This document shows, in pieces, positions 1 to 64,000 of a stretch of DNA of 64,000 bases. The DNA is from Wenyingzhuangia sp. 2_MG-2023 (GTDB lineage Bacteria > Bacteroidota > Bacteroidia > Flavobacteriales > Flavobacteriaceae). Position 1 is the stretch's first letter; each line of letters starts with the position of its first letter. Under the pieces are notes generated by a model that did not search any database, was not told the origin of the DNA, and worked only from the letters and a program-made list of their open reading frames with translations. Position numbers and translations under genes: made by a program. The DNA lies in assembly GCF_030548295.1 (NCBI RefSeq), contig NZ_JAUOSB010000002.1, forward strand, positions 374,001 through 438,000, written 5' to 3'.

Positions 1-454
1 CGGTTTTAGGGTTGGCAATCAACACTGCATCTACATTGGCAGCATCCGCAGTACGCAACATTGCACCTATGTTCCCTGGTTTTTCGGGAGCTTCTGCAAC
101 CAAAATTAACGGATGTTGAGTCTCAAATTTCAACTCTTGAAGCGACATCGATTTTTCTTTAACCACCGCCAAAACACCTTCTGTAGAGCCTCGGTAAGCT
201 ACCTTTTCATAAACCTCTTTACTTACTGCTATATATTCTTCTGCTTTAAATTCTTCTATTTCAAAATCAGCAGGTAACAACTCTGGATAAAAAAACAATT
301 GCTTTATTTGATAACCACCTTGTAGCACCAAAGAAACCTCTCTTCTTCCTTCTACAATAAATGTTTGGCTTTCTTTTCTTATTTTGGATTTTTCGCTCAA
401 AACCACCAAAGATTTGATCAATCCATTTTGAACACTGCTAATCTGTTTATGCAT
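1..454 (-). CDS. TrmH/SpoU-family RNA methyltransferase (partial, 3' end outside window)
   Basis: The reading frame starts with ATG at 454 (MHKQISSVQNGLIKSL) and runs open through 151 codons to the window edge, so the C-terminal half is missing. The visible part has the N-terminal substrate-binding region (FIVEGRREVSLVLQGG, then a segment ending GSTEGVLAVV). It then has the start of the SPOUT catalytic domain, with EAPEKPGNIGAMLRTADAAN as motif 1 and DAVLIANPKT following. Family members 2'-O-methylate rRNA or tRNA using S-adenosylmethionine. The exact target (RlmB-like or other) cannot be decided from the fragment. It lies just downstream of the HAD gene on the same strand, with a 25-base gap, and the two may be cotranscribed. 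Confidence 0.9.
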   Translation of the reverse strand, partial: MHKQISSVQNGLIKSLVVLSEKSKIRKESQTFIVEGRREVSLVLQGGYQIKQLFFYPELLPADFEIEEFKAEEYIAVSKEVYEKVAYRGSTEGVLAVVKEKSMSLQELKFETQHPLILVAEAPEKPGNIGAMLRTADAANVDAVLIANPKT

Positions 455-479
455 GTTTGTCTTTAAATTTGATGCAAAA

Positions 480-1286
480 TTATGAAATTACTTCTATCAG
501 CTTTTTCAATACCGATTCTACTCCAAAATTGTTGTTAGAACCTGTTTTGTATTTTGCAACCTCTAACACATCTGTGTGTGCATTTTCCATTGCGAAACTA
601 AACGCTGCTTTTTTTAGCATTTCCAAATCATTTTGATAATCTCCAAAAGCCATGGTTTCTGCATCAGTCACCCCAAACTGTTCTTGAATACGTTCTAAAG
701 CATTCCCTTTATGATTTGATTTTAAAGCAATATCTACCCACAATTCCCCCGACACTTTTACTTGCCAATCTCCTTCAATTTCTTTTAAATAAGGGTATAT
801 GTTAGCCTCTGATCCATCATAATGACACAGAGCAATCTTAAAAAAATCATCCTCTGGCAATTCATCAAAATTTTCAATCGTATCGTATTCACTATAATAT
901 TCTGTAACAATATTTTTAAATTCAGCAGATTCTCGTAAAAAATAAGCTCTCTTTTTTCCACAAAGCACAATATGTACATTCGGAATTTTTTGACTAACAG
1001 CAATCAATTTTTCTATGTCTTTTTTAACAAAAACATTAGCAAAAAGTTCCTTTCCGTTTTCCACCACATAAGCTCCATTTTCTGCCACAATAGTAATGTG
1101 TTCTTGTATGCTTTCTAACTTTTGCAAAATACTATGGTATTGTCTTCCACTTGCAGCAACAAATCTTATGTTTTTTGAATTTAACACTTCAAACTGCTCA
1201 AAAAACAGCTCGCTAACATTGTGTTCTGAGTTTAATAAAGTTCCGTCCATATCAGACACAATCAATTTTACTTTAGATAAATCCAT
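480..1286 (-). CDS. Cof-type HAD-superfamily hydrolase
   Basis: A 268-residue soluble HAD phosphatase of the Cof/YidA type (HAD class IIB). Motif I is DMDGTLLNS around residues 11-19, with the nucleophile and acid Asp pair. The conserved Lys lies in KSNHKGNAL, and motif IV is GDYQNDLEML near residue 215. Such enzymes dephosphorylate sugar phosphates or flavin and pyridoxal phosphates; the substrate is not predictable here. The frame is open to an ATG at 1340, but the ATG at 1286 (MDLSKVKLIVSDMDG) places motif I at the normal distance from the N terminus. The extra 18 residues look non-native, so the shorter start is preferred. It is divergent from dnaB. Confidence 0.9.
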   Translation of the reverse strand: MDLSKVKLIVSDMDGTLLNSEHNVSELFFEQFEVLNSKNIRFVAASGRQYHSILQKLESIQEHITIVAENGAYVVENGKELFANVFVKKDIEKLIAVSQKIPNVHIVLCGKKRAYFLRESAEFKNIVTEYYSEYDTIENFDELPEDDFFKIALCHYDGSEANIYPYLKEIEGDWQVKVSGELWVDIALKSNHKGNALERIQEQFGVTDAETMAFGDYQNDLEMLKKAAFSFAMENAHTDVLEVAKYKTGSNNNFGVESVLKKLIEVIS

Positions 1287-1471
1287 GTATTTTTTTGCTT
1301 TTAGAATCTCCGCAAAGGTACACTTTTCCTCGGCTCTCATTTTAAAGCTTCTACTTCATTTTTCAAATAAAAATAGTCCAAACAAGCACTTACACTCAAC
1401 TTTAAAAACAGTTATTAACAATATAAAAGTTATCAACAGATTTTGTCAAGAAATTAATTTTAGATTTTTAG

Positions 1472-1500
1472 TTGAAAAATCAGAATATCAACTAAATTTG
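1472..1500 (+). promoter_or_regulatory. dnaB promoter, Bacteroidota type
   Basis: TTG at 1472-1474, an 18-base spacer and TAAATTTG at 1493-1500 match the Bacteroidota consensus (TTG near -33, TAnnTTTG near -7). The dnaB ATG is at 1509, only eight bases beyond the -7 element. The message would therefore have a leader of a few bases at most. Prediction from sequence only. Confidence 0.65.
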
Positions 1501-1508
1501 CTCTCCCC

Positions 1509-3029
1509 ATGGAACAGACGAAAAAATACACCAATAACAAAGTTGACAAGAGTAAAGTGGTCAACTTAGCACACGGAAAAATCCCCCCACAAGCAGTGGA
1601 TATGGAAGAAGCTTCGTTAGGTGCTATGATGATTGATAAAAAAGGAATTGATGCAGTAATTGATATTTTGCATCCTGATGCTTTTTACAAAGAACAGCAT
1701 CAAGCCATTTATCAAGCTATTTATACCTTGTTTCAAAACTCAGAACCTATTGACTTATTAACAGTTTCCAATCAATTAAAAAAAGATGGAAAATTGAATT
1801 TTGTAGGTGGTGATTTTTACTTGATTGGGCTGACTCAAAAAGTTTCTTCTTCGGCACATATTGAATTCCATGCTCGTATTATTTTACAAAAATACATACA
1901 GAGACAGCTTATTAGCATCAGTAGTGAAATTATTGAAAATGCTTACGATGAAACTTCAGACGTGTTTGATTTGTTAGACATGGCCGAAACCAAATTTTTT
2001 GAAGTTACACAAGGAAACCTGAAAAAAAGTTCTGAAAAATCTGATTCTTTGGTAAGACAAGCTCTTAAAAAAATTGAAGAAATGGGTGGTAAAGAAGGAA
2101 TGTCTGGTTTGCAAACTGGATTTACCAAACTAGATGCTTTAACATCAGGTTGGCAACCTTCTGATTTGATTATTATTGCAGCTCGTCCTGGTATGGGAAA
2201 AACAGCCTTTGTAATTTCTATGGCTAAAAACATGGCAATAGATTTTAACCACGGAGTTGCCGTATTCTCTCTGGAGATGTCTTCTGTACAGTTGATTACC
2301 CGTATGATTTCTTCGGAAACAGGATTGTCTTCTGAAAAACTGAGAAAAGGAACTTTAGAACCGCATGAATGGGAACAGCTAAACATTAAGGTAAAAAACT
2401 TAACAGAAGCTCCTATTTTTATTGATGATACTCCCTCATTGTCCATTTTTGATTTGCGTGCAAAAGCACGAAGATTAAAATCGCAACACGACATCCAAAT
2501 TATTGTGATTGACTACTTGCAGTTGATGACTGCAGGAAGCGCTGCTGGAGGTAACCGTGAACAAGAAATTTCTATGATTTCTCGTAACCTAAAAGCTTTG
2601 GCAAAAGAATTGAATATTCCTGTTATTGCCTTATCTCAGCTATCTCGTTCTGTAGAAACACGTGGAGGTAGCAAACGACCTTTGTTATCTGATTTACGTG
2701 AATCTGGAGCGATAGAGCAAGATGCCGATATTGTATCGTTTATTTTCCGTCCAGAGTATTACGGAATGACTGAGTGGGATGACGATGATCATACTCCTTG
2801 TGAAGGACAAGGTGAATTTATAGTAGCCAAACACCGTAACGGTGGATTGGACAACATCCGTTTGAAATTTACAGGTCATTTGGCTAAATTCTCGGATTTG
2901 GAAGAAGATTATGGAGGTCAATTGGAGTCTTCTATGAATACTTTTAACGAAATTTCTGGAAGTATATCTCCTTCTGATGCTTTTGATGCTCCTGTAGCTC
3001 CTGATCAAGATGATGATGTGCCATTTTAA
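1509..3029 (+). CDS. dnaB: Replicative DNA helicase DnaB
   Basis: A 506-residue hexameric replicative helicase that unwinds DNA at the fork with ATP hydrolysis. The N-terminal DnaB domain (about residues 25-130, PPQAVDMEEASLGAMM) is followed by a linker. The RecA-like domain has Walker A ARPGMGKTAF near 232, Walker B IIVIDYLQLM near 335, and the loop LSQLSRSVETRGGSKRP with DLRESGAIEQDADIV. The length is typical. The C-terminal tail is acidic (DQDDDVPF), as in many Flavobacteriia. No intein is present. The ATG at 1509 follows the promoter -7 element directly and fits the domain start. Confidence 0.98.
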   Translation: MEQTKKYTNNKVDKSKVVNLAHGKIPPQAVDMEEASLGAMMIDKKGIDAVIDILHPDAFYKEQHQAIYQAIYTLFQNSEPIDLLTVSNQLKKDGKLNFVGGDFYLIGLTQKVSSSAHIEFHARIILQKYIQRQLISISSEIIENAYDETSDVFDLLDMAETKFFEVTQGNLKKSSEKSDSLVRQALKKIEEMGGKEGMSGLQTGFTKLDALTSGWQPSDLIIIAARPGMGKTAFVISMAKNMAIDFNHGVAVFSLEMSSVQLITRMISSETGLSSEKLRKGTLEPHEWEQLNIKVKNLTEAPIFIDDTPSLSIFDLRAKARRLKSQHDIQIIVIDYLQLMTAGSAAGGNREQEISMISRNLKALAKELNIPVIALSQLSRSVETRGGSKRPLLSDLRESGAIEQDADIVSFIFRPEYYGMTEWDDDDHTPCEGQGEFIVAKHRNGGLDNIRLKFTGHLAKFSDLEEDYGGQLESSMNTFNEISGSISPSDAFDAPVAPDQDDDVPF

Positions 3030-3610
3030 AATTAAAGAATAAACGAACAACTCTGTTCATTAAAAGTAGAGTAGAAAACGCTACAATTTTTTCTTTCTAA
3101 ATAGTTGTTGAAAATTGGGTTTGAAACCTGGTATTTTTGATACTTATATCATTCGTAATTTTGTTGTTCAATGTGGGGAGAAAAAGTGTATTTCCCCCTA
3201 TTTAACATGTTCAGAAAATAATAAAAAATGCTTATTTTAAAGGAAGTCTTTACTATAATTATGCTCCACCGAGAACATTAACGCTAGATTGTACTACAAA
3301 TCCTACTCTTAGAAATCATATCACAACTGTAAAAGGAGTACAAAATTTGTTTTTCTAATCAATTTATCACTCAACTAAGCACAACAATAAACTGTAGATT
3401 TATTTAAGACCTAAGTCGCTATTCAAAAACCAACTAAAGTACATAAACAACATTTTACGCATACATATGTTTAACATGTTGATTGGTTTTAATAATTACT
3501 TAAGATTAGACTTTAAATATTAACCTAGCTCTTTAAAATTCATAACATTAACTCAACCCTATAAGGGTATATTTTTCAAAACTTGCAACGAATCATAAAA
3601 TGACAACCGC
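3030..3610. other. Long AT-rich intergenic region with an orphan promoter-like signal
   Basis: 581 bases without a convincing gene. Visible items: a complete promoter match at 3108-3139 on the plus strand; two copies of TTTAACATGTT at 3201-3211 and 3470-3480; and a short open stretch around 3215-3358 whose translation (YYNYAPPRTLTLD, then HITTVKGVQNLFF, stop) lacks a good start codon. It could be a decayed gene end or a small RNA region. I do not recognise the peptide. Confidence 0.4.
3108..3139 (+). promoter_or_regulatory. Orphan Bacteroidota-type promoter
   Basis: TTG at 3108-3110, a 21-base spacer and TATTTTTG at 3132-3139. It lies 80 bases after the dnaB stop codon. The next recognisable gene starts at 3611, so a transcript from here would have about 470 bases of leader or be non-coding. 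Confidence 0.4.
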
Positions 3611-5350
3611 ATGAAAAAAATTACTCTTTTTATCACTTTATTAGTGACCACTTTGTCTTTTGGACAAATTTTTATTACTGAGATTGCAGATCCTAATGAC
3701 AACATTACTGCTAGATATTTTGAATTGTACAACGCTGGAGCATCTGATGTAGATCTAAGCACGGGTTATGCTTTAGAGCGATATACAAACGATAATGCTG
3801 CAACTACTTCTAATGTACCATTAACAGGAATTATTAAAGCTGGTGGTTTTTATTTGGTAGCAGCAAACGCTACAGAATTTGAAAATGCTTATGGCTTTGC
3901 TCCTGACCAAGCAATAGGTACTGGTGGACCTGCAGATAGTAACGGAGACGATCAAATTCAATTGATTGATTCTTCATCAAATGTTATAGATATTTTTGGA
4001 GTTCCTGGAGAAGATGGTACTGGTACTTGCCACGAATTTGAAGATGGTAGAGCAGAAAGAATTGCAAGCGTTACTTCTGGAAATAATGGAACTTGGAACG
4101 AAGCAAATTGGAATGTAAGAGCTGATTCAAATGTTTCTGGATGTACAAGTCACTCTAATGCTCCAGTAAACACTACAGATGGTATTTATGACCCTGGTAC
4201 TTGGATTGGAAGCCCGGATGCAGATACAACAACTTCAGTTTCTTTCTTTACTTCATCCACTAGTGTTTCAGAAAATATCGGAACTATAGATGTTTGTATT
4301 TCTATTACCAACCCTAACGACACCAATGCTACAACTGTTGATTTGAATTTAAACGTAACAAGTACAGCTGTTAATGGAACAGATTATTCTACTGTAACTT
4401 TTCCTCAATCAATTACTTTTCCTGCAGGAAGTAGTACCAATCAGTGTTTTACTTTCACTATTACCGATGATGAGATTCAAGAAGCTGAAGAAACTATTGT
4501 TTTAAACTTAGAAAATGTTTCTGGAGGAACTTCTGCTAAACTTGGAAACATAGCTGAACATACAATTAATATTACAGCTAGTGATTTGCCTCCTAGCCTT
4601 ATTTTTATTACTGAAATTGCAGACCCTAACAACAACGATACTGCTAGATACCTTGAATTGTACAACGCTGGAACAGCTGATGTAGACCTAAGCACAGGTT
4701 ATGCTTTAGAGAGATATACAAACGGTAATGCTGCAACTACTTCCAATGTGCCATTAACTGGGACTATTGAAGCTGGAGGTTTTTATATAGTAGCTGCAAA
4801 TGCTACTAGTTTTGAAACTGCTTATGGTTTTGCACCTCACCAAGATATAAGTACTGGTGGTCCCGCAGATAGTAATGGAGACGATCAAATTCAATTGGTA
4901 GACGCTTCTTCTAATGTTTTAGATATTTTTGGAATTCCTGGAGAAGATGGTACTGGTACTTGTCATGAATTTGAAAATGGTAGGGCGGAAAGAATTTCTA
5001 GTGTTTCTTTTGGAAACTCAGGTATATGGAATGAAGCCAACTGGAATATTAAAGCTGATAATGATATTTCTGGATGTACAAGTCACTCTAATGCTCCTGT
5101 AGATACTACAGATGGTATTTTTGACCCAGGTGCTTGGATTGGTGCTACTTTATCTATCAAAGACAACAAAATCCCTGGATTGGTGTTAACAGCATCTAAC
5201 GGAACTGTGACTACTAATACAGGTGAAATTACAACCATCTACAATGTAGTTGGGCAAAAAGTTGAAAATGGTAAATTAGCTGTTGGTCTTTACATCGTTA
5301 TTGTAAAAAGCAACAACACTTTGGTTACTGAGAAAGTATTGGTTAATTAA
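3611..5350 (+). CDS. Secreted protein with two lamin-tail domains, Calx-beta domain and T9SS sorting domain
   Basis: A 579-residue exported protein. A signal peptide (residues 1-19, ending SFGQ) precedes a lamin-tail domain at about 20-199 (IFITEIADPN, FELYNAG, GGFYLVAAN). A Calx-beta-like domain covers about 210-325 (SVSENIGTIDVCISITNPN, GTDYSTVTFP, ITFPAGSS). A second, nearly identical lamin-tail domain covers 331-510. The C-terminal 60 residues (TTIYNVVGQKVENGKLAVGLYIV, ending EKVLVN) resemble a type A T9SS sorting domain, so secretion by the type IX system and surface anchoring are expected. Function is unknown; such domains are often found in secreted nucleases and adhesins, but no catalytic domain is visible. 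It is followed by a strong terminator. Confidence 0.88.
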   Translation: MKKITLFITLLVTTLSFGQIFITEIADPNDNITARYFELYNAGASDVDLSTGYALERYTNDNAATTSNVPLTGIIKAGGFYLVAANATEFENAYGFAPDQAIGTGGPADSNGDDQIQLIDSSSNVIDIFGVPGEDGTGTCHEFEDGRAERIASVTSGNNGTWNEANWNVRADSNVSGCTSHSNAPVNTTDGIYDPGTWIGSPDADTTTSVSFFTSSTSVSENIGTIDVCISITNPNDTNATTVDLNLNVTSTAVNGTDYSTVTFPQSITFPAGSSTNQCFTFTITDDEIQEAEETIVLNLENVSGGTSAKLGNIAEHTINITASDLPPSLIFITEIADPNNNDTARYLELYNAGTADVDLSTGYALERYTNGNAATTSNVPLTGTIEAGGFYIVAANATSFETAYGFAPHQDISTGGPADSNGDDQIQLVDASSNVLDIFGIPGEDGTGTCHEFENGRAERISSVSFGNSGIWNEANWNIKADNDISGCTSHSNAPVDTTDGIFDPGAWIGATLSIKDNKIPGLVLTASNGTVTTNTGEITTIYNVVGQKVENGKLAVGLYIVIVKSNNTLVTEKVLVN

Positions 5351-5373
5351 TTTACTAAACTTTAAATCTGATA

Positions 5374-5411
5374 AAAAACCTGTCTGAATAAATCTCAGAC
5401 AGGTTTTTTTA
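5374..5411 (+). terminator. Rho-independent terminator after the lamin-tail gene
   Basis: Perfect 10-bp stem ACCTGTCTGA (5378-5387) with TCAGACAGGT (5395-5404), a seven-base loop, flanking A and T runs, and a T run at 5404-5410. It lies 24 bases after the stop codon. Confidence 0.9.
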
Positions 5412-5541
5412 TGGGTAAAATTAAATTTTATTGAAGTATAAATGTTCTAACCCTGTACTTAATTAATCTGTATCTGAATCCTGTGTATCTTACTTTTATG
5501 AGTTTGCCACAGAATCTCTTTGATTATTAAAAAAATTCCTT

Positions 5542-6078
5542 TCAAAACTGATAACTATAACTTAGGTAAAAATCTTTCCCTTTCTTATCAAAATAAAAAG
5601 TGCTATTGGGTATTAATTTCTTTTTTGTAAAAATAGAAGAAGAAAGTATTCCTATTACAGCACCTACAGCAACATCTTCTACAAAATGTTTTTTAGCATG
5701 TATTCTGCTAAAACCCGTGTAAGTTGCCAAAGCATAAGCAGGTATTCCGTACTTCCAACCGTATCTTTTTTGCAGAAAAGCAGCTCCCTGAAAAGTTCCT
5801 GAAGTATGCCCCGATGGAAAAGATTTAAAATCCTCTCCGTTAGGTCTTTCCTTTTTTACAATCTCTTTTAATACTAAAGTAACAGCTGCATTTAACGCTG
5901 CTCCTTTGGCATAAATTATCAATCCTTTCTTGTCTTTTTCTATTAAAGAAACACTTAAAACTATTGCTGGAGAAGCATACAAAGCCACATCTCCAATAGT
6001 TTCTATTGTATTTTGTGCAGATCCTTTTCCACAACTGAAAAAAATCAAAAGGAGAATATAATAATGTTTAAGCTTCAC
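5542..6078 (-). CDS. PAP2-family phosphatase, exported or membrane-associated
   Basis: Carries the three phosphatase motifs of the PAP2 acid phosphatase family: KEIVKKERPNG (KX6RP), SFPSGHTSG (PSGH) and SRIHAKKHFVEDV (SRX5HX3D). Likely substrates are lipid phosphates or undecaprenyl pyrophosphate in the periplasm. I chose the GTG at 6078, which gives a clean signal peptide (MKLKHYYILLLIFFSCGKGSAQ) and only an 11-base overlap with the upstream DUF3467 gene. An in-frame ATG at 6117 would add 13 residues and overlap by 50 bases. The C-terminal 30 residues contain alternating aromatic residues (FYLSYSYQF) ending in F, reminiscent of an outer membrane strand. Confidence 0.85.
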   Translation of the reverse strand: MKLKHYYILLLIFFSCGKGSAQNTIETIGDVALYASPAIVLSVSLIEKDKKGLIIYAKGAALNAAVTLVLKEIVKKERPNGEDFKSFPSGHTSGTFQGAAFLQKRYGWKYGIPAYALATYTGFSRIHAKKHFVEDVAVGAVIGILSSSIFTKKKLIPNSTFYFDKKGKDFYLSYSYQF

Positions 6079-6379
6079 CAACAGGGCCAAAATTAATTGG
6101 AAAATCTTGCTGCTCAAACTCTTTTATCTCACCTACTTGAGCTTCAAAACGTTTGATATTGTCAATCAATGCCTGAGCCAACCTTTTAGCGTGTTGTGGA
6201 GTCAATACAATTCTTGACTTTACTTTTGCTTTAGGTACTCCTGGCATGATATTCACAAAATCCACAACAAACTCAGAATTTGAATGATTGATAATGGCTA
6301 AGTTTGAATACGTTCCTTCTGCTATTTCTGGACTCAATTCTATATTGATACTTCCGTCTTCCTTTTTTGATTCTTGCAT
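6068..6379 (-). CDS. DUF3467 domain protein
   Basis: A 103-residue cytoplasmic protein matching the DUF3467 family: a short acidic N terminus (INIELSPEIAEGTYSNLAIINHSNSEFVVDFV in outline), then IMPGVPKAKVKSRIVLTPQHAKRLAQALIDNI, and a tail after position 85. The function of the family is not established. It overlaps the start of the PAP2 gene and lies downstream of the rpoC terminator. A weak link to the transcription locus by position is possible but unproven. Confidence 0.85.
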   Translation of the reverse strand: MQESKKEDGSINIELSPEIAEGTYSNLAIINHSNSEFVVDFVNIMPGVPKAKVKSRIVLTPQHAKRLAQALIDNIKRFEAQVGEIKEFEQQDFPINFGPVGEA

Positions 6380-6434
6380 AATGCTATTTTAATTTATCTA
6401 GAGTTCTAAAATACTATTAATTTTAAGGCAAAAA

Positions 6435-6471
6435 AAATCAGCTTCTAAAAAATAGAAGCTGATTTTATATT
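6435..6471 (-). terminator. rpoC terminator
   Basis: Read on the minus strand, the arms AAATCAGCTTCTA and TAGAAGCTGATTT (6453-6465 and 6435-6447) enclose a five-base loop and are followed by a run of Ts. It lies 23 bases after the rpoC stop codon and closes the rpoBC unit. Confidence 0.9.
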
Positions 6472-6487
6472 TATAAAAAGTCAAAGA

Positions 6488-9400
6488 TTACTCTTCAAAG
6501 CTTTTTTCTATTTCCTCTTTAGGACCAACAATCATATTATTGTAGATTCTCATACCTGTACCAGCAGGAATTTTCTTACCAACAATAACATTTTCTTTCA
6601 ATCCTTCTAAGTAATCAATCTTACCATTAACAGCTGCTTCATTCAACACTTTCGTAGTTTCCTGGAACGATGCTGCAGAGATAAATGATTTTGTCTGTAA
6701 AGAAGCTCTTGTAATACCTTGTAAAATTTGCTCAGCCGTTGCTGGTCTCGCATCTCTTGCTACTACTTCTGCTTTATCTTCACGTTTCAATTTAGAATTT
6801 TCGTCTCTCAATTGACGAGAAGTAACAATTTGACCTGGTTTAAAGCTATCAGATGCACCAGCATCCTCAACTACTTTCATTCCATAAATCTCATCATTTT
6901 TCTCTATAAAGTCATTCTTATGTACTAATGAATTCTCTAAGAAAAGAGTATCACCAGAATCAATAATTCTAACTTTACGCATCATTTGACGAACAATCAC
7001 CTCATAATGCTTATCGTTAATTCTTACCCCTTGTAAACGATATACCTCTTGAATTTCATTTACAATGTATTCTTGAACTTTTGAAGGTCCTTGAATTCTT
7101 AAGATATCTTCTGGAGTTACGGAACCATCAGACAAAGCCATACCTGCTTTTACATAATCATTTTCTTGTACCAATATTTGGTTAGAAAGTTTGATTAAGT
7201 ATTTCTTAATGTCCCCAAACTTAGATTCAACAATAATCTCACGGTTACCACGTTTGATTTTACCAAAACTTACCACTCCATCAGTTTCAGCTACTACAGC
7301 TGGGTTAGATGGGTTACGTGCTTCAAACAATTCTGTTACACGTGGTAAACCTCCAGTAATATCCCCTGCCTTACCAGACTTACGAGGAATCTTAACCAAT
7401 GTTTTACCCGTTTCAATTGCTTCTCCGTTATCAACCATTAAGTGAGCACCTAAAGGTAAAGAGTAAGAACGTAAGGTATTACCATCAGCATCTTGAATTA
7501 ATAATGCAGGAATCTTAGTTTTGTTCTTAGATTCAATAATTACTTTTTCTTGGAAACCTGTTTGCTCATCAATTTCTACAGAGTAGTTAACACCCTGTGC
7601 TAAATCTTCAAAGACAACTTTACCTCCAAATTCAGATACAATTACACCGTTAAATGGATCCCACTGACAGATTGCAACTCCTTTATCAATAGTATTTTGA
7701 CCATTTACAAAAATATACGATCCGTAAGGAATTACAGTGTTACTTAACACTGTTCCAATCTTATCATCTATAATTTTGGCTTCTGCAGTACGAGATATTA
7801 CAATCTCTACTGATTCTCCTTGTGGATTTTTACCAGGTACAGTTACCAAATCATCAATAACCAACTTACCACTAAATTTAGCAGTCAATTTGTTATCTTC
7901 TGAGAAGTTACCCGCAACCCCTCCAACGTGGAAAGTACGCAATGTTAACTGTGTACCAGGCTCTCCAACAGATTGTGCTGCAATAACTCCTACAGATTCT
8001 CCAATCTGAACCATGTTACGTGTAGACATTGATTGTCCGTAACACTTAGCACATATTCCTCTCTTAGATTCACAAGTCAATGCAGAACGAACTTCAACAG
8101 TATCCAATCCAGAAGCTTCAATAATTTCAGCCAATTCATCAGAAATTACTGATCCAGCAGAAACAAGAACTTCATGTTTTATAGGATCCTTAACATCGTG
8201 TAAAGTAACACGACCAACGATACGCTCGCTTAAAGATTCAACAATTTCATCATTTTTCTTTAATGGAGAAACTTCCAATCCTCTTAAAGTACCACAATCA
8301 AATTCGTTGATAATTACATCTTGTGCAACATCCACCAAACGACGTGTCAAATATCCAGCATCGGCAGTTTTCAAAGCCGTATCGGCCAAACCTTTACGGG
8401 CACCGTGCGTAGAGATAAAGTACTCTAAAATTGATAACCCTTCCTTAAAGTTAGATAAAATCGGGTTTTCAATAATCTCTCCTCCTGATGATGTAGATTT
8501 TTTAGGCTTCGCCATCAATCCACGCATACCTGTTAACTGACGTATTTGTTCTTTAGAACCACGGGCTCCAGAATCAAGCATCATAAACACTGAGTTAAAT
8601 CCTTGTTGATCTTCTCTCAAACGTTTCATAGACAATTCTGTCAATTGGTTGTTTGTAGATCCCCAAATATCAATCACCTGGTTGTAACGTTCTTTATTCG
8701 TTAACATACCCATGTTATAGTTTTGGATAATCACATCAACTTCAGCATTTGCATCAGCAATCATGGCTTTTTTCTCTTCAGGAATAATAATATCCCCTAA
8801 TGAGAATGACAATCCACCTCTAAAGGCAAACTTGAACCCCATGTTTTTAATATTATCTAAGAACTCACCTGTTGTAGGAATATCGGTAGTTTTTAAAACT
8901 TTTGCAATAATTCCACGTAAAGATTTCTTAGTTAAGATATCATTTATATATCCTGCTGCTGGTGGTACATGTTCATTAAACAAAACTCTACCTACAGTAG
9001 TTTCAATAATTTTTGTTACTTGATTTCCATTTTCATCAACATCTTGTGTTCTAACTTTAATTCCAGCATTCAAATCAACTGCTTTTTCATTAAAAGCAAT
9101 TGTAACTTCTTCTGGAGAATAGAACGTCAATCCTTGACCTTTTACCTTATACGTTTCATCAGTAACTCTCAATTTGGTCATGTAGTACAGACCCAATACC
9201 ATATCCTGAGATGGTACTGTAATAGGAGCACCGTTTGCAGGGTTTAAGATAGAGTGAGAACCTAACAATAACATTTGAGCTTCCAAAATAGCTTCAGGTC
9301 CTAATGGCAAGTGAACTGCCATCTGATCCCCATCAAAATCGGCGTTAAATGCCGAACATACTAATGGGTGTAACTGAATTGCTTTTCCTTCAATCAACTT

Positions 9401-10771
9401 AGGTTGGAATGCTTGAATTCCCAAACGGTGTAATGTAGGAGCACGGTTTAATAAAACAGGGTGTCCTTTAATTACATTTTCCAAAATATCCCAAACTACA
9501 GGTTCTTTTTTGTCTATTATTTTCTTAGCAGATTTTACTGTTTTTACAACACCACGCTCAATCAACTTACGAATGATAAATGGTTTGTACAATTCCGCAG
9601 CCATGTCTTTAGGAATACCACACTCTGATAATTTCAAAGTAGGTCCTACAACAATTACCGAACGAGCAGAATAATCCACACGCTTACCTAGTAAGTTTTG
9701 ACGGAAACGTCCTTGCTTACCTTTTAATGAATCTGATAAAGACTTTAATGGTCTGTTAGATTCTGTTTTTACTGCTGATGATTTACGAGTGTTGTCAAAT
9801 AATGAATCTACAGATTCTTGCAACATACGCTTTTCGTTACGTAAGATTACTTCAGGAGCCTGAATTTCTACCAAACGCTTTAAACGGTTGTTACGGATAA
9901 TTACTCTACGGTACAAATCATTCAAATCAGAAGTAGCAAAACGTCCTCCATCTAAAGGCACCAATGGACGTAATTCTGGTGGAATTACAGGTATAGCCTT
10001 TAAGATCATCCAAGACGGATTGTTATCTCTATTTTGTTGTGATTCACGGAAAGCCTCAACAACATTCAAACGCTTTAAAGCCTCTGTTTTACGTTGTTTA
10101 GAAGTTTCTGTGTTTGCTTTGTGTCTCAATTCGTAAGACAACGCATCTAAATCGATACGGTCTAACAATTCAATCAAACACTCAGCTCCCATTTTCGCAA
10201 TAAATTTATTTGGATCTTCATCGTCCAAATATCTATTCTCCAACGGCACTGTTTCTAAAATATCTAAATACTCCTCTTCTGTTAAGAAGTCCATTTTTTG
10301 TAATGGAGTTCCGTCTAGTTGAGTTGCATTACCTGGTTGAATTACTACGTATCTTTCGTAGTAAATAATCATGTCTAACTTTTTAGATGGCAAACCTAAA
10401 AGGTATCCCATTTTGTTAGGCAATGATCTAAAATACCATATATGAGCAATTGGCACAACCAAATTGATGTGTCCAACTCTATCTCTACGTACTTTCTTTT
10501 CGGTTACTTCAACACCACATCTATCACAAACGATTCCTTTATAACGGATTCTTTTGTATTTTCCACAGGCACATTCATAATCTTTAATAGGTCCAAAGAT
10601 ACGCTCACAAAACAAACCGTCCCTTTCTGGTTTGTGTGTACGGTAATTGATTGTTTCTGGTTTTAAAACTTCACCATGAGAAGCCTCTAAAATAGACTCT
10701 GGTGATGCCAAACCAATAGAAATTTTTTCAAATTTCTTTTGTGTAGGGTTTTTATCGTTATTTCTTGCCAT
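6488..10771 (-). CDS. rpoC: DNA-directed RNA polymerase subunit beta'
   Basis: A 1427-residue beta' subunit of RNA polymerase. The N-terminal zinc-binding motif [20 protein letters not shown] lies near residues 65-85. The active-site metal motif NADFDGDQM binds Mg2+. A second cysteine cluster ([13 protein letters not shown]) lies in the C-terminal half. The trigger-loop region and switch elements are intact. The open frame extends 11 codons upstream to 10804, but [21 protein letters not shown] at 10771 is the usual start in the phylum. The gene follows rpoB after an 85-base spacer containing heptad repeats. Confidence 0.97.
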
Positions 10772-10783
10772 GATTTCTTTTTT

Positions 10784-10855
10784 AGTCTTTAGTACTAAGT
10801 ACAAAGTATTAAGTTTTTAATGCCCTTTACTTTGTACTCTTTACTTAATACTTTA
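10784..10855. repeat. Converging heptad repeats between rpoB and rpoC
   Basis: From 10784 the plus strand reads as heptads beginning AGT (AGTCTTT, AGTACTA, AGTACAA, AGTATTA, AGT). The opposite strand from 10853 down to about 10826 carries a matching series (AGTATTA, AGTAAAG, AGTACAA, AGTAAAG). This produces two perfect 11-bp inverted pairs (10798-10808 with 10828-10838, and 10804-10814 with 10843-10853). It fills most of the rpoB-rpoC spacer. Confidence 0.7.
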
Positions 10856-10856
10856 G

Positions 10857-13800
10857 TTATTCTTCTAATCTTACGTCTAATCCTAAACCTTTCAATTCGT
10901 GCATTAATACGTTAAAAGATTCTGGTAAACCTGGTTCTGGCATTGGTTCTCCTTTTACGATTGCCTCATAAGTTTTGGCTCTACCAATAACATCATCAGA
11001 TTTTACTGTTAAAATTTCACGTAAGATACTAGATGCTCCATAGGCTTCTAATGCCCATACTTCCATCTCTCCAAAACGCTGACCTCCAAATTGAGCTTTA
11101 CCTCCTAATGGCTGTTGTGTAATTAATGAGTATGGTCCAATAGAACGAGCGTGCATCTTATCATCAATCATGTGACCTAACTTAATCATATAAATCACTC
11201 CTACTGTTGCAGGTTGATCAAAACGTTCTCCTGTTCCTCCATCATATAAGTAAGTATGTCCAAATCTTGGAATCGCTGCTTCGTCTGTCAAGGCATTTAT
11301 TTGATCTAACTTAGCACCATCAAAAATTGGTGTTGCGTATGTTTGACCTAATTTTTGTCCTGCCCATCCTAATACCGTTTCATAAATCTGTCCAATGTTC
11401 ATACGAGAAGGTACCCCTAATGGATTCAAAATAATATCAACTGGTGTTCCGTCTTCTAAGAAAGGCATTTCTTCTTGACGTACGATACGTGCAACAATAC
11501 CTTTGTTACCGTGACGACCCGCCATTTTATCCCCAACTTTTAACTTACGTTTTTTAGCAATGTAAATTTTTGCTAATTTTAACACACCTGCTGGCAATTC
11601 ATCTCCAATAGTGATTGAGAATTTCTTACGTCTCAATGATCCTTGTAAATCACTAACTTTGATTTTATAATTGTGAATCAATTCTGCAACTAATTCATTA
11701 ATTTGATCATCAGTAGTCCAAGAACCTTTTGTTAAATGTGTAAAGTCTGTAACAGAGTTTAACATTTTTAACGTATACTTTTTACCTTTAGGAAAAACTT
11801 CTTCACCCAAATCGTTTTGTACTCCTTGAGATGTTTTTCCAGAAATCAACGTAAATAACTTGTCGATCAAAGTATCTTTCAACGATTCAAAATCATGTGT
11901 AAATTGTGCCTCTAAAGCTTCAATTTGCTCTTTATCTCTTACTCGCTTTGATTTATCTTTAACTGCTTTCTTAAACAGTTTTTTACCAATTACAACTCCT
12001 CTTAATGAAGGTGAAGCTTTTAAAGAAGCATCTTTTACATCTCCAGCTTTGTCTCCAAAAATAGCACGTAATAATTTTTCTTCTGGTGTTGGATCAGATT
12101 CTCCTTTTGGTGTAATCTTACCAATTAAGATATCTCCAGGTTTTACCTCTGCTCCAATACGAATCATACCATTTTCATCCAAATCTTTAGTAGCTTCTTC
12201 AGAAACGTTTGGAATGTCATTGGTTAATTCTTCTGCACCTAACTTTGTATCTCTTACTTCTAATGAATATTCATCAATGTGAATAGAAGTAAAAATATCT
12301 TCTCTTACCACTTTTTCAGAAATCACAATCGCATCCTCAAAGTTGTATCCTTGCCAAGGCATAAAGGCAACTTTCATGTTACGTCCTAAGGCCAATTCAC
12401 CTTTTTGCGTAGCATAACCTTCACACAAAACTTGTCCTTCTTCAACAACATCACCAACTTTAACAATTGGTTTTAAGTTGATAGAAGTTCCTTGGTTGGT
12501 TTTTCTAAATTTAATTAGGTTGTAACTAATTTCGTTAGAATCAAAACTTACAGAAGCTTCTTCCTCAGTTCTTTCGTAACGAATTGTTATTCTATTTGCA
12601 TCAACATAAATAACCTCACCTACTCCTTGTGCGTTGATTAAGATTCTTGAATCTTTAGCAACTCTACGCTCCAATCCTGTTCCTACAATAGGAGCTTCTG
12701 GACGTAACAAAGGTACTGCCTGACGCATCATGTTAGATCCCATCAATGCACGGTTGGCATCATCATGTTCCAAGAAAGGAATCAATGAAGCTGAAATAGA
12801 TGCAATCTGGTTTGGAGATACATCCATGTAATCGATATCTTGTGGAGTTACAACTGGATAATCAGCCTCTTCACGAGCAATTACTTTTTCTAAATTGATT
12901 TGTCCGTCATCTGCGATATCAATGTTTGATTGTGCAAACTTCATTCCTTCTTCTTCCTCAGCACTTAAATAAGTAGGAACATCAACTATGTTAACTTTTC
13001 CGTTATCTACTTTATGATATGCTGTTTCAATAAACCCTAAATTGTTCACTTTTGCATATACTGCTAAAGATGAAATCAATCCAATGTTTGGACCCTCTGG
13101 AGTTTCAATAGGACACAAACGGCCGTAGTGCGTATAGTGTACATCTCGAACCTCAAATCCTGCTCTTTCTCTAGATAAACCTCCAGGTCCTAAAGCGGAT
13201 AATCTACGTTTGTGTGTAATCTCTGCTAACGGGTTTGTTTGATCCATGAACTGAGACAACTGGTTAGTTCCAAAGAAAGAATTAATTACAGAAGATAAAG
13301 TCTTCGCGTTAATCAAGTCAATCGGTGTAAACACTTCGTTATCACGAACGTTCATTCTTTCTCTAATAGTACGAGCCATACGAGACAATCCTACTCCAAA
13401 TTGAGCTGCTAATTGTTCTCCTACTGTACGTACACGCCTGTTAGATAAGTGGTCAATATCATCAATTTCTGCTTTTGAGTTAACCAACTCAATTAAGTTC
13501 TTGATAATAGTGATAATATCATTTTTAGTTAAAACTTTCTCATCCAAAGATTCGTTCAATCCTAACTTTTTGTTCATTCTAAAACGTCCTACTTCACCTA
13601 GGTTGTAACGTTGCTCAGAGAAAAATAATTTATCAATAATTCCTCTTGCAGTTTCCTCATCTGGCGGCTCAGCATTACGCAATTGTCTATAGATATGCTC
13701 TACTGCTTCTTTTTCAGAGTTGGTAGGATCCTTTTGTAATGTGTTGTGGATGATTGCATAATCTCCACTATCATTATCTTCTTTATGTAATAAAATTGTT

Positions 13801-14669
13801 TTTACACCTGTATCAACAATTTCATCAATATGTTCTTTATCTAAAATAGTATCACGATCAAAAACAATCTCGTTACGTTCGATAGAGACAACTTCTCCAG
13901 TATCCTCATCTACGAAATCTTCGAACCAAGTTCTTAAGACACGAGCTGCTAATTTACGTCCTAATACTTTCTTTAATCCAGACTTAGAAACTTTAACTTC
14001 TTCTGCAAGGTTAAAAATTTCTAAAATGTCTTTATCTCTTTCAAATCCAATCGCACGGAATAAAGTAGTAACAGGTAATTTTTTCTTTCTATCAATATAA
14101 GCATACATTACTTGATTGATATCGGTAGCAAATTCAATCCAAGAACCTTTGAAAGGAATTACTCTTGCTGAATATAATTTTGTACCGTTTGCATGAAAAG
14201 ACTGTCCAAAGAAAACCCCTGGAGAACGGTGTAACTGAGAAACGATAACACGCTCAGCACCGTTGATGATAAAGGTACCAGAACTTGTCATGTAAGGAAC
14301 TGTACCTAAATACACATCCTGTACAATTGTTTCAAAATCCTCATGTTCAGGATCTGTACAGTACAATTTCAATCTAGCCTTTAATGGTAAACTATAAGTC
14401 AAACCACGCTCAATACACTCTTCAATAGAGTATCTTGGTGGATCCACAAAGTAGTCTAAAAATTCTAACACAAAGTTGTTTCTTGTGTCAGTAATTGGAA
14501 AATTATCCATGAAAGTTTTATACAAACCTTCATTGCTTCGTTCGTCAGCCTTAGTTTTCAACTGGAAAAAATCTTGGAAAGATTTTATCTGAATATCTAA
14601 AAAGTCCGGATATTCTGTACTTAGTTTGGCTGAAGCAAAGTTAACTCTTGTATTATTTTTCGTTGCCAA
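10857..14669 (-). CDS. rpoB: DNA-directed RNA polymerase subunit beta
   Basis: A 1270-residue beta subunit. Diagnostic segments include the rifampicin-pocket region around [40 protein letters not shown], where the wild-type-like residues Q, D, H, R and S are all present, so no resistance substitution is obvious. Also seen are [14 protein letters not shown] and the C-terminal segment [24 protein letters not shown]. It pairs with RpoC in the core enzyme. The ATG at 14669 ([13 protein letters not shown]) is standard. It lies 95 bases after a strong hairpin that separates it from rplL. Confidence 0.97.
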
Positions 14670-14756
14670 AGGTGAAAAAATTTAGGTGAATTAATAATTC
14701 TATTCTCTTTTATAGCATTTTTGAGAGAGGTGCGTAAATAACGAAATATTTAAACG

Positions 14757-14800
14757 CAAAAAATGGTTTAGGTCTTTCTCTACTGAGAAAGACCTAAACC
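14757..14800 (-). terminator. rplL-rpoB intercistronic terminator or attenuator
   Basis: Perfect 16-bp stem (14765-14780 with 14785-14800) and a four-base loop. On the minus strand it is followed by A and six Ts. It lies between the rplL stop codon and rpoB. Other bacteria have a partial terminator at this place that sets the ratio of ribosomal protein to polymerase; that role here is inferred. Confidence 0.8.
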
Positions 14801-14823
14801 GATAAGGTTTTGTAGTGAAATTA

Positions 14824-15198
14824 TTATTTCAACTCAACTACAGCTCCAACTTCTTCTAAAGAAGCTTTGATTCCTTCAGCTTCTTCTTTTGAAATTCCTT
14901 CTTTGATTGCAGATGGAGTACCATCAACTAATTCTTTAGCTTCTTTCAATCCTAAACCTGTTAATTCTTTAACAGCTTTAACAACTTTTAATTTAGAAGC
15001 ACCTGCTTCTTTTAAGATAACATCAAATTCAGTTTGCTCTTCAACAGCTTCAGCTCCAGCACCTCCACCAGCAGCAACAGCTACAGCAGCAGCAGCAGGC
15101 TCAATACCGTACTCTTCTTTTAATATAGTTGCTAATTCGTTTACTTCTTTAACTGTTAAGTTAACTAATTGTTCTGCGAAATCTTTTAATTCTGCCAT
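14824..15198 (-). CDS. rplL: 50S ribosomal protein bL12 (L7/L12)
   Basis: A 124-residue stalk protein. It has an N-terminal dimerisation helix ([22 protein letters not shown]), an Ala/Gly-rich hinge ([20 protein letters not shown]) and a C-terminal factor-binding domain ([24 protein letters not shown]). It binds EF-Tu and EF-G on the large subunit. It is the last gene of the secE-nusG-rplKAJL run and is followed by a hairpin before rpoB. Confidence 0.97.
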
Positions 15199-15246
15199 TT
15201 TCGTTTGATTTGTAATTTTGTATATTAATTTATTTGTGCGCGTAGC

Positions 15247-15768
15247 TTATTCTGGACGTTCAGACAAAGTCTTAACAATTCCAGATAATTTTTGACCACC
15301 TGACTGCAATGCTGAAATAACATTTTTAGCAGGAGATTGTAACAACGTAATGATGTCACCAATAACCTCTTCTTTAGATTTAATGCTAACAAGTGAATCT
15401 AATTGGTCATCACCAATATAAACTGCTTGTTCTACATAAGCACCTTTCAAAATAGGCTTCTCAGCTTTCTTACGAAATTCTTTAATTAATTTTGCTGGAG
15501 CATTTCCAATTTCAGAGTACAATACAGATGTATTTCCTTTTAAAATTGTTGGTAAATCTCCAAAGTCTTTGTCAGACTTCTCCATTGCTTTTTCAAGCAA
15601 AGTATTTTTTACAACAGATAATTTGATATCTGCTTTAAAACAAGCTCTTCTTAAGTTAGAAGTTGTAGCTGCATCTAATCCTGATATATCAGCAATATAG
15701 ATTACTCCATTATTCTCTAATTGGCTTGTTAAATCTTCAATTACTTGAAATTTTTCTTCTCTTGTCAT
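15247..15768 (-). CDS. rplJ: 50S ribosomal protein uL10
   Basis: A 173-residue stalk base protein that anchors L7/L12 dimers. Recognised by MTREEKFQVIEDLTSQLENN, the segment VVKNTLLEKAMEKSD, and the C-terminal helix SALQSGGQKLSGIVKTLSE that binds the L12 dimers. Length is normal. It is 48 bases upstream of rplL and 23 bases after rplA. In other bacteria this pair is translationally autoregulated through the leader, but the short spacer here leaves little room for a separate leader. Confidence 0.96.
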   Translation of the reverse strand: MTREEKFQVIEDLTSQLENNGVIYIADISGLDAATTSNLRRACFKADIKLSVVKNTLLEKAMEKSDKDFGDLPTILKGNTSVLYSEIGNAPAKLIKEFRKKAEKPILKGAYVEQAVYIGDDQLDSLVSIKSKEEVIGDIITLLQSPAKNVISALQSGGQKLSGIVKTLSERPE

Positions 15769-15791
15769 TGTTTGTGAGTTTTAACAGCTAA

Positions 15792-16481
15792 TTAAAGCGA
15801 TTTAGTATCTAACTGAACTGAAGGAGACTGAGTACTAGAAATAAAAGCACTCTTTATATAAGTTCCTTTTGCCGCAGTTGGCTTTAACTTAATAATAGTT
15901 TGAATTAATTCGTTAGCGTTTTCGGATAATTTTTCAGCATCAAAAGATACTTTTCCGATTGCAGCATGAACAATACCTGTTTTATCAACTTTAAAGTCAA
16001 TTTTACCAGCTTTTACTTCTGCTACCGCTTTCTTAACATCCATAGTAACTGTACCAGTCTTAGGGTTTGGCATCAAACCTCTTGGACCTAAAATACGTCC
16101 TAAAGGACCTAATTTCCCCATTACAGAAGGCATTGTGATGATTACATCAACGTCTGTCCATCCTGCTTTTATTTTTGCTAAATACTCATCCAATCCAACG
16201 TAGTCTGCTCCTGCTTCTGTAGCCTCAGCTTCTTTATCTGGAGTAACCAACGCTAATACTTTTACATCTTTTCCTGTTCCATGAGGTAATGTTACTACTC
16301 CACGTACCATTTGATTTGCTTTTCTAGGATCAACTCCTAAACGCAAAGCAAGGTCAACCGATGCATCAAAATTAGCTGATGTGATGTCTTTTACTAAAGT
16401 AGATGCTTCATTCAAAGAATAAACTTTAGAACTGTCAATCTTAGCTAGAGCTTCTTTATGCTTTTTTGTTAATTTTGCCAT
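15792..16481 (-). CDS. rplA: 50S ribosomal protein uL1
   Basis: A 229-residue L1 stalk protein that binds 23S rRNA near the E site. Motifs seen: [28 protein letters not shown], and [21 protein letters not shown] followed by GTVT. The last is the L1 signature. It lies 18 bases after rplK, as in the conserved rplK-rplA pair. Confidence 0.97.
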
Positions 16482-16499
16482 GTTATTATTGTTTATCGA

Positions 16500-16937
16500 T
16501 TAAAATGGAGCGTCTCCGCTTACCGTTACACCCATAGATCTAGCAGTACCTGCGATCATTCTCATTGCAGACTCTACAGTAAATGCATTTAAGTCTGGCA
16601 TTTTGTCCTCTGCGATTACCTTAACCTGATCCCAAGAAATACTTGCTACCTTTTTACGGTTAGGTTCTCCAGATCCTCCTTTTAACTTTGCAGCTTCTAA
16701 AATCTGAACTGCAGCTGGAGGAGTTTTAACAACAAACTCAAAAGATTTATCCGAGTATACAGTAATTGCAACCGGTAAAACTTTCCCTTGTTTGTCTTGG
16801 GTTCTAGCATTAAACTGCTTACAGAACTCCATAATGTTAACTCCGGCAGCACCTAAAGCAGGACCTACTGGTGGTGAAGGGTTAGCTTGCCCTCCTTTTA
16901 CCTGTAACTTTACAATCTTACTTACTTCTTTTGCCAT
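16500..16937 (-). CDS. rplK: 50S ribosomal protein uL11
   Basis: A 145-residue L11 protein of the GTPase-associated centre. The N-terminal domain has [20 protein letters not shown]. The C-terminal rRNA-binding domain has [20 protein letters not shown] followed by RSMGVTV. Start and length are standard. It lies between nusG and rplA. Confidence 0.97.
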
Positions 16938-17016
16938 TTTTAATATAAAATTAAATTAAACCTTGTGTATAATTGTTGGAAGCAAACACAAAATCAATTT
17001 GTAACATTCTTGTTAT

Positions 17017-17571
17017 TTATGATATTTTATCAACTTGCATATAGTTCAATTCCAATGGTGTTTTTCTACCAAAGATCTTCACCATTACTTCAAGCTTTCT
17101 CTTCTCTTCATGAATTTCTTCAATCACCCCGTCAAATCCATTGAACGGTCCATCAATTACTTTTACTGTTTCACCAACTGAATATGGTATTGCAATGTTG
17201 TTTTCTGTTTCTACAGTCAACTCATCAACTTTACCTAACATTCTATTGATTTCACTTTGTCTCATAGGAACAGGATCTCCTCCTTTTGTTTCCCCTAGAA
17301 AACCTATAACTCCTGTAACAGCTTTGATAACGTGAGGAACTTCTCCCGTTAAATTTGCTTCTACCATTACATAACCTGGAAAATAAACACGTTCTCTTGT
17401 AGATTTTTTTCCATTACGCACTTGAACAACTTTTTCTGTTGGCACCAATACTTGTTCTACGTAGTCAGATAAGCCTAGTCTAGCAATATCATGCTCTATG
17501 TAAGACTTTACTTTATTCTCTTGACCACCTATAGCCCTTACTACATACCATTTCTTTACAGAATCAGCCAT
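17017..17571 (-). CDS. nusG: Transcription termination/antitermination factor NusG
   Basis: A 184-residue factor that binds RNA polymerase at the clamp helices and couples transcription to translation or Rho. The NGN domain is at residues 5-110 (KKWYVVRAIGGQENKVKSYI, RVYFPGYVMVEANL). The KOW domain is at about 130-182 (GETVKVIDGPFNGFDGVIEEI). It lies between secE and rplK in the usual order. Confidence 0.97.
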   Translation of the reverse strand: MADSVKKWYVVRAIGGQENKVKSYIEHDIARLGLSDYVEQVLVPTEKVVQVRNGKKSTRERVYFPGYVMVEANLTGEVPHVIKAVTGVIGFLGETKGGDPVPMRQSEINRMLGKVDELTVETENNIAIPYSVGETVKVIDGPFNGFDGVIEEIHEEKRKLEVMVKIFGRKTPLELNYMQVDKIS

Positions 17572-17580
17572 AATTCACTT

Positions 17581-17772
17581 TTACTTTAAAATATTAAAAA
17601 AACCTTCTAGTGCTTTTTGAAATCCTTGATCTACTAGAAAAACCGCTATCGCAAAAATTATGGTAAAAACCGCTACTACGACAGTAGATTTCTGAGCTTC
17701 TTCTTTTGACACCCAAGTCATTTCATCCTTTAATTCTGAGAATGACGATTTTATGTAATTAATAATATTCAT
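17581..17772 (-). CDS. secE: Preprotein translocase subunit SecE
   Basis: A 63-residue single-spanning subunit of the SecYEG channel. An amphipathic helix with the conserved ELKDEMTWVSKEE precedes one transmembrane segment (VVVAVFTIIFAIAVFLVDQGF). It is nine bases upstream of nusG. The short single-span form is normal outside Gammaproteobacteria. Confidence 0.95.
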   Translation of the reverse strand: MNIINYIKSSFSELKDEMTWVSKEEAQKSTVVVAVFTIIFAIAVFLVDQGFQKALEGFFNILK

Positions 17773-17794
17773 TTTATTTTCTTAAAAAGTGGTG

Positions 17795-17802
17795 CAAAGA
17801 TA
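17795..17802 (-). promoter_or_regulatory. secE-nusG-rplKAJL promoter (-7 element)
   Basis: TATCTTTG on the minus strand is an exact TAnnTTTG match, 22 bases before the secE ATG and just after the tRNA-Trp terminator. No strong TTG is seen at the right distance, so the -33 element is weak. Confidence 0.55.
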
Positions 17803-17855
17803 TAAAATTATTCAACACATGAATAAGATTAACTCTTTTTTTAATTTTGTTTGGT

Positions 17856-17892
17856 AAAAAAAAGGAACTATATAATTATATAATTCCTTTTT
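17856..17892 (-). terminator. Terminator after tuf-tRNA-Trp
   Basis: Seventeen-base arms at 17859-17875 and 17876-17892 form a near-perfect inverted repeat (one G-U pair on the transcript). An eight-T run follows on the minus strand. It separates tRNA-Trp from secE. Confidence 0.85.
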
Positions 17893-17897
17893 GAATG

Positions 17898-17970
17898 CAC
17901 GGGCGGAGAGACTCGAACTCCCGACACCTGGTTTTGGAGACCAGTGCTCTACCAACTGAGCTACGCCCGT
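17898..17970 (-). tRNA. tRNA-Trp (anticodon CCA)
   Basis: 73 nt with a complete cloverleaf: acceptor ACGGGCG with CGCCCGT, D-arm GCTCAGTTGGTAGAGC, anticodon loop CTCCAAA with anticodon CCA, and T-arm GTTCGAGTC. The 3' CCA is not encoded. It lies between tuf and secE, a common arrangement. Confidence 0.97.
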
Positions 17971-18023
17971 AAATAAGGAGCTTAATTTTAAAGCTAAGCC
18001 CCTTTATATAAATATATCTTAGA

Positions 18024-19208
18024 CTATAAGATTTCAGTTACCTGACCAGCACCTACTGTTCTACCTCCTTCACGGATTGCAAAACGTAATCCAATGTTCA
18101 TTGCGATTGGAGAGTGTAAATCAACAGTAATAGTTAAGTTATCTCCTGGCATTACCATTTCAACTCCATCAGGTAAGTTAATAGTTCCTGTTACATCAGT
18201 TGTACGTACGTAAAACTGTGGACGGTAGTTGTTGTGGAATGGAGTGTGACGTCCACCTTCTTCTTTTTTCAAGATATAAACCTCAGCTTTGAATTTATCG
18301 TGTGGAGTTACAGAACCTGGCTTACAGATTACCATTCCTCTTTTGATATCTTCTTTTGCAATACCTCTTAATAAGATACCTACGTTATCTCCAGCTTCAC
18401 CTCTATCTAATATCTTACGGAACATTTCAACTCCAGTAATAGTAGAAACTAATTTTTCAGCTCCCATACCAATAATATCAACAGAATCTCCAGTGTTAGC
18501 TATTCCAGTCTCAATACGTCCTGTAGCAACAGTACCACGACCTGTAATAGAGAATACATCTTCGATAGGCATTAAGAAATCTTTCTCAACCTCACGAACT
18601 GGCTCTTGAATCCACTCATCAACAGCAGCCATTAATTCCATAATAGAATCAACCCACTTAGGCTCATTGTTTAACCCTCCTAAAGCAGATCCTTGGATTA
18701 CTGGAGTGTTATCACCATCATAGTCGTAGAAAGATAATAATTCACGAACTTCCATGTCAACCAACTCTAATAACTCCTCATCATCTACCATGTCAACTTT
18801 GTTTAAGAAAACAACGATACGTGGAATACCTACCTGACGTCCTAATAAGATATGTTCACGAGTTTGTGGCATTGGTCCATCAGTAGCAGCAACTACTAAA
18901 ATCGCACCATCCATTTGAGCAGCACCAGTTACCATGTTCTTTACGTAATCCGCGTGACCTGGACAGTCAACGTGAGCATAATGACGGTTAGCTGTAGAAT
19001 ACTCTACGTGAGAAGTGTTAATTGTAATACCTCTTTCCTTTTCTTCTGGAGCGTTATCGATAGAGTCGAAAGATCTCAATTCAGACAAACCAGCATTCGC
19101 TAATACTGTAGTAATAGCAGCTGTTAAAGTAGTTTTACCGTGGTCAACGTGTCCGATTGTACCGATGTTTAAGTGCGGTTTCGAACGGTCAAATGTTTCC
19201 TTTGCCAT
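18024..19208 (-). CDS. tuf: Elongation factor Tu
   Basis: A 394-residue GTPase that delivers aminoacyl-tRNA to the ribosome. G1 is GHVDHGKT (residues 19-26), the switch I region contains [13 protein letters not shown]3 is DCPGH, G4 is NKVD and G5 is GSAL. Domains II and III are intact, ending [13 protein letters not shown]. It sits in the tRNA(Thr,Tyr,Gly,Thr)-tuf-tRNA(Trp)-secE block and is probably processed from a joint transcript with the tRNAs. Confidence 0.98.
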
Positions 19209-19272
19209 GATTATTAAATTTAATTCTTAGTTATATATATTAGTGTTTATTTTAAACCTTTTTATTCTTTTG

Positions 19273-19345
19273 AGCCAATGACCGGATTTGAACCGGTGAC
19301 CTCATCCCTACCAAGGATGCGCTCTACCGACTGAGCTACACCGGC
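19273..19345 (-). tRNA. tRNA-Thr (anticodon GGT)
   Basis: 73 nt. Acceptor GCCGGTG pairs with CATTGGC (two G-U pairs). The anticodon stem CATCC/GGATG encloses loop TTGGTAG with anticodon GGT. The T-arm is GGTTCAAATCC. It lies directly upstream of tuf. Confidence 0.96.
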
Positions 19346-19360
19346 TTAACAAAACTTTCG

Positions 19361-19433
19361 AGCGAAAGACCGGGTTCGAACCGGCGACATTCAGCTTGGA
19401 AGGCTGACGCTCTACCAACTGAGCTACTTTCGC
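19361..19433 (-). tRNA. tRNA-Gly (anticodon TCC)
   Basis: 73 nt. Acceptor GCGAAAG/CTTTCGC and anticodon stem TCAGC/GCTGA with loop CTTCCAA, anticodon TCC. T-arm GGTTCGAACCC. Member of the four-tRNA cluster upstream of tuf. Confidence 0.97.
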
Positions 19434-19485
19434 GTTTTACTAATTTATTTCAATTAGAAAGATTTTATTTCACAAAACCTTTTTG

Positions 19486-19567
<82 letters not shown>

Positions 19568-19605
19568 TTACCTTAAAATGTAAAAGAACGACTTTCTTTT
19601 TTTTG

Positions 19606-19679
19606 AGCCGATAATAGGACTCGAACCTACGACCTGCTGATTACAAATCAGCTGCTCTAGCCAGCTGAGCTATATCGGC
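19606..19679 (-). tRNA. tRNA-Thr (anticodon TGT)
   Basis: 74 nt. Acceptor GCCGATA/TATCGGC and anticodon stem CTGAT/ATCAG with loop TTGTAAT-type, anticodon TGT. T-arm GGTTCGAGTCC. It is the first gene of the tRNA-tuf unit. Confidence 0.97.
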
Positions 19680-19705
19680 TTTTATTTTTTCAAGATAGTT
19701 TCCAC

Positions 19706-19736
19706 AAAAAAGCAGCCCGCTATCTTAACGGACTGC
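19706..19736 (-). terminator. hpf terminator, overlapping the tRNA promoter
   Basis: Stem GCAGTCCG/CGGGCTGC (19729-19736 with 19712-19719, one G-U pair), a nine-base loop and six Ts on the minus strand. The first base of the stem is the last G of the tRNA-operon -7 element at 19736-19743. Confidence 0.8.
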
Positions 19737-19766
19737 AAATTTATAAAGTTTTAGATATCTTCCAAA
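19736..19766 (-). promoter_or_regulatory. Promoter of the tRNA-tuf operon
   Basis: On the minus strand TTTG (19763-19766), a 19-base spacer and TAAATTTG (19736-19743) form a full-consensus Bacteroidota promoter. Initiation would fall near 19731, about 50 bases before the first tRNA and inside the hpf terminator stem. Confidence 0.7.
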
Positions 19767-19792
19767 AATTTTGAGCAATATTTTATTTTTTT

Positions 19793-20098
19793 TTATTGTT
19801 GTAGCTCTCTTTCCTTTTCTTTAATCTTCATTAACTGCCTTTTCATTGAGTCTACACACAAACTAATCCCTTCTTCAAACGTCTTAGACTCTTTTTTCAC
19901 CATCAAATCATGATTGGGAATGTTCAGCTTTAATTCTGATACTTTATTTTCTTTCTCACTTGTCTGTTGCACCTTTAAAAACACTTCTCCATCTACAATT
20001 TTATCATGAAATTTCTCTAGACCTTCTACCTTCTTGTTTACAAATTCTACCAAATCCTTGTCTGCTGTAAAATTTACTGACTGTACAATTACTTTCAT
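19793..20098 (-). CDS. hpf: Ribosome hibernation-promoting factor, short HPF/RaiA type
   Basis: A 101-residue protein of the HPF/YfiA family (MKVIVQSVNFTADKDLVEFVNKKVEGL, KLNIPNHDLMVKKESKTFEEGI, DSMKRQLMKIKEK). It binds the decoding centre of the 30S subunit and promotes 100S dimers or inactive ribosomes in slow growth. It lacks the long-form C-terminal dimerisation domain. It overlaps xerC by four bases (ATGA), so the two are translationally coupled. Confidence 0.93.
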   Translation of the reverse strand: MKVIVQSVNFTADKDLVEFVNKKVEGLEKFHDKIVDGEVFLKVQQTSEKENKVSELKLNIPNHDLMVKKESKTFEEGISLCVDSMKRQLMKIKEKERELQQ

Positions 20099-21000
20099 AT
20101 GTTTTTCTTTTTTTGAGCACTTCTAGGGTGTGCCTGATTATAAACTTTCTTTAACTTTTCCAAACTATTATGGGTATAAACTTGAGTTGCAGCCAAACTG
20201 GAATGCCCTAGCAGTTCCTTGACAGAATTCAAATCCGCTCCATTGTTTACCAAATCCGTTGCGTAAGAATGTCTTAAAACGTGGGGACTTTTTTTTTGCT
20301 TGGTGGAAACCTTACTAAAATATGAATTAATAATTCGATACACAAGAGCACCATACATTTTTCCTCCCTTTTTAGTAACAAAAAAATAATCTAAATTCGT
20401 GCCAATACTCCCTCTATCTTCTAAATACCTCTTTAAATCCTCTACAACCTCTTCATAAACAGGCACTATTCTTTCTTTATTTCTTTTCCCTAATACTTTA
20501 ATTGTTTGTTGTTTTAAATCGACATCAAATATTTTTAAATCCATCAATTCTGCCTGACGAATCCCTGTTGCATAAAATAAATGAATCAACGCTCGATTAC
20601 GAACCTTATCAAAATCACACAAATCGTCATTTTCTATCAAAAAAACTTCTCCAATTTCTTTTTCAGAGAAAGGAATGATTACTTTTTTTTGCGTTTTTAA
20701 GTTTTTTTGCTTGGCAATCGGATTTTCTTTCACTGCTTCTATTTTTTGCAAGAATGCATAAAACGACTTTAGAGCGGTTATTTTCCTATTGATAGACCTG
20801 TTACTGATTTCATCTTGATTAAGCGATACAACCCACATTCTAACATGCGTGTAAGCTATTTCAGCTTCAGACACAACCCCAGAAGTTTCTTTTGAAAAAT
20901 TAAAAAAATCTTGAATATCTTTTTTGTAAGCAGTAATGGTATGTGGTGAGTAATTTCTCTCCATTAACAAATAATCCATAAACTTATCCAACAACTCCAT
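20095..21000 (-). CDS. xerC: Tyrosine recombinase XerC/XerD family
   Basis: A 301-residue site-specific recombinase. The N-terminal SAM-like domain (residues 1-85, MDYLLMERNYSPHTITAYKKDI) is followed by the catalytic domain with HLFYATGIRQAELMDLK (first Arg), the Lys hairpin region VLGKRNKERIVPV, HVLRHSYATDLVNNGADL (HxxR), LLGHSSLAATQVYTH (His and the nucleophile Tyr). The size and motif set fit the chromosome dimer resolution enzyme rather than an integrase. It overlaps hpf by ATGA and follows the rpsU terminator. Confidence 0.92.
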   Translation of the reverse strand: MELLDKFMDYLLMERNYSPHTITAYKKDIQDFFNFSKETSGVVSEAEIAYTHVRMWVVSLNQDEISNRSINRKITALKSFYAFLQKIEAVKENPIAKQKNLKTQKKVIIPFSEKEIGEVFLIENDDLCDFDKVRNRALIHLFYATGIRQAELMDLKIFDVDLKQQTIKVLGKRNKERIVPVYEEVVEDLKRYLEDRGSIGTNLDYFFVTKKGGKMYGALVYRIINSYFSKVSTKQKKSPHVLRHSYATDLVNNGADLNSVKELLGHSSLAATQVYTHNSLEKLKKVYNQAHPRSAQKKKNI

Positions 21001-21031
21001 AATAATTCTTTCTATCGTTGATTTGAAGGTA

Positions 21032-21060
21032 CAAAAAAACCCTGTGAAAATTCACAGGGT
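21032..21060 (-). terminator. rpsU terminator
   Basis: Inverted repeat ACCCTGTGAA (21039-21048) with TTCACAGGGT (21051-21060). On the minus strand seven Ts follow. It ends the short rpsU transcript before xerC. Confidence 0.9.
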
Positions 21061-21084
21061 CTTAAAATAAACTTATTCAAAAAA

Positions 21085-21282
21085 TTACGCTTGTTCAGCG
21101 TTTGTTCTCATGCGTTGAACATAAGCCGCTTTAATTCTTTGTTTACGATTAACAACAGATGGTTTATTAAACTGTTGACGTTCACGTAAAGTTCTCATTG
21201 TCTTTGTACGATCAAATTTTCTTTTGAAACGTTTTAAAGCTCTATCAATGTTCTCTCCGTCTTTAATTGGAATGATTAACAT
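21085..21282 (-). CDS. rpsU: 30S ribosomal protein bS21
   Basis: A 65-residue basic protein (MLIIPIKDGENIDRALKRFK, KTMRTLRERQQFNKPSVVNRK). It binds near the 3' end of 16S rRNA. In Flavobacteriia bS21, with bS18 and bS6, is known to occlude the anti-Shine-Dalgarno sequence. The gene has its own promoter-like -7 element, a perfect Shine-Dalgarno and its own terminator, so it appears to be a monocistronic, separately controlled unit. Confidence 0.96.
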   Translation of the reverse strand: MLIIPIKDGENIDRALKRFKRKFDRTKTMRTLRERQQFNKPSVVNRKQRIKAAYVQRMRTNAEQA

Positions 21283-21289
21283 ACTATAG

Positions 21290-21297
21290 CACCTCCC
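21290..21297 (-). promoter_or_regulatory. Perfect Shine-Dalgarno of rpsU
   Basis: GGGAGGTG on the minus strand with seven bases to the ATG. This is an eight-base stretch rich in anti-Shine-Dalgarno pairing, in contrast with nearly all other starts in the window, which have none. Work on Flavobacterium johnsoniae indicates that rpsU translation is autoregulated through such a site, because ribosomes lacking bS21 have a free anti-Shine-Dalgarno. Confidence 0.85.
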
Positions 21298-21347
21298 TTC
21301 ATTGTCGTAATATATTTTAAGTGTTTTTAAATCTATTTTTTGGACTG

Positions 21348-21355
21348 CAAAGATA
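21348..21355 (-). promoter_or_regulatory. rpsU promoter (-7 element)
   Basis: TATCTTTG on the minus strand, an exact TAnnTTTG match, 65 bases before the rpsU ATG. The -33 region falls at the end of the acyl-CoA dehydrogenase gene and is not a clear TTG. Confidence 0.5.
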
Positions 21356-21374
21356 GTTTAAATTCCTAATAAAA

Positions 21375-22517
21375 CTAATCTTTTAAAATGTTTCTAGAAA
21401 TTACAACTTTCTGAATCTCAGTTGTCCCTTCTCCAATGGTACATAATTTACTATCTCTGAAAAATTTCTCTACCGGATAATCTTTTGTATAACCGTAACC
21501 TCCATGAATTTGAACGGCTTCATTCGCAACTTTCACACAAGTTTCTGAGGCAAACATTTTTGCCATAGCACCAATCGTGGTCATTTTTTCTCCCAACTCT
21601 TTTTTTGCTGCTGCTTTGTGTGTTAACAACTCAGATGCTTCAATTTCAGTTGCCATATCTGCCAATTTGAAAGAAACACCTTGAAAAGATGAAATGGGTT
21701 TTCCAAACTGTACTCTTTCTTTAGAATACTTTAAGGCTGCCTCGTAAGCTCCTTTTGCAATACCTAAAGACAAAGCCGCTATGGAAATTCTTCCTCCGTC
21801 TAATATTTTCATCGACTGTATAAAACCATCTCCTACCTCTCCTAGAACATTTTCTTTAGACACTCTACAATTGTCAAAAACTAACTCCGCAGTTTCTGAA
21901 GCTCTCATTCCTAATTTATCTTCTTTTTTACCAGAACTAAATCCAGGAGTTCCTTTTTCTATTACAAAAGCAGTCATTCCGTGAGAATCTCCTTTTTCTC
22001 CTGTTCTGGCAATAACCACTGCAATATCTCCACTAATTGCGTGTGTAATAAAATTTTTTGCTCCATTCAACACATAATACTCTCCATCCAAAACAGCAGT
22101 TGTACTCATTCCACCAGCATCAGAACCGGTGTTGTGCTCTGTCAATCCCCAAGCACCAATCCATTCACCAGAAGCCAATTTAGGCAACCACTTTTGTTTT
22201 TGATTTTCATTGGCAAATTGCAAAATATGTCCTGTACATAGTGAATTATGCGCAGCTACTGACAAACCAATTGCTGGATCTACTTTTGAAACTTCTTCAA
22301 TTACTGTAATGTATTCGTGATAGGTCAAACCTGATCCACCATAAGTTTCAGGCACCAAAACTCCCATAAACCCCATCTCTCCCAATTTTTTAAATAAAGG
22401 AACTGGAAACTCTTGAGACTCATCCCATTTGTAAACATTAGGTGCTATGTGAATTTTCGCAAAATCTCTAATCGATTCTGCAATCATTTTTTGGGTTTCA
22501 TTCGTCTCGAAATTCAT
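21375..22517 (-). CDS. Acyl-CoA dehydrogenase
   Basis: A 380-residue FAD enzyme that oxidises acyl-CoA to trans-2-enoyl-CoA. Seen: N-terminal helical domain, AWGLTEHNTGSDAGGMSTTA (FAD/substrate signature), the segment YGYTKDYPVEKFFRDSKLCT whose Glu is the likely catalytic base, and the C-terminal EGTTEIQKVVISRNIL. Length matches short- and medium-chain family members; chain length preference cannot be told. It is the last gene of the five-gene operon that begins with the PspC-like gene, 23 bases after the HhH protein gene. Confidence 0.93.
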   Translation of the reverse strand: MNFETNETQKMIAESIRDFAKIHIAPNVYKWDESQEFPVPLFKKLGEMGFMGVLVPETYGGSGLTYHEYITVIEEVSKVDPAIGLSVAAHNSLCTGHILQFANENQKQKWLPKLASGEWIGAWGLTEHNTGSDAGGMSTTAVLDGEYYVLNGAKNFITHAISGDIAVVIARTGEKGDSHGMTAFVIEKGTPGFSSGKKEDKLGMRASETAELVFDNCRVSKENVLGEVGDGFIQSMKILDGGRISIAALSLGIAKGAYEAALKYSKERVQFGKPISSFQGVSFKLADMATEIEASELLTHKAAAKKELGEKMTTIGAMAKMFASETCVKVANEAVQIHGGYGYTKDYPVEKFFRDSKLCTIGEGTTEIQKVVISRNILKD

Positions 22518-22540
22518 TCAAAAAAAAGTTTTAGTTGGTT

Positions 22541-23401
22541 TTATTGAGCGTGCAAATATAAACTTATTAAATCATATTTGTCCACTGGAAAATCTGTTAT
22601 TGTCTTTAATTCGGCTAAGTTCTGAATTTCTGCAACTTCTCTTCTATATTCTATGATAGATTTGGCTTGTTTGTAATTTATATAAATTATACTTTTTAGA
22701 TCATTTACCGTTGCCTGATTTATGTCAATTTTAACAATCACAGGTTTGGAAAGAACTTGAAATTCTTTTTTTAGATTTATCAATACTTCGGGAGTCAATC
22801 CCCAAACTTCGTCTATTTGACGATCATAGGTAAAACCTCCTAGCCTTGTTCTGTAACCTAATATTGTCTGAGCTCTTTTCTGGCCAATTCCATAAATTTT
22901 AACCAACTCTTCTTCAGTAGCAGTGTTGATGTCTTTTACAATGACTTTTTTAGGAGCCACAAAAGTTTTCTTAGGCTGTTTATTAGACTTGTTCACCCAG
23001 TCTGGAAACTTAAAATAAGGACTCATTACTTTTAACAACGAATCTGAAACTTGAGTGATGTCTTTAAATTCTTTGACTGAATTCACATACTTTCCTTTTT
23101 TTCGATACGCAAACAATCGATCAATTTCATTTACAGACATTCCAAACTGATAAGCTTTGTAATCTGAAATATAATTAGGATTGAAAGGATATATAATATT
23201 AGGACTAGATGCAGCATTCTCTAGACTATCTAATTTTACTTGCATTTGCATAGAAACAGAATCTAAAACATACCCATCTTCTGTCTCAAACTTGACATAA
23301 AAAACAAATCCTTGGAGTAAAACTACCAATAGAATTAAAACAAAAATCCCATTTCTCTGACTTTTTGAGTAAGAAAAATGGGATTTAAGAAATTTGATCA
23401 T
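22541..23401 (-). CDS. Membrane-anchored helix-hairpin-helix (ComEA-like) protein
   Basis: A 286-residue protein with one N-terminal transmembrane segment (residues about 18-36, GIFVLILLVVLLQGFVFYV) and three helix-hairpin-helix repeats outside or inside the membrane: around 78-140 (FGMSVNEIDRLFAYRKKGKY), 165-200 (INTATEEELVKIYGIGQKRA) and 228-270 (INQATVNDLKSIIYINYKQA). HhH motifs bind DNA non-specifically; ComEA homologues bind incoming DNA during natural transformation. Whether this protein takes part in uptake is an inference. It sits between the symporter and acyl-CoA dehydrogenase genes with short spacers. Confidence 0.85.
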   Translation of the reverse strand: MIKFLKSHFSYSKSQRNGIFVLILLVVLLQGFVFYVKFETEDGYVLDSVSMQMQVKLDSLENAASSPNIIYPFNPNYISDYKAYQFGMSVNEIDRLFAYRKKGKYVNSVKEFKDITQVSDSLLKVMSPYFKFPDWVNKSNKQPKKTFVAPKKVIVKDINTATEEELVKIYGIGQKRAQTILGYRTRLGGFTYDRQIDEVWGLTPEVLINLKKEFQVLSKPVIVKIDINQATVNDLKSIIYINYKQAKSIIEYRREVAEIQNLAELKTITDFPVDKYDLISLYLHAQ

Positions 23402-23419
23402 TCTATAAATATCGTAATT

Positions 23420-24934
23420 TTATTTGAATTTCTTTATTTTTCCAGAGGCAACTCTTTTAAAGTAATCTACAGTATCGTCTTTTACTTCTCTAACTAAGAA
23501 ATATAATCCTAATACATTTGGTAGAGCCATCCCTAAAATCATCATATCCGAAAAATCCATTACAGCACCTAAACTTGAAGAAGAACCTACGACTACAAAA
23601 AACAAGAACATAACTTTGTATATAATTTCTGATGTTTTTTCTCCTATAAATCTCTTAAACAGAAAAGTAAATGCTTTTAATCCATAATAAGACCAAGAAA
23701 TCATGGTAGAGAATGCAAACAAAACAATAGCCACCAATAATACGTATCTAAACCAAGGAAACAAACTACTAAAAGCAGCAGAAGTCAATTCAGCTCCCGT
23801 CAAACCTGTTGTGTCTTCAGCAAATCCAGTAAAAATCAAAACCAAAGCCGTCATGGTACAAATTACAATCGTATCAATAAATGGCCCTAACATTGCCACA
23901 ACACCTTCTGTAATGGGTTCGTCTGTTTTAACTGCTGCATGTGCAATAGTTGCAGATCCTACACCAGCTTCGTTCGAAAAGGCAGCTCTCTGAACTCCAA
24001 TAACCAACACTCCTATTATACCACCTTGAATTCCTTTACCTGTAAAAGCACCTTCTAAAATTAAAGAAACCGCATGTCCTAAATTAGAAAAGTTTACAAA
24101 TATAATAATCAAACAAGCCAAAACATATACTCCAACCATTACTGGAACTATTTTATCTGTTACTTTTGCTATAGATTTAATTCCTCCAATAATTACCACT
24201 CCCACCAATATAGCTATTACTATACCGTAAGCAAAACCATATCCTTCAAACACAGGAAACACATTGCTTAATTGAGCATATGATTGGTTAGATTGAAACA
24301 TGTTTCCACCTCCAAAAGAACCTCCTACACATAGAATGGCAAAAACTACTGCTAATATTTTTCCTAAAACACCTTTTCCTTGCTTTTCTAAACCTTTAGA
24401 CAAGTAATACATGGGACCACCTGAAACTTCTCCTTCTTCATTAATTTCACGATATTTTACTCCTAAAGTACACCCTACATATTTGGCAGACATTCCGAAA
24501 AAACCAGCAAAAACCATCCAAAAAGTAGCTCCAGCTCCACCGGTTGCTATTGCAACGGCTACCCCTGCTATATTTCCTAAACCTACGGTTCCAGACAAAG
24601 CAGTTACCAATGCCTGAAAGTGAGAAACTTCTCCTTTGTCATCGGGATCATCAAAATCTCCTTTGATCAATTCTATAGCATGCTTGGCTTTTCTTAGATT
24701 GACAAATCTTAAATAGATGGTAAAAAAAACAGCTCCTATAATTAACCACATCACGATCATAGGCATTTCAAAACCTAAAAAACCAAAAGGTTTGAAAAAG
24801 AATATAGTTGCTAAAACCTCTACCAAAGGTTCAAAAACGCTATTTATTTTTTCATCAATCCCACCGTTTGCAAATGTAAATGTTGGAATTATTAATACCA
24901 AAGCACTTAAAAATTGTTTGACTTTTTTACTCAT
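23420..24934 (-). CDS. Alanine/glycine:cation symporter family protein (AGCS)
   Basis: A 504-residue multi-spanning transporter that couples alanine or glycine uptake to Na+. Seen: the family segment ALSGTVGLGNIAGVAVAIATGGAGATFWM, GGPMYYLSKGL, NEAGVGSATIAHAAVKTDEP and about ten hydrophobic helices. The N terminus carries a signal-like stretch (VKQFLSALVLIIPTFTFANG). I chose the ATG at 24934, whose ATGAGTAA overlaps the stop codon of the potassium channel gene by eight bases; the ATG at 24955 would overlap by 29. Confidence 0.92.
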   Translation of the reverse strand: MSKKVKQFLSALVLIIPTFTFANGGIDEKINSVFEPLVEVLATIFFFKPFGFLGFEMPMIVMWLIIGAVFFTIYLRFVNLRKAKHAIELIKGDFDDPDDKGEVSHFQALVTALSGTVGLGNIAGVAVAIATGGAGATFWMVFAGFFGMSAKYVGCTLGVKYREINEEGEVSGGPMYYLSKGLEKQGKGVLGKILAVVFAILCVGGSFGGGNMFQSNQSYAQLSNVFPVFEGYGFAYGIVIAILVGVVIIGGIKSIAKVTDKIVPVMVGVYVLACLIIIFVNFSNLGHAVSLILEGAFTGKGIQGGIIGVLVIGVQRAAFSNEAGVGSATIAHAAVKTDEPITEGVVAMLGPFIDTIVICTMTALVLIFTGFAEDTTGLTGAELTSAAFSSLFPWFRYVLLVAIVLFAFSTMISWSYYGLKAFTFLFKRFIGEKTSEIIYKVMFLFFVVVGSSSSLGAVMDFSDMMILGMALPNVLGLYFLVREVKDDTVDYFKRVASGKIKKFK

Positions 24935-25919
24935 AAACTTCTTTAAATTTTTCAATTTGTTCAGGCCTTCCTAAAACGATTAACTTACAATGTGGCTTTA
25001 AAATCATTTTTGAAGAGGGATTTACAATGTATTCATCCTTCTCCGTTATAAAACCAATAACGTTGCATCCTGAATTTCTACGAACGTCTAAATCTTGAAT
25101 AGATTTCATCATGTATTCTTTTGGCAATTCATCTACACCTATTTCTTCCAAATTGGCATTAGAATCACCTTCCATATTGATACGGTTGACAAACTCAACC
25201 AAATCTGGAGTTACTAACAAAGAGGCCATATGTTCTCCTCCTAGTTTGTCTGGCATAATAACGTGATCTGCACCCGCTATTTTTAACTTTTTTGTTGCAT
25301 TTTCGTCATTTGCTCTACTAACAATGTTCAATTTTCCGTTGATCTGTCTTGCTGACAATACTACATATAAATTGTTTGCATCCGAAGGTAATGCGGTGAT
25401 TAGATTTGCAGCTTTTTCAATTCCCGCATTTCTCAACACATCGTCATTGGTAGCATCTCCTTTGACAAATTGAATCTCCTCATATATAGGATTTTCTATA
25501 AAATTATCATCTTGCTCAATCACAACACAAGTCTTTTTGAACTTTTTTAATTTTTCATAAGACTGTCTTCCATTTCGTCCGAATCCACAAATAATGGTAT
25601 GTTTTTCTAGTTTGGCAATTTCTTTTAATTCCTTTTTAATACGAAAAGCTTCCATAAGTACATTGTTTGAAAAAAAATCTGAAATAACTGTAACCAAATA
25701 ACCATATACACCTACACTCATTAAGAGCAAAACAATTGTAAAAATTTTACCCCAATCATCTAAAGGTCTAACTTCTCCAAAACCAACAGTAGTTGTGGTA
25801 ATAATGGTCATATAAAAAGCATCTAACCAAGAATAGTCAAAAGCCGTAAAGAAACCCAATGTTCCAATGAGCAGAACAACAGCAAATAAAAATAATCCTT
25901 TGTATATCTTGTTAAACAT
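24927..25919 (-). CDS. Potassium channel with RCK (TrkA-N/TrkA-C) domains
   Basis: A 330-residue protein of the bacterial Kch/MthK type. Two transmembrane helices (about residues 9-29 and 58-82) flank a pore loop with selectivity filter TTVGFGE near 43-49. The RCK N-domain (about 112-230) has the Rossmann motif GFGRNGRQSYEKL. The RCK C-domain occupies 255-330 (RNSGCNVIGFITEKDEYIVNP). It should gate K+ flow in response to a ligand such as Ca2+ or a nucleotide. It is six bases after the PspC-like gene and overlaps the symporter gene. Confidence 0.93.
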   Translation of the reverse strand: MFNKIYKGLFLFAVVLLIGTLGFFTAFDYSWLDAFYMTIITTTTVGFGEVRPLDDWGKIFTIVLLLMSVGVYGYLVTVISDFFSNNVLMEAFRIKKELKEIAKLEKHTIICGFGRNGRQSYEKLKKFKKTCVVIEQDDNFIENPIYEEIQFVKGDATNDDVLRNAGIEKAANLITALPSDANNLYVVLSARQINGKLNIVSRANDENATKKLKIAGADHVIMPDKLGGEHMASLLVTPDLVEFVNRINMEGDSNANLEEIGVDELPKEYMMKSIQDLDVRRNSGCNVIGFITEKDEYIVNPSSKMILKPHCKLIVLGRPEQIEKFKEVYE

Positions 25920-25925
25920 AGATCT

Positions 25926-26153
25926 CTACAAATCAAATACAGATGTTCTTTTGGTACGAATCATATCTTTTAGTTTTAACACAAATGCCAATGTCAAATA
26001 AATCCCAAACGTGACACCAAAGGTTACAAATGAGATGTATATAAAAAACAATCTTACATTTACAGTTCTTATTCCCAAACGATCTGCCAATCTTGAGGAA
26101 ACATCAAAACCATGTCTTTCAAAAAAATAACGAATTTTGTCAATCCAATTCAT
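25926..26153 (-). CDS. PspC-domain small membrane protein
   Basis: A 75-residue protein with the PspC-like pattern: a short basic N terminus (MNWIDKIRYFFERHGFDVSS), then RLADRLGIRTVNVRLFFIY and two hydrophobic stretches (residues about 29-60) that form a membrane hairpin or long helix. PspC domains are found in phage-shock sensors and in stand-alone membrane proteins of Bacteroidota. I chose the internal ATG at 26153; the ATG at 26177 adds eight residues. It is the first gene of the operon. Confidence 0.75.
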   Translation of the reverse strand: MNWIDKIRYFFERHGFDVSSRLADRLGIRTVNVRLFFIYISFVTFGVTFGIYLTLAFVLKLKDMIRTKRTSVFDL

Positions 26154-26307
26154 CCTAAAAATATCAATATATCGCAAGATACTAAAATGACTTTACTTTA
26201 TTGTTCTTGATTTCTTTTTATCTACCGAAGGTCAAAACTAGCATAATAATTATGTAGAAAAACTCTTAAAAACTATATTTACATCCCTTAAAAAACAGTT
26301 ATTCAAA

Positions 26308-28419
26308 ATGCATTTAGACAACTCGCAGCAAATAGCCCGCTCAACAAACATAAATCCAAAACAAGTAAACACCGTATTAACCTTATTAAAAGAAGGAGCT
26401 ACCATTCCTTTTATAGCTCGTTATCGTAAAGACCTAACAGGTGGCTTGGAGGATCATGAAATTTTCACCATTCACAAACAGACCCAACTTATAGATGAAC
26501 TTGTGAAAAGAAAGGCTTATATTTTAGAAACCTTATCTAGTCAAAACGTTAACAACGAAGGGTTACATCAGAAAATAGAAAATTGCTGGGACAAAAAAGA
26601 ATTGGAAGATTTGTTTTTACCGTACAAAACCAAGCGAAAAACCAAAGCAAGTACTGCCAAAGAACTTGGATTAGAACCTTTGGCAAAAATTATTATGTCT
26701 CAAAACAACGGTACTATCAGCGCGGGTAGATTTGTTAAAGGTGTTGTTAAAACTGAGGAAGAGGCTATTGATGGAGCATTGGACATTATTAATGAATGGA
26801 TTGCTGAACATAGTTACTCAAGAACACAACTAAGACGACTGTACAACAGAGAGGGAATGTTGTTTAGTAAACTTAAAAAAGGAAAAGAGGAAGAAGCAAA
26901 GATTTACAAAACTTATTTTGATTTTGAACAAAAAGCAACCAAAGTACCTTCTCATAGAGTTCTGGCTATTTTAAGAGCTACAGATGAAGGTTTTTTAAGC
27001 TCTGGAATTGCTATAGACAAAACAACAGCCGTAGCACAGTTGGAACGAAATTTTGTAAAAGGAAATAATGCAGCTAGTCAACTCATCAAACAAGTAGTAC
27101 AAACCGCTTATAGCAAAAACTTAAAACCTGCTTTGGAGAAAGAATTCATTAAAGAATTGAAACTAAAAGCTGATAAAGATGCTGTTCAGGTTTTTTCAAA
27201 AAATTTAGAACAACTGTTATTAGCTACTCCAATTGGTAAAAAAAGAATTTTAGCCATAGATCCTGGTTACAAAACCGGTTGCAAAGTGGTTTGTCTAAAT
27301 GCACAAGGAGACTTGCTTACAGATACCATTATTTATCCGCATCCTCCACAGCAACAAAAAAACAAAACGGTAGACACACTCATTCAACTGGTTCAAAAAC
27401 ACAACATAGAAGCCATTGCTATTGGAAACGGAACCGCAGGAAGAGATACTGAAATTCTAATAAAATCAATTCCTTTTGATAGGAAACTAGACATCTATTT
27501 GGTTAATGAAGATGGTGCTTCTATCTATTCTGCCTCAGAAATAGGAAGAGAAGAATTTCCGAATCATGACATTACTGTACGTGGTGCCGTGAGTATTGGT
27601 AGGCGTTTGGTAGATCCTTTGGCTGAATTGGTTAAAATTGACCCTAAGTCTATGGGAGTAGGTCAATACCAACACGATGTAGATCAGACTTTGTTAAAAA
27701 CAGAATTAGATCATATAGTAGAAAAATGTGTGAATAAAATTGGTGTACAACTAAACACCGCAAGTAAATACTTGTTGCAGTACATTTCTGGAATTGGCCC
27801 TAGCTTGGCAAAAAACATTGTAGATTACCGAACTAAAAATGGAAAATTCACCAACCTAAAACAACTGAAAAAAGTTCCGAGACTGGGAGACAAAGCTTTT
27901 GAACAGTGTGCTGGTTTTTTACGCTTAGAAGGTGAACAGCCTTTAGACAACACAGGAGTACACCCAGAGCTATATGACGAAGTATCACAAATTGCTAAAA
28001 CGTTAAACATCTCTACAAAAGAATTAATAGGAAATTCCACCATTTTATCCTTAATAGACGATGTTTCTTTACAGCAAAAATTAGGAAAAATGACTTTGAC
28101 GGATTTGTTAAACGAATTGGCAAAACCCAATCAAGATCCAAGAAATCAAGAAGATCAATTGACTTTTGACCAAAACATTACAAGTATCAATCACCTGTAT
28201 GAAGGGATGATTTTAAAGGGACAAGTGAGCAACATTACCAATTTTGGTGCTTTTGTAGATTTGGGAATTAAAGAAAATGGACTGATCCATATTTCGCAAA
28301 TAAGCGATACCTTTATATCATCACCCAACGATGTTTTACATTTGAATCAGATTGTAAACGTAAAAATAATTCAGTTGGATTTAGACAACAAACGTATTGG
28401 GTTGACCATGAAATTTTAA
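26308..28419 (+). CDS. tex: Tex-family transcription accessory protein (RNA-binding S1)
   Basis: A 703-residue Tex homologue. Order: N-terminal helical Tex domain (residues 1-190, GATIPFIARYRKDLTGGL), YqgF-like fold (about 315-440, ILAIDPGYKTGCKVVCLN), helix-hairpin-helix pair (YLLQYISGIGPSLAKNIVDYR, LKKVPRLGDKAFEQCAGFLR) and a C-terminal S1 domain (about 633-703, GMILKGQVSNITNFGAFVDL). It binds nucleic acids and is thought to act in transcription or RNA quality control. The length is slightly shorter than in Proteobacteria (about 770). It is followed after four bases by the sirtuin gene. Confidence 0.95.
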   Translation: MHLDNSQQIARSTNINPKQVNTVLTLLKEGATIPFIARYRKDLTGGLEDHEIFTIHKQTQLIDELVKRKAYILETLSSQNVNNEGLHQKIENCWDKKELEDLFLPYKTKRKTKASTAKELGLEPLAKIIMSQNNGTISAGRFVKGVVKTEEEAIDGALDIINEWIAEHSYSRTQLRRLYNREGMLFSKLKKGKEEEAKIYKTYFDFEQKATKVPSHRVLAILRATDEGFLSSGIAIDKTTAVAQLERNFVKGNNAASQLIKQVVQTAYSKNLKPALEKEFIKELKLKADKDAVQVFSKNLEQLLLATPIGKKRILAIDPGYKTGCKVVCLNAQGDLLTDTIIYPHPPQQQKNKTVDTLIQLVQKHNIEAIAIGNGTAGRDTEILIKSIPFDRKLDIYLVNEDGASIYSASEIGREEFPNHDITVRGAVSIGRRLVDPLAELVKIDPKSMGVGQYQHDVDQTLLKTELDHIVEKCVNKIGVQLNTASKYLLQYISGIGPSLAKNIVDYRTKNGKFTNLKQLKKVPRLGDKAFEQCAGFLRLEGEQPLDNTGVHPELYDEVSQIAKTLNISTKELIGNSTILSLIDDVSLQQKLGKMTLTDLLNELAKPNQDPRNQEDQLTFDQNITSINHLYEGMILKGQVSNITNFGAFVDLGIKENGLIHISQISDTFISSPNDVLHLNQIVNVKIIQLDLDNKRIGLTMKF

Positions 28420-28423
28420 TTTG

Positions 28424-29110
28424 ATGAAAAACGTAGTTATTTTAACAGGAGCAGGAATTAGTGCCGAAAGCGGAATTAAAACCTTTAGAGATAGTAATGG
28501 TTTGTGGGAAAACCACGATGTGATGGAAGTAGCTTCTATTAGTGGTTGGTATAAAAATCCTGCTTTGATTTTAGAGTTCTACAATCAACGTAGAAAACAA
28601 GCTGAAACCGTACTACCCAATGCTGCCCATTTGTATTTAAGTGATTTACAAGAAAAATACAACGTACAAATTATTACTCAGAACGTTGATGATTTACACG
28701 AACGAGCAGGAAGCAAACAAGTAATTCATTTGCATGGAAAATTATCCGAAGCCAAAAGTGAAGGAGATTCTAATCATGTAATTGACATTGCAAAAAAACA
28801 AATTCAGCTTGGGGATTTTTGTCCTAAAGGACATCAGTTAAGACCTAATATTGTTTGGTTTGGAGAAGAAGTTCCAATGCTAGACAAAGCTGCTGCCATT
28901 TGTGAAACTGCCGATATTTTTGTAATTATTGGAACCAGTTTACAAGTCTACCCTGCTGCAGGATTGATTTACAATGTACCTTCAAACTGTCCTGTCTTTA
29001 TAATAGACCCAAAGGTTGATGAAATTAACATTCCAAATCATTACACTTGTATTAAAACTTCTGCTGTAGAGGGTGTAAAAATTTTAGAAACTCATTTGAA
29101 AAACATCTAG
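28424..29110 (+). CDS. cobB: Sir2-family NAD-dependent protein deacylase
   Basis: A 228-residue class III sirtuin. Seen: GAGISAESGIKTFRD (NAD binding), TQNVDDLH, the catalytic His in VIHLHGKL and IVWFGEEVP. The YxxR pair in EFYNQRRKQ is the signature for removal of succinyl or malonyl groups, as in SIRT5 and CobB. The small zinc-binding module normally between the catalytic His and the IVWFGE motif has only one cysteine (DFCPKGHQLRP), so the four-Cys zinc site is missing. ATG at 28424 was preferred over a TTG at 28421. It is four bases after tex and five before the DUF1853 gene. Confidence 0.9.
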   Translation: MKNVVILTGAGISAESGIKTFRDSNGLWENHDVMEVASISGWYKNPALILEFYNQRRKQAETVLPNAAHLYLSDLQEKYNVQIITQNVDDLHERAGSKQVIHLHGKLSEAKSEGDSNHVIDIAKKQIQLGDFCPKGHQLRPNIVWFGEEVPMLDKAAAICETADIFVIIGTSLQVYPAAGLIYNVPSNCPVFIIDPKVDEINIPNHYTCIKTSAVEGVKILETHLKNI

Positions 29111-29115
29111 CTTAA

Positions 29116-29934
29116 ATGAGTTCTTTAAAACGTTTGACTTTTCAATACAAAGGATTGTGTAATACTCCCAACTTATGGAAAGAAGCTACTTTTTATGAGT
29201 ACCCACACATTGAAATTCCTTTTACAGAAAATGTAGACTTAACAACTATTGATACAGAGAAACATCATAGATTAGGAAAATTGGTAGAAGTCTTTTATCA
29301 AATAAACTTAGAAACTCAAGCTGATTTTAGGTCTCTTACTCATAATGTTCAAATTCAAATAGACAAACATCAAACTATTGGAGAAATCGATTTTATAGTA
29401 GAAACTCCAGAAAAAGAGATTCATCACATAGAACTTGCTTATAAGTTTTATCTGTACAAGACAGACATTCCTTACGAAATAGACAAATGGGTAGGTCCTA
29501 ACTTAAAAGATTCCTTAACACAAAAACTTCAAAAACTAACAGAAAAACAGTTTCCTATGTTACATCATTCCAAAACACAGGAAATATTACAAGAAAAAGG
29601 AATTGATACTCGCAACATTCAACAATCTATACATCTAAAAGGGCAATTGTATGTTCCATTCAACTTAAAGAATCACACGTTTCCACATGTGAATAACGAT
29701 TGTATTCAAGGATTTTATATAAGTTACACAGAGATTGATTCTTTGTTTGCTTTAGCCACCTATCACATTCCTGTAAAACAAGACTGGTTGATTGATCCTA
29801 AACACCATACTGAATGGATTTCTTTTACAGATGCAAAACCCATTATTCTAGAACAAATTAAAGTAAATCACAGTCCGTTAGTTTGGATGAAAAGAGGAGA
29901 AATTTACAAACGTTTTTTTATTACTTTTTGGTAA
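29116..29934 (+). CDS. DUF1853 family protein, PD-(D/E)XK-like
   Basis: A 272-residue protein. It matches the DUF1853 pattern: HHRLGKLVEVFYQ near residue 55, GEIDFIVETPEKEIHHIELAYKFYL near 95-120, and WVGPNLKDSLTQKLQKL after. The Glu, Asp and Glu-x-Lys arrangement (EID, ELAYK) resembles a PD-(D/E)XK nuclease core, although no activity is known for the family. It is five bases after the sirtuin gene and overlaps the convergent YceI gene by 14 bases. Role unknown. Confidence 0.8.
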   Translation: MSSLKRLTFQYKGLCNTPNLWKEATFYEYPHIEIPFTENVDLTTIDTEKHHRLGKLVEVFYQINLETQADFRSLTHNVQIQIDKHQTIGEIDFIVETPEKEIHHIELAYKFYLYKTDIPYEIDKWVGPNLKDSLTQKLQKLTEKQFPMLHHSKTQEILQEKGIDTRNIQQSIHLKGQLYVPFNLKNHTFPHVNNDCIQGFYISYTEIDSLFALATYHIPVKQDWLIDPKHHTEWISFTDAKPIILEQIKVNHSPLVWMKRGEIYKRFFITFW

Positions 29935-30529
29935 TAGTTAACTCTTTTAATTTTAAATCTAAATTCACATTTACCTGATTATCAACTTTAATCAAACCCA
30001 ATACCTTTTTAGGAGATTTGATATTAAAATCATCCAAATTCATATTGATAATTCCACCTACTTCATAAGTGTTATTTTCATAATAAAAACTAATCGGAAT
30101 CTTATACTCTTGTATAATTCCCGCAATTTTCACGCCCATAGTAGCCAAAGCGCTACAACCATCTTCTGCAACACAAACAGAAAGTAATTCAATTAAAACT
30201 TGAGGAAACTGATCTGTTTGAAGCATTTTATGAAAATCCTTATTGATGAATTTATTCCCACAATCAAAACACTTGTTTTTCAGATAAAATTTAGCGTTCT
30301 TAAATTCTAATTGATCTTTATTTTCATCGTTTTTAGTTTGTTTAAAAGAAACCGTGATTGGTTTTGACAAATCATGAATCTGATATTCACAATCAAAACT
30401 GTTTACGTTAGACTTTCCTGACACTATAATCTCGCTTTCAGGAAGTACCCCTAAAACTGTTTTGATTACTTTTTCTTGTTTAAAACTCAAACAAGAAAGA
30501 ATTGCACAAGCAATGATTATTTTTTTCAT
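29921..30529 (-). CDS. YceI-like secreted protein with paired cysteines
   Basis: A 202-residue exported protein: a signal peptide (residues 1-15, MKKIIIACAILSCLS) and a YceI-type lipocalin-like barrel (SEIIVSGKSNVNSFDCEYQI, QFPQVLIELLSV, MGVKIAGIIQEYKIPISFYY, KVLGLIKVDNQVNVNLDLKL). Unlike a canonical YceI protein it has extra cysteines, KNKCFDCGNKF and SVCVAEDGCS, which could form disulfides or bind a metal or haem. It is the last gene of the YceI-barrel-YceI cluster, but a hairpin lies 16 bases before its start. Confidence 0.75.
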   Translation of the reverse strand: MKKIIIACAILSCLSFKQEKVIKTVLGVLPESEIIVSGKSNVNSFDCEYQIHDLSKPITVSFKQTKNDENKDQLEFKNAKFYLKNKCFDCGNKFINKDFHKMLQTDQFPQVLIELLSVCVAEDGCSALATMGVKIAGIIQEYKIPISFYYENNTYEVGGIINMNLDDFNIKSPKKVLGLIKVDNQVNVNLDLKLKELTITKK

Positions 30530-30544
30530 GTCTTAACTATTTAA

Positions 30545-30600
30545 ATAAAAAATCACACCTTAATATTTCTAAAATCTATAGAATATCAAGATGTGATTTT
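30545..30600 (-). terminator. Hairpin between the barrel gene and the second YceI gene
   Basis: A long imperfect stem of about 20 bp with G-U pairs (arms 30549-30568 and 30581-30600), followed on the minus strand by a T-rich run. It lies 26 bases after the barrel gene stop codon and 16 before the next ATG, so it may reduce read-through to the distal YceI gene. Confidence 0.65.
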
Positions 30601-30625
30601 AGATAAAACTTATTAATTATCCCCT

Positions 30626-31906
30626 CTAGAAACTAATAGCAGCTTCTAACATTATACCATTAAATTTACCTTCTTCATATTCACTAGTAGAACCAAATCC
30701 ATCATATTTTTGACTTACATATTCCAATTTTGCTAAAATATTGTTGGTTAAGAACATCCCTGCTACAACTTGAATTCTATCAATATCAACATCTCCATAA
30801 GTTGCATCTTCCGCAGCTACTTTATTGTATCTACTTCCTAAGTAATATCTTTCATTAGATCCAAATCTATAAAGCAATTCCCCTGCATATTGATTGGCAA
30901 CTCTATTATCTGCTTCTGTTGAAATTTTTCCTGAAGAACTTTCTAAGGTTCCAAAAAACTCAAATCCTTTATATTTTAAAAATGGGTTAAACATCAATGC
31001 TGTAATCTCATTTTTTAAATTTGGATTGTATCTACCTGTTCTAAAATCTGCTTTATTAATACCTCCTGTTGCAGTTTCATCTTCATCCAATACAGAATAA
31101 TATCTTGCTCCAGATCTATCTCCTGTATACAAATAAGAATTAGCTACTTTATTATTGTGATATGCTGATCCTGTTAATCTAATTCTTAAATCATCATTCA
31201 ATTGTTTGTCAAATCCCAATTTAGCCATTACAGAAGCTTTTGTTTTTCCAGGATCTTCTACAGATTGATTTAATTTTGCATTGGTAGCTCCTAACATTGC
31301 CAACCAACCATTATTTCTATAGTAAACCTCAGCTCCAACTTCAGTTGTAAAAGCATCCATAATTAAATTCCCTACAAATGGGTTGTGCGTTGCAAATGCA
31401 TTATCAGTTCTTCTAAAATGTGCATCCCCATAGTTGTTTTCCATATGACCCACTTTAATAGTTACATATTTCATTACATCTTCAAACAACCCTTCTTGAA
31501 TAAAATCAAGCTGATCTATTTGTAAATATCCTCCTTTTACATAAGGCTCGTTATGGTGACGAGATGACAAATAGGTTCTTAAGTGCATTCTCATCCCTTT
31601 TGCCAATGCCACATCTAAATCTAAATTGGCTGTTGCAAGGTTAAAGTTATCTCCAATATCTACAATAGATACCGCTCCAGAATTTTCATGATTTACACCC
31701 TGAAATTGTAAGGTAGAAGCTCCACCTATTCTAACTTTTAAACCATCAAAAGTGTAATCTACTGTTTTAGGAGCTTCAAAAACATTTACTCCTTTTTTTC
31801 CTACATCGTTAAAATTGTCCAAACTCCTATCTCCTCCTTGTCCAAACACTGTAATTCCCAGCAACATAGTAGTCGCCAACATTGAGTTTTTTAATATTGC
31901 TTTCAT
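30626..31906 (-). CDS. Putative outer membrane beta-barrel protein of unknown function
   Basis: A 426-residue exported protein. A signal peptide (about residues 1-22, ending VFGQ) is followed by alternating polar and hydrophobic segments typical of a beta-barrel (LKVRIGGASTLQFQGVNHEN, MRMHLRTYLSSRHHNEPYV, YLGSRYNKVAAEDATYGD). The last residue is Phe (MLEAAISF), as in many outer membrane proteins. It lies between two YceI-like genes, five bases after the first, and is probably cotranscribed with it. I do not recognise a specific family and give no function. Confidence 0.75.
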   Translation of the reverse strand: MKAILKNSMLATTMLLGITVFGQGGDRSLDNFNDVGKKGVNVFEAPKTVDYTFDGLKVRIGGASTLQFQGVNHENSGAVSIVDIGDNFNLATANLDLDVALAKGMRMHLRTYLSSRHHNEPYVKGGYLQIDQLDFIQEGLFEDVMKYVTIKVGHMENNYGDAHFRRTDNAFATHNPFVGNLIMDAFTTEVGAEVYYRNNGWLAMLGATNAKLNQSVEDPGKTKASVMAKLGFDKQLNDDLRIRLTGSAYHNNKVANSYLYTGDRSGARYYSVLDEDETATGGINKADFRTGRYNPNLKNEITALMFNPFLKYKGFEFFGTLESSSGKISTEADNRVANQYAGELLYRFGSNERYYLGSRYNKVAAEDATYGDVDIDRIQVVAGMFLTNNILAKLEYVSQKYDGFGSTSEYEEGKFNGIMLEAAISF

Positions 31907-31911
31907 ACTTC

Positions 31912-32487
31912 TTAATTTTTATAATTTGTTATAAATTCTATTGTTATTTCATTTCCTGTTTTTATGGTTCCAAACATTGCTTTTGGAGGTTTCATTCCAT
32001 AATCTGTCATTTTAATTGTCTTTTTTCCTTTTAAAACAACTTCTGCTTCTTTTTGAGTAGTTTCTAATTCTAAGGTGATTTCGTTTTTAACTCCTGCTAT
32101 AGTTAAATTCCCCTTTACTAAAACAACACAAACCCCTTCTTTTACTTTAGTTGTATTTTCTTGACTGATGAAAGAGAACAAAATATTAGGGTTTTTGTCA
32201 GACTTTAAAGCTTCGTAGGTAATCTTGTTCATGGTAGATTTTCCACTCTCTAAACTTTCTGCTTTCACACTTACTTCTAAAGCTTTAATTTTTATAGTTT
32301 CAGAACTTGCTAAGGTTAATTTGGTAGAAAAATCTTCAGCACTTTCTTCCCAATCATGCAACGTAGAGGTTCCTAAAACTTTAATAAAACTCCCTTCTTT
32401 TTGTCCTTTATATTCTTGTCCATAAACTCCTATGCACAAACTCAACATCAAAGACATTACTATTCTAATTTTGTTTTTTCTACACAT
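31912..32487 (-). CDS. YceI family periplasmic protein
   Basis: A 191-residue exported protein with a signal peptide (residues 1-24, ending GVYGQ) and YceI-like barrel features: LGTSTLHDWEESAEDF near residue 35, ESGKSTMNKITYEALKSDKNPNI, VKGNLTIAGVKNEITLELE and KPPKAMFGTIKTGNEITIEF. YceI proteins bind amphiphilic or polyisoprenoid ligands. It is the first gene of the unit with the barrel protein, and its promoter has an FNR-like inverted repeat. Confidence 0.88.
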   Translation of the reverse strand: MCRKNKIRIVMSLMLSLCIGVYGQEYKGQKEGSFIKVLGTSTLHDWEESAEDFSTKLTLASSETIKIKALEVSVKAESLESGKSTMNKITYEALKSDKNPNILFSFISQENTTKVKEGVCVVLVKGNLTIAGVKNEITLELETTQKEAEVVLKGKKTIKMTDYGMKPPKAMFGTIKTGNEITIEFITNYKN

Positions 32488-32508
32488 ATTTAATTGTTTT
32501 TATAAGAC

Positions 32509-32552
32509 CAAATGTATGACTCATTCTATGTTAGAAATATGACAATAGTCAT
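32509..32552 (-). promoter_or_regulatory. YceI operon promoter with FNR-like inverted repeat
   Basis: On the minus strand a TACATTTG -7 element (32509-32516) lies 22 bases before the ATG. The 14-bp inverted repeat ATGAC-N4-GTCAT (32539-32552) is centred at 32545.5, which is 36.5 bases from the last G of the -7 element. This is the same distance as in the YeeE/YedE and cstB-like promoters. Confidence 0.6.
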
Positions 32553-32621
32553 TGTATTTAAAATAATTCTAAATTACATCCAAACTTTGTTTTCTAAGTT
32601 TATATAAATCGTTATTCTAAT

Positions 32622-32629
32622 TACATTTG
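32622..32629 (+). promoter_or_regulatory. rlmF promoter (-7 element)
   Basis: TACATTTG, an exact TAnnTTTG match, 19 bases before the rlmF ATG. The -33 region is not a clear TTG. Confidence 0.4.
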
Positions 32630-32648
32630 ATACAGATTAAAACATGTT

Positions 32649-33494
32649 ATGCATCCGAACAATCCCTTTGTAGCCGACTACAATCTTGACATTCTTACCA
32701 AGGTAAACTCCGAACTAGAACCACATGTATTTGTGAATGAATACGGAAACAAAACCATTAAGTTTGCAGACAAAACAGCAGTTAAAGAGCTGAACAAAGC
32801 TTTGTTAAAACAATATTATCAATTGCAATTTTGGGACATACCAGAAAACAATCTTTGTCCTCCTATTCCAGGGCGTTTGGATTATTTATTACACGCAAAT
32901 GATTTGTTAACGGACAAAAAAGAAGTCTCACTTTTAGATATTGGAACAGGTGCTAATTTGATTTATCCCATTTTAGGGACTTGTCATTTTAATTGGAGCT
33001 GTACTGCGAGTGAAGTAGATAAAGAATCTTTGACAAATGCTCAAGCCTTGACAGACAAAAATCCTGTTCTGAACTCCATCAACCTAAGGCATCAACCTTT
33101 TAAAAACAGTATTTTAGAACACATTATTCAACCCGATGATTTTTTTGACTTGGTGGTTTGCAATCCTCCTTTTTTTAAAAACTCTTTTGATGCTGATCAA
33201 ACAAACAAACGAAAAATAAAAAATTTAAAAATAGATACTGATGAAACCTTAAACTTTGGAGGACGATCTAACGAATTGTGGTACAAAGGAGGTGAAGAAG
33301 CTTTTGTAAAAAAAATGGCCGAAGAAAGTGCTAATTTTAAAACTCAAGTAGGTTGGTTTACTTCTTTAGTTTCTCAAAAGGAACATTTAAAAAACATCAA
33401 AAGAGCCATTAACAAAACACAGCCAGCTGAAGTAAAAATTGTAGACATGGAACAGGGAAATAAAAAAAGTAGATTTGTAGCTTGGAGGTATTGA
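32649..33494 (+). CDS. rlmF: 23S rRNA (adenine1618-N6)-methyltransferase RlmF
   Basis: A 281-residue Rossmann-fold methyltransferase using S-adenosylmethionine. Seen: the RlmF start (MHPNNPFVADYNLDILTKVN), FWDIPENNLCPPIPGRLDYL, motif I LLDIGTGANLIYPIL, and the catalytic NPPF in LVVCNPPFFKNSF that flips and methylates the exocyclic adenine nitrogen. Length is close to the bacterial norm. It stands alone on the plus strand between two minus-strand genes. Confidence 0.93.
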   Translation: MHPNNPFVADYNLDILTKVNSELEPHVFVNEYGNKTIKFADKTAVKELNKALLKQYYQLQFWDIPENNLCPPIPGRLDYLLHANDLLTDKKEVSLLDIGTGANLIYPILGTCHFNWSCTASEVDKESLTNAQALTDKNPVLNSINLRHQPFKNSILEHIIQPDDFFDLVVCNPPFFKNSFDADQTNKRKIKNLKIDTDETLNFGGRSNELWYKGGEEAFVKKMAEESANFKTQVGWFTSLVSQKEHLKNIKRAINKTQPAEVKIVDMEQGNKKSRFVAWRY

Positions 33495-33602
33495 TACAAA
33501 AAACTCCCTTTCCATTATAGAAAGAGAGCATTCACACATTTATCAAAAAACTAAAATATTTTTTAAAGGCTACCTTTATAAAACAGTGCTAATAGTTGTA
33601 GA

Positions 33603-34160
33603 TTAATTTTCTACAAATCCTATAACTTCATACGCTCTGGTACCATCAACTTGTATTTTTTCATACAACACATTGTTGTATTCGTACATTGTTTGCCCAT
33701 CCACCAATACTTTTTCAGCATCAGATGGCAACTCATAGGTTATAGTTCCTATTTCAGGATTTACAACTTCGTAATCGTTATTCATTTTCACAAAAAACAC
33801 CCCATTGCTATTGTAATACCTTCTTCCGTTAAATATAACTACACGGTAACCTACAGGAAGTGCTTTTATATGCAAACCAATACTTGGCACTATAGGCATA
33901 TACCTACCACCATTCATTCTATAAAAATGATTTTGATCGTAATGTACCGTTGCTCCATTATGCTTTATAGCTATGGTAGATTTTGGCAAACTACGTACTG
34001 TGACAACTTTTTTTCTAGGAGTTTTGTAGACAACCTTTGCTCTAGAAATTGATCTATTTTGTACAACTACTGTTTTCTTTGTCTTTTTTTGTGAAAATCC
34101 TTCTGAAGTTCCTCCTATTAACATCAGAACCATCATTGTTATTCTAAGTATTGTTTTCAT
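33603..34160 (-). CDS. DUF6515 family exported protein
   Basis: A 185-residue exported protein: a signal peptide (residues 1-23, ending GFSQ), a Lys/Arg/Val-rich stretch (KKTKKTVVVQNRSISRAKVV), then a DUF6515-like fold with LPVGYRVVIFNGRRYYNSNG, PEIGTITYELPSDAEKVLVD and repeated Tyr-Tyr-Asn-Asn segments. Function is unknown. Monocistronic by context. Confidence 0.7.
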   Translation of the reverse strand: MKTILRITMMVLMLIGGTSEGFSQKKTKKTVVVQNRSISRAKVVYKTPRKKVVTVRSLPKSTIAIKHNGATVHYDQNHFYRMNGGRYMPIVPSIGLHIKALPVGYRVVIFNGRRYYNSNGVFFVKMNNDYEVVNPEIGTITYELPSDAEKVLVDGQTMYEYNNVLYEKIQVDGTRAYEVIGFVEN

Positions 34161-34312
34161 TTTTGTTGATTTTTAAGAAGTTACTATTCCGTTTACATTT
34201 ACTCTTAAACCAAAAATATACAGAAAGACATCTTCTGATAAAATCAACTATACCAATCCTATTTTTTTATAGACCAATGACATTATAAAATAGATACGAA
34301 AAATTCTAAACC

Positions 34313-34350
34313 ACAAAAAAACTCTCTTTCTATTGCAAAAAGAGAGTTTT
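34313..34350 (-). terminator. Terminator of the xylose operon
   Basis: Stem AACTCTCTTT/AAAGAGAGTT around 34320-34349 with a T run on the minus strand. It lies 26 bases after the transaldolase stop codon. Confidence 0.85.
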
Positions 34351-34375
34351 AAATACTTTAGTAAATTTTATACTA

Positions 34376-35026
34376 TTACATTTTTTTAGCAGCTTCTAAA
34401 AAAGTAGCCAAACCACTATCAGTTAAAGGATGCCTCATCAAACCTTCAATTGCAGACAAAGGACCTGTCATTACATCTGCACCAATTTTAGCACAATCTA
34501 CAATATGCATTGTGTGTCTTACAGATGCCGCTAAAATTTCAGTTTCAAAACCGTAGTTGTCATATACTTCTCTAATTTCAGCAACCAAATGCAATCCATC
34601 AGTAGAAATATCGTCCAAACGACCAATAAATGGAGATACGTACGTTGCACCAGCTTTTGCAGCCAACAATGCTTGTCCTACAGAAAACACTAAGGTTACA
34701 TTGGTTTTAATTCCTTTGCTAGAAAAATATTTACAAGCTTTAATTCCGTCTTTGATCATTGGTAATTTTACCACAATCTGAGGATTCAACGCTGCCAAAG
34801 CCTCTCCTTCTTCTACCATTTCTTCAAATACAGTAGAAAGAACTTCAGCACTTACATCACCGTCAACAGCATCGCAAATATCACAATAGTGTTGTAAAAT
34901 GTTTTCAGATCCAGAAATACCTTCTTTAGCCATTAAAGATGGGTTGGTTGTTACACCGTCTAAAACTCCCAATGCTTGAGCTTCCTTGATTTGATCCAAG
35001 TTTGCTGTGTCGATAAAAAATTTCAT
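34376..35026 (-). CDS. tal: Transaldolase, fructose-6-phosphate aldolase-like
   Basis: A 216-residue small transaldolase of the TalC/FSA group. Seen: MKFFIDTANLDQIKEAQALG, DGVTTNPSLMAKEG, the Schiff-base Lys in IVVKLPMIKDGIKA, TLVFSVGQALLAAKAG and SPFIGRLDDI. It moves three-carbon units in the non-oxidative pentose phosphate pathway, here fitting the fate of xylulose-5-phosphate. It is the last gene of the xylose operon, 25 bases after the transporter. Confidence 0.92.
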   Translation of the reverse strand: MKFFIDTANLDQIKEAQALGVLDGVTTNPSLMAKEGISGSENILQHYCDICDAVDGDVSAEVLSTVFEEMVEEGEALAALNPQIVVKLPMIKDGIKACKYFSSKGIKTNVTLVFSVGQALLAAKAGATYVSPFIGRLDDISTDGLHLVAEIREVYDNYGFETEILAASVRHTMHIVDCAKIGADVMTGPLSAIEGLMRHPLTDSGLATFLEAAKKM

Positions 35027-35051
35027 TCTTTTATAATTTTAGTTATTTATG

Positions 35052-36416
35052 TTATTCTGACCAATATGTCTCTATTTGTTCTAATGATTTTCCTTTGGTT
35101 TCTGGCACCATTTTCCATGTAAATACTACCGCTATAAAACAGAAAATTCCATACAACCAAAACGGAAATCCTCCGTGAAAGGTTTGATAAATTGTTCCTG
35201 ATTCATCCGCCATCATTGGAAAAGTCTGAGAAACTAAATAATTTGCTGTCCATTGAGCCAATACAGCCATAGACATTACTGCTCCTCTTACTTTGTTCGG
35301 AAACAACTCTGACAAATATACCCAAACAATTGGTCCTTGCGACAAAGAAAAGAAAGCAATATAACCTACCAAAACTACCAAGGCAAAAATCCCTGAATAT
35401 TGGTTGTACATCAAAACTCCAAACAGAATGATACAAACTCCCATTCCCACTGTTCCCCATATCAGCAAGGGTTTTCTTCCTAATTTTTCTACGGTAAAAA
35501 TAGCTATAATCGTAAAAATCATCATCGCCAATCCTACCACAATCTGATTCACTAAAGCAACATCTCCAGGAAGATTCATACTTTCAAAAATTCTAGGTCC
35601 GTAATACATAATGGCATTGATCCCCGTTACTTGTTGAAAGAATGACAAGGCTACTCCAATCAAAATAATCAAACCTATTTTAGGATATTTAAAGCTAAAC
35701 GATTTTCCATCATCTCCTTTTAGAGAATCTTTAATTTCTATCATTTCTTCTGCAGCTCTTTCCGCTCCATTTACCTTGGTAATAATAGACAATGCTTCTT
35801 CATTTCTGTTTTTCATCACCAACCAGCGAGGGCTATAAGGAACAATTAACAACAACAAGAAAAATAACAATGCAGGAATGCATTCAGAACCAAACATGTA
35901 ACGCCATCCTGTGTTTAAGTTCCAATCTAAATTTACAGGATCTTTGATAAAATAATTCACAAAAAAGACCACTACAAACCCCATTACAATTGCCAATTGA
36001 TTGATGGAAACCAACTTACCTCTCATATTAGAAGGTGCAATTTCTGCAATATATACAGGAGCTATGGCAGAAGCCAACCCAACTCCTATTCCTCCTAACA
36101 ATCGGTATATCACCAACTCCGTTACGGATTCTGGCAATGCTGAACCCATAGCGGAAATAAAGAATAAAATGGCTGCAAACAGCATCGATTTTTTTCTTCC
36201 AAATCTTTTGGATAAAACTCCAGAAACTGTAGAACCTAACATACAACCTAATAAGGCACTAGAAACCACAAAGCCAATTTCTGTTGCAGAAAGTGTAAAA
36301 TACAACTGAATCAATTTATCGGCTCCAGAGATAACACCTGTGTCATACCCAAACAAAAAACCTCCAAGTGTGGCTACCAATGTAACCCCTACTAAATATG
36401 CTTTGTTAGATTTCAT
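35052..36416 (-). CDS. xylE: Sugar porter MFS transporter, probable xylose:H+ symporter
   Basis: A 454-residue transporter with 12 helices of the sugar porter family. Seen: GFLFGYDTGVISGADKLI, RFGRKKSMLF, RLLGGIGVGLASAIAPVYI, PYSPRWLVMKNR, GINAIMYYGPRIFES and the C-terminal PETKGKSLEQIE. The residues FFQQVTGINAIMYY belong to the sugar site. It lies four bases downstream of xylA, which makes xylose the likely substrate. Confidence 0.9.
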   Translation of the reverse strand: MKSNKAYLVGVTLVATLGGFLFGYDTGVISGADKLIQLYFTLSATEIGFVVSSALLGCMLGSTVSGVLSKRFGRKKSMLFAAILFFISAMGSALPESVTELVIYRLLGGIGVGLASAIAPVYIAEIAPSNMRGKLVSINQLAIVMGFVVVFFVNYFIKDPVNLDWNLNTGWRYMFGSECIPALLFFLLLLIVPYSPRWLVMKNRNEEALSIITKVNGAERAAEEMIEIKDSLKGDDGKSFSFKYPKIGLIILIGVALSFFQQVTGINAIMYYGPRIFESMNLPGDVALVNQIVVGLAMMIFTIIAIFTVEKLGRKPLLIWGTVGMGVCIILFGVLMYNQYSGIFALVVLVGYIAFFSLSQGPIVWVYLSELFPNKVRGAVMSMAVLAQWTANYLVSQTFPMMADESGTIYQTFHGGFPFWLYGIFCFIAVVFTWKMVPETKGKSLEQIETYWSE

Positions 36417-36420
36417 CTTA

Positions 36421-37752
36421 TTATATATTTTGATTTACAATGTTTTCAAACAATTCTTGTTTACCACTAATGCTTGTTAATTCACCATTTTCTTTTGCAA
36501 TAGCATACAAGTCTTCAAAAGTTAATTTCCCTTCTTCAAACTCTTTTCCTTTTCCGTCATCAAAAGAACTGTAACGTTTTTCTCTTAAGGATTTGTAATT
36601 AGATTCTTGCAAAATTTTATCAGCAACCATTAAACCTCTAGCAAACGTATCTGCACCACCAATGTGAGCTAAGAAAATATCTTCTAAATCCGTAGAGTTT
36701 CTTCTGATTTTTGCATCAAAATTAACTCCTCCTCCTTGCAATCCACCAGCTTGTAAAAATACCAACATAGCTTCTGCCGTTTCTTGAATGTTGTTTGGGA
36801 ATTGATCTGTGTCCCATCCATTTTGATAATCTCCACGATTGGCATCTATACTACCTAGCATACCTGCTTGTGCAGCCACATCCATTTCATGTTGCATTGT
36901 ATGGCTTGCCAAAGTAGCGTGATTTACTTCTAAGTTGATTTTAAAATCATCTTGTAAACCATGCTTGTTTAAGAAACCAACTACAGTAGCTGCATCAAAA
37001 TCATACTGATGTTTGGTGGGTTCCATTGGTTTCGGCTCAATAAAAAAGTTTCCTTTAAACCCTTTTCCACGAGCGTAATCTTTTGCCAATCCTAAGAATT
37101 GTCCCATGTGATTCAATTCACGTCCCATATCTGTGTTTAATAAAGACATGTAACCTTCACGCCCTCCCCAGAACACGTAGTTTTCTCCCTTCAACTCCAT
37201 AGTAGCATCCAAAGCCAATTTTATTTGTGCACCGGCTCTAGCTACAACATCAAAATTAGGGTTGGTTGCTGCTCCATTCATATAACGAGGATTTGAAAAA
37301 CAATTTGCCGTTCCCCACAACAATTTCACTCCACTTTTAGCTTGCTTTTCTTTTAAATAAGCAACAATTTCTTTCAAACGAGCTTCAGACTCCTCAAAAG
37401 TTGCTCCTTCTTGTACCAAATCAAAATCGTGAAAACAGTAGTAATCAAATCCCATTTTAGTGATAAATTCAAAAGCAGCATCTGCTTTGTCTTTTGCCGC
37501 TTGTATTGGATCTGCATTTTTATCCCACTCAAAGTTTTGTGTTCCTGGTCCAAAAGGATCAGAACCTTGTCCGCAGAAGGTATGCCAGTAAGCAATAGAA
37601 AACTTAAAGTGCTCTCTCATTGTTTTTCCTGCTACTACCTGATCTGGATTGTAATATTTAAATGCTAATGGATTTTTTGAATCCTTTCCTTCAAACTTAA
37701 TTTCTCCAATTCCTTTGAAGTACTCTTTACTTCCTACTGTTAATTTTGACAT
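36421..37752 (-). CDS. xylA: Xylose isomerase
   Basis: A 443-residue class II xylose isomerase that converts D-xylose to D-xylulose with divalent metals. Seen: [13 protein letters not shown] (catalytic His and Asp), [36 protein letters not shown] with the metal-binding Glu, and [20 protein letters not shown]. Length matches the class II type. It lies 11 bases after xylB and four before the transporter. Confidence 0.97.
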
Positions 37753-37763
37753 CTTTTTTTATT

Positions 37764-39248
37764 TTATGATAATTTTGATTCTAATGTTTTCAACCAAGTT
37801 GCATAGGCTTTTCTATACAAGGTTTCGTTTGCGTTGTCTGCTTTGTAAGTTTTGATGATGTTTTCATTCACAAAAGCCTCCTCTAAATCTTCAATTTCTC
37901 CTGCTCCAAAACCTGCTCCAATAGCAGCACCTACAGCACCATTTGTTTCTTTTACTTGAATAGTTGCTCCTGTTAATGTAGCAATGGTAGTGGCAAATAT
38001 TTCTGATTGAAACATGTTGTCATTTCCTACTTTCATAACTTCTGGAGTCAACCCCAACTCTTTCATACAATTGATTCCATACACAAAAGAAAAAGCAATC
38101 CCCTCCAAACAAGCTCTCACCAAATGAGCCAATTTGTGTCTATTAAACTGCAATCCTTGGTAATGTGCTCCAATAATTTTATTTTCCAACATACGTTCTG
38201 CTCCGTTTCCAAAAGGTAAAAAGGACAAATCATTTGCACCTACGTCGACGGTTTTTGCCAAAGTTTCCAATTCAAAATAATCCTGATCTGCAGCCAAATT
38301 ATTTCGCAACCAAGCATAAGCACTTCCTGTTCCATTAATACACAACAACACTCCCAATCGTCTTTCTTTTTCTGTATGATTGACGTGTGCAAACGTATTT
38401 ACTCTGTTTTTAAAATCGTATTTTAACTGATCTACCACTCCGTACACTACTCCAGATGTTCCTCCAGTAGCAGCTATTTCTCCAGGTTTCAAAACATTCA
38501 AAGAAAAAGCATTATTGGGTTGATCTCCTGACCTATAAGAAACTACAGCATTGGCATTAAAACCTAATTTTTCTGCCATCTCTTTACTAATGGTTGCTTG
38601 TTTGGCAAAAACAGGCACAATTTCGGGCATCAAAGAAGCATCAAACCCAAAATAATTCATCACCTCATCGCTAATTTGCTCCTTCTTAAAATCCCAAAAA
38701 ATCCCTTCGGACAATCCTGAGTTGGTAGTAGTATAAGTTCCTGTCAATTTATAAGCTATGTAATCTCCAGGCAACATAATTTTGGCAATGGTTTTATAAA
38801 CTTCAGGTTCGTTTTCCTGCACCCATTTTAATTTAGATGCTGTAAAGTTCCCTGGTGAGTTTAACAAACTAGACAAACATTTATCTTCTCCTATTTCTTT
38901 AAAAGCTTTGTTTCCTACTTCTACTGCTCTACTATCGCACCAAATAATAGCAGGTCTTGCAGGTTCTCCGTTTGCTTTTAACGTAACCAAACCATGCATT
39001 TGATATGAAATACCAATAGCCACAACCTCTTCTTTTTTTGTCGAGTTTTTTTCAAAAAGAATTTCCGTTACTTTCTGGATGTATTCCCACCAAAGTTGCG
39101 GGTCCTGTTCTGCCCAATTTGCTTCAGGGGCATCAATGGTCATTTCTTTTTCAGGATACTGAGCTTTTGCCAAAACTTGCTTGGTTTTATTGTCTATCAA
39201 AGCTGCTTTTATAGACGAACTTCCTAAATCATACCCTATTGATAACAT
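37764..39248 (-). CDS. xylB: Xylulokinase (FGGY family)
   Basis: A 494-residue kinase that makes xylulose-5-phosphate. Seen: YDLGSSSIKAALID (N-terminal phosphate loop), YQMHGLVTL, IWCDSRAVEVG, KLTGTYTTTNSGLSEGIFWD, IAATGGTSGVVYGVV and KVGNDNMFQSEIFATTIATL near the C-terminal lobe. It is the first gene of xylB-xylA-transporter-transaldolase and divergent from the Nudix-type regulator. Confidence 0.95.
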   Translation of the reverse strand: MLSIGYDLGSSSIKAALIDNKTKQVLAKAQYPEKEMTIDAPEANWAEQDPQLWWEYIQKVTEILFEKNSTKKEEVVAIGISYQMHGLVTLKANGEPARPAIIWCDSRAVEVGNKAFKEIGEDKCLSSLLNSPGNFTASKLKWVQENEPEVYKTIAKIMLPGDYIAYKLTGTYTTTNSGLSEGIFWDFKKEQISDEVMNYFGFDASLMPEIVPVFAKQATISKEMAEKLGFNANAVVSYRSGDQPNNAFSLNVLKPGEIAATGGTSGVVYGVVDQLKYDFKNRVNTFAHVNHTEKERRLGVLLCINGTGSAYAWLRNNLAADQDYFELETLAKTVDVGANDLSFLPFGNGAERMLENKIIGAHYQGLQFNRHKLAHLVRACLEGIAFSFVYGINCMKELGLTPEVMKVGNDNMFQSEIFATTIATLTGATIQVKETNGAVGAAIGAGFGAGEIEDLEEAFVNENIIKTYKADNANETLYRKAYATWLKTLESKLS

Positions 39249-39343
39249 ATCTTATTTTTATAATTTCATGAATATTGTTGAATTGAAACCTTTTGAATCC
39301 TTTATATTTAACTCTTTTAAAAGAAGTTAATGTCTTAAAAAAT

Positions 39344-39366
39344 CTTAGTTTACAAAACAAACTAAG
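39344..39366. promoter_or_regulatory. Candidate operator of the xylose regulator
   Basis: Perfect inverted repeat CTTAGTTT (39344-39351) and AAACTAAG (39359-39366) with a seven-base spacer, in the divergent region between xylB and the Nudix-type regulator. Confidence 0.5.
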
Positions 39367-39379
39367 CAAATATATAGAG

Positions 39380-39412
39380 TTGAAATTAAATTTCAAATAC
39401 AAACTATGTTTA
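39380..39412 (+). promoter_or_regulatory. Palindrome and promoter-like signal before the Nudix-type regulator
   Basis: TTGAAATTAAATTTCAA (39380-39396) is a perfect palindrome with a one-base centre. Its first TTG could be the -33 element for TATGTTTA at 39405-39412, a one-mismatch -7 match, 22 bases later. Operator overlap with the -33 region would suit autoregulation. Confidence 0.4.
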
Positions 39413-39449
39413 TTTTTTAAACTATCTTCATTTATTTACATTTACAATT

Positions 39450-40121
39450 ATGAATATGATAGAAAACTCTGTGGATTGTGTCATCTTTGGTTTTAAAGAT
39501 GAAAGTTTAAAAGTGTTGTTAATTAAAAGAAAAAACGATCCTCAGAAAGGATTGATGGCTTTGCCTGGAGATTTTTTAGATGCTAATGTTAGTATTTATG
39601 ACAGCGCTAGAAACACATTAAAAAAAATTACCAACCTAGAAGATATTTATCTTGAACAGATCAGGGCTTTTGGAGAAACGGATAGATACCCTGGAAAAAG
39701 AGTCATTACCATTAGCTACTTTGCGCTTATCAATATTGAAAAATATTCTCCGCAAGCAGGATATACTGCCGAGAAATTAGAATGGTGTGATATAGATAAA
39801 TTACCTGAATTGGCTTTTGATCATCATAAAATTATTCAGTCTGCTCATAGAAGACTCAAACAAAGAGTAAGACACGAGCCGGTTGGCTTCAACTTACTTC
39901 CTAATGAATTTAGTTTGACAAATTTGCAACATGTTTACGAAACAATTTTACAAGTAGAATTGAATAAACGTAACTTTAGAACAAAAATCAATCAAATGAA
40001 ATTGTTGATTGATACAGGAAAAAAACAAGAAAATGTAGCGCACAAACCTGCTATCTTATATCGTTTTGACGAAGATGTTTATCAGAAACTAAAAGAAGAT
40101 GGATTTTATTTCAAACTCTAA
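39450..40121 (+). CDS. NrtR-like Nudix-domain transcriptional regulator, probable xylose regulator
   Basis: A 223-residue protein with an N-terminal Nudix fold (residues 5-140, VDCVIFGFKDESLKVLLIKR, then LPGDFLDANVSIYD) and a C-terminal winged-helix domain (about 145-223, PVGFNLLPNEFSLTNLQHVY, RNFRTKINQMKLL). The Nudix box is degenerate: the REUXEE residues are absent, so it should bind ligand but not hydrolyse. This is the NrtR-type architecture used by sugar regulators in Bacteroidota, such as the arabinose regulator. Divergence from xylB supports a xylose role. Confidence 0.82.
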   Translation: MNMIENSVDCVIFGFKDESLKVLLIKRKNDPQKGLMALPGDFLDANVSIYDSARNTLKKITNLEDIYLEQIRAFGETDRYPGKRVITISYFALINIEKYSPQAGYTAEKLEWCDIDKLPELAFDHHKIIQSAHRRLKQRVRHEPVGFNLLPNEFSLTNLQHVYETILQVELNKRNFRTKINQMKLLIDTGKKQENVAHKPAILYRFDEDVYQKLKEDGFYFKL

Positions 40122-40165
40122 AAAGACACCTCACAACACAAACCATTAAATACAAAAGAAATCTC

Positions 40166-40750
40166 ATGAAAATTAAATCTTACTCCAGCATTTACAGAAT
40201 CATGCACTGGGCAATTGCCCTTTCGATGATTTTGTTACTAATCACCATTTTTTTAAGAGCTACATGGCTTAATAAAAATCATGTTGCAGAAATTATTGAA
40301 ACCTATTTGAAAGCAAATACCGATGTTACTTTGACACACAACCAAGCTATCAAATTAGCAAAAACCATTAGAAGCCCTATGTGGAATTGGCACATTTATT
40401 TAGGTTATGTATTAACGGGATTGTTTGCCGTTAGATTTTCGTTGCCATTGTTTGGTAGAATGAAATTTCAAAACCCTTTTGACAAAGAAAATTCTTTTAT
40501 CGATACTTCTAAGGCCTGGACATACATCCTTTTTTATATCTGTATTGTTATTTCTCTAGTAACAGGTTTGTTAGTTGTTTTTGGACCAAAATCTATACAC
40601 CATACTTCTGAAGAAATTCACGTATTGTCTATTTACTATCTACTAGCCTATATTGCTTTACATCTAGGAGGTGTGTTGTGGGCTGAATTTAAAAAAGATA
40701 AGGGAATCATATCAAGAATCATTAGCGGAAACAAAGAAAATGAAAAATAA
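40166..40750 (+). CDS. Cytochrome b561-like integral membrane protein
   Basis: A 194-residue protein with four hydrophobic helices and conserved-position histidines (MHWAIALS, WNWHIYLGYVLTG, IHHTSEEIHVLSIYY, IALHLGGVLW), consistent with a di-haem cytochrome b561 or the b-subunit of a dehydrogenase. It would carry electrons across the membrane. Its stop overlaps the start of the first esterase gene by 11 bases, so they are likely cotranscribed, although the link between redox and ester hydrolysis is not obvious. Confidence 0.75.
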   Translation: MKIKSYSSIYRIMHWAIALSMILLLITIFLRATWLNKNHVAEIIETYLKANTDVTLTHNQAIKLAKTIRSPMWNWHIYLGYVLTGLFAVRFSLPLFGRMKFQNPFDKENSFIDTSKAWTYILFYICIVISLVTGLLVVFGPKSIHHTSEEIHVLSIYYLLAYIALHLGGVLWAEFKKDKGIISRIISGNKENEK

Positions 40751-41627
40751 AGCTTTTTTAATTTTTCATTTGTTCTTATTTGTATGTATTGCAAACGCTC
40801 AAGTTATTGTAAACCTACCTCATCAAAAGGCAGACAATATCAAATGGATTGGTGAAGAAAAAGCGTTTTTTTCCAAACGTTGGAATTCAGAGGTTGTAAC
40901 GAATGTATCTAAACCTAGCATTCAAATTTTTTCACCTAACCAAGAAATAAACACGGGAACCTGTGTAATTATTGCTCCCGGAGGTGGTTTGTATGCTTTG
41001 AGTATGAATAATGAAGGAACTTTGGTTGCAGATTGGTTGGTAAAAAAAGGAATTACAGCCGTAATTTTAAAATATAGATTGGTACCAACGTATACTGATG
41101 ATGGAATTAAGGAATATCAAAAACTAAGTAAAGAAAATAGATCTTTGCTTCATGAAAATGTTCAAAAAACCATGCCTTATTCTGTGTCCGATGCTTTAAG
41201 TGCTATTTCTTACGTTAGAGAAAATGCTAGCAAACTCAACATAAAACCTAACAAAATAGGATTGATGGGATTTTCTGCAGGTGGTGCTGTTACCGTGGGT
41301 GCTTCCTACAATTACACCACTATAAATAGACCCGATTTTTTAGTGCCTGTTTATCCTTGGCTCACTGAATATCCTGTGAGAGAACCTCAAAAAGATGCTC
41401 CGCCATTATTTATTGTTTGCGCTTCTAATGATCCTTTAAAGCTGGCTTTGGAAAGTACAAACCTATACAAATCTTGGAAAGCAGCAGACTTAAATGTTGC
41501 GCTACATATGTATGCCAAAGGAGGTCACGGTTTTGGATTAAAAACAAAAGAGCTGCCTTCTGATACTTGGATTGATCGTTTTTACGAATGGGCTCTAAAT
41601 GAAAAATTGATAACCACAAATAATTAA
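40740..41627 (+). CDS. Secreted alpha/beta hydrolase, probable carbohydrate esterase, copy 1
   Basis: A 295-residue exported hydrolase. Signal peptide (MKNKAFLIFHLFLFVCIANAQ), oxyanion motif IIAPGGGLYALSM, nucleophile elbow GFSAGG, Asp in SNDPLKLAL and His in KGGHGFGLK complete a catalytic triad. It resembles the acetylxylan esterase-like and BD-FAE group. The frame extends upstream to 40671, but the ATG at 40740 is followed directly by the signal peptide. Its close paralogue starts three bases after its stop codon. Substrate is inferred only. Confidence 0.85.
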   Translation: MKNKAFLIFHLFLFVCIANAQVIVNLPHQKADNIKWIGEEKAFFSKRWNSEVVTNVSKPSIQIFSPNQEINTGTCVIIAPGGGLYALSMNNEGTLVADWLVKKGITAVILKYRLVPTYTDDGIKEYQKLSKENRSLLHENVQKTMPYSVSDALSAISYVRENASKLNIKPNKIGLMGFSAGGAVTVGASYNYTTINRPDFLVPVYPWLTEYPVREPQKDAPPLFIVCASNDPLKLALESTNLYKSWKAADLNVALHMYAKGGHGFGLKTKELPSDTWIDRFYEWALNEKLITTNN

Positions 41628-41630
41628 ACC

Positions 41631-42506
41631 ATGCTTAAAAAAATTGCCCTTTTAGTATTTGCTACTTCTTTAAGTATAAATGCTCAAAAAACAATAAAAC
41701 TTCCTTTTGAGAAACCCCAAAATGTTACTTGGACAGGTGGTGAACAAAGCTATGAAACAGAAGGTATTGTTCGTATTGCAAATATTTCTGAACCTAGTAT
41801 TCAAATTTTCAGTCCTAAAAAAGAAAACAGTACAGGTACAGCCGTTGTTATTGCTCCCGGTGGAGGTTTGCGTATCAATAGTATTCTTACCGAAGGAACT
41901 TGGGTAGCCGATTGGCTCGTAAAAAAAGGAATTACAGCCATCGTTTTAAAATACAGATTGGTTCCTACTCAAAAAGGAAGAGACATGGCAGATTTTAATA
42001 AGGTAAACAAAAGCAACGATTTTATAAAAAAAGAACAACTATTACAAAATGTATTTCCTTATTCTATTGCTGATGCTTTGAATGCTATTGATTATATAAG
42101 AACACATGCAATAGAATTGAATGTGAATCCTAATAAAATTGGAATGATGGGGTTTTCCGCAGGTGGTGCTGTAACTATGGGAGTTGCTTACAATTATATC
42201 CCAAAAAATAGACCTGATTTTTTAGCACCTATTTATCCTTGGACTTCAAAATATCCTATACAAAAGCCAAAAAATGATGAACCTCCAATGTTTATTGTTT
42301 GTGCTTCAAACGATCCTTTAAAGTTGGCCACAGGTAGTATTGACTTGTACAATTCTTGGAAAGAGAATGAGTTTAGTGCAGAATTACATATGTACGCCAA
42401 AGGAAAACACGGTTTTGGAATGAAAAAACAGGGATTGCCTTCTGACACCTGGATAGAACGTTTTTACGAATGGGCTGTTAGTGAAAAACTTGTCGATTTA
42501 AAATAA
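41631..42506 (+). CDS. Secreted alpha/beta hydrolase, probable carbohydrate esterase, copy 2
   Basis: A 291-residue paralogue of the preceding gene, roughly 60 percent identical by eye. Signal peptide ends NAQK near residue 19. Motifs: VIAPGGGLRINSI, GMMGFSAGGAVTMG, SNDPLKLATGS and KGKHGFGMKK, so the catalytic Ser, Asp and His are intact. Loops near the oxyanion motif differ (GRDMADFNKVNKS), suggesting a different substrate. It is closed by a terminator. Confidence 0.85.
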   Translation: MLKKIALLVFATSLSINAQKTIKLPFEKPQNVTWTGGEQSYETEGIVRIANISEPSIQIFSPKKENSTGTAVVIAPGGGLRINSILTEGTWVADWLVKKGITAIVLKYRLVPTQKGRDMADFNKVNKSNDFIKKEQLLQNVFPYSIADALNAIDYIRTHAIELNVNPNKIGMMGFSAGGAVTMGVAYNYIPKNRPDFLAPIYPWTSKYPIQKPKNDEPPMFIVCASNDPLKLATGSIDLYNSWKENEFSAELHMYAKGKHGFGMKKQGLPSDTWIERFYEWAVSEKLVDLK

Positions 42507-42510
42507 CAAC

Positions 42511-42545
42511 AAAAAGAGACTGTTTTTTATGCAGTCTCTTTTCTT
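42511..42545 (+). terminator. Terminator of the esterase operon
   Basis: Stem AAAAGAGACTG and CAGTCTCTTTT with a short loop, followed by a T-rich run, directly after the stop codon of the second esterase. Confidence 0.85.
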
Positions 42546-42565
42546 TCTTTTTATAAATATTCTCT

Positions 42566-42979
42566 TTAATGAGGTAGCTTCTCTTTAAAAACACCATACA
42601 CATAGGTTCCAAATATTGCAAAAGCAATTACTATTAGCAAACTAAAAAAACCTGCTCCTACAAGTGTAAACATAGGACCTGGACACGCTCCTGCCAATGC
42701 CCAACCCAGTCCAAAAATCAAACCTCCAAACAAATACCTTTTAAAACTTTTAGCTTTGTCGTCTATTTTAATAGGAAATCCATAAAAACTTTTGATGTTG
42801 AACTTTTTAATCAATTGGGTAGTTATCAAGCCTAATACAACAGCTACACCAATAATTCCGTACATATGAAAAGCTTGAAAATTAAACATTTCATAAATTC
42901 TAAACCAAGAAGCTGCTTCAGATTTGTACATGGTAATTCCAAACAAAATCCCGATACTTAAATATATTATTTTTTTCAT
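42566..42979 (-). CDS. YeeE/YedE-type sulfur transport protein, second half (DUF6691-like)
   Basis: A 137-residue membrane protein with about four helices. The motif WALAGACPGPMFTLVG is the conserved cysteine motif of the second half of YeeE/YedE transporters. It follows the other YeeE/YedE gene after nine bases; together they form a split version of the transporter that moves thiosulfate or another reduced sulfur compound. The start is the ATG at 42979. Confidence 0.85.
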   Translation of the reverse strand: MKKIIYLSIGILFGITMYKSEAASWFRIYEMFNFQAFHMYGIIGVAVVLGLITTQLIKKFNIKSFYGFPIKIDDKAKSFKRYLFGGLIFGLGWALAGACPGPMFTLVGAGFFSLLIVIAFAIFGTYVYGVFKEKLPH

Positions 42980-42988
42980 GTTATTAAT

Positions 42989-43540
42989 TTAAAAAATGAT
43001 AGGAAATAAAAAATGAATCATAAACAAACCTCCTGCAAAAAAACCAATCACAGCTATTAAAGAAGGTAGTTGTAAATTGCTCAATCCTGAAATAGCATGT
43101 CCTGAGGTACAACCTCCTGCATAACGAGTACCAAAGCCAACTAAAAACCCACCAATAGCCAACAACAATAAGTTTTTAATGCTAAAATCCCAAAAAATCT
43201 CAGTTGGTAAATAAGAGGTTGCAGAACTTGTAATTCCATAATCTTTCAAACTCAAAACAGTCTCACTACTGATATCTACTCCCGAATTTGAAGACAAGAA
43301 ATAAGCTCCTATAAAACCACCTATTACCGCTCCAATCATCACCAATAAATTCCATTTTTGACTTTTCCAATCAAACTGAAAGAAATCCGTTTTTTTTCCT
43401 GCACCACATATAGTACACAACGTTCTTAAATTGGACGACATTCCAAAACTATCTCCCATCATCAACAACAAAAACATTACCAATGCTATTAAAAACCCGG
43501 AAACGTACCAAGGCCACGGAGCTAAAATTAAATCCATCAT
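42989..43540 (-). CDS. YeeE/YedE-type sulfur transport protein, first half
   Basis: A 183-residue membrane protein with about five helices. The motif GFGTRYAGGCTSGHAISGLSN is the first-half cysteine motif of the YeeE/YedE family, and an additional Cys pair (LRTLCTICGAGKKTDF) lies near residue 38. It is the first gene of the pair and has a divergent promoter with an FNR-like palindrome. The start is the ATG at 43540; ATG 43537 would be equally possible. Confidence 0.88.
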   Translation of the reverse strand: MMDLILAPWPWYVSGFLIALVMFLLLMMGDSFGMSSNLRTLCTICGAGKKTDFFQFDWKSQKWNLLVMIGAVIGGFIGAYFLSSNSGVDISSETVLSLKDYGITSSATSYLPTEIFWDFSIKNLLLLAIGGFLVGFGTRYAGGCTSGHAISGLSNLQLPSLIAVIGFFAGGLFMIHFLFPIIF

Positions 43541-43559
43541 ACTTTGTATTTTTTTTAAG

Positions 43560-43632
43560 CAAAGATATTTTTTAACGACAAAGACGGCAGTAACAATTGT
43601 TACATTGATCCTTTTTATTTATGCTATTTTTG
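43560..43632. promoter_or_regulatory. Divergent promoter region with a Crp/Fnr-like palindrome
   Basis: Minus strand: TATCTTTG -7 at 43560-43567 for the YeeE/YedE pair. Plus strand: TATTTTTG -7 at 43625-43632 for the sterol-desaturase-type gene, four bases before its ATG. The 14-bp perfect palindrome GTAACAATTGTTAC (43590-43603) lies between them, centred 36.5 bases from the minus -7 and 35.5 from the plus -7. Confidence 0.65.
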
Positions 43633-43636
43633 AAAT

Positions 43637-44503
43637 ATGATTGTATTTGAAGATGTTTTTATGGGTGGAATTTACAATACACTTAACTGGGTATGGAGCT
43701 TAATTACGTTCCAATCTGCTTGGTATCACAATTATTTCTGGGGATTGATTCTTATTTCTTTAATTGTCTGGGGATTAGAAATTTTATTCCCTTGGCGTAA
43801 ACAACAAGGCATTTTTAGAAAAGACTTTTGGCTGGATGGTTTTTACATGTTTTTCAACTTCTTCTTATTCACCATTTTTATTAGTGGAATTTATGCTTTG
43901 TTCTCAAACCTCATCAATTTTCTAGGTTTTAACATCACTGACTTTGCTGTTTTAAACATTCAAAAACTAAATCCTGCAACTCAATTACTGGTATTTTTTG
44001 TCATCAGTGATTTTTTTCAGTGGTTTACGCATGTGCTTTTACATCGATATGATTTTTTCTGGAAGTTTCATCAAATTCATCACAGCGTAAAAGAAATGGG
44101 TTTTGCAGCACATTTGCGCTATCATTGGATGGAAAACATTTTATACAAACCATTAAAGACATTCGCTATTATGCTATTGGGAGGTTTTGAACCCGAACAA
44201 GCATACATTGTTCATTTTATTGCTATCTGTATTGGACACTTGAATCATTCCAACTTAAACATTACTTGGGGACCTTTAAAATATGTATTTAACAATCCTG
44301 TAATGCATTTGTATCATCATGCATATAACTTGCCTAAAAACAAAAAATATGGTGTCAATTTTGGAATCAGTCTTAGCCTTTGGGATTATATTTTTAGAAC
44401 ATATTACATTCCCAAAGTAGATGAAAATACAAAACTTGGTTTTAAAGGAGATGAAAACATTCCTACTTCATTTTGGAAGCAATTGTGGGTAGGGTTTAGA
44501 TAA
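43637..44503 (+). CDS. Sterol desaturase / fatty acid hydroxylase family protein
   Basis: A 288-residue membrane di-iron enzyme with hydrophobic helices and the His boxes HVLLHR, HQIHH, HLNHS and HLYHHAY. Family members hydroxylate or desaturate lipids, sterols or carotenoids with O2 and electrons. The substrate is not predictable. The ATG lies four bases after the -7 element, so the transcript should be leaderless. It is divergent from the YeeE/YedE genes with which it may share the palindrome. Confidence 0.87.
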   Translation: MIVFEDVFMGGIYNTLNWVWSLITFQSAWYHNYFWGLILISLIVWGLEILFPWRKQQGIFRKDFWLDGFYMFFNFFLFTIFISGIYALFSNLINFLGFNITDFAVLNIQKLNPATQLLVFFVISDFFQWFTHVLLHRYDFFWKFHQIHHSVKEMGFAAHLRYHWMENILYKPLKTFAIMLLGGFEPEQAYIVHFIAICIGHLNHSNLNITWGPLKYVFNNPVMHLYHHAYNLPKNKKYGVNFGISLSLWDYIFRTYYIPKVDENTKLGFKGDENIPTSFWKQLWVGFR

Positions 44504-44505
44504 CA

Positions 44506-45813
44506 TCAAGAACGATCTGCTTTTCCTTTTTTTACAAAATAGACAATTGTTAGGATAGCAACAAACATTCCAATACCTACAAATTCACTCATCGCAAGAT
44601 TAGAAAGCAAGCAAAGAATGATAACGCAAGACAAAATTGGAATCAACCAACCACCAGGAATTTTAAATTCTGTTTTATTAGTTGTGCTTTTAGTCTTATC
44701 TTTTCTCAATTTTATTACAGACAAAGACACTCCTAAATAGACCAATAAAATAGTTGCGCTTGAAATAATTGCCAATTGCTCAAAACCTCCTAACGAAGCA
44801 AATAAAAACCCCATAGTAGCATACACTATGATAGAAATGTGTGGAATGTAGAATTTTGAATGGATTTTTGTGAAAGCTTTTACAGGCAATACTTCATCTT
44901 TTGCTGCTCTAAATAAAATTCTTGGCATGCTTAAAATAGAACTACTCAAATAACCTGTCATAGAAATAGCTGCTCCAATAGTCATCAATACAAAACCTGC
45001 TGGCCCAAAAACATGTTGTGCAACAATAGCCAATGGGTTTTCTTTGAACGTAGCCAATGAGGTTCCTAATACACCTAAAGAAACTGTTTGTATCAAAATG
45101 TACAAAATTAAAATTCCGAGAATACTTATAAATATTGCCTTGGGTATTGTTTTTTGTGGATTGCGTACTTCTCCTCCAATAGACAAACCTGACTCTGCAC
45201 CTTGAAAAGCAAAAAATAAAATCAACGACATTTTTCCAACTTCGGTAAAACTCGCTGTCGAAGTAATAGATAAATTAGCGATAGAAACATTTCCCCAAGA
45301 AAAGAAAACAAGTAATAACAATGGAATTAACTTTGCAATAGTAATCAACTTTACTACGGCCATTCCCTCTTTTACACCTCTTATATTGATGTATCCAAAA
45401 CCAGAAAAAAACAACACAAACGTAAGAATCTTTACCCATTTTAGTTTGAATTCGGGAACTACAGAACCTAGAACATCCACAACGGCATTTGCCACAGCAG
45501 CATCTGCAGAAATGGTAGATAAAATAAAAAGAATCACGGTTATAAAACCAAAATAAGGTCCAAAAGCAGTTCTAATATACGTGTATGCACCACCAGAATC
45601 TGTCAATTTACTTCCTACCTCGGCAAAACACAACATGACTAGGGTAACCAAAACACCACAAAACAAATAGGCAAAAATACTTGAAGTTCCTAAACCAGCA
45701 GCAACAATAGCTGGTAGTGTAAAAATTCCGGCTCCTACTACAATATTTACAATATTTGCACTCAAACCTAAAACTCCAACTTCTCTTTTTAAATGCTCTT
45801 TAGTTTCTATCAT
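44506..45813 (-). CDS. APC-family amino acid permease
   Basis: A 435-residue transporter with about 12 helices of the amino acid-polyamine-organocation family. Seen: GLSANIVNIVVGAGIFTLPAIVAAG, VTLVMLCFAEVGSKLTDSGGAYTY, LILFFAFQGAESGLSIGGEVRNPQKTIPKA and the final VYFVKKGKAD. The substrate is unknown. It is convergent with the sterol-desaturase gene, two bases from it, and divergent from the pseudouridine synthase. Confidence 0.88.
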   Translation of the reverse strand: MIETKEHLKREVGVLGLSANIVNIVVGAGIFTLPAIVAAGLGTSSIFAYLFCGVLVTLVMLCFAEVGSKLTDSGGAYTYIRTAFGPYFGFITVILFILSTISADAAVANAVVDVLGSVVPEFKLKWVKILTFVLFFSGFGYINIRGVKEGMAVVKLITIAKLIPLLLLVFFSWGNVSIANLSITSTASFTEVGKMSLILFFAFQGAESGLSIGGEVRNPQKTIPKAIFISILGILILYILIQTVSLGVLGTSLATFKENPLAIVAQHVFGPAGFVLMTIGAAISMTGYLSSSILSMPRILFRAAKDEVLPVKAFTKIHSKFYIPHISIIVYATMGFLFASLGGFEQLAIISSATILLVYLGVSLSVIKLRKDKTKSTTNKTEFKIPGGWLIPILSCVIILCLLSNLAMSEFVGIGMFVAILTIVYFVKKGKADRS

Positions 45814-45987
45814 TTTTAAATTTGTTATGGATTATAGAACAGTCATTTTTGAAATACTCATTTTTAACAACCAACACTACACCTTCTTTTTTTTCGTGCA
45901 TAAAGATACAAACTCATCCACCAAGAGGTATGTGTATATGTAAACATCAATATGTTTTTTAACACCTCATTTCTTTTTTAGATTCAA

Positions 45988-45995
45988 TATATTTG
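45988..45995 (+). promoter_or_regulatory. Promoter (-7 element) of the pseudouridine synthase gene
   Basis: TATATTTG, an exact TAnnTTTG match, 18 bases before the ATG at 46014. Confidence 0.4.
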
Positions 45996-46013
45996 CAAGC
46001 TAAAATACGTTGA

Positions 46014-47696
46014 ATGTCCTCCGATAAACATTTTCATCTTTTTACAAGTGATGTTTCTAACATTTCTTTGCCACAAAAATTCACCTTCCCATTTTATTAC
46101 GAGACACATCTTTTGTGTGAAGTAGCTGCTCAAGAAGTACAAAACTACATTACTACCCAAAACGAATGGGAACATCCTTTTAAAGAACCAAATGAGCAAA
46201 ACGAAAAAGCCATTGGAAAAATGTTTGGAGTCTTAGTTGTAAAAAACTCAAAAGGACAACTTGGTTATTTGTCTGCTTTTTCTGGAAAACTAGCAGGAAC
46301 AAATCAACATAGTTTTTTTGTTCCCCCGGTGTATGACATGTTGCAAAAAGATAGTCATTTTTTAACAGAAGAGAAAATACTGAATCAAATCAACAAGGAT
46401 TTAGACACCTTAGAAAACAATCTGGTTTATCTAAACACTTTAGAGAGATTAAACAAATTCAAAAAACAATCTCAACAAGAAATTGAAACTCTTAGACTGC
46501 AAATCATTGATGATAGAAAAATTAGAAAGCAACAACGAATAAAAGCCAAAACAACATTAAATGAAACTGATTATTTGACATTGATAGATAATTTGGCCAA
46601 ACAAAGTGTAACCTCTAAACTAGCACTTAAAAAGTTGACTCAAACATGGGAGCAACAACTAATTCAAATTCAAAAAGAATTGCATGTATTTGAATCTCAA
46701 ATAGAAATACTAAAACAGCAACGTAAAGAGAAATCCAACACACTGCAACATTATTTGTTCCAACAATATCAGTTTTTAAATCAATACGGAACCAAGCGTG
46801 ATTTGCTTCATATTTTTAAACACACTCCTTTTGACATTCCTCCCGCAGGAGCAGGAGAATGTGCAGCTCCAAAATTATTACAATATGCTTTTGAGCACAG
46901 TTTAACTCCTATTTGCATGGCTGAATTTTGGTGGGGGGACAGTCCTAAGTCTGAAATTAGAAAACACGGACAATACTACCCTGCTTGCCAAGGAAAGTGC
47001 AAGCCTATTTTAGGACATATGCTAGAAGGAATAGAAATGGACAAAAACCCTTTGCTAGAAAACCCTGCTATAGGAAAAGAATTAGAATATGTATACAATG
47101 ATGAATACTTGGCTGTGGTAAACAAACCTGCCGAATTTTTATCCGTACCAGGAAAAACCATTTCTGATTCTGTTTATTTACGTGTCAAACTAAAATTCCC
47201 AAATGCTACAGGACCTTTAATTGTACATCGTTTAGACATGTCTACTTCTGGCTTGATGCTGATTGCCAAAACCAAAGATATTCATGAATATTTACAAAGC
47301 CAATTTATCAAAAGACAAATAAGCAAACGTTATGTAGCGTTGTTAGATGGTATTCCACAAAAAGACGAAGGTTTTATTGATTTGCCTCTACGATTGGATA
47401 TTGATGACAGACCTAGACAATTGGTTTGTTTTGAACATGGAAAATCTGCAAGAACAAAATGGGAAAATATTGAACAAAAGAATGGGAAAACCAAAGTTTA
47501 TTTTTTTCCTGTTACAGGTAGAACTCATCAATTAAGAGTACACGCATCTCATCAACTAGGCTTAAACACTCCCATTGTAGGTGATGATTTGTATGGTATA
47601 AAAGAAAATAGACTCCACTTACATGCAGAGTCTATCACCTTTCGCCATCCTATCTCGAAAAAGGATGTAACGATAAAGGCTGAAGCAGAATTTTAA
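46014..47696 (+). CDS. RluA-family pseudouridine synthase with long N-terminal extension
   Basis: A 560-residue protein, about twice the usual RluA length. The C-terminal 220 residues form the catalytic domain with HRLDMSTSGLMLIAKTKD (catalytic Asp at 408), LRVHASHQLGL and DLYGIK. The N-terminal part has a domain with GKMFGVLVVKNSKGQLGYLS and AGTNQHSFFVPPVYDML, a predicted coiled coil (about residues 125-255), and a Cys-containing region (GAGECAAPKLLQYAF, YPACQGKCKPILGHMLEG). Such long forms occur in Bacteroidota and Vibrio. The RNA target is unknown. Confidence 0.88.
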   Translation: MSSDKHFHLFTSDVSNISLPQKFTFPFYYETHLLCEVAAQEVQNYITTQNEWEHPFKEPNEQNEKAIGKMFGVLVVKNSKGQLGYLSAFSGKLAGTNQHSFFVPPVYDMLQKDSHFLTEEKILNQINKDLDTLENNLVYLNTLERLNKFKKQSQQEIETLRLQIIDDRKIRKQQRIKAKTTLNETDYLTLIDNLAKQSVTSKLALKKLTQTWEQQLIQIQKELHVFESQIEILKQQRKEKSNTLQHYLFQQYQFLNQYGTKRDLLHIFKHTPFDIPPAGAGECAAPKLLQYAFEHSLTPICMAEFWWGDSPKSEIRKHGQYYPACQGKCKPILGHMLEGIEMDKNPLLENPAIGKELEYVYNDEYLAVVNKPAEFLSVPGKTISDSVYLRVKLKFPNATGPLIVHRLDMSTSGLMLIAKTKDIHEYLQSQFIKRQISKRYVALLDGIPQKDEGFIDLPLRLDIDDRPRQLVCFEHGKSARTKWENIEQKNGKTKVYFFPVTGRTHQLRVHASHQLGLNTPIVGDDLYGIKENRLHLHAESITFRHPISKKDVTIKAEAEF

Positions 47697-47715
47697 CACT
47701 CATTCTTCAGCCGAT

Positions 47716-47744
47716 TAAGATATAGGGGCAAACTATATATCTTA
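47716..47744. terminator. Weak hairpin after the GH3 gene
   Basis: TAAGATATA (47716-47724) and TATATCTTA (47736-47744) form a 9-bp stem that touches the GH3 stop codon. It has no clear T run, so a terminator role is doubtful. Confidence 0.35.
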
Positions 47745-50024
47745 TTCTTTTATTTCGAAGCTTGTTTCAATCACTGTTTTAGAACTTCCTCCTAAAAACA
47801 CTTTAAACATTCCTGGCTCAACAACAAAACTTCCTTCATTGTTGTAAAACCCTAATTCTTTAGCAGTTAATCTAAATTGAATTGTTTTTTCTTCCCCTGT
47901 TTCTAATTCTATCATTTCAAAACCTTTCAATTCTCTTACCGGTCTAGTTACACTTGCTACCATATCTCTCAAATAAAGCTGTACGACTTCTTTTCCATGA
48001 ACATCTCCAACATTTTTCACATCTATTTTTACTGATACTTCGTTTCCTTGTAACTCAACTTTTAAATTTTCATAAGTAAACCGTGTATAACTTAACCCAT
48101 GTCCAAAAGGATACAAAGCTTCGTTTTTTTCATCTTGATAATGAGACCAAAACACCACATCTTTTCCTGGTAAAGTTGGTCTTCCTGTATTTTTATAATT
48201 GTAATACAAAGGCAATTGCCCTACATGTCTAGGAAAGCTCATTGGTAACTTTCCACTTGGATTGTAATCTCCGTACAGCACTTTTGCAATGGCATGACCA
48301 CTCTGCGTACCTAACTGCCAACATTCTAAAATAGATGGAATATGAGCATCTGCCCAACCTAAAGTCAAAGGTCTTCCATTATTTAAGACCAAAACAATAT
48401 TCTTGTTTACTTTATAAACCTCTTCTAACAACTCTTGTTGTACTCCAGGCAAACCTATTTCTGTTCTACTTCTACCTTCACCACTTTGAAAACCATGCTC
48501 TCCTAAAACCATCACCACTACATCTGCATTTTTTGCTGCTTTTTTGGCAGCATCAAATTCGCTTTTATCCGTTTCGTTAATTTTAACTTCTGTAATAAAA
48601 TCTGGAGTCCCTAAAGAAACATCAGCTCCTTTAGCATACACAACATTGTTTCCTTCATATTCTGACAAACCTTCTAGAACAGAGACTGCTGTACTATCTT
48701 TTGCTGCAATTCTCCAACTTCCCAACGGGCTTGTTTTGTCATTAGCCAAAGCTCCAATTACTGCAATTTTTTGTCCTTGTTTTTTTAACGGCAATATATT
48801 TTTTTCATTTTTAAGCAATACAATAGATTTTACTGCCATATCTAAAGCAGCGTCTAAAACAGGTTTACTTCCTAAAACTTCTTGTTCTCTTTTGTTATCG
48901 CAGTATTTGTAAGGATCTTCAAACAATCCTAATTCAAATTTCACTTTTAAAATTCTTCTAGCTGCATCATCAATTAGTTTCGCATCTACCTTTCCTTCAC
49001 TCACCAAAGTAGCCAAATGATCTACATACGCATACGATTCCATATCCATATCTGAACCAGCATTTACAGCAATATTAGCAGCATCTTTGTTATCTTTTGC
49101 ATGACCGTGTGAAATCATTTCTGAGATAGATCCCCAATCTGAAACTACAAACCCATCAAATCCCCATTTTTCTTTTAAAACAGTTCTTTGTAAAAATTTA
49201 TTCCCTGTTGCAGGTACACCATTCAATTCATTAAATGAATTCATAAAAGTTCTAACACCAGCTTCAATAGAGGCTTGAAAAGGTGGAAAAATAACGTTGT
49301 TCAATGTAGAAGTTCCTACATCTACTGTGTTGTAATCTCTTCCAGATTCTGCAAAACCATAACCAGCAAAATGTTTGGCACAAGCTACAATAGTGTTGTG
49401 TTTAGACAAATCGTCTCCCTGAAAACCTTTTACTCTAGCAATGGCAATTTTGCTTCCTAGATAAGTATCTTCACCAGCACCTTCCATCACACGTCCCCAA
49501 CGAGCATCTCTAGAAATGTCTACCATTGGAGCAAATGTCCAATTAATCCCTACAGAAGATGCTTCTAAAGCAGCCATTTCTGCTGATTTTTTAATAGCTT
49601 CTAAATCCCAACTAGCCGCTTCTGCCAACGGAATAGGACTCATCGTTTCATACCCATGAATTACATCAAAACCAATAATCAACGGAATTCCCAATCTAGT
49701 TTCTTCTACTGCTATTTTTTGTATGGCTCTTACCTCATCAACTCCTCTAACATTTAACATAGACCCAACATACCCTTTTCTTAGATCTTTGTATTTTTTT
49801 GCAGCATCTCCTTGAATAGGGCTTGGACCTGTTACATTCCAAAAACCATTGTATTGATTCATTTGTCCGATTTTCTCTTCCAAAGTCATTTTAGACAATA
49901 AATTTTCTACTCGTTTATCTACTGACAACTCATTGTTTTCATAAGTACTTTCATTTTTTTGACCACACGAAAGCAACATTACCCCAAGTGTCAAAAAACT
50001 TACTATTTTGTTTAATTTCTTCAT
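47742..50024 (-). CDS. bglX: GH3 beta-glucosidase, lipoprotein
   Basis: A 760-residue GH3 enzyme that releases glucose from beta-glucans. A lipoprotein signal (ending LLSC at residue 20) is followed by the GH3 N-domain (VKGFQGDDLSKHNTIVACAKHFAGYG, FDGFVVSDWGS with the nucleophile Asp), the C-domain (VLGEHGFQSGEGRSRTEIGL) and a fibronectin-III-like domain at the end (GKEVVQLYLRDMVASVTRPV). It is the last gene of the laminarin-type locus, 49 bases after GH16, and would finish the breakdown of imported oligosaccharides at the cell surface or in the periplasm. Confidence 0.95.
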   Translation of the reverse strand: MKKLNKIVSFLTLGVMLLSCGQKNESTYENNELSVDKRVENLLSKMTLEEKIGQMNQYNGFWNVTGPSPIQGDAAKKYKDLRKGYVGSMLNVRGVDEVRAIQKIAVEETRLGIPLIIGFDVIHGYETMSPIPLAEAASWDLEAIKKSAEMAALEASSVGINWTFAPMVDISRDARWGRVMEGAGEDTYLGSKIAIARVKGFQGDDLSKHNTIVACAKHFAGYGFAESGRDYNTVDVGTSTLNNVIFPPFQASIEAGVRTFMNSFNELNGVPATGNKFLQRTVLKEKWGFDGFVVSDWGSISEMISHGHAKDNKDAANIAVNAGSDMDMESYAYVDHLATLVSEGKVDAKLIDDAARRILKVKFELGLFEDPYKYCDNKREQEVLGSKPVLDAALDMAVKSIVLLKNEKNILPLKKQGQKIAVIGALANDKTSPLGSWRIAAKDSTAVSVLEGLSEYEGNNVVYAKGADVSLGTPDFITEVKINETDKSEFDAAKKAAKNADVVVMVLGEHGFQSGEGRSRTEIGLPGVQQELLEEVYKVNKNIVLVLNNGRPLTLGWADAHIPSILECWQLGTQSGHAIAKVLYGDYNPSGKLPMSFPRHVGQLPLYYNYKNTGRPTLPGKDVVFWSHYQDEKNEALYPFGHGLSYTRFTYENLKVELQGNEVSVKIDVKNVGDVHGKEVVQLYLRDMVASVTRPVRELKGFEMIELETGEEKTIQFRLTAKELGFYNNEGSFVVEPGMFKVFLGGSSKTVIETSFEIKE

Positions 50025-50073
50025 GTTTTTATTTCTTTACTTATCACTTTGTCTTCTGAACTTTAAAAAATCC

Positions 50074-50925
50074 CTATTGGTAAACCCTTACATAGTCAAC
50101 TTCCATAGTCGATTCTGTAAAATCAGGATCAATGTCTCCTCCTAAAGTTCCTCCCATAGCTAAATTTAAAATCAGGAATTGATCTTGGTAAAATGGCCAA
50201 TTAGAGCTAGTACTATCAGTAGGTTTTTGATAAGTACCTTTTACCACTCCATCTACAGTAAATTCTATTTTTTCAGCAGTCCAATTGATTCCATAGACAT
50301 GGAAAGCAGTTGCAACATCATCCACTTTGTCATAATGCTTTACAAATGAAGGGTTTCCTCCTGAACCTGAAGTAGTATGTATAGCACTCGAAGTAATTCC
50401 TAAATCGTTACCTGTGTGTTCCATAATATCAATTTCACCACAAGCTGGCCACCCTATAGTTGATATATTTTCTCCTAACATCCAGATTGCAGGCCAAGTT
50501 CCACCACCATCTGGTAATTTTGCTCTTACCTCTACTTTTCCATAGGTAAAACCATATTTTTCTTGTGTAATCAATCGTGCAGAAGTATACTCCGCTCCGT
50601 TATACAATTGTTTTTTAGCTGTTATTTTAAGCACTCCATCTTCAATCTTAACATTGTCAGCCTCTCTAGTATAATATTGAGATTCATTATTTCCCCATCC
50701 GCTAGCTCCAATATCATAACTCCAGTTTTCTAAACAAGGGGATCCGTCAACATCAAACTCATCTGCCCACACCAAAGTAGTAAAGTCTCCTGTAGGAATT
50801 GCTGATTCTATCAATGCATTACAGGATTCTTCTGGCGGATCAACACTTTCTACACCACCATCATTTCCACAAGAAAAAAAGGAAACTAGTAATAAACCAG
50901 CTGTAATAATTTGTTTGTATTCCAT
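50074..50925 (-). CDS. GH16 endo-beta-1,3-glucanase (laminarinase), lipoprotein
   Basis: A 283-residue lipoprotein (lipobox SFFSC at residue 19) with a GH16 catalytic domain. Seen: TLVWADEFDVDGSPCLENWSY, RLITQEKYGFTYGKVEVRAKLP and GEIDIMEHTG, which has the catalytic EXDXXE. GH16 members of this type cut laminarin and related beta-1,3-glucans. Position in a SusC/SusD locus with GH3 supports laminarin as the substrate. The start and length are normal. Confidence 0.93.
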   Translation of the reverse strand: MEYKQIITAGLLLVSFFSCGNDGGVESVDPPEESCNALIESAIPTGDFTTLVWADEFDVDGSPCLENWSYDIGASGWGNNESQYYTREADNVKIEDGVLKITAKKQLYNGAEYTSARLITQEKYGFTYGKVEVRAKLPDGGGTWPAIWMLGENISTIGWPACGEIDIMEHTGNDLGITSSAIHTTSGSGGNPSFVKHYDKVDDVATAFHVYGINWTAEKIEFTVDGVVKGTYQKPTDSTSSNWPFYQDQFLILNLAMGGTLGGDIDPDFTESTMEVDYVRVYQ

Positions 50926-50995
50926 TTTGTATTTTTTTTGAGTTAAAATCTACCCGCACCGTAAAACAACACGGATAGATTTTTAAATAAACTTA

Positions 50996-52459
50996 TTATT
51001 CGTTTGCACCGTAAGTAAAGTCATCTAAATAAGCAGTTACCCACTCATAATTATTTTCTCCATTAAACTGAACAACAACTCTACTAAACTTAGTTTCTGC
51101 ACTGTACGCAGAGAAATCAAATGTCAATTCTTGCCAAGTATCGTATTCATAAGTATGTTCTACTACAACTTGACCTTCCCAAGGAGAAGCACTTGAACCG
51201 TCTTGTAACTTCAAAACTATATTGTTTGACTCTACATGAGCTGTTCCAGGGCTTGGTACATATACTTTTACTTTGAATACATTTTTAGTTGACAAATCAA
51301 ACTTATCTGTTTTGTCTGCATTTAAATCAAAACGGATGTTCGCATATTGTCCACCCTCATCAACATATTGTAATACATTATCTGAAGTATTGATACCTGT
51401 TTTTGATGGATTGGCTACACCTGTGTTAGCTCCTGCAGCATCTCCCTCCCAAGTAATATTTCCAGTTCCTTCAAAATCATCATTAGGATCTTCACCTATA
51501 CCTGTATCAGGACACCCATTTTCATTGTCACCACCATGTAAGTTTGGACATTCATCATCTACATCTAACACACCATCACCATCGGAATCAACATCTGGTA
51601 AAGAAGCTCCTTCAGAACCTTCTTTTGCCAACTTAAATTGCCAAACTCCACTACCGATTGAAATTTGTACAGTCATGATGTTTTTATCATCTGAAAAACT
51701 CACACTCGTATATGTAAGACTTGTTGCTGCTTGATCTAATGATGAAATTTCTGCACCATTGATGGCTTTAATCAATCCTAAAAAAGCTCCTTTTCCTGTT
51801 AGTGTGATTGTTTCTTCTTCTTCGTTATGGAACCAAGTTGCCGAAGCTGTTCCGTCAAACGGTGCTAATGGACTTGCACATCCTTCCGTATCTACTCCTG
51901 TCCATGTTTCCATCCAAGTTTCACTACCTAACTCATTTACAAAAGTTCCATCACTTTTGAATTCAAACACGTCATCAAAGAAACAAGAACGAGTTTTAAC
52001 ATCAGGCAAACCATTTGACCACCATGAGAAATCTGTAACACTAGGCCCTATAGCCATGGCACCTGCATCGTGTAACATTACCCACCTACCAACTACATCT
52101 GTTTGTGGTATTTGATATGTAATTAATTGTTCTTTTGCCACAGACACACTTTCCTTTCCTTCTGCTTGTGCTGTTACTTTTATTGTATAAGTAGCTGTCT
52201 CATCTTCATAATTGTATGTTAGTGGTACTCCTACTGTTTGCTGTACATCATCCGTAGCATCTGAACCAAAATCTATTTCAAACATGGTTGCTCCTGATGA
52301 GGTTGGTGTTACCGTAGCTACGGTTCCATCACCACTTATGCTTACTGTAAAATCTACATCAGTCAACACTCCACCATTCATTTCACCATCATCACTAGTA
52401 CAAGCAACAAATAGCCCTAAAACTGCTAGGATCCCTATTCCTCTTTTTAATAACTTCAT
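50996..52459 (-). CDS. Multi-domain surface glycan-binding lipoprotein
   Basis: A 487-residue lipoprotein (ending FVACT at residue 20). Domains: a PKD-like domain at about residues 35-115 (FTVSISGDGTVATVTPTSSG), a lipocalin-like middle part (about 120-290, GRWVMLHDAGAMAIGPSVTD, FEFKSDGTFVNELGSETW), a thrombospondin type 3-like acidic stretch at about 296-330 (DSDGDGVLDVDDECPNLHGG) that may bind Ca2+, and a C-terminal CBM-like domain (about 335-487, NITWEGDAAGANTGVANPSK). It stands in the SusE/F position of the locus and probably captures laminarin at the cell surface. Confidence 0.82.
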   Translation of the reverse strand: MKLLKRGIGILAVLGLFVACTSDDGEMNGGVLTDVDFTVSISGDGTVATVTPTSSGATMFEIDFGSDATDDVQQTVGVPLTYNYEDETATYTIKVTAQAEGKESVSVAKEQLITYQIPQTDVVGRWVMLHDAGAMAIGPSVTDFSWWSNGLPDVKTRSCFFDDVFEFKSDGTFVNELGSETWMETWTGVDTEGCASPLAPFDGTASATWFHNEEEETITLTGKGAFLGLIKAINGAEISSLDQAATSLTYTSVSFSDDKNIMTVQISIGSGVWQFKLAKEGSEGASLPDVDSDGDGVLDVDDECPNLHGGDNENGCPDTGIGEDPNDDFEGTGNITWEGDAAGANTGVANPSKTGINTSDNVLQYVDEGGQYANIRFDLNADKTDKFDLSTKNVFKVKVYVPSPGTAHVESNNIVLKLQDGSSASPWEGQVVVEHTYEYDTWQELTFDFSAYSAETKFSRVVVQFNGENNYEWVTAYLDDFTYGANE

Positions 52460-52488
52460 ATCTTTAAGTTTTATCGTTTATCTATAAA

Positions 52489-54069
52489 TTAGTAATTAGG
52501 ATTTTGTCCCCATCTTTCTACCGCATTGGCTAAATTCAACTCAACCAAAGGAATTGGAAAAACTTCATTTTTTCCTTCTGTATAATTGATTGTTCCAAAA
52601 TCAGCAGACTTACTACTATTGTAATTTGCGAATGCTTCTGAGGCTTTATTCGTTCTTACCAGATCAAAAAACCTGTGTCCTTCTCCCGCAAACTCTAACC
52701 TTCTTTCTGCATAAATAGCTCCTAACATATCTGTTTCTCCTCCATAAGGATAATCGTGTGAATTGTCTCCAAAAGCTCTTGCTCTGATTTGATTCAAGTA
52801 ACTAACCGCATTGGTTAATGAACCTCCGCTTTGTACTTCTGCTTCCGCAGCCATTAACAAAACATCTGCATAACGAATTGCACGATAATTATTACTGTAG
52901 TTTAATGGATCTGAACCTGCTCTTTCATTTTCATCCTCTTGAGTTGGTAAATATTTTTTATTAAAAAACCCGGTATCTTCTCTACTTTTCTCATACGAAT
53001 CATTGGTTCTCAAATCCCATAAAGTTTCATCTCTTCTGATGTCATTATCATCATAAGCATCGTATAAATTTTGAGTAGGTAAATTAAGTCCCCAACCAGC
53101 AATGTAAGGTGCAATTGCTAGGTTACGTGGAGCATTTGTTTTCGGAAAATAATACCCTTCGCTACATTGCATACAATCCCAACCAGCTCCCTCTACATTG
53201 GTATATTGAACTTCAAAAACAGCTTCATCACCATTTTCACCACTATCTGTAAACAAAACGGTAAAATCAACTAAAGAATATACATTTGAAATGATAACTT
53301 CTTCTAAAACATCAGCAGCATCTGCAAATTTAGTGTTGTCAAATTTTCCGTGATACAAATACACTTTTCCTAACAATGCCTGCGCAGCTCCTTTGGTAAT
53401 CTCGTATTTTTGACCTTGTACTACAGGCAAATCAGAAATTGCTTCTTTTAAATCCTCTTCAAGCAAACTGTAAACCTGAGCAATGCTTCCTACTCGATTA
53501 ATTTCATACTCATCACCTACACTTACCTGTCTATCAGCAATTCTTAAAACACCATCTCTTGTTTCTGTTAACAAAGGAATATCTCCAAAAAACTTAGCTA
53601 ATTCAAAACCAAAATAAGCTCTTAAAAAATAAGCTTGAGCAATAATTTCGTCTCTTCCTTCAAACTCAGTTTTGCCTTGATATTCTAATACGTAATTAGC
53701 CCTATTCATGGCTGCATACATAAAATTCCACACATCTCTCAACTGATTGTTATCTGCTTGTGTTTGATCCATTTTATCAACTCTTTGTAGTGTTGGCTGA
53801 TCAAAATTGGCTGCATCACCACCTGCAATAATATCATCTGAAGCCACTACAGAAGTCATTACATTTATATAAGTACTTTGTAACATGTCATAAGCACCAA
53901 TCAAAGCAGACTCGTATTCTTCTTGACTGTTAAAGTAATTGTCTGAAGTTGGTCCTACTGGATCTAATTCTACATAATCATCACAAGATTGCAATGTGGA
54001 AACTAAGGCCGTCATAGCTATCATAAAAAATAACAAGCCTGATTTTTTAACTATTTTTATATTTTTCAT
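52489..54069 (-). CDS. susD: SusD/RagB-family starch-binding-type lipoprotein
   Basis: A 526-residue outer membrane lipoprotein (lipobox LQSC around residue 29). It has tetratricopeptide-like helices of the SusD fold (ALIGAYDMLQSTYIN, AQAYFLRAYFGFELAKFFGD, KGAAQALLGKVYLYHGKFDN) and the C-terminal SusD signature (IYAERRLEFAGEGHRFFDLV). It caps the SusC channel and binds oligosaccharides. It is 17 bases after susC. Confidence 0.95.
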   Translation of the reverse strand: MKNIKIVKKSGLLFFMIAMTALVSTLQSCDDYVELDPVGPTSDNYFNSQEEYESALIGAYDMLQSTYINVMTSVVASDDIIAGGDAANFDQPTLQRVDKMDQTQADNNQLRDVWNFMYAAMNRANYVLEYQGKTEFEGRDEIIAQAYFLRAYFGFELAKFFGDIPLLTETRDGVLRIADRQVSVGDEYEINRVGSIAQVYSLLEEDLKEAISDLPVVQGQKYEITKGAAQALLGKVYLYHGKFDNTKFADAADVLEEVIISNVYSLVDFTVLFTDSGENGDEAVFEVQYTNVEGAGWDCMQCSEGYYFPKTNAPRNLAIAPYIAGWGLNLPTQNLYDAYDDNDIRRDETLWDLRTNDSYEKSREDTGFFNKKYLPTQEDENERAGSDPLNYSNNYRAIRYADVLLMAAEAEVQSGGSLTNAVSYLNQIRARAFGDNSHDYPYGGETDMLGAIYAERRLEFAGEGHRFFDLVRTNKASEAFANYNSSKSADFGTINYTEGKNEVFPIPLVELNLANAVERWGQNPNY

Positions 54070-54086
54070 TTGTTTCTTTTTTTAGG

Positions 54087-57000
54087 TTAAAAACTTAGGT
54101 TCATTCCAAAAATATAGGTCTTTGCTACTGGATAAAAACCTCTATCAATTCCTGCTCCAATTGGATCTGAAGAAGAAGCAGAAGGATCAAAACCAGAATA
54201 ATCTGTAAAAGTGTGTAAGTTGTTTGCAGATGCATACAATCTCAACTTATCGATTCCTACTTTTGATAAAAAATCTTTATTAAAAGTGTACCCAATTTGT
54301 ACATTTTGAATTCTTACATACGAAGCATCTTCTACATAATAATCTGAGAAATAGTCTGTATTTACAGATGCTCCTGAAACAACACGTGGTGTTGTTGTGC
54401 TTGCATTGGTAGTTGTCCATGCATCTAAAACTCTAGTACTTTTATTTGCCAAAGTATTTACTCTTTCATAATCTCTTACCATTTCATTTCCAAATGAACC
54501 AATAGTAGATGCACTAAAATCGATGTTTTTATAAGAAAACCCTATGTTTAAACCAGCTGTAAAGTTTGGAATTGGATCTCCAATATCTGTTCTATCATCT
54601 TCACTAATTTGTCCATCTCCATTTACATCAACAAATCTTAAATCTCCTACACCTGCACCACTGTGATAAGTTCCATCTGGAGAAGCTGTATCTAATGCAT
54701 CAATTTCAGATTGTGATTGATAAATTCCATTGGTTTTGTATCCATAGAAATAACCAATAGCATGTCCTTTTTCCATTCTTGATGGTAAGATTCCCGTACC
54801 TAAACCAAAAGCACCTCCTTCAATAAAACCTGATTCACTACCTACATACAAAACTTCGTTATGAATAGTTGAGAAATTTAGACTTGTATTAAATTTAAAA
54901 TCATCTGAGAATTGATCTCTGTAAGAAACCATAAATTCAAAACCTTTATTTTCTACAGTACCCGCATTAATTACTGGTGCAGAAGAACCAATTCCTCCTA
55001 CTCCTGTCAATCCAGAAATTTGAGCTGCAATTAATAAATCTTCTGTTTTTTTAGAATATACATCTGCTGTAATGTTGATTCTGTTTTGCAACATAGAAAA
55101 ATCAACACCTAGATTACTTGTAACACTTGTTTCCCATTTGATTTCTGGATTTGCCAATTTTCCAATTGCAACTCCTGTCAATAAATCTTCAACAGAACTT
55201 TCTTCATTGTTACTGTAAACTCCTTCTCCGTCCAATCTAGAAATGTAAGCAAAGTCGTCTATTCTATCGTTTCCTATTTTACCATAACTCAACCTTAATT
55301 TTAAGTTGTTAATCCAGTCTGTATTTTCTAAAAATGATTCGTCAGAAATTACCCACCCTAAAGAAACTGAAGGAAAATACCCTACTTTATTATTAGGTCC
55401 AAATTTTGAAGATGTATCTCTTCTAAACATTGCCGAAATCAAATATTTTTCATCAAAGTTGTACTGTACTCTTGTAAAATAAGAAGACAAACGCTCTTTG
55501 AATTGATCGCTACCTATAGCATATTGTGCCTCTGTAAAGCGATCTATTACTTCTTCAAAATTTGAAATAACTGCATCGCTAAAAGAGTTGCTTCCATCTC
55601 TTAATATTTGACCAAATGTTCCTGCATATTCCCCTCTATTTTCTCTAATCTCTTGACCTAACAATACATTTAAATTGTGTAATTCGTTAAAAGTATTTTT
55701 ATAGGTAACCAAGTTATTCCAAGTATAATCATCATAAGTGTCTTTATTATCAGACAATTCATTTCTAGTACTTCTTGTTAAAGATTTACCTATACCTAAA
55801 AAAGTCAACGGTCTAAAAACAGTAGATTCGTCTGTTGCGTGATTCATTTGGTATTTAGACCTTACTGAAAAATGATCTAAAAACTTGTATTCCGCAGTAA
55901 AAGTTGGACTAATTTTTCTAACAACATTTGTATTGTATGTGCTTGCTATTTGAGCCATTGGGTTGGCTACTTCTATTGCATTGGTATTTACAATTCCAAA
56001 TCCATTTCTGTATTTTTCATATCCAGCATCGGCAAGTGGTGTATCATCGTAAACCCCTGTTAAAGGATCTGCGTTGATTGCATTGTACAAAACAGAACCT
56101 ACTCCATCTTCAGTCAGGTTATTTTTTTCTGAGTAAGTGTATATTGCAGTTGCTGATAATGTAAAGTCATCAGTTACATCATATTGTAATTTTGTTCTTG
56201 CCGTCATTCTTTGATAGTTTGACTGACTTCCTCCAACAATACCGTCTTGAGTTAAATAAGAACCTCCAAAAGAATAAGCTAATTTATCAGTACCTCCATT
56301 AGCTGATAAGTTTAAGTTATACATTGGTGCAGTTTCAAAAACTTCATCTTGCCAATTACTTGTACCCATTGGTGTTACTGCACTTACAGAAGGATTGTAA
56401 ATTTGCCCAGTTACCGGTTGTTCAAAGTACGTTAAGTTTCCGTTAGCTTGGTTTACATAAGAAGCAAATTGTGATGGATTTAACAAATCCAGTTTTTTAC
56501 TGGTTTGCTGAAAAGCATAGTAACTATCAACGTTAAATTTTAGTTCACTATTTTTTCTTCCTGATTTTGTTTCTATTAAAATCACTCCATTTGCAGCACG
56601 TACTCCATAAATTCCTGCAGTTGCATCTTTTAATACGTTTACGCTTTTAATGTCATTTGGGTTGATTACAGACAAATCTGTAATTGGGTTCCCATCAACT
56701 AAAATTAAAGGAGCATTGTCTCCGTTGGTAGAAATTCCACGAATCCTAATGTTAGATGATGCACCCGGAGAACCCGAAGAAGAAGTTACTGCAACTCCTG
56801 AAACTTGTCCCTGTAAAGCTTGTTCTACTCTTACAGGATTTAACTTTTCAATAGTTTCTGCTTCTACTACAGATACTGCACCTGTAATTTCTTTTTTCTT
56901 CTGTGTACCATAACCTATCAAGACAACACTTTCAAGAGCTTCAACACTTTCTTTTAATTGAACATTGATTGTAGTTTCAGAACCTATAGTTACTTCTTGA

Positions 57001-57236
57001 GATTCAAATCCCAAATAACTAAAGACTAATATTTCACCTTTGGTTACATTACTAATAGTGTACTCTCCATCAAAATTAGAATACACCCCTTTTGTAGTAT
57101 TTTTTACAGTAACATTTACTCCTGATAAAACAATATCATTTTGCGAGTCTGTTACAATACCACTTACATTTACACTCTGCGCAACTCCAAAAAACGGAAT
57201 TGCTAACAAAAGAATTAAAATAAGATAATTTTTCAT
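54087..57236 (-). CDS. susC: SusC/RagA-family TonB-dependent receptor
   Basis: A 1049-residue outer membrane transporter. A signal peptide (ending GVAQS) precedes a carboxypeptidase regulatory-like domain (about residues 25-100, VSGIVTDSQNDIVLSGVNVT), a TonB box-like region and plug (VVLIGYGTQKKKEITGAVSV, GDNAPLILVDGNPITDLSVI, NDIKSVNVLKDATAGIYGVR), and the beta-barrel ending YIFGMNLSF. It takes up oligosaccharides using TonB energy. It is the first gene of the locus with a clear -7 element upstream. Confidence 0.96.
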   Translation of the reverse strand: MKNYLILILLLAIPFFGVAQSVNVSGIVTDSQNDIVLSGVNVTVKNTTKGVYSNFDGEYTISNVTKGEILVFSYLGFESQEVTIGSETTINVQLKESVEALESVVLIGYGTQKKKEITGAVSVVEAETIEKLNPVRVEQALQGQVSGVAVTSSSGSPGASSNIRIRGISTNGDNAPLILVDGNPITDLSVINPNDIKSVNVLKDATAGIYGVRAANGVILIETKSGRKNSELKFNVDSYYAFQQTSKKLDLLNPSQFASYVNQANGNLTYFEQPVTGQIYNPSVSAVTPMGTSNWQDEVFETAPMYNLNLSANGGTDKLAYSFGGSYLTQDGIVGGSQSNYQRMTARTKLQYDVTDDFTLSATAIYTYSEKNNLTEDGVGSVLYNAINADPLTGVYDDTPLADAGYEKYRNGFGIVNTNAIEVANPMAQIASTYNTNVVRKISPTFTAEYKFLDHFSVRSKYQMNHATDESTVFRPLTFLGIGKSLTRSTRNELSDNKDTYDDYTWNNLVTYKNTFNELHNLNVLLGQEIRENRGEYAGTFGQILRDGSNSFSDAVISNFEEVIDRFTEAQYAIGSDQFKERLSSYFTRVQYNFDEKYLISAMFRRDTSSKFGPNNKVGYFPSVSLGWVISDESFLENTDWINNLKLRLSYGKIGNDRIDDFAYISRLDGEGVYSNNEESSVEDLLTGVAIGKLANPEIKWETSVTSNLGVDFSMLQNRINITADVYSKKTEDLLIAAQISGLTGVGGIGSSAPVINAGTVENKGFEFMVSYRDQFSDDFKFNTSLNFSTIHNEVLYVGSESGFIEGGAFGLGTGILPSRMEKGHAIGYFYGYKTNGIYQSQSEIDALDTASPDGTYHSGAGVGDLRFVDVNGDGQISEDDRTDIGDPIPNFTAGLNIGFSYKNIDFSASTIGSFGNEMVRDYERVNTLANKSTRVLDAWTTTNASTTTPRVVSGASVNTDYFSDYYVEDASYVRIQNVQIGYTFNKDFLSKVGIDKLRLYASANNLHTFTDYSGFDPSASSSDPIGAGIDRGFYPVAKTYIFGMNLSF

Positions 57237-57264
57237 ATGATTTAGTTATTATTTGTGTTTTAAA

Positions 57265-57272
57265 CAAAGCTA
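57265..57272 (-). promoter_or_regulatory. susC promoter (-7 element)
   Basis: TAGCTTTG on the minus strand, an exact TAnnTTTG match. A TTTTTG-type -33 sequence lies 23 bases upstream. A leader of roughly 20 bases would precede the ATG at 57236. Confidence 0.55.
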
Positions 57273-57304
57273 CACCCCAAAAACTGATAATTAACCAAAA
57301 ACGC

Positions 57305-57424
57305 CCACTACAAAAAACATACACACTTAAAAAAAACCATACCAGTAGTATTCCTCTAGGTTTTCAAACAGTAAAAAAACACAATGTAGTGGTGTTGTAG
57401 TGGTAAAAATCAAATATGTAGTGT
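57305..57424. repeat. Phased TGTAGTG repeats upstream of susC
   Basis: TGTAGTGG at 57385-57392 and 57396-57403 and TGTAGTGT at 57417-57424 in direct orientation, with starts 11 and 21 bases apart (one and two helical turns). An inverted copy, CCACTACA, lies at 57305-57312, roughly 45 bases upstream of the expected start site. They are candidate binding sites of the locus regulator. Confidence 0.6.
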
Positions 57425-57523
57425 ACTAAAACCTGCTTTAAAACATGTATTTACAAAAAAAGAATCTAAAAACGTCAAGTTAGAGAACAAACACAAAGAC
57501 ATCTACACAAACAAATACACACA

Positions 57524-57568
57524 AAAAACCCTTTAAAAATAGATATTTCCTATTTTTAAAGGGTTTTT
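57524..57568 (-). terminator. Terminator between the regulator and susC
   Basis: 19-base arms (57524-57542 and 57550-57568) form a perfect stem with a seven-base loop and flanking A and T runs. On the minus strand it lies 26 bases after the regulator stop codon, so the regulator is transcribed apart from the locus. Confidence 0.88.
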
Positions 57569-57594
57569 CACAAGAATAAATCATAAATAAAACT

Positions 57595-60387
57595 TTACAT
57601 TTCTAAAATATGATCCACTAAATTCTCTTCATTTGTCAAATTCATCTTTTTTCTCAACCTGTAGCGTTTTACTTCTACGCTTTTTGTAGAAATATTTAAC
57701 AACGGAGCTATTTCTTTAGATGACAAATTCAATCTTAAATAAGCACACAACCTTAAATCGTTATTAGTTAATGATGGATGTTCTGTTTTTATTTTTTTAA
57801 TAAAATCTTTATCAGCATTGTTAAAAGCTTCTTCAAACAATTTCCAATCATCACTATTATTTAAACTTTTATCAATGATCTTAATTACATTGTCTATATT
57901 TTTTTGACCATCAGTTTTAAGCAACTCCTCTTTAATACTATTCAACAATTCATTCTTTTTGATAACACTCATTGTAGAGCTTGCCAATTCTTTATTTTTT
58001 AATGTTACATCTGCTTCTAATTTTTCATTTTCTAACAAGGTCATTTTTTGCTCGTTTTCTAGCTTATGCAATTCAAATTCTCTTTGTTTTTTTGATAAAA
58101 TTCGTTCCCGTTGTTTGGCATAATACCTATTGTACATAATATGCATAAAAACAGAAAACAATGCCAAAACACCAAAGTAAAAAACAATCATAGGAATAGA
58201 AATGTACCATGGTTTGTCTATTTTAAATTGATAACTAGCAACATTTGTTGTTAAGATCCCATTTATTTTTGCCCTCACTCTAAAATGATATTTACCAAAA
58301 GGCAAATTCTCAAAGAAAACATCGCTTTCTTCTCTCCATGAACTCCATTGTGAATTCAATCCCTCTAATTGATACTGATATTCAACCTGAGAAAATTCAT
58401 TAAAAACAGGTACACTACACGTAAACTTAAAATTATTCTGATTGTTATGGAATAATTCTGTAGTAGTTAAATTCACATTTTTGGGCCAACTAGTCAAAGA
58501 TGAATTTTTAATTTGATTGATTTTTACTTTATAATCTTTGTGTTTTTCTATATTTCTCAAGTTTAAAGTAATATACCCATTAGAGGTTCCTAACAGATAT
58601 CGATTTTGAGATAATTCACAAATATTCTCAAAACCAGTTGCTCCTTTTCGATCTTTTAAGGGAATTGAAATATGATGTATTATAGGCTCTTTACTTAAAG
58701 TTCCTTGCTCTATATAACTAACATTTTTTTTAGAAAACCCCCATAATTTATTCTCCGCAGAAGTATTGACCAGAACCCCTGAAATATACTCAGATTGTAA
58801 GGCATATTTAGAGAGCACTGTATCTTTTTCAAAAATATTTTTAGAAAAATTATACCTATAAACCCCTTTCTTATACGAATATAAAATGTTGTTTTTGTAC
58901 TTTAACAATGCAGAGTGAATTCCTTTCTCTACAGAATTTAAAATTGATACATTTTCCACTTTTGTGAATTCCTCATCTACATCTATTTTGTAAACTCCTT
59001 TGTATTCGTGATTTACAAAAACAGAAGCATCATCTCCAATTTCAAAATATCGACTTGAAATGTTAAATCCTTCAATTTTATTTTTCAACCTCCAACTTCC
59101 TTTTTCCTTCGCAAAAACATACAAACCAGAATAATTTCCTTGTAAAAACCTATTCTTACCCAAAGATTCTATTTTCCAGGTTCCCATAACATCCCCTATC
59201 AATTCTGCCTTTGTATCTTTTATTAAAAAAGTTCCAGAATTGTGACCACAGAGCAATTCCCCTTCAATAATTTTCAATCCCCAAACCTGACCTTCTGTAT
59301 TTTCAACAAACTTAAATTCCTCTTCTTTCTTGTATGTTTTACAAAACAACCCTTGATTGGTTCCTAAATAAATTTTCCCTTCATGTAAAATTGACGCATA
59401 GATTGTACCTAAAATTCCGTTATAATCTCTGTGTACTTTAAAAGGAGAATTGATATCTATAATATTGATTCCATCATCTAACCCCAACCAAATATTTTCT
59501 TCTTGATCTTCAAAGACAGAAAGCACCGTATTATCATTCAACCCTTTTTTTTGATTGATGTAATACTTAATATTCCCTTCATTATTTAAAACAATAACCC
59601 CTTCAGAAATAGTTCCTAAAATTAAATTTCCATTGGCTGATTTTAGACTACTGTAAAGTGTGTAATCTCTTAAGTTTGAATTTAGAGATTCATTCCACGG
59701 AAGTAAAACACCATTTTCTAAATAAAATAAACCTTGACTCTCTGACGTAAACACTAGTCGGTTTTCAAGTTCATGAATTCCAACAATTTTATTTTTTTTA
59801 AAAATTTTATGACTAGAAATTAACTGAGAAATTCCATTACGCAACAAATAAATTCCCTCATCATACACTTGATAATAAATTGTACCCTTTGCTTTAAACA
59901 TGGATAAAATTTGATCTCTTGCCTGAATAATTTTATATTCTTTTGTTTTTAAATTATACAAGTAGATACGTTCTAAAGACTGGAACAAAACCCATCCTTC
60001 TAGAATTTCAATATGCCAAAATTGTTCATCTTCTAACAAGTCTATTTCGGAAGAAAGTGATGTAAATTTTAACACCCCAAAATCATTTTTTTCCCAATAA
60101 CCAAATCCGTTGTAAAAACCTGTATATATTTTATCTTTAACAGCTTTTACAGACCTAACAATGGTTTCATTCTCCATGGGATACAACCTCCATGAAGCAC
60201 CATCAAATTCTAAAAGTCCCTGATTGTTGGCAACATAAACTTCTTTGCTTTGAGATTGCGTAATTGACCAGTTTTGATTTTCTGCATGATAATCCTTTGC
60301 TGTATAAACAGATATAGGTGGCAATCCTTGAGAAAAAACACTATTTATAAATAAAAAAAAGACACTTAGTGATTTGAAAAAATTCAT
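57595..60387 (-). CDS. Propeller/triple-tyrosine sensor with LuxR-type HTH, locus regulator
   Basis: A 930-residue membrane protein. Signal peptide (ending VFSQ), two-component regulator propeller-like repeats over about residues 25-640 (WSITQSQSKEVYVANNQGLL, NTVLSVFEDQEENIWLGLDD, NIINI), a triple-tyrosine domain (about 645-720, EYQYQLEGLNSQWSSWREES), one transmembrane helix (about 728-750), a coiled coil and a C-terminal LuxR-like HTH (LTNNDLRLCAYLRLNLSSKEI, STKSVEVKRYRLRKKM). It has no kinase or receiver domain, so sensing and DNA binding are joined in one chain. It is upstream of susC on the same strand. Confidence 0.87.
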   Translation of the reverse strand: MNFFKSLSVFFLFINSVFSQGLPPISVYTAKDYHAENQNWSITQSQSKEVYVANNQGLLEFDGASWRLYPMENETIVRSVKAVKDKIYTGFYNGFGYWEKNDFGVLKFTSLSSEIDLLEDEQFWHIEILEGWVLFQSLERIYLYNLKTKEYKIIQARDQILSMFKAKGTIYYQVYDEGIYLLRNGISQLISSHKIFKKNKIVGIHELENRLVFTSESQGLFYLENGVLLPWNESLNSNLRDYTLYSSLKSANGNLILGTISEGVIVLNNEGNIKYYINQKKGLNDNTVLSVFEDQEENIWLGLDDGINIIDINSPFKVHRDYNGILGTIYASILHEGKIYLGTNQGLFCKTYKKEEEFKFVENTEGQVWGLKIIEGELLCGHNSGTFLIKDTKAELIGDVMGTWKIESLGKNRFLQGNYSGLYVFAKEKGSWRLKNKIEGFNISSRYFEIGDDASVFVNHEYKGVYKIDVDEEFTKVENVSILNSVEKGIHSALLKYKNNILYSYKKGVYRYNFSKNIFEKDTVLSKYALQSEYISGVLVNTSAENKLWGFSKKNVSYIEQGTLSKEPIIHHISIPLKDRKGATGFENICELSQNRYLLGTSNGYITLNLRNIEKHKDYKVKINQIKNSSLTSWPKNVNLTTTELFHNNQNNFKFTCSVPVFNEFSQVEYQYQLEGLNSQWSSWREESDVFFENLPFGKYHFRVRAKINGILTTNVASYQFKIDKPWYISIPMIVFYFGVLALFSVFMHIMYNRYYAKQRERILSKKQREFELHKLENEQKMTLLENEKLEADVTLKNKELASSTMSVIKKNELLNSIKEELLKTDGQKNIDNVIKIIDKSLNNSDDWKLFEEAFNNADKDFIKKIKTEHPSLTNNDLRLCAYLRLNLSSKEIAPLLNISTKSVEVKRYRLRKKMNLTNEENLVDHILEM

Positions 60388-60482
60388 ATTTCTGATAGGG
60401 TATTAAGCAGACAAATACAATAGATCTACTATACCGTTAAATTTAAGAGTATTTGTAATAATCTCAACAAAAATATGGAAAC

Positions 60483-60508
60483 AAAAAAAGATGCCTAAGC
60501 ATCTTTTT
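60483..60508 (-). terminator. Terminator of the rhodanese gene
   Basis: AAAAAGATGC (60485-60494) pairs with GCATCTTTTT (60499-60508) around a four-base loop; on the minus strand a seven-T run follows. It overlaps the stop codon region of the rhodanese gene. Confidence 0.85.
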
Positions 60509-60896
60509 AATTCTTATGAGTCTTTTCCCATTCTTGATAACCTCCTTTTAAATCCCAAATACTTACAAATCCTTTTTTTTGTAGAATTCTCAAAGCCATC
60601 AGACTTCTTTTTCCAGACCTACAATAAACATACAAGGGCTTTGTTTTATCTAAAGCTTCTATTTGTTGTTTAAAAGTTATATTAGACAAGACATCCATAT
60701 TAATAGCACTGGCAATATGTCCGTTTTTATACTCTTGATCTGTTCTCACATCTAAAACTTGAACTCCATCCTTTGCTATTGCTTTCTGAAATTCTTCTAC
60801 ATTTAACCTATTAAATTTTACCTGGGCATTTAATCTGTAAAAATAGCTCAATCCCCAAACAACGGCTATAACAATAAAAACAACTCTCATTCTCAA
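60507..60896 (-). CDS. Membrane-anchored single-domain rhodanese
   Basis: A 129-residue protein with an N-terminal membrane anchor or signal (VVFIVIAVVWGLSYFYRL) and one rhodanese domain. The active-site loop is CRSGKRS in PLYVYCRSGKRSLMALRIL, so the catalytic Cys is present. It moves sulfane sulfur, probably in the periplasm. It is 14 bases downstream of the CstB-like gene and likely in the same operon. Confidence 0.9.
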   Translation of the reverse strand: MRMRVVFIVIAVVWGLSYFYRLNAQVKFNRLNVEEFQKAIAKDGVQVLDVRTDQEYKNGHIASAINMDVLSNITFKQQIEALDKTKPLYVYCRSGKRSLMALRILQKKGFVSIWDLKGGYQEWEKTHKN

Positions 60897-60910
60897 TTAT
60901 TTAAAAATAT

Positions 60911-62320
60911 TTACGATAATGTTGAAGGACACACATAAGCTGTTGTGGAAATATCCGATTCCTTAATAGCTGCAAAACCTCCCATAATATCTACAAAATT
61001 ATGAATACCTCTACTTTTTAAAATAGAAGCAGCAATCATACTTCTGTAACCACCTGCACAATGAATGTAAAAATTCTCTTTTTCTGGAAAATCTTCTAAA
61101 TGACTATTCAATACATCTAGAGGAGTATTTTTTGCTTGTGGAATTCTTTCCGACAAAAATTCTGTATGTTTTCTTACATCAAAAATAGGCAAATTATCCG
61201 TTAAAACATCTTCTAAATCAGTTGCTAAAATCTGTTGAACTGTGTCGTATTCTTTTCCAGCCTGAATCCAAGACTCAAAACCACCTTTTAAATATCCTAA
61301 AGTGTGATCAAAACCAACACGGGACAAACGTGTTATTGTTTCCTCTTCTCTTCCCTCTGGAATAACCAATACAATAGGCTGTTCTACATCACCAATCAAT
61401 GCACCTACCCAAGGAGCAAAACCTCCATCAATTCCTATAAAAATAGATTGAGGAATGTGTCCAGTTGCAAACTCTTCTTGCGTTCTAACATCCAGCACCA
61501 AAGCACCTGTCTCGTTTGCCAAATTCTCTAATTCTTGAGGCGTTAATTCATGCGTACCTTGTGCTATTACTTCACTAATATCTTCATAACCTTCCTTATT
61601 CATTTTCACGTTCAAAGGAAAATACTGTGGCGGTGGCAACAAACCGTCTGTCACTTCTTTTACAAACTCAGCCTCTGTCATATCTGCTCGTAAAGCATAA
61701 TTATTTTCTTTCTGCCCTCCTAAAGTACCTGTTGTTTCTTTACTCAAGTTCTTACCACAAGCAGATCCTGCTCCATGACCTGGGTATACAATCAACTCAT
61801 TTTCTAAAGGCATTATTTTAGTTCTCAAACTATGGAACAATGTTGCTGCCAATTGCTCTTGTGTCATGCTTGCAGCTTTCTGAGCCAAATCTGGCCTACC
61901 TACATCTCCTAAAAACAACGTATCTCCTGTAAATAATGCGTAATTTTTACCTTCTTCATCTTTCAACAAATATGTAGTAGACTCCATAGTATGTCCTGGA
62001 GTGTGGATTGCAACAATGGTTAATTTCCCCAAAGAAAACTCTTGTCCATCTTCTGTTATAATAGCCTCAAAACTAGGGTTGGCATTTTTACCGTATACAA
62101 TAGGAGCACCAGTTCTTTTAGATAAAGTAACGTGACCACTCACAAAATCTGCATGAAAATGTGTTTCTAAAATATATTTGATTTTTGCATTGTCTTTATC
62201 AGCACGATCTATATATGGCTGCACTTCTCTTAAAGGATCAATAATGGCTACTTCTCCTTCGCTTTCAATATAATAGGCTCCTTGAGCCAAACATCCTGTA
62301 TATATTTGTTCTATTTTCAT
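60911..62320 (-). CDS. CstB-like persulfide dioxygenase fused to two rhodanese domains
   Basis: A 469-residue enzyme. A metallo-beta-lactamase-fold persulfide dioxygenase domain (residues 1-235) has THFHADFVSGH, HTPGHT, FTGDTLF and YPGHGAG; the usual sixth-ligand His of the HXHXDH motif is Phe, as expected for a mononuclear iron site. A first rhodanese domain (about 255-350) lacks the catalytic Cys (LVIPEGREEE), and the second (about 365-455) has CAGGYRS. This is the arrangement of CstB, a persulfide transferase-dioxygenase that makes thiosulfate. It has an FNR-like promoter. Confidence 0.9.
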   Translation of the reverse strand: MKIEQIYTGCLAQGAYYIESEGEVAIIDPLREVQPYIDRADKDNAKIKYILETHFHADFVSGHVTLSKRTGAPIVYGKNANPSFEAIITEDGQEFSLGKLTIVAIHTPGHTMESTTYLLKDEEGKNYALFTGDTLFLGDVGRPDLAQKAASMTQEQLAATLFHSLRTKIMPLENELIVYPGHGAGSACGKNLSKETTGTLGGQKENNYALRADMTEAEFVKEVTDGLLPPPQYFPLNVKMNKEGYEDISEVIAQGTHELTPQELENLANETGALVLDVRTQEEFATGHIPQSIFIGIDGGFAPWVGALIGDVEQPIVLVIPEGREEETITRLSRVGFDHTLGYLKGGFESWIQAGKEYDTVQQILATDLEDVLTDNLPIFDVRKHTEFLSERIPQAKNTPLDVLNSHLEDFPEKENFYIHCAGGYRSMIAASILKSRGIHNFVDIMGGFAAIKESDISTTAYVCPSTLS

Positions 62321-62340
62321 CTTATGACTTTTTTATACTT

Positions 62341-62384
62341 CAAAAATAAGTGGTTTCTATTTCTCTTACAGTAACATACGTTAC
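62341..62384 (-). promoter_or_regulatory. Promoter of the CstB-like gene with an FNR-like palindrome
   Basis: On the minus strand a TATTTTTG -7 element (62341-62348) and the inverted repeat GTAACATACGTTAC (62371-62384) centred at 62377.5, which is 36.5 bases from the last G of the -7. The palindrome overlaps the stop codon of the SulP gene. The -7 is 21 bases before the ATG. Confidence 0.65.
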
Positions 62385-64000
62385 ACAGTTGTTGAATTTT
62401 GTTGACAAATTTTATTTTGTAAATCATCCTTACACACAATTCCATCAAAACAATCTACGGCTTCATAGGTTCTCACAAACAAATTTTCTTTTCCTAAAAC
62501 ATCTACAATTCCATTCTGAAACAGCACATCTCTAGTAGGACCAATTGCTCCTGTAATAAAAAATTTAATGTTTTGTGATTTTAATTGCTCTATATACGAT
62601 ATCAACATTGCATTGGCACTACTGTCTATATAACTAATAGATTCTGCATTTAAAATTACTGCTTTTAAAGTCTTGATTTTATGTTGAACCAATGCTTCTA
62701 ATTTATTCTTAAAATAATCTTTATTTCCAAAAAACAACTGAGCATCAAATCGTACGATGAGCACATCATTTCGCTCTTGGATCTCACCACTAAATCTTGA
62801 TATATTTTTAAAATAATTACTTTCTTCTATTCTAGCCAATACTGCAATGTGTGGCTGAGATGTTCTGTATACCATTAAAATTAAAGAAACTACAATTCCT
62901 ACCAATATACCATGAATGATACCTACAAAAAGTGTGATGATAAATGTAACACACAACAAAAAAAACTCATCTCTATTTTGTTTCCACAATTGCACGGGAA
63001 ATTTAAAATCTATCAATTTATAAACGGCAACCATAATCATAGAAGCCAACACTGCTTTGGGCAAATAATAAAACAAGGGGGTTAAAAATAACAATGTTAC
63101 CCCAACAACTGCAGCACTTACCAAACTTGCAATTCCTGTTTTTGCTCCTGCCTGATGATTGACGGCACTTCTAGCAAAACCACCAGAAGTAGGATACGCT
63201 TGAAAAAAAGACCCTATCATGTTAGATGTTCCTAATGCTATCAATTCTTGATTGGCATCTACCTTATAATTCTCTACTTTTTCTTCTAAAGATTTAGAAA
63301 TAGAAATAGCCTCCATAAAAGCCACCAAAGCCAACGTAATAGCCATTGGTATCAGTTCTGCATAAGGAAGGTGTTTGAGTTCTGGTATTTTAAAACTTGG
63401 CAGTCCATCTGGAATACTTCCCACTATCTTTACCCCTAAAGATTGTAAATCCAAAAAATAAACTGCCAAGGTTCCTACTGCTACTACTACAAGTGCAGCT
63501 GGAATTTTAGGTACAAATTTTTTCAACAATACTAGAACAACAATTCCCAACAACCCCAATAAAAATGTTGTGAAATTTACTTGATCAAGTACCGTTACTA
63601 CCTGTCCTAAAATAATATGTAATTTGGAACTCCCTTTTAAAGAGACTCCCAATAAATGTTTCAACTGACTCAATCCTATTACAATTGCAGCTGCTGATGT
63701 AAATCCGCTAATTACAGGTTTGGATAAAAAATTGACCAAAAAACCCATTCTCAAAACTCCTAACATCAACTGTACCAACCCCATAAACAAAGACAATACA
63801 ATTGCCATTGCAATATAATCGTCAATACCCGAAAGGTGCAATACTCCTAAACTAGCTGCCACTAACAAAGAATCCATAGCTACAGGCCCAACTGCTAGTT
63901 GTCTAGAGGTTCCTAAAAAAGCATATACAACTTGTGGCATAAGAGCAGCATACAATCCATACACAGGTGGCAATCCAGCAATTAATGCATACGCCATTCC
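62381..64000 (-). CDS. SulP-family anion transporter (partial, 5' end outside window)
   Basis: At least 539 residues, running off the window. The visible start GMAYALIAGLPPVYGLYAAL is the internal SulP signature that normally follows PQ, so about 50 N-terminal residues are missing. Hydrophobic helices lead to a C-terminal STAS domain (about residues 410-520, ILNAESISYIDSSANAMLIS). SulP proteins move sulfate, bicarbonate or other anions. It is 60 bases upstream of the CstB-like gene, so sulfate or a sulfur anion is the likely substrate. Confidence 0.93.
   Translation of the reverse strand, partial: GMAYALIAGLPPVYGLYAALMPQVVYAFLGTSRQLAVGPVAMDSLLVAASLGVLHLSGIDDYIAMAIVLSLFMGLVQLMLGVLRMGFLVNFLSKPVISGFTSAAAIVIGLSQLKHLLGVSLKGSSKLHIILGQVVTVLDQVNFTTFLLGLLGIVVLVLLKKFVPKIPAALVVVAVGTLAVYFLDLQSLGVKIVGSIPDGLPSFKIPELKHLPYAELIPMAITLALVAFMEAISISKSLEEKVENYKVDANQELIALGTSNMIGSFFQAYPTSGGFARSAVNHQAGAKTGIASLVSAAVVGVTLLFLTPLFYYLPKAVLASMIMVAVYKLIDFKFPVQLWKQNRDEFFLLCVTFIITLFVGIIHGILVGIVVSLILMVYRTSQPHIAVLARIEESNYFKNISRFSGEIQERNDVLIVRFDAQLFFGNKDYFKNKLEALVQHKIKTLKAVILNAESISYIDSSANAMLISYIEQLKSQNIKFFITGAIGPTRDVLFQNGIVDVLGKENLFVRTYEAVDCFDGIVCKDDLQNKICQQNSTTV

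Follow-up and report, generated by a model that had tools for sequence, protein, structure and literature searches.

In the sea, flavobacteria are abundant and degrade sulfated polysaccharides; particles and sediments expose them to sulfide. Persulfide-sensing repressors are CstR (CsoR family) and SqrR/BigR (ArsR family), and FisR is an activator. Among the Crp/Fnr proteins, cyanobacterial NtcA senses 2-oxoglutarate, controls nitrogen genes and binds a GTAN8TAC site at the class II position; for an activator, this position corresponds to a centre at -41.5. The palindrome GTAACnnnnGTTAC is given as the HcpR2 motif, Bacteroides included, in the available part of PMC1274295, and the available part of PMC13370916, which covers HcpR, does not mention GTAAC. 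Thus, the operator word considered here is already known from HcpR2. A search of open-licence papers found no regulator of flavobacterial sulfide or persulfide genes and no account of the regulator and regulon proposed below.

The analysed window comprises 64,000 nucleotides (C110:374001-438000) of the 4.0 Mb draft genome of a Wenyingzhuangia strain. Two promoters of this window carry the palindrome at an identical distance from a TAnnTTTG box. Upstream of the cstB-like gene, the palindromic operator GTAACATACGTTAC occupies positions 62371..62384 and overlaps the sulP stop codon TAA (62381-62383); the putative -7 box TATTTTTG (62341..62348, minus strand), which would span -12 to -5, lies 22 nt away. 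Read on the minus strand, this promoter is GTAACGTATGTTAC-N22-TATTTTTG, and the ATG follows 20 nt downstream of the box. The promoter of pmpA (YeeE) is GTAACAATTGTTAC-N22-TATCTTTG, with the operator at 43590..43603, between pmpA and a divergent fatty-acid-hydroxylase gene, the box at 43560..43567 on the minus strand, again 22 nt from the palindrome, and the ATG 19 nt downstream of the box. The preliminary description had stated that the two palindromes differ only in their N4 centre and that the palindrome centre lies 36.5 bases from the last G of the box. Re-reading of the sequence confirmed the first statement, and the distance was recovered at both sites (at cstB, for example, from the centre at 62377.5 to the last G at 62341). 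A third copy, GTAACTTTTGTTAC-N22-TTTCTTTG, precedes sulP at C110:438125-438168, that is 125-168 bases past the window end, with identical spacing and one mismatch in the box. In the following, the combination of the palindrome, exactly 22 nt and TAnnTTTG is called the composite.

The genes behind these sites have functions in sulfur handling as judged from their domains. The cstB-like gene (60911..62320, minus strand, 469 aa) matches PF00753 (metallo-beta-lactamase fold) and PF00581 (two rhodanese stretches). A metallo-beta-lactamase domain followed by rhodanese domains is the architecture of a CstB-type persulfide dioxygenase-sulfurtransferase, which the protein is therefore predicted to be. 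The single-domain rhodanese downstream of it (60507..60896, minus strand, PF00581, with an in-frame ATG at 60890) is probably encoded on the same transcript. sulP (62381..64000, minus strand, starting 108 bases past the window end at L012:2108) encodes a SulP permease of 575 aa with a STAS domain (PF00916, PF01740, TIGR00815). At the other locus, a pmpA-like gene (42989..43540, minus strand, 183 aa, PF04143) and a pmpB-like gene (42566..42979, minus strand, 137 aa, PF20398 and PF04143 positions 12-103) code for half YeeE/YedE transporters. The best PF04143 stretch of the PmpA-like protein covers profile positions 257-309, the C-terminal part of the family, and the PmpB-like protein matches the N-terminal part according to Pfam. 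Two short proteins that correspond to the C- and N-terminal YeeE halves fit the description of PmpA and PmpB in the available part of PMC11582611, where PmpA has about 130 aa and is thus shorter than the 183 aa found here.

The divergent fatty-acid-hydroxylase-family gene (43637..44503, plus strand, PF04116) is an associated neighbour, and an ORF of 285-295 aa is also divergent to pmpA at five congener loci. It was considered whether the YeeE site drives the hydroxylase gene as well. The own genome contains TATTTTTG at 21 nt in this direction, but TAnnTTTG was found at 21 or 22 nt in none of the five congeners, and the idea was rejected. A relative of the hydroxylase (65% identical) lies directly under a composite in one other genome of the family (L110). 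Furthermore, an NrtR/AraR-like Nudix-domain regulator is encoded near the pmp locus (39450-40121), outside this finding.

Mapping of start sites in Flavobacterium psychrophilum placed the TAnnTTTG box at -12 to -5 (available part of PMC9723704). Since the flavobacterial box spans these positions and the spacing is fixed, the palindrome would be centred at -41.5. With starts taken from F. psychrophilum, the sites would thus fit a class II layout, in which the centre at -41.5 is held at a fixed 22-nt spacing to the -7 box. At the 89 exact sites of the 80 loci from named genomes described below, T (81%) and G (66%) are preferred just after the palindrome, at about -34 and -33 in the F. psychrophilum numbering.

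The palindrome alone carries no signal in the own genome: it occurs at 11 places in 4.0 Mb, compared to 7 for the backward control, and was therefore dropped as evidence. At the places outside sulfur loci, genes were read at one (C178) and the flanking letters at the others. Likewise, the three palindromes with one mismatch in the window are within chance (mean 1.55; at least three in 21 of 100 shuffles). The exact composite, by contrast, occurs twice in the window, whereas about 0.006 occurrences are expected per whole genome under a simple base-composition model. If up to two mismatches are allowed, composite and backward control are equally frequent in the own genome (13 vs 13); matches of this quality are therefore usable only if gene content or congeners support them. 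Such support exists for the sites before the CoA-disulfide-reductase-like gene and before a thioredoxin of 119 aa; at the remaining two-mismatch places of the own genome, no ORF or an unlabelled ORF was found behind the site.

In order to assess conservation, seven Wenyingzhuangia genomes were searched for composites with at most one mismatch; six of them are near-complete (at least 99%) and the seventh is 85% complete. All 30 composites are located in the six near-complete genomes, in which the backward control yielded none. Conservation upstream of orthologues had been named beforehand as the point at which the proposal could fail, and the sites of pmpA, sulP and cstB are each present in all six of these genomes with at most one mismatch. 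The pmpA site is exact throughout, the sulP site is exact in the five congeners and has one mismatch in the own genome, and the cstB site is exact in five genomes and has one mismatch in another. The site of the 119-aa thioredoxin gene, whose product in the own genome matches PF00085, is also found in six of six genomes (one mismatch in five, two in the own genome). The CoA-disulfide-reductase-like gene lies under the site in three of six genomes, with two mismatches in the own genome and one in the two others; the protein of the own genome has a rhodanese domain, and its score against the CoA-disulfide reductase model does not reach the curated cut-off. Altogether, 28 of the 30 composites precede pmpA (6), sulP (6), cstB (6), the 119-aa thioredoxin gene (5), the CoA-disulfide-reductase-like gene (2) and, according to BLAST labels, the single cases of a 98-aa thioredoxin, a methyltransferase-thioredoxin pair and an outer-membrane efflux gene. 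The other two precede an unlabelled 487-aa protein and no gene, respectively. The incomplete seventh genome (G005, 2.0 Mb, 85% complete) contains no composite at this threshold and one control match. It also lacks a close orthologue of the regulator described below, the best E-value in this incomplete assembly being 5.9e-4, and a joint loss of regulator and composites is possible.

Three further observations concern thioredoxin genes. In the own genome, a one-mismatch composite (L281:2456-2499, C178:35455-35498) precedes a methyltransferase gene with a weak TehB match, which is followed by a thioredoxin gene. In a congener, an exact composite precedes the gene of the 98-aa thioredoxin, which is 56% identical to the C178 thioredoxin. 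Finally, a Thioredoxin_3-OsmC operon of the own genome (L283:1140-1200, contig C12) is preceded by GTGACAAAAGTCAC-N22-TAACTTTA, with identical spacing; GTGACAAAAGTCAC may be a variant of the operator that the regulator also uses.

The composite is widespread in Flavobacteriaceae. It was found in exact form in 202 of 299 genomes of the family, compared to 3 for the backward control. In a sample of the whole phylum it occurred in 13 of 148 genomes: 9 of 15 Flavobacteriaceae, neither of the two genomes from other families of the order, 4 of the 20 from the rest of the class and none of 111 from outside it (rows counted by eye). The specificity of the motif was assessed in 55 regulator-centred loci, namely the own locus and 54 other regions (916,179 bases). 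These contain 52 palindromes, whereas the 59 other permutations of the half-site occurred 0.86 times on average and at most 6 times, and other centre lengths of the palindrome (0 to 15) gave 0 to 2 occurrences each. Where TAnnTTTG occurs within 60 nt, it is at offset 22 in 29 of 33 cases. The 80 loci from named genomes, which share some species with the 55-locus set, gave the same picture: 181 palindromes compared to a permutation mean of 1.3 (maximum 10), the box at offset 22 in 89 of 107 cases, and at least one exact composite in 65 of the 80 loci. When 30 letter orders of the box were compared at offset 22 in these loci, TA..TTTG gave 89 hits and every other order at most one. As the composite is conserved across genus and family, it is not a product of chance, which bears out the initial judgement that a shared motif with shared spacing was unlikely to be accidental.

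To characterize the genes under the site, the first 70 composites from the family-wide search were sampled, 67 of which have a downstream ORF. BLAST labels assign 17 sites to outer-membrane efflux genes, 10 to TauE, 8 to cstB, 6 to SulP, two each to fatty-acid hydroxylase and rhodanese, and one each to YeeA, thioredoxin, an SQR-like gene and the regulator itself; 18 genes are unlabelled and three sites lack an ORF. Pfam matches of the 67 ORFs agree with these labels (OEP 17, TauE 10, Rhodanese 10, Lactamase_B 8, Sulfate_transp 6), and cytochrome c and AhpC-type genes are also found under composites. TauE, cstB, SulP, rhodanese, YeeA and the SQR-like gene together account for 28 of the 70 sites. 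The efflux genes form the largest single class (17 of 70), and for this reason the signal is perhaps broader than sulfur; the class may either be part of a sulfur response or indicate such a broader signal. At one locus (L083:2778-8475), the efflux gene under the composite is followed by HlyD-type and AcrB-type RND genes, and ORFs of L054 match those efflux ORFs in length. In an uncultured Aquimarina genome, a gene for cytochrome bd oxidase subunit I lies directly under an exact composite (L258:8796-9838); cytochrome bd resists sulfide.

Near the regulator, at least one gene of the set cstB, rhodanese, SulP, YeeA, YeeB, TauE and SQR-like is present in 71 of the 80 named loci. The 89 exact composites of these loci precede such genes in 59 cases (TauE 29, cstB 19, SulP 9, YeeA 1, SQR-like 1) and unlabelled genes in 24; this tally favours the neighbours of the regulator, because it was drawn from within 8 kb of it. 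The conserved sites support the earlier suggestion of a regulon in which genes of sulfur transport (pmpAB and sulP, joined in relatives by TauE) are linked with those of persulfide oxidation (cstB and rhodanese). It had further been suggested that the cstB-rhodanese pair can be expressed apart from SulP. The pair does have a promoter of its own; however, sulP carries a copy of the same site, so that both probably share one signal and the suggested independence does not extend to the signal.

The preliminary description had referred to a candidate Crp/Fnr gene. No PF00027 match exists in the window, and the likely gene was found 1.6 kb beyond the window end, on the minus strand at C110:439617-440240 (65617-66240 in window numbering). 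Its product of 208 aa matches PF00027, PF13545 and PF00325, all over cut-off, and thus combines a cNMP-binding-type domain with a Crp helix-turn-helix. In all six genus loci examined, this gene is separated from sulP-cstB by one gene (serB-like). Across the same 299 family genomes, with orthologues defined by an E-value of at most 1e-45, the exact composite is present in 196 of 243 genomes with the regulator and in 6 of 56 without it (odds ratio 34.8, Fisher p 4e-23, shared ancestry not being accounted for). Conversely, 47 of the 243 regulator-encoding genomes lack an exact composite, and no exact palindrome was found at 15 of the 44 loci in which the regulator has an SRVV-type helix; in some members of the family, the operator has therefore changed or disappeared.

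The recognition helix points to the same protein. The own genome contains 16 PF00027 matches, 14 of them over cut-off and the regulator included, which correspond to 15 Crp-like ORFs and one 624-residue DUF294/CBS protein in which no helix-turn-helix family was matched. The regulator is the only one of the Crp-like ORFs to have an SRxxxxR helix (SRVVISR). According to the available part of PMC1274295, Arg180 goes with G3 of the operator and a Glu181-to-Pro change goes with the GTAAC motif. The regulator keeps Arg180 and has a Val at position 181 instead of the Glu; retention of Arg180 and loss of Glu181 agree with this account. In the 55 regulator-centred loci, the palindrome is present in 29 of 44 loci with an SRVV-type helix and in one of 11 with other helices. 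It is therefore likely that the 208-aa Crp/Fnr protein is the regulator of the composite sites.

The sensory domain differs from that of cAMP-responsive CRP. In an alignment with CRP chain 4bh9_A, the segment GELGLFEEGQERSA, which we take to be the cAMP phosphate-binding cassette, corresponds to AMTMSCCTGNKKSE of the regulator, which in this alignment lacks the cassette. A Cys-x5-Cys-Cys loop (Cys77, Cys83 and Cys84) is located at this position. All 35 orthologues that were selected from the 80 named loci and aligned have the three cysteines. In a wider set of 55 proteins, Cys77 is conserved in 55, Cys83 in 41 and Cys84 in 39, and for the 30 loci with a palindrome the corresponding numbers are 30, 28 and 27. 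The AlphaFold model of the W. heitensis orthologue (mean pLDDT 81.5, pTM 0.59) matches CRP structures. The cysteine loop is its least confident part, with pLDDT values below 50 for residues 78-84, and the model therefore supports a Crp-like fold and not the distances between the cysteines. Cys77, Cys83 and Cys84 may sense reactive sulfur.

Taken together, these data suggest class II activator promoters under the control of the 208-aa Crp/Fnr regulator, which would form a reactive-sulfur regulon; to this explanation as a whole we assign a probability of roughly 0.8. Conservation supports the operator and its spacing, the set of genes and the statistical association with the regulator; we infer that the protein binds directly, that it activates and does not repress, and which signal it senses. 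In the proposed mechanism, a Crp/Fnr dimer would bind GTAACnnnnGTTAC centred at -41.5, adjoining the -33 region, and would recruit RNA polymerase to the TAnnTTTG -7 box. The regulator would sense persulfide, polysulfide or sulfide stress via Cys77, Cys83 and Cys84. Induction would then raise expression of the sulfur permease genes pmpAB, the anion permease gene sulP, cstB-rhodanese for persulfide oxidation and transfer, and thioredoxins, and probably also of the CoA-disulfide-reductase-like rhodanese flavoprotein; relatives would in addition induce TauE, an SQR-like gene, genes for cytochrome c and an efflux pump.

The class II layout also bears on the possibility that the palindrome is a repressor site or, at the end of sulP, a weak terminator acting through DNA structure. 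Such a role could be read from the cstB palindrome, which overlaps the sulP stop codon, but the sites of pmpA and sulP lie away from gene ends, and a 22-nt spacing that is kept at otherwise unrelated promoters, where the downstream half-site reaches about -35 and borders the -33 region, is the layout of class II activation; we regard this possibility as very improbable. That another Crp/Fnr protein of the genome occupies the site is improbable, too. Candidates exist, as PF00027 is matched 16 times in the genome, with 14 scores over cut-off including that of the regulator, and 6 of 56 family genomes carry an exact composite without a close orthologue of the regulator. However, the SRxxxxR helix occurs in none of the 14 other Crp-like ORFs, the remaining PF00027 protein is the one without a helix-turn-helix family match, and the presence of the composite tracks the orthologue of the 208-aa regulator. 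Least probable of all is an HcpR2-type nitrosative-stress site. The operator consensus GTAACnnnnGTTAC is identical, Bacteroides included, and HcpR2 has Pro181 with this motif (available part of PMC1274295), whereas the regulator has Val. The genes under the site are sulfur genes, and no hcp (PF03063) was found in the own genome with a profile that matched 5 of 14 control genomes. As the operator is shared and the hcp search covered the own genome, HcpR2 could be the protein that binds some of the composites in other genomes of the family.

With operator and regulator assigned in this way, the signal can be considered separately. We see an even chance that the regulon responds to reactive sulfur across the family and that the activator's Cys-x5-Cys-Cys loop, which replaces the cAMP cassette, senses persulfide directly. 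A less probable, yet conceivable, reading leaves operator and regulator unchanged and takes general thiol, soft-metal or oxidant stress, or redox state or low oxygen, as the signal, sulfur genes being only part of the output. It would account for the outer-membrane efflux genes under 17 of 70 sites (HlyD-type and AcrB-type genes following in L083, the one locus scanned) and for thioredoxin, AhpC, OsmC and one cytochrome bd gene under the site; moreover, a Cys-rich loop could be oxidised or bind metals. Against it stand the core of the genus, which consists of pmpA, sulP, cstB and thioredoxin, and the finding that 71 of 80 loci have sulfur genes close to the regulator. A sulfide or persulfide load would also be compatible with thioredoxins, cytochrome bd and CoA-disulfide reductase.

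As far as can be judged from sequence comparison, a short palindrome at a fixed promoter distance marks sulfur-handling genes in many marine flavobacteria, which are probably co-activated by a Crp/Fnr-type protein. If this is true, roughly two of every three Flavobacteriaceae genomes sampled (202 of 299) would have a reactive-sulfur regulon marked by GTAACnnnnGTTAC-N22-TAnnTTTG, an efflux pump, a fatty-acid hydroxylase, a DUF983 protein and a Tll0287-like protein, all uncharacterised, would join this regulon, and the system would offer a clear test of a Crp/Fnr cysteine sensor. If, in addition, the cysteine loop senses persulfide directly, the regulator would represent a kind of persulfide sensor outside the CsoR, ArsR and NtrC-type families.

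Compared to known systems, the regulator shares with HcpR2 (available part of PMC1274295) the operator GTAACnnnnGTTAC, the Crp/Fnr family and the loss of Glu181 from the recognition helix. HcpR2 combines Pro181 with control of hcp, whereas Val181, the absence of hcp from the own genome and sulfur genes under the site are found here. A further feature of the regulator is the Cys-x5-Cys-Cys loop, which was compared among its orthologues and with 4bh9_A and 3dv8. NtcA is related to the regulator by sequence and fold. The Eubacterium rectale Crp/Fnr protein 3dv8 is the first PDB match by E-value in both sequence and fold (TM-score only 0.56) and contains, in the aligned segment, cysteines that match Cys77 and Cys83. 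It is about 25% identical, has SHREVITR where the regulator has SRVVISR, and its title gives no function. With CstR, SqrR/BigR and FisR, the proposed system would have in common overlapping outputs, namely persulfide oxidation, rhodaneses, SQR, TauE and PmpAB-like permeases, and the proposed sensing by cysteines. It differs from them in that those regulators belong to other protein families, whereas here the role would fall to a member of the Crp/Fnr family acting at promoters of class II layout.
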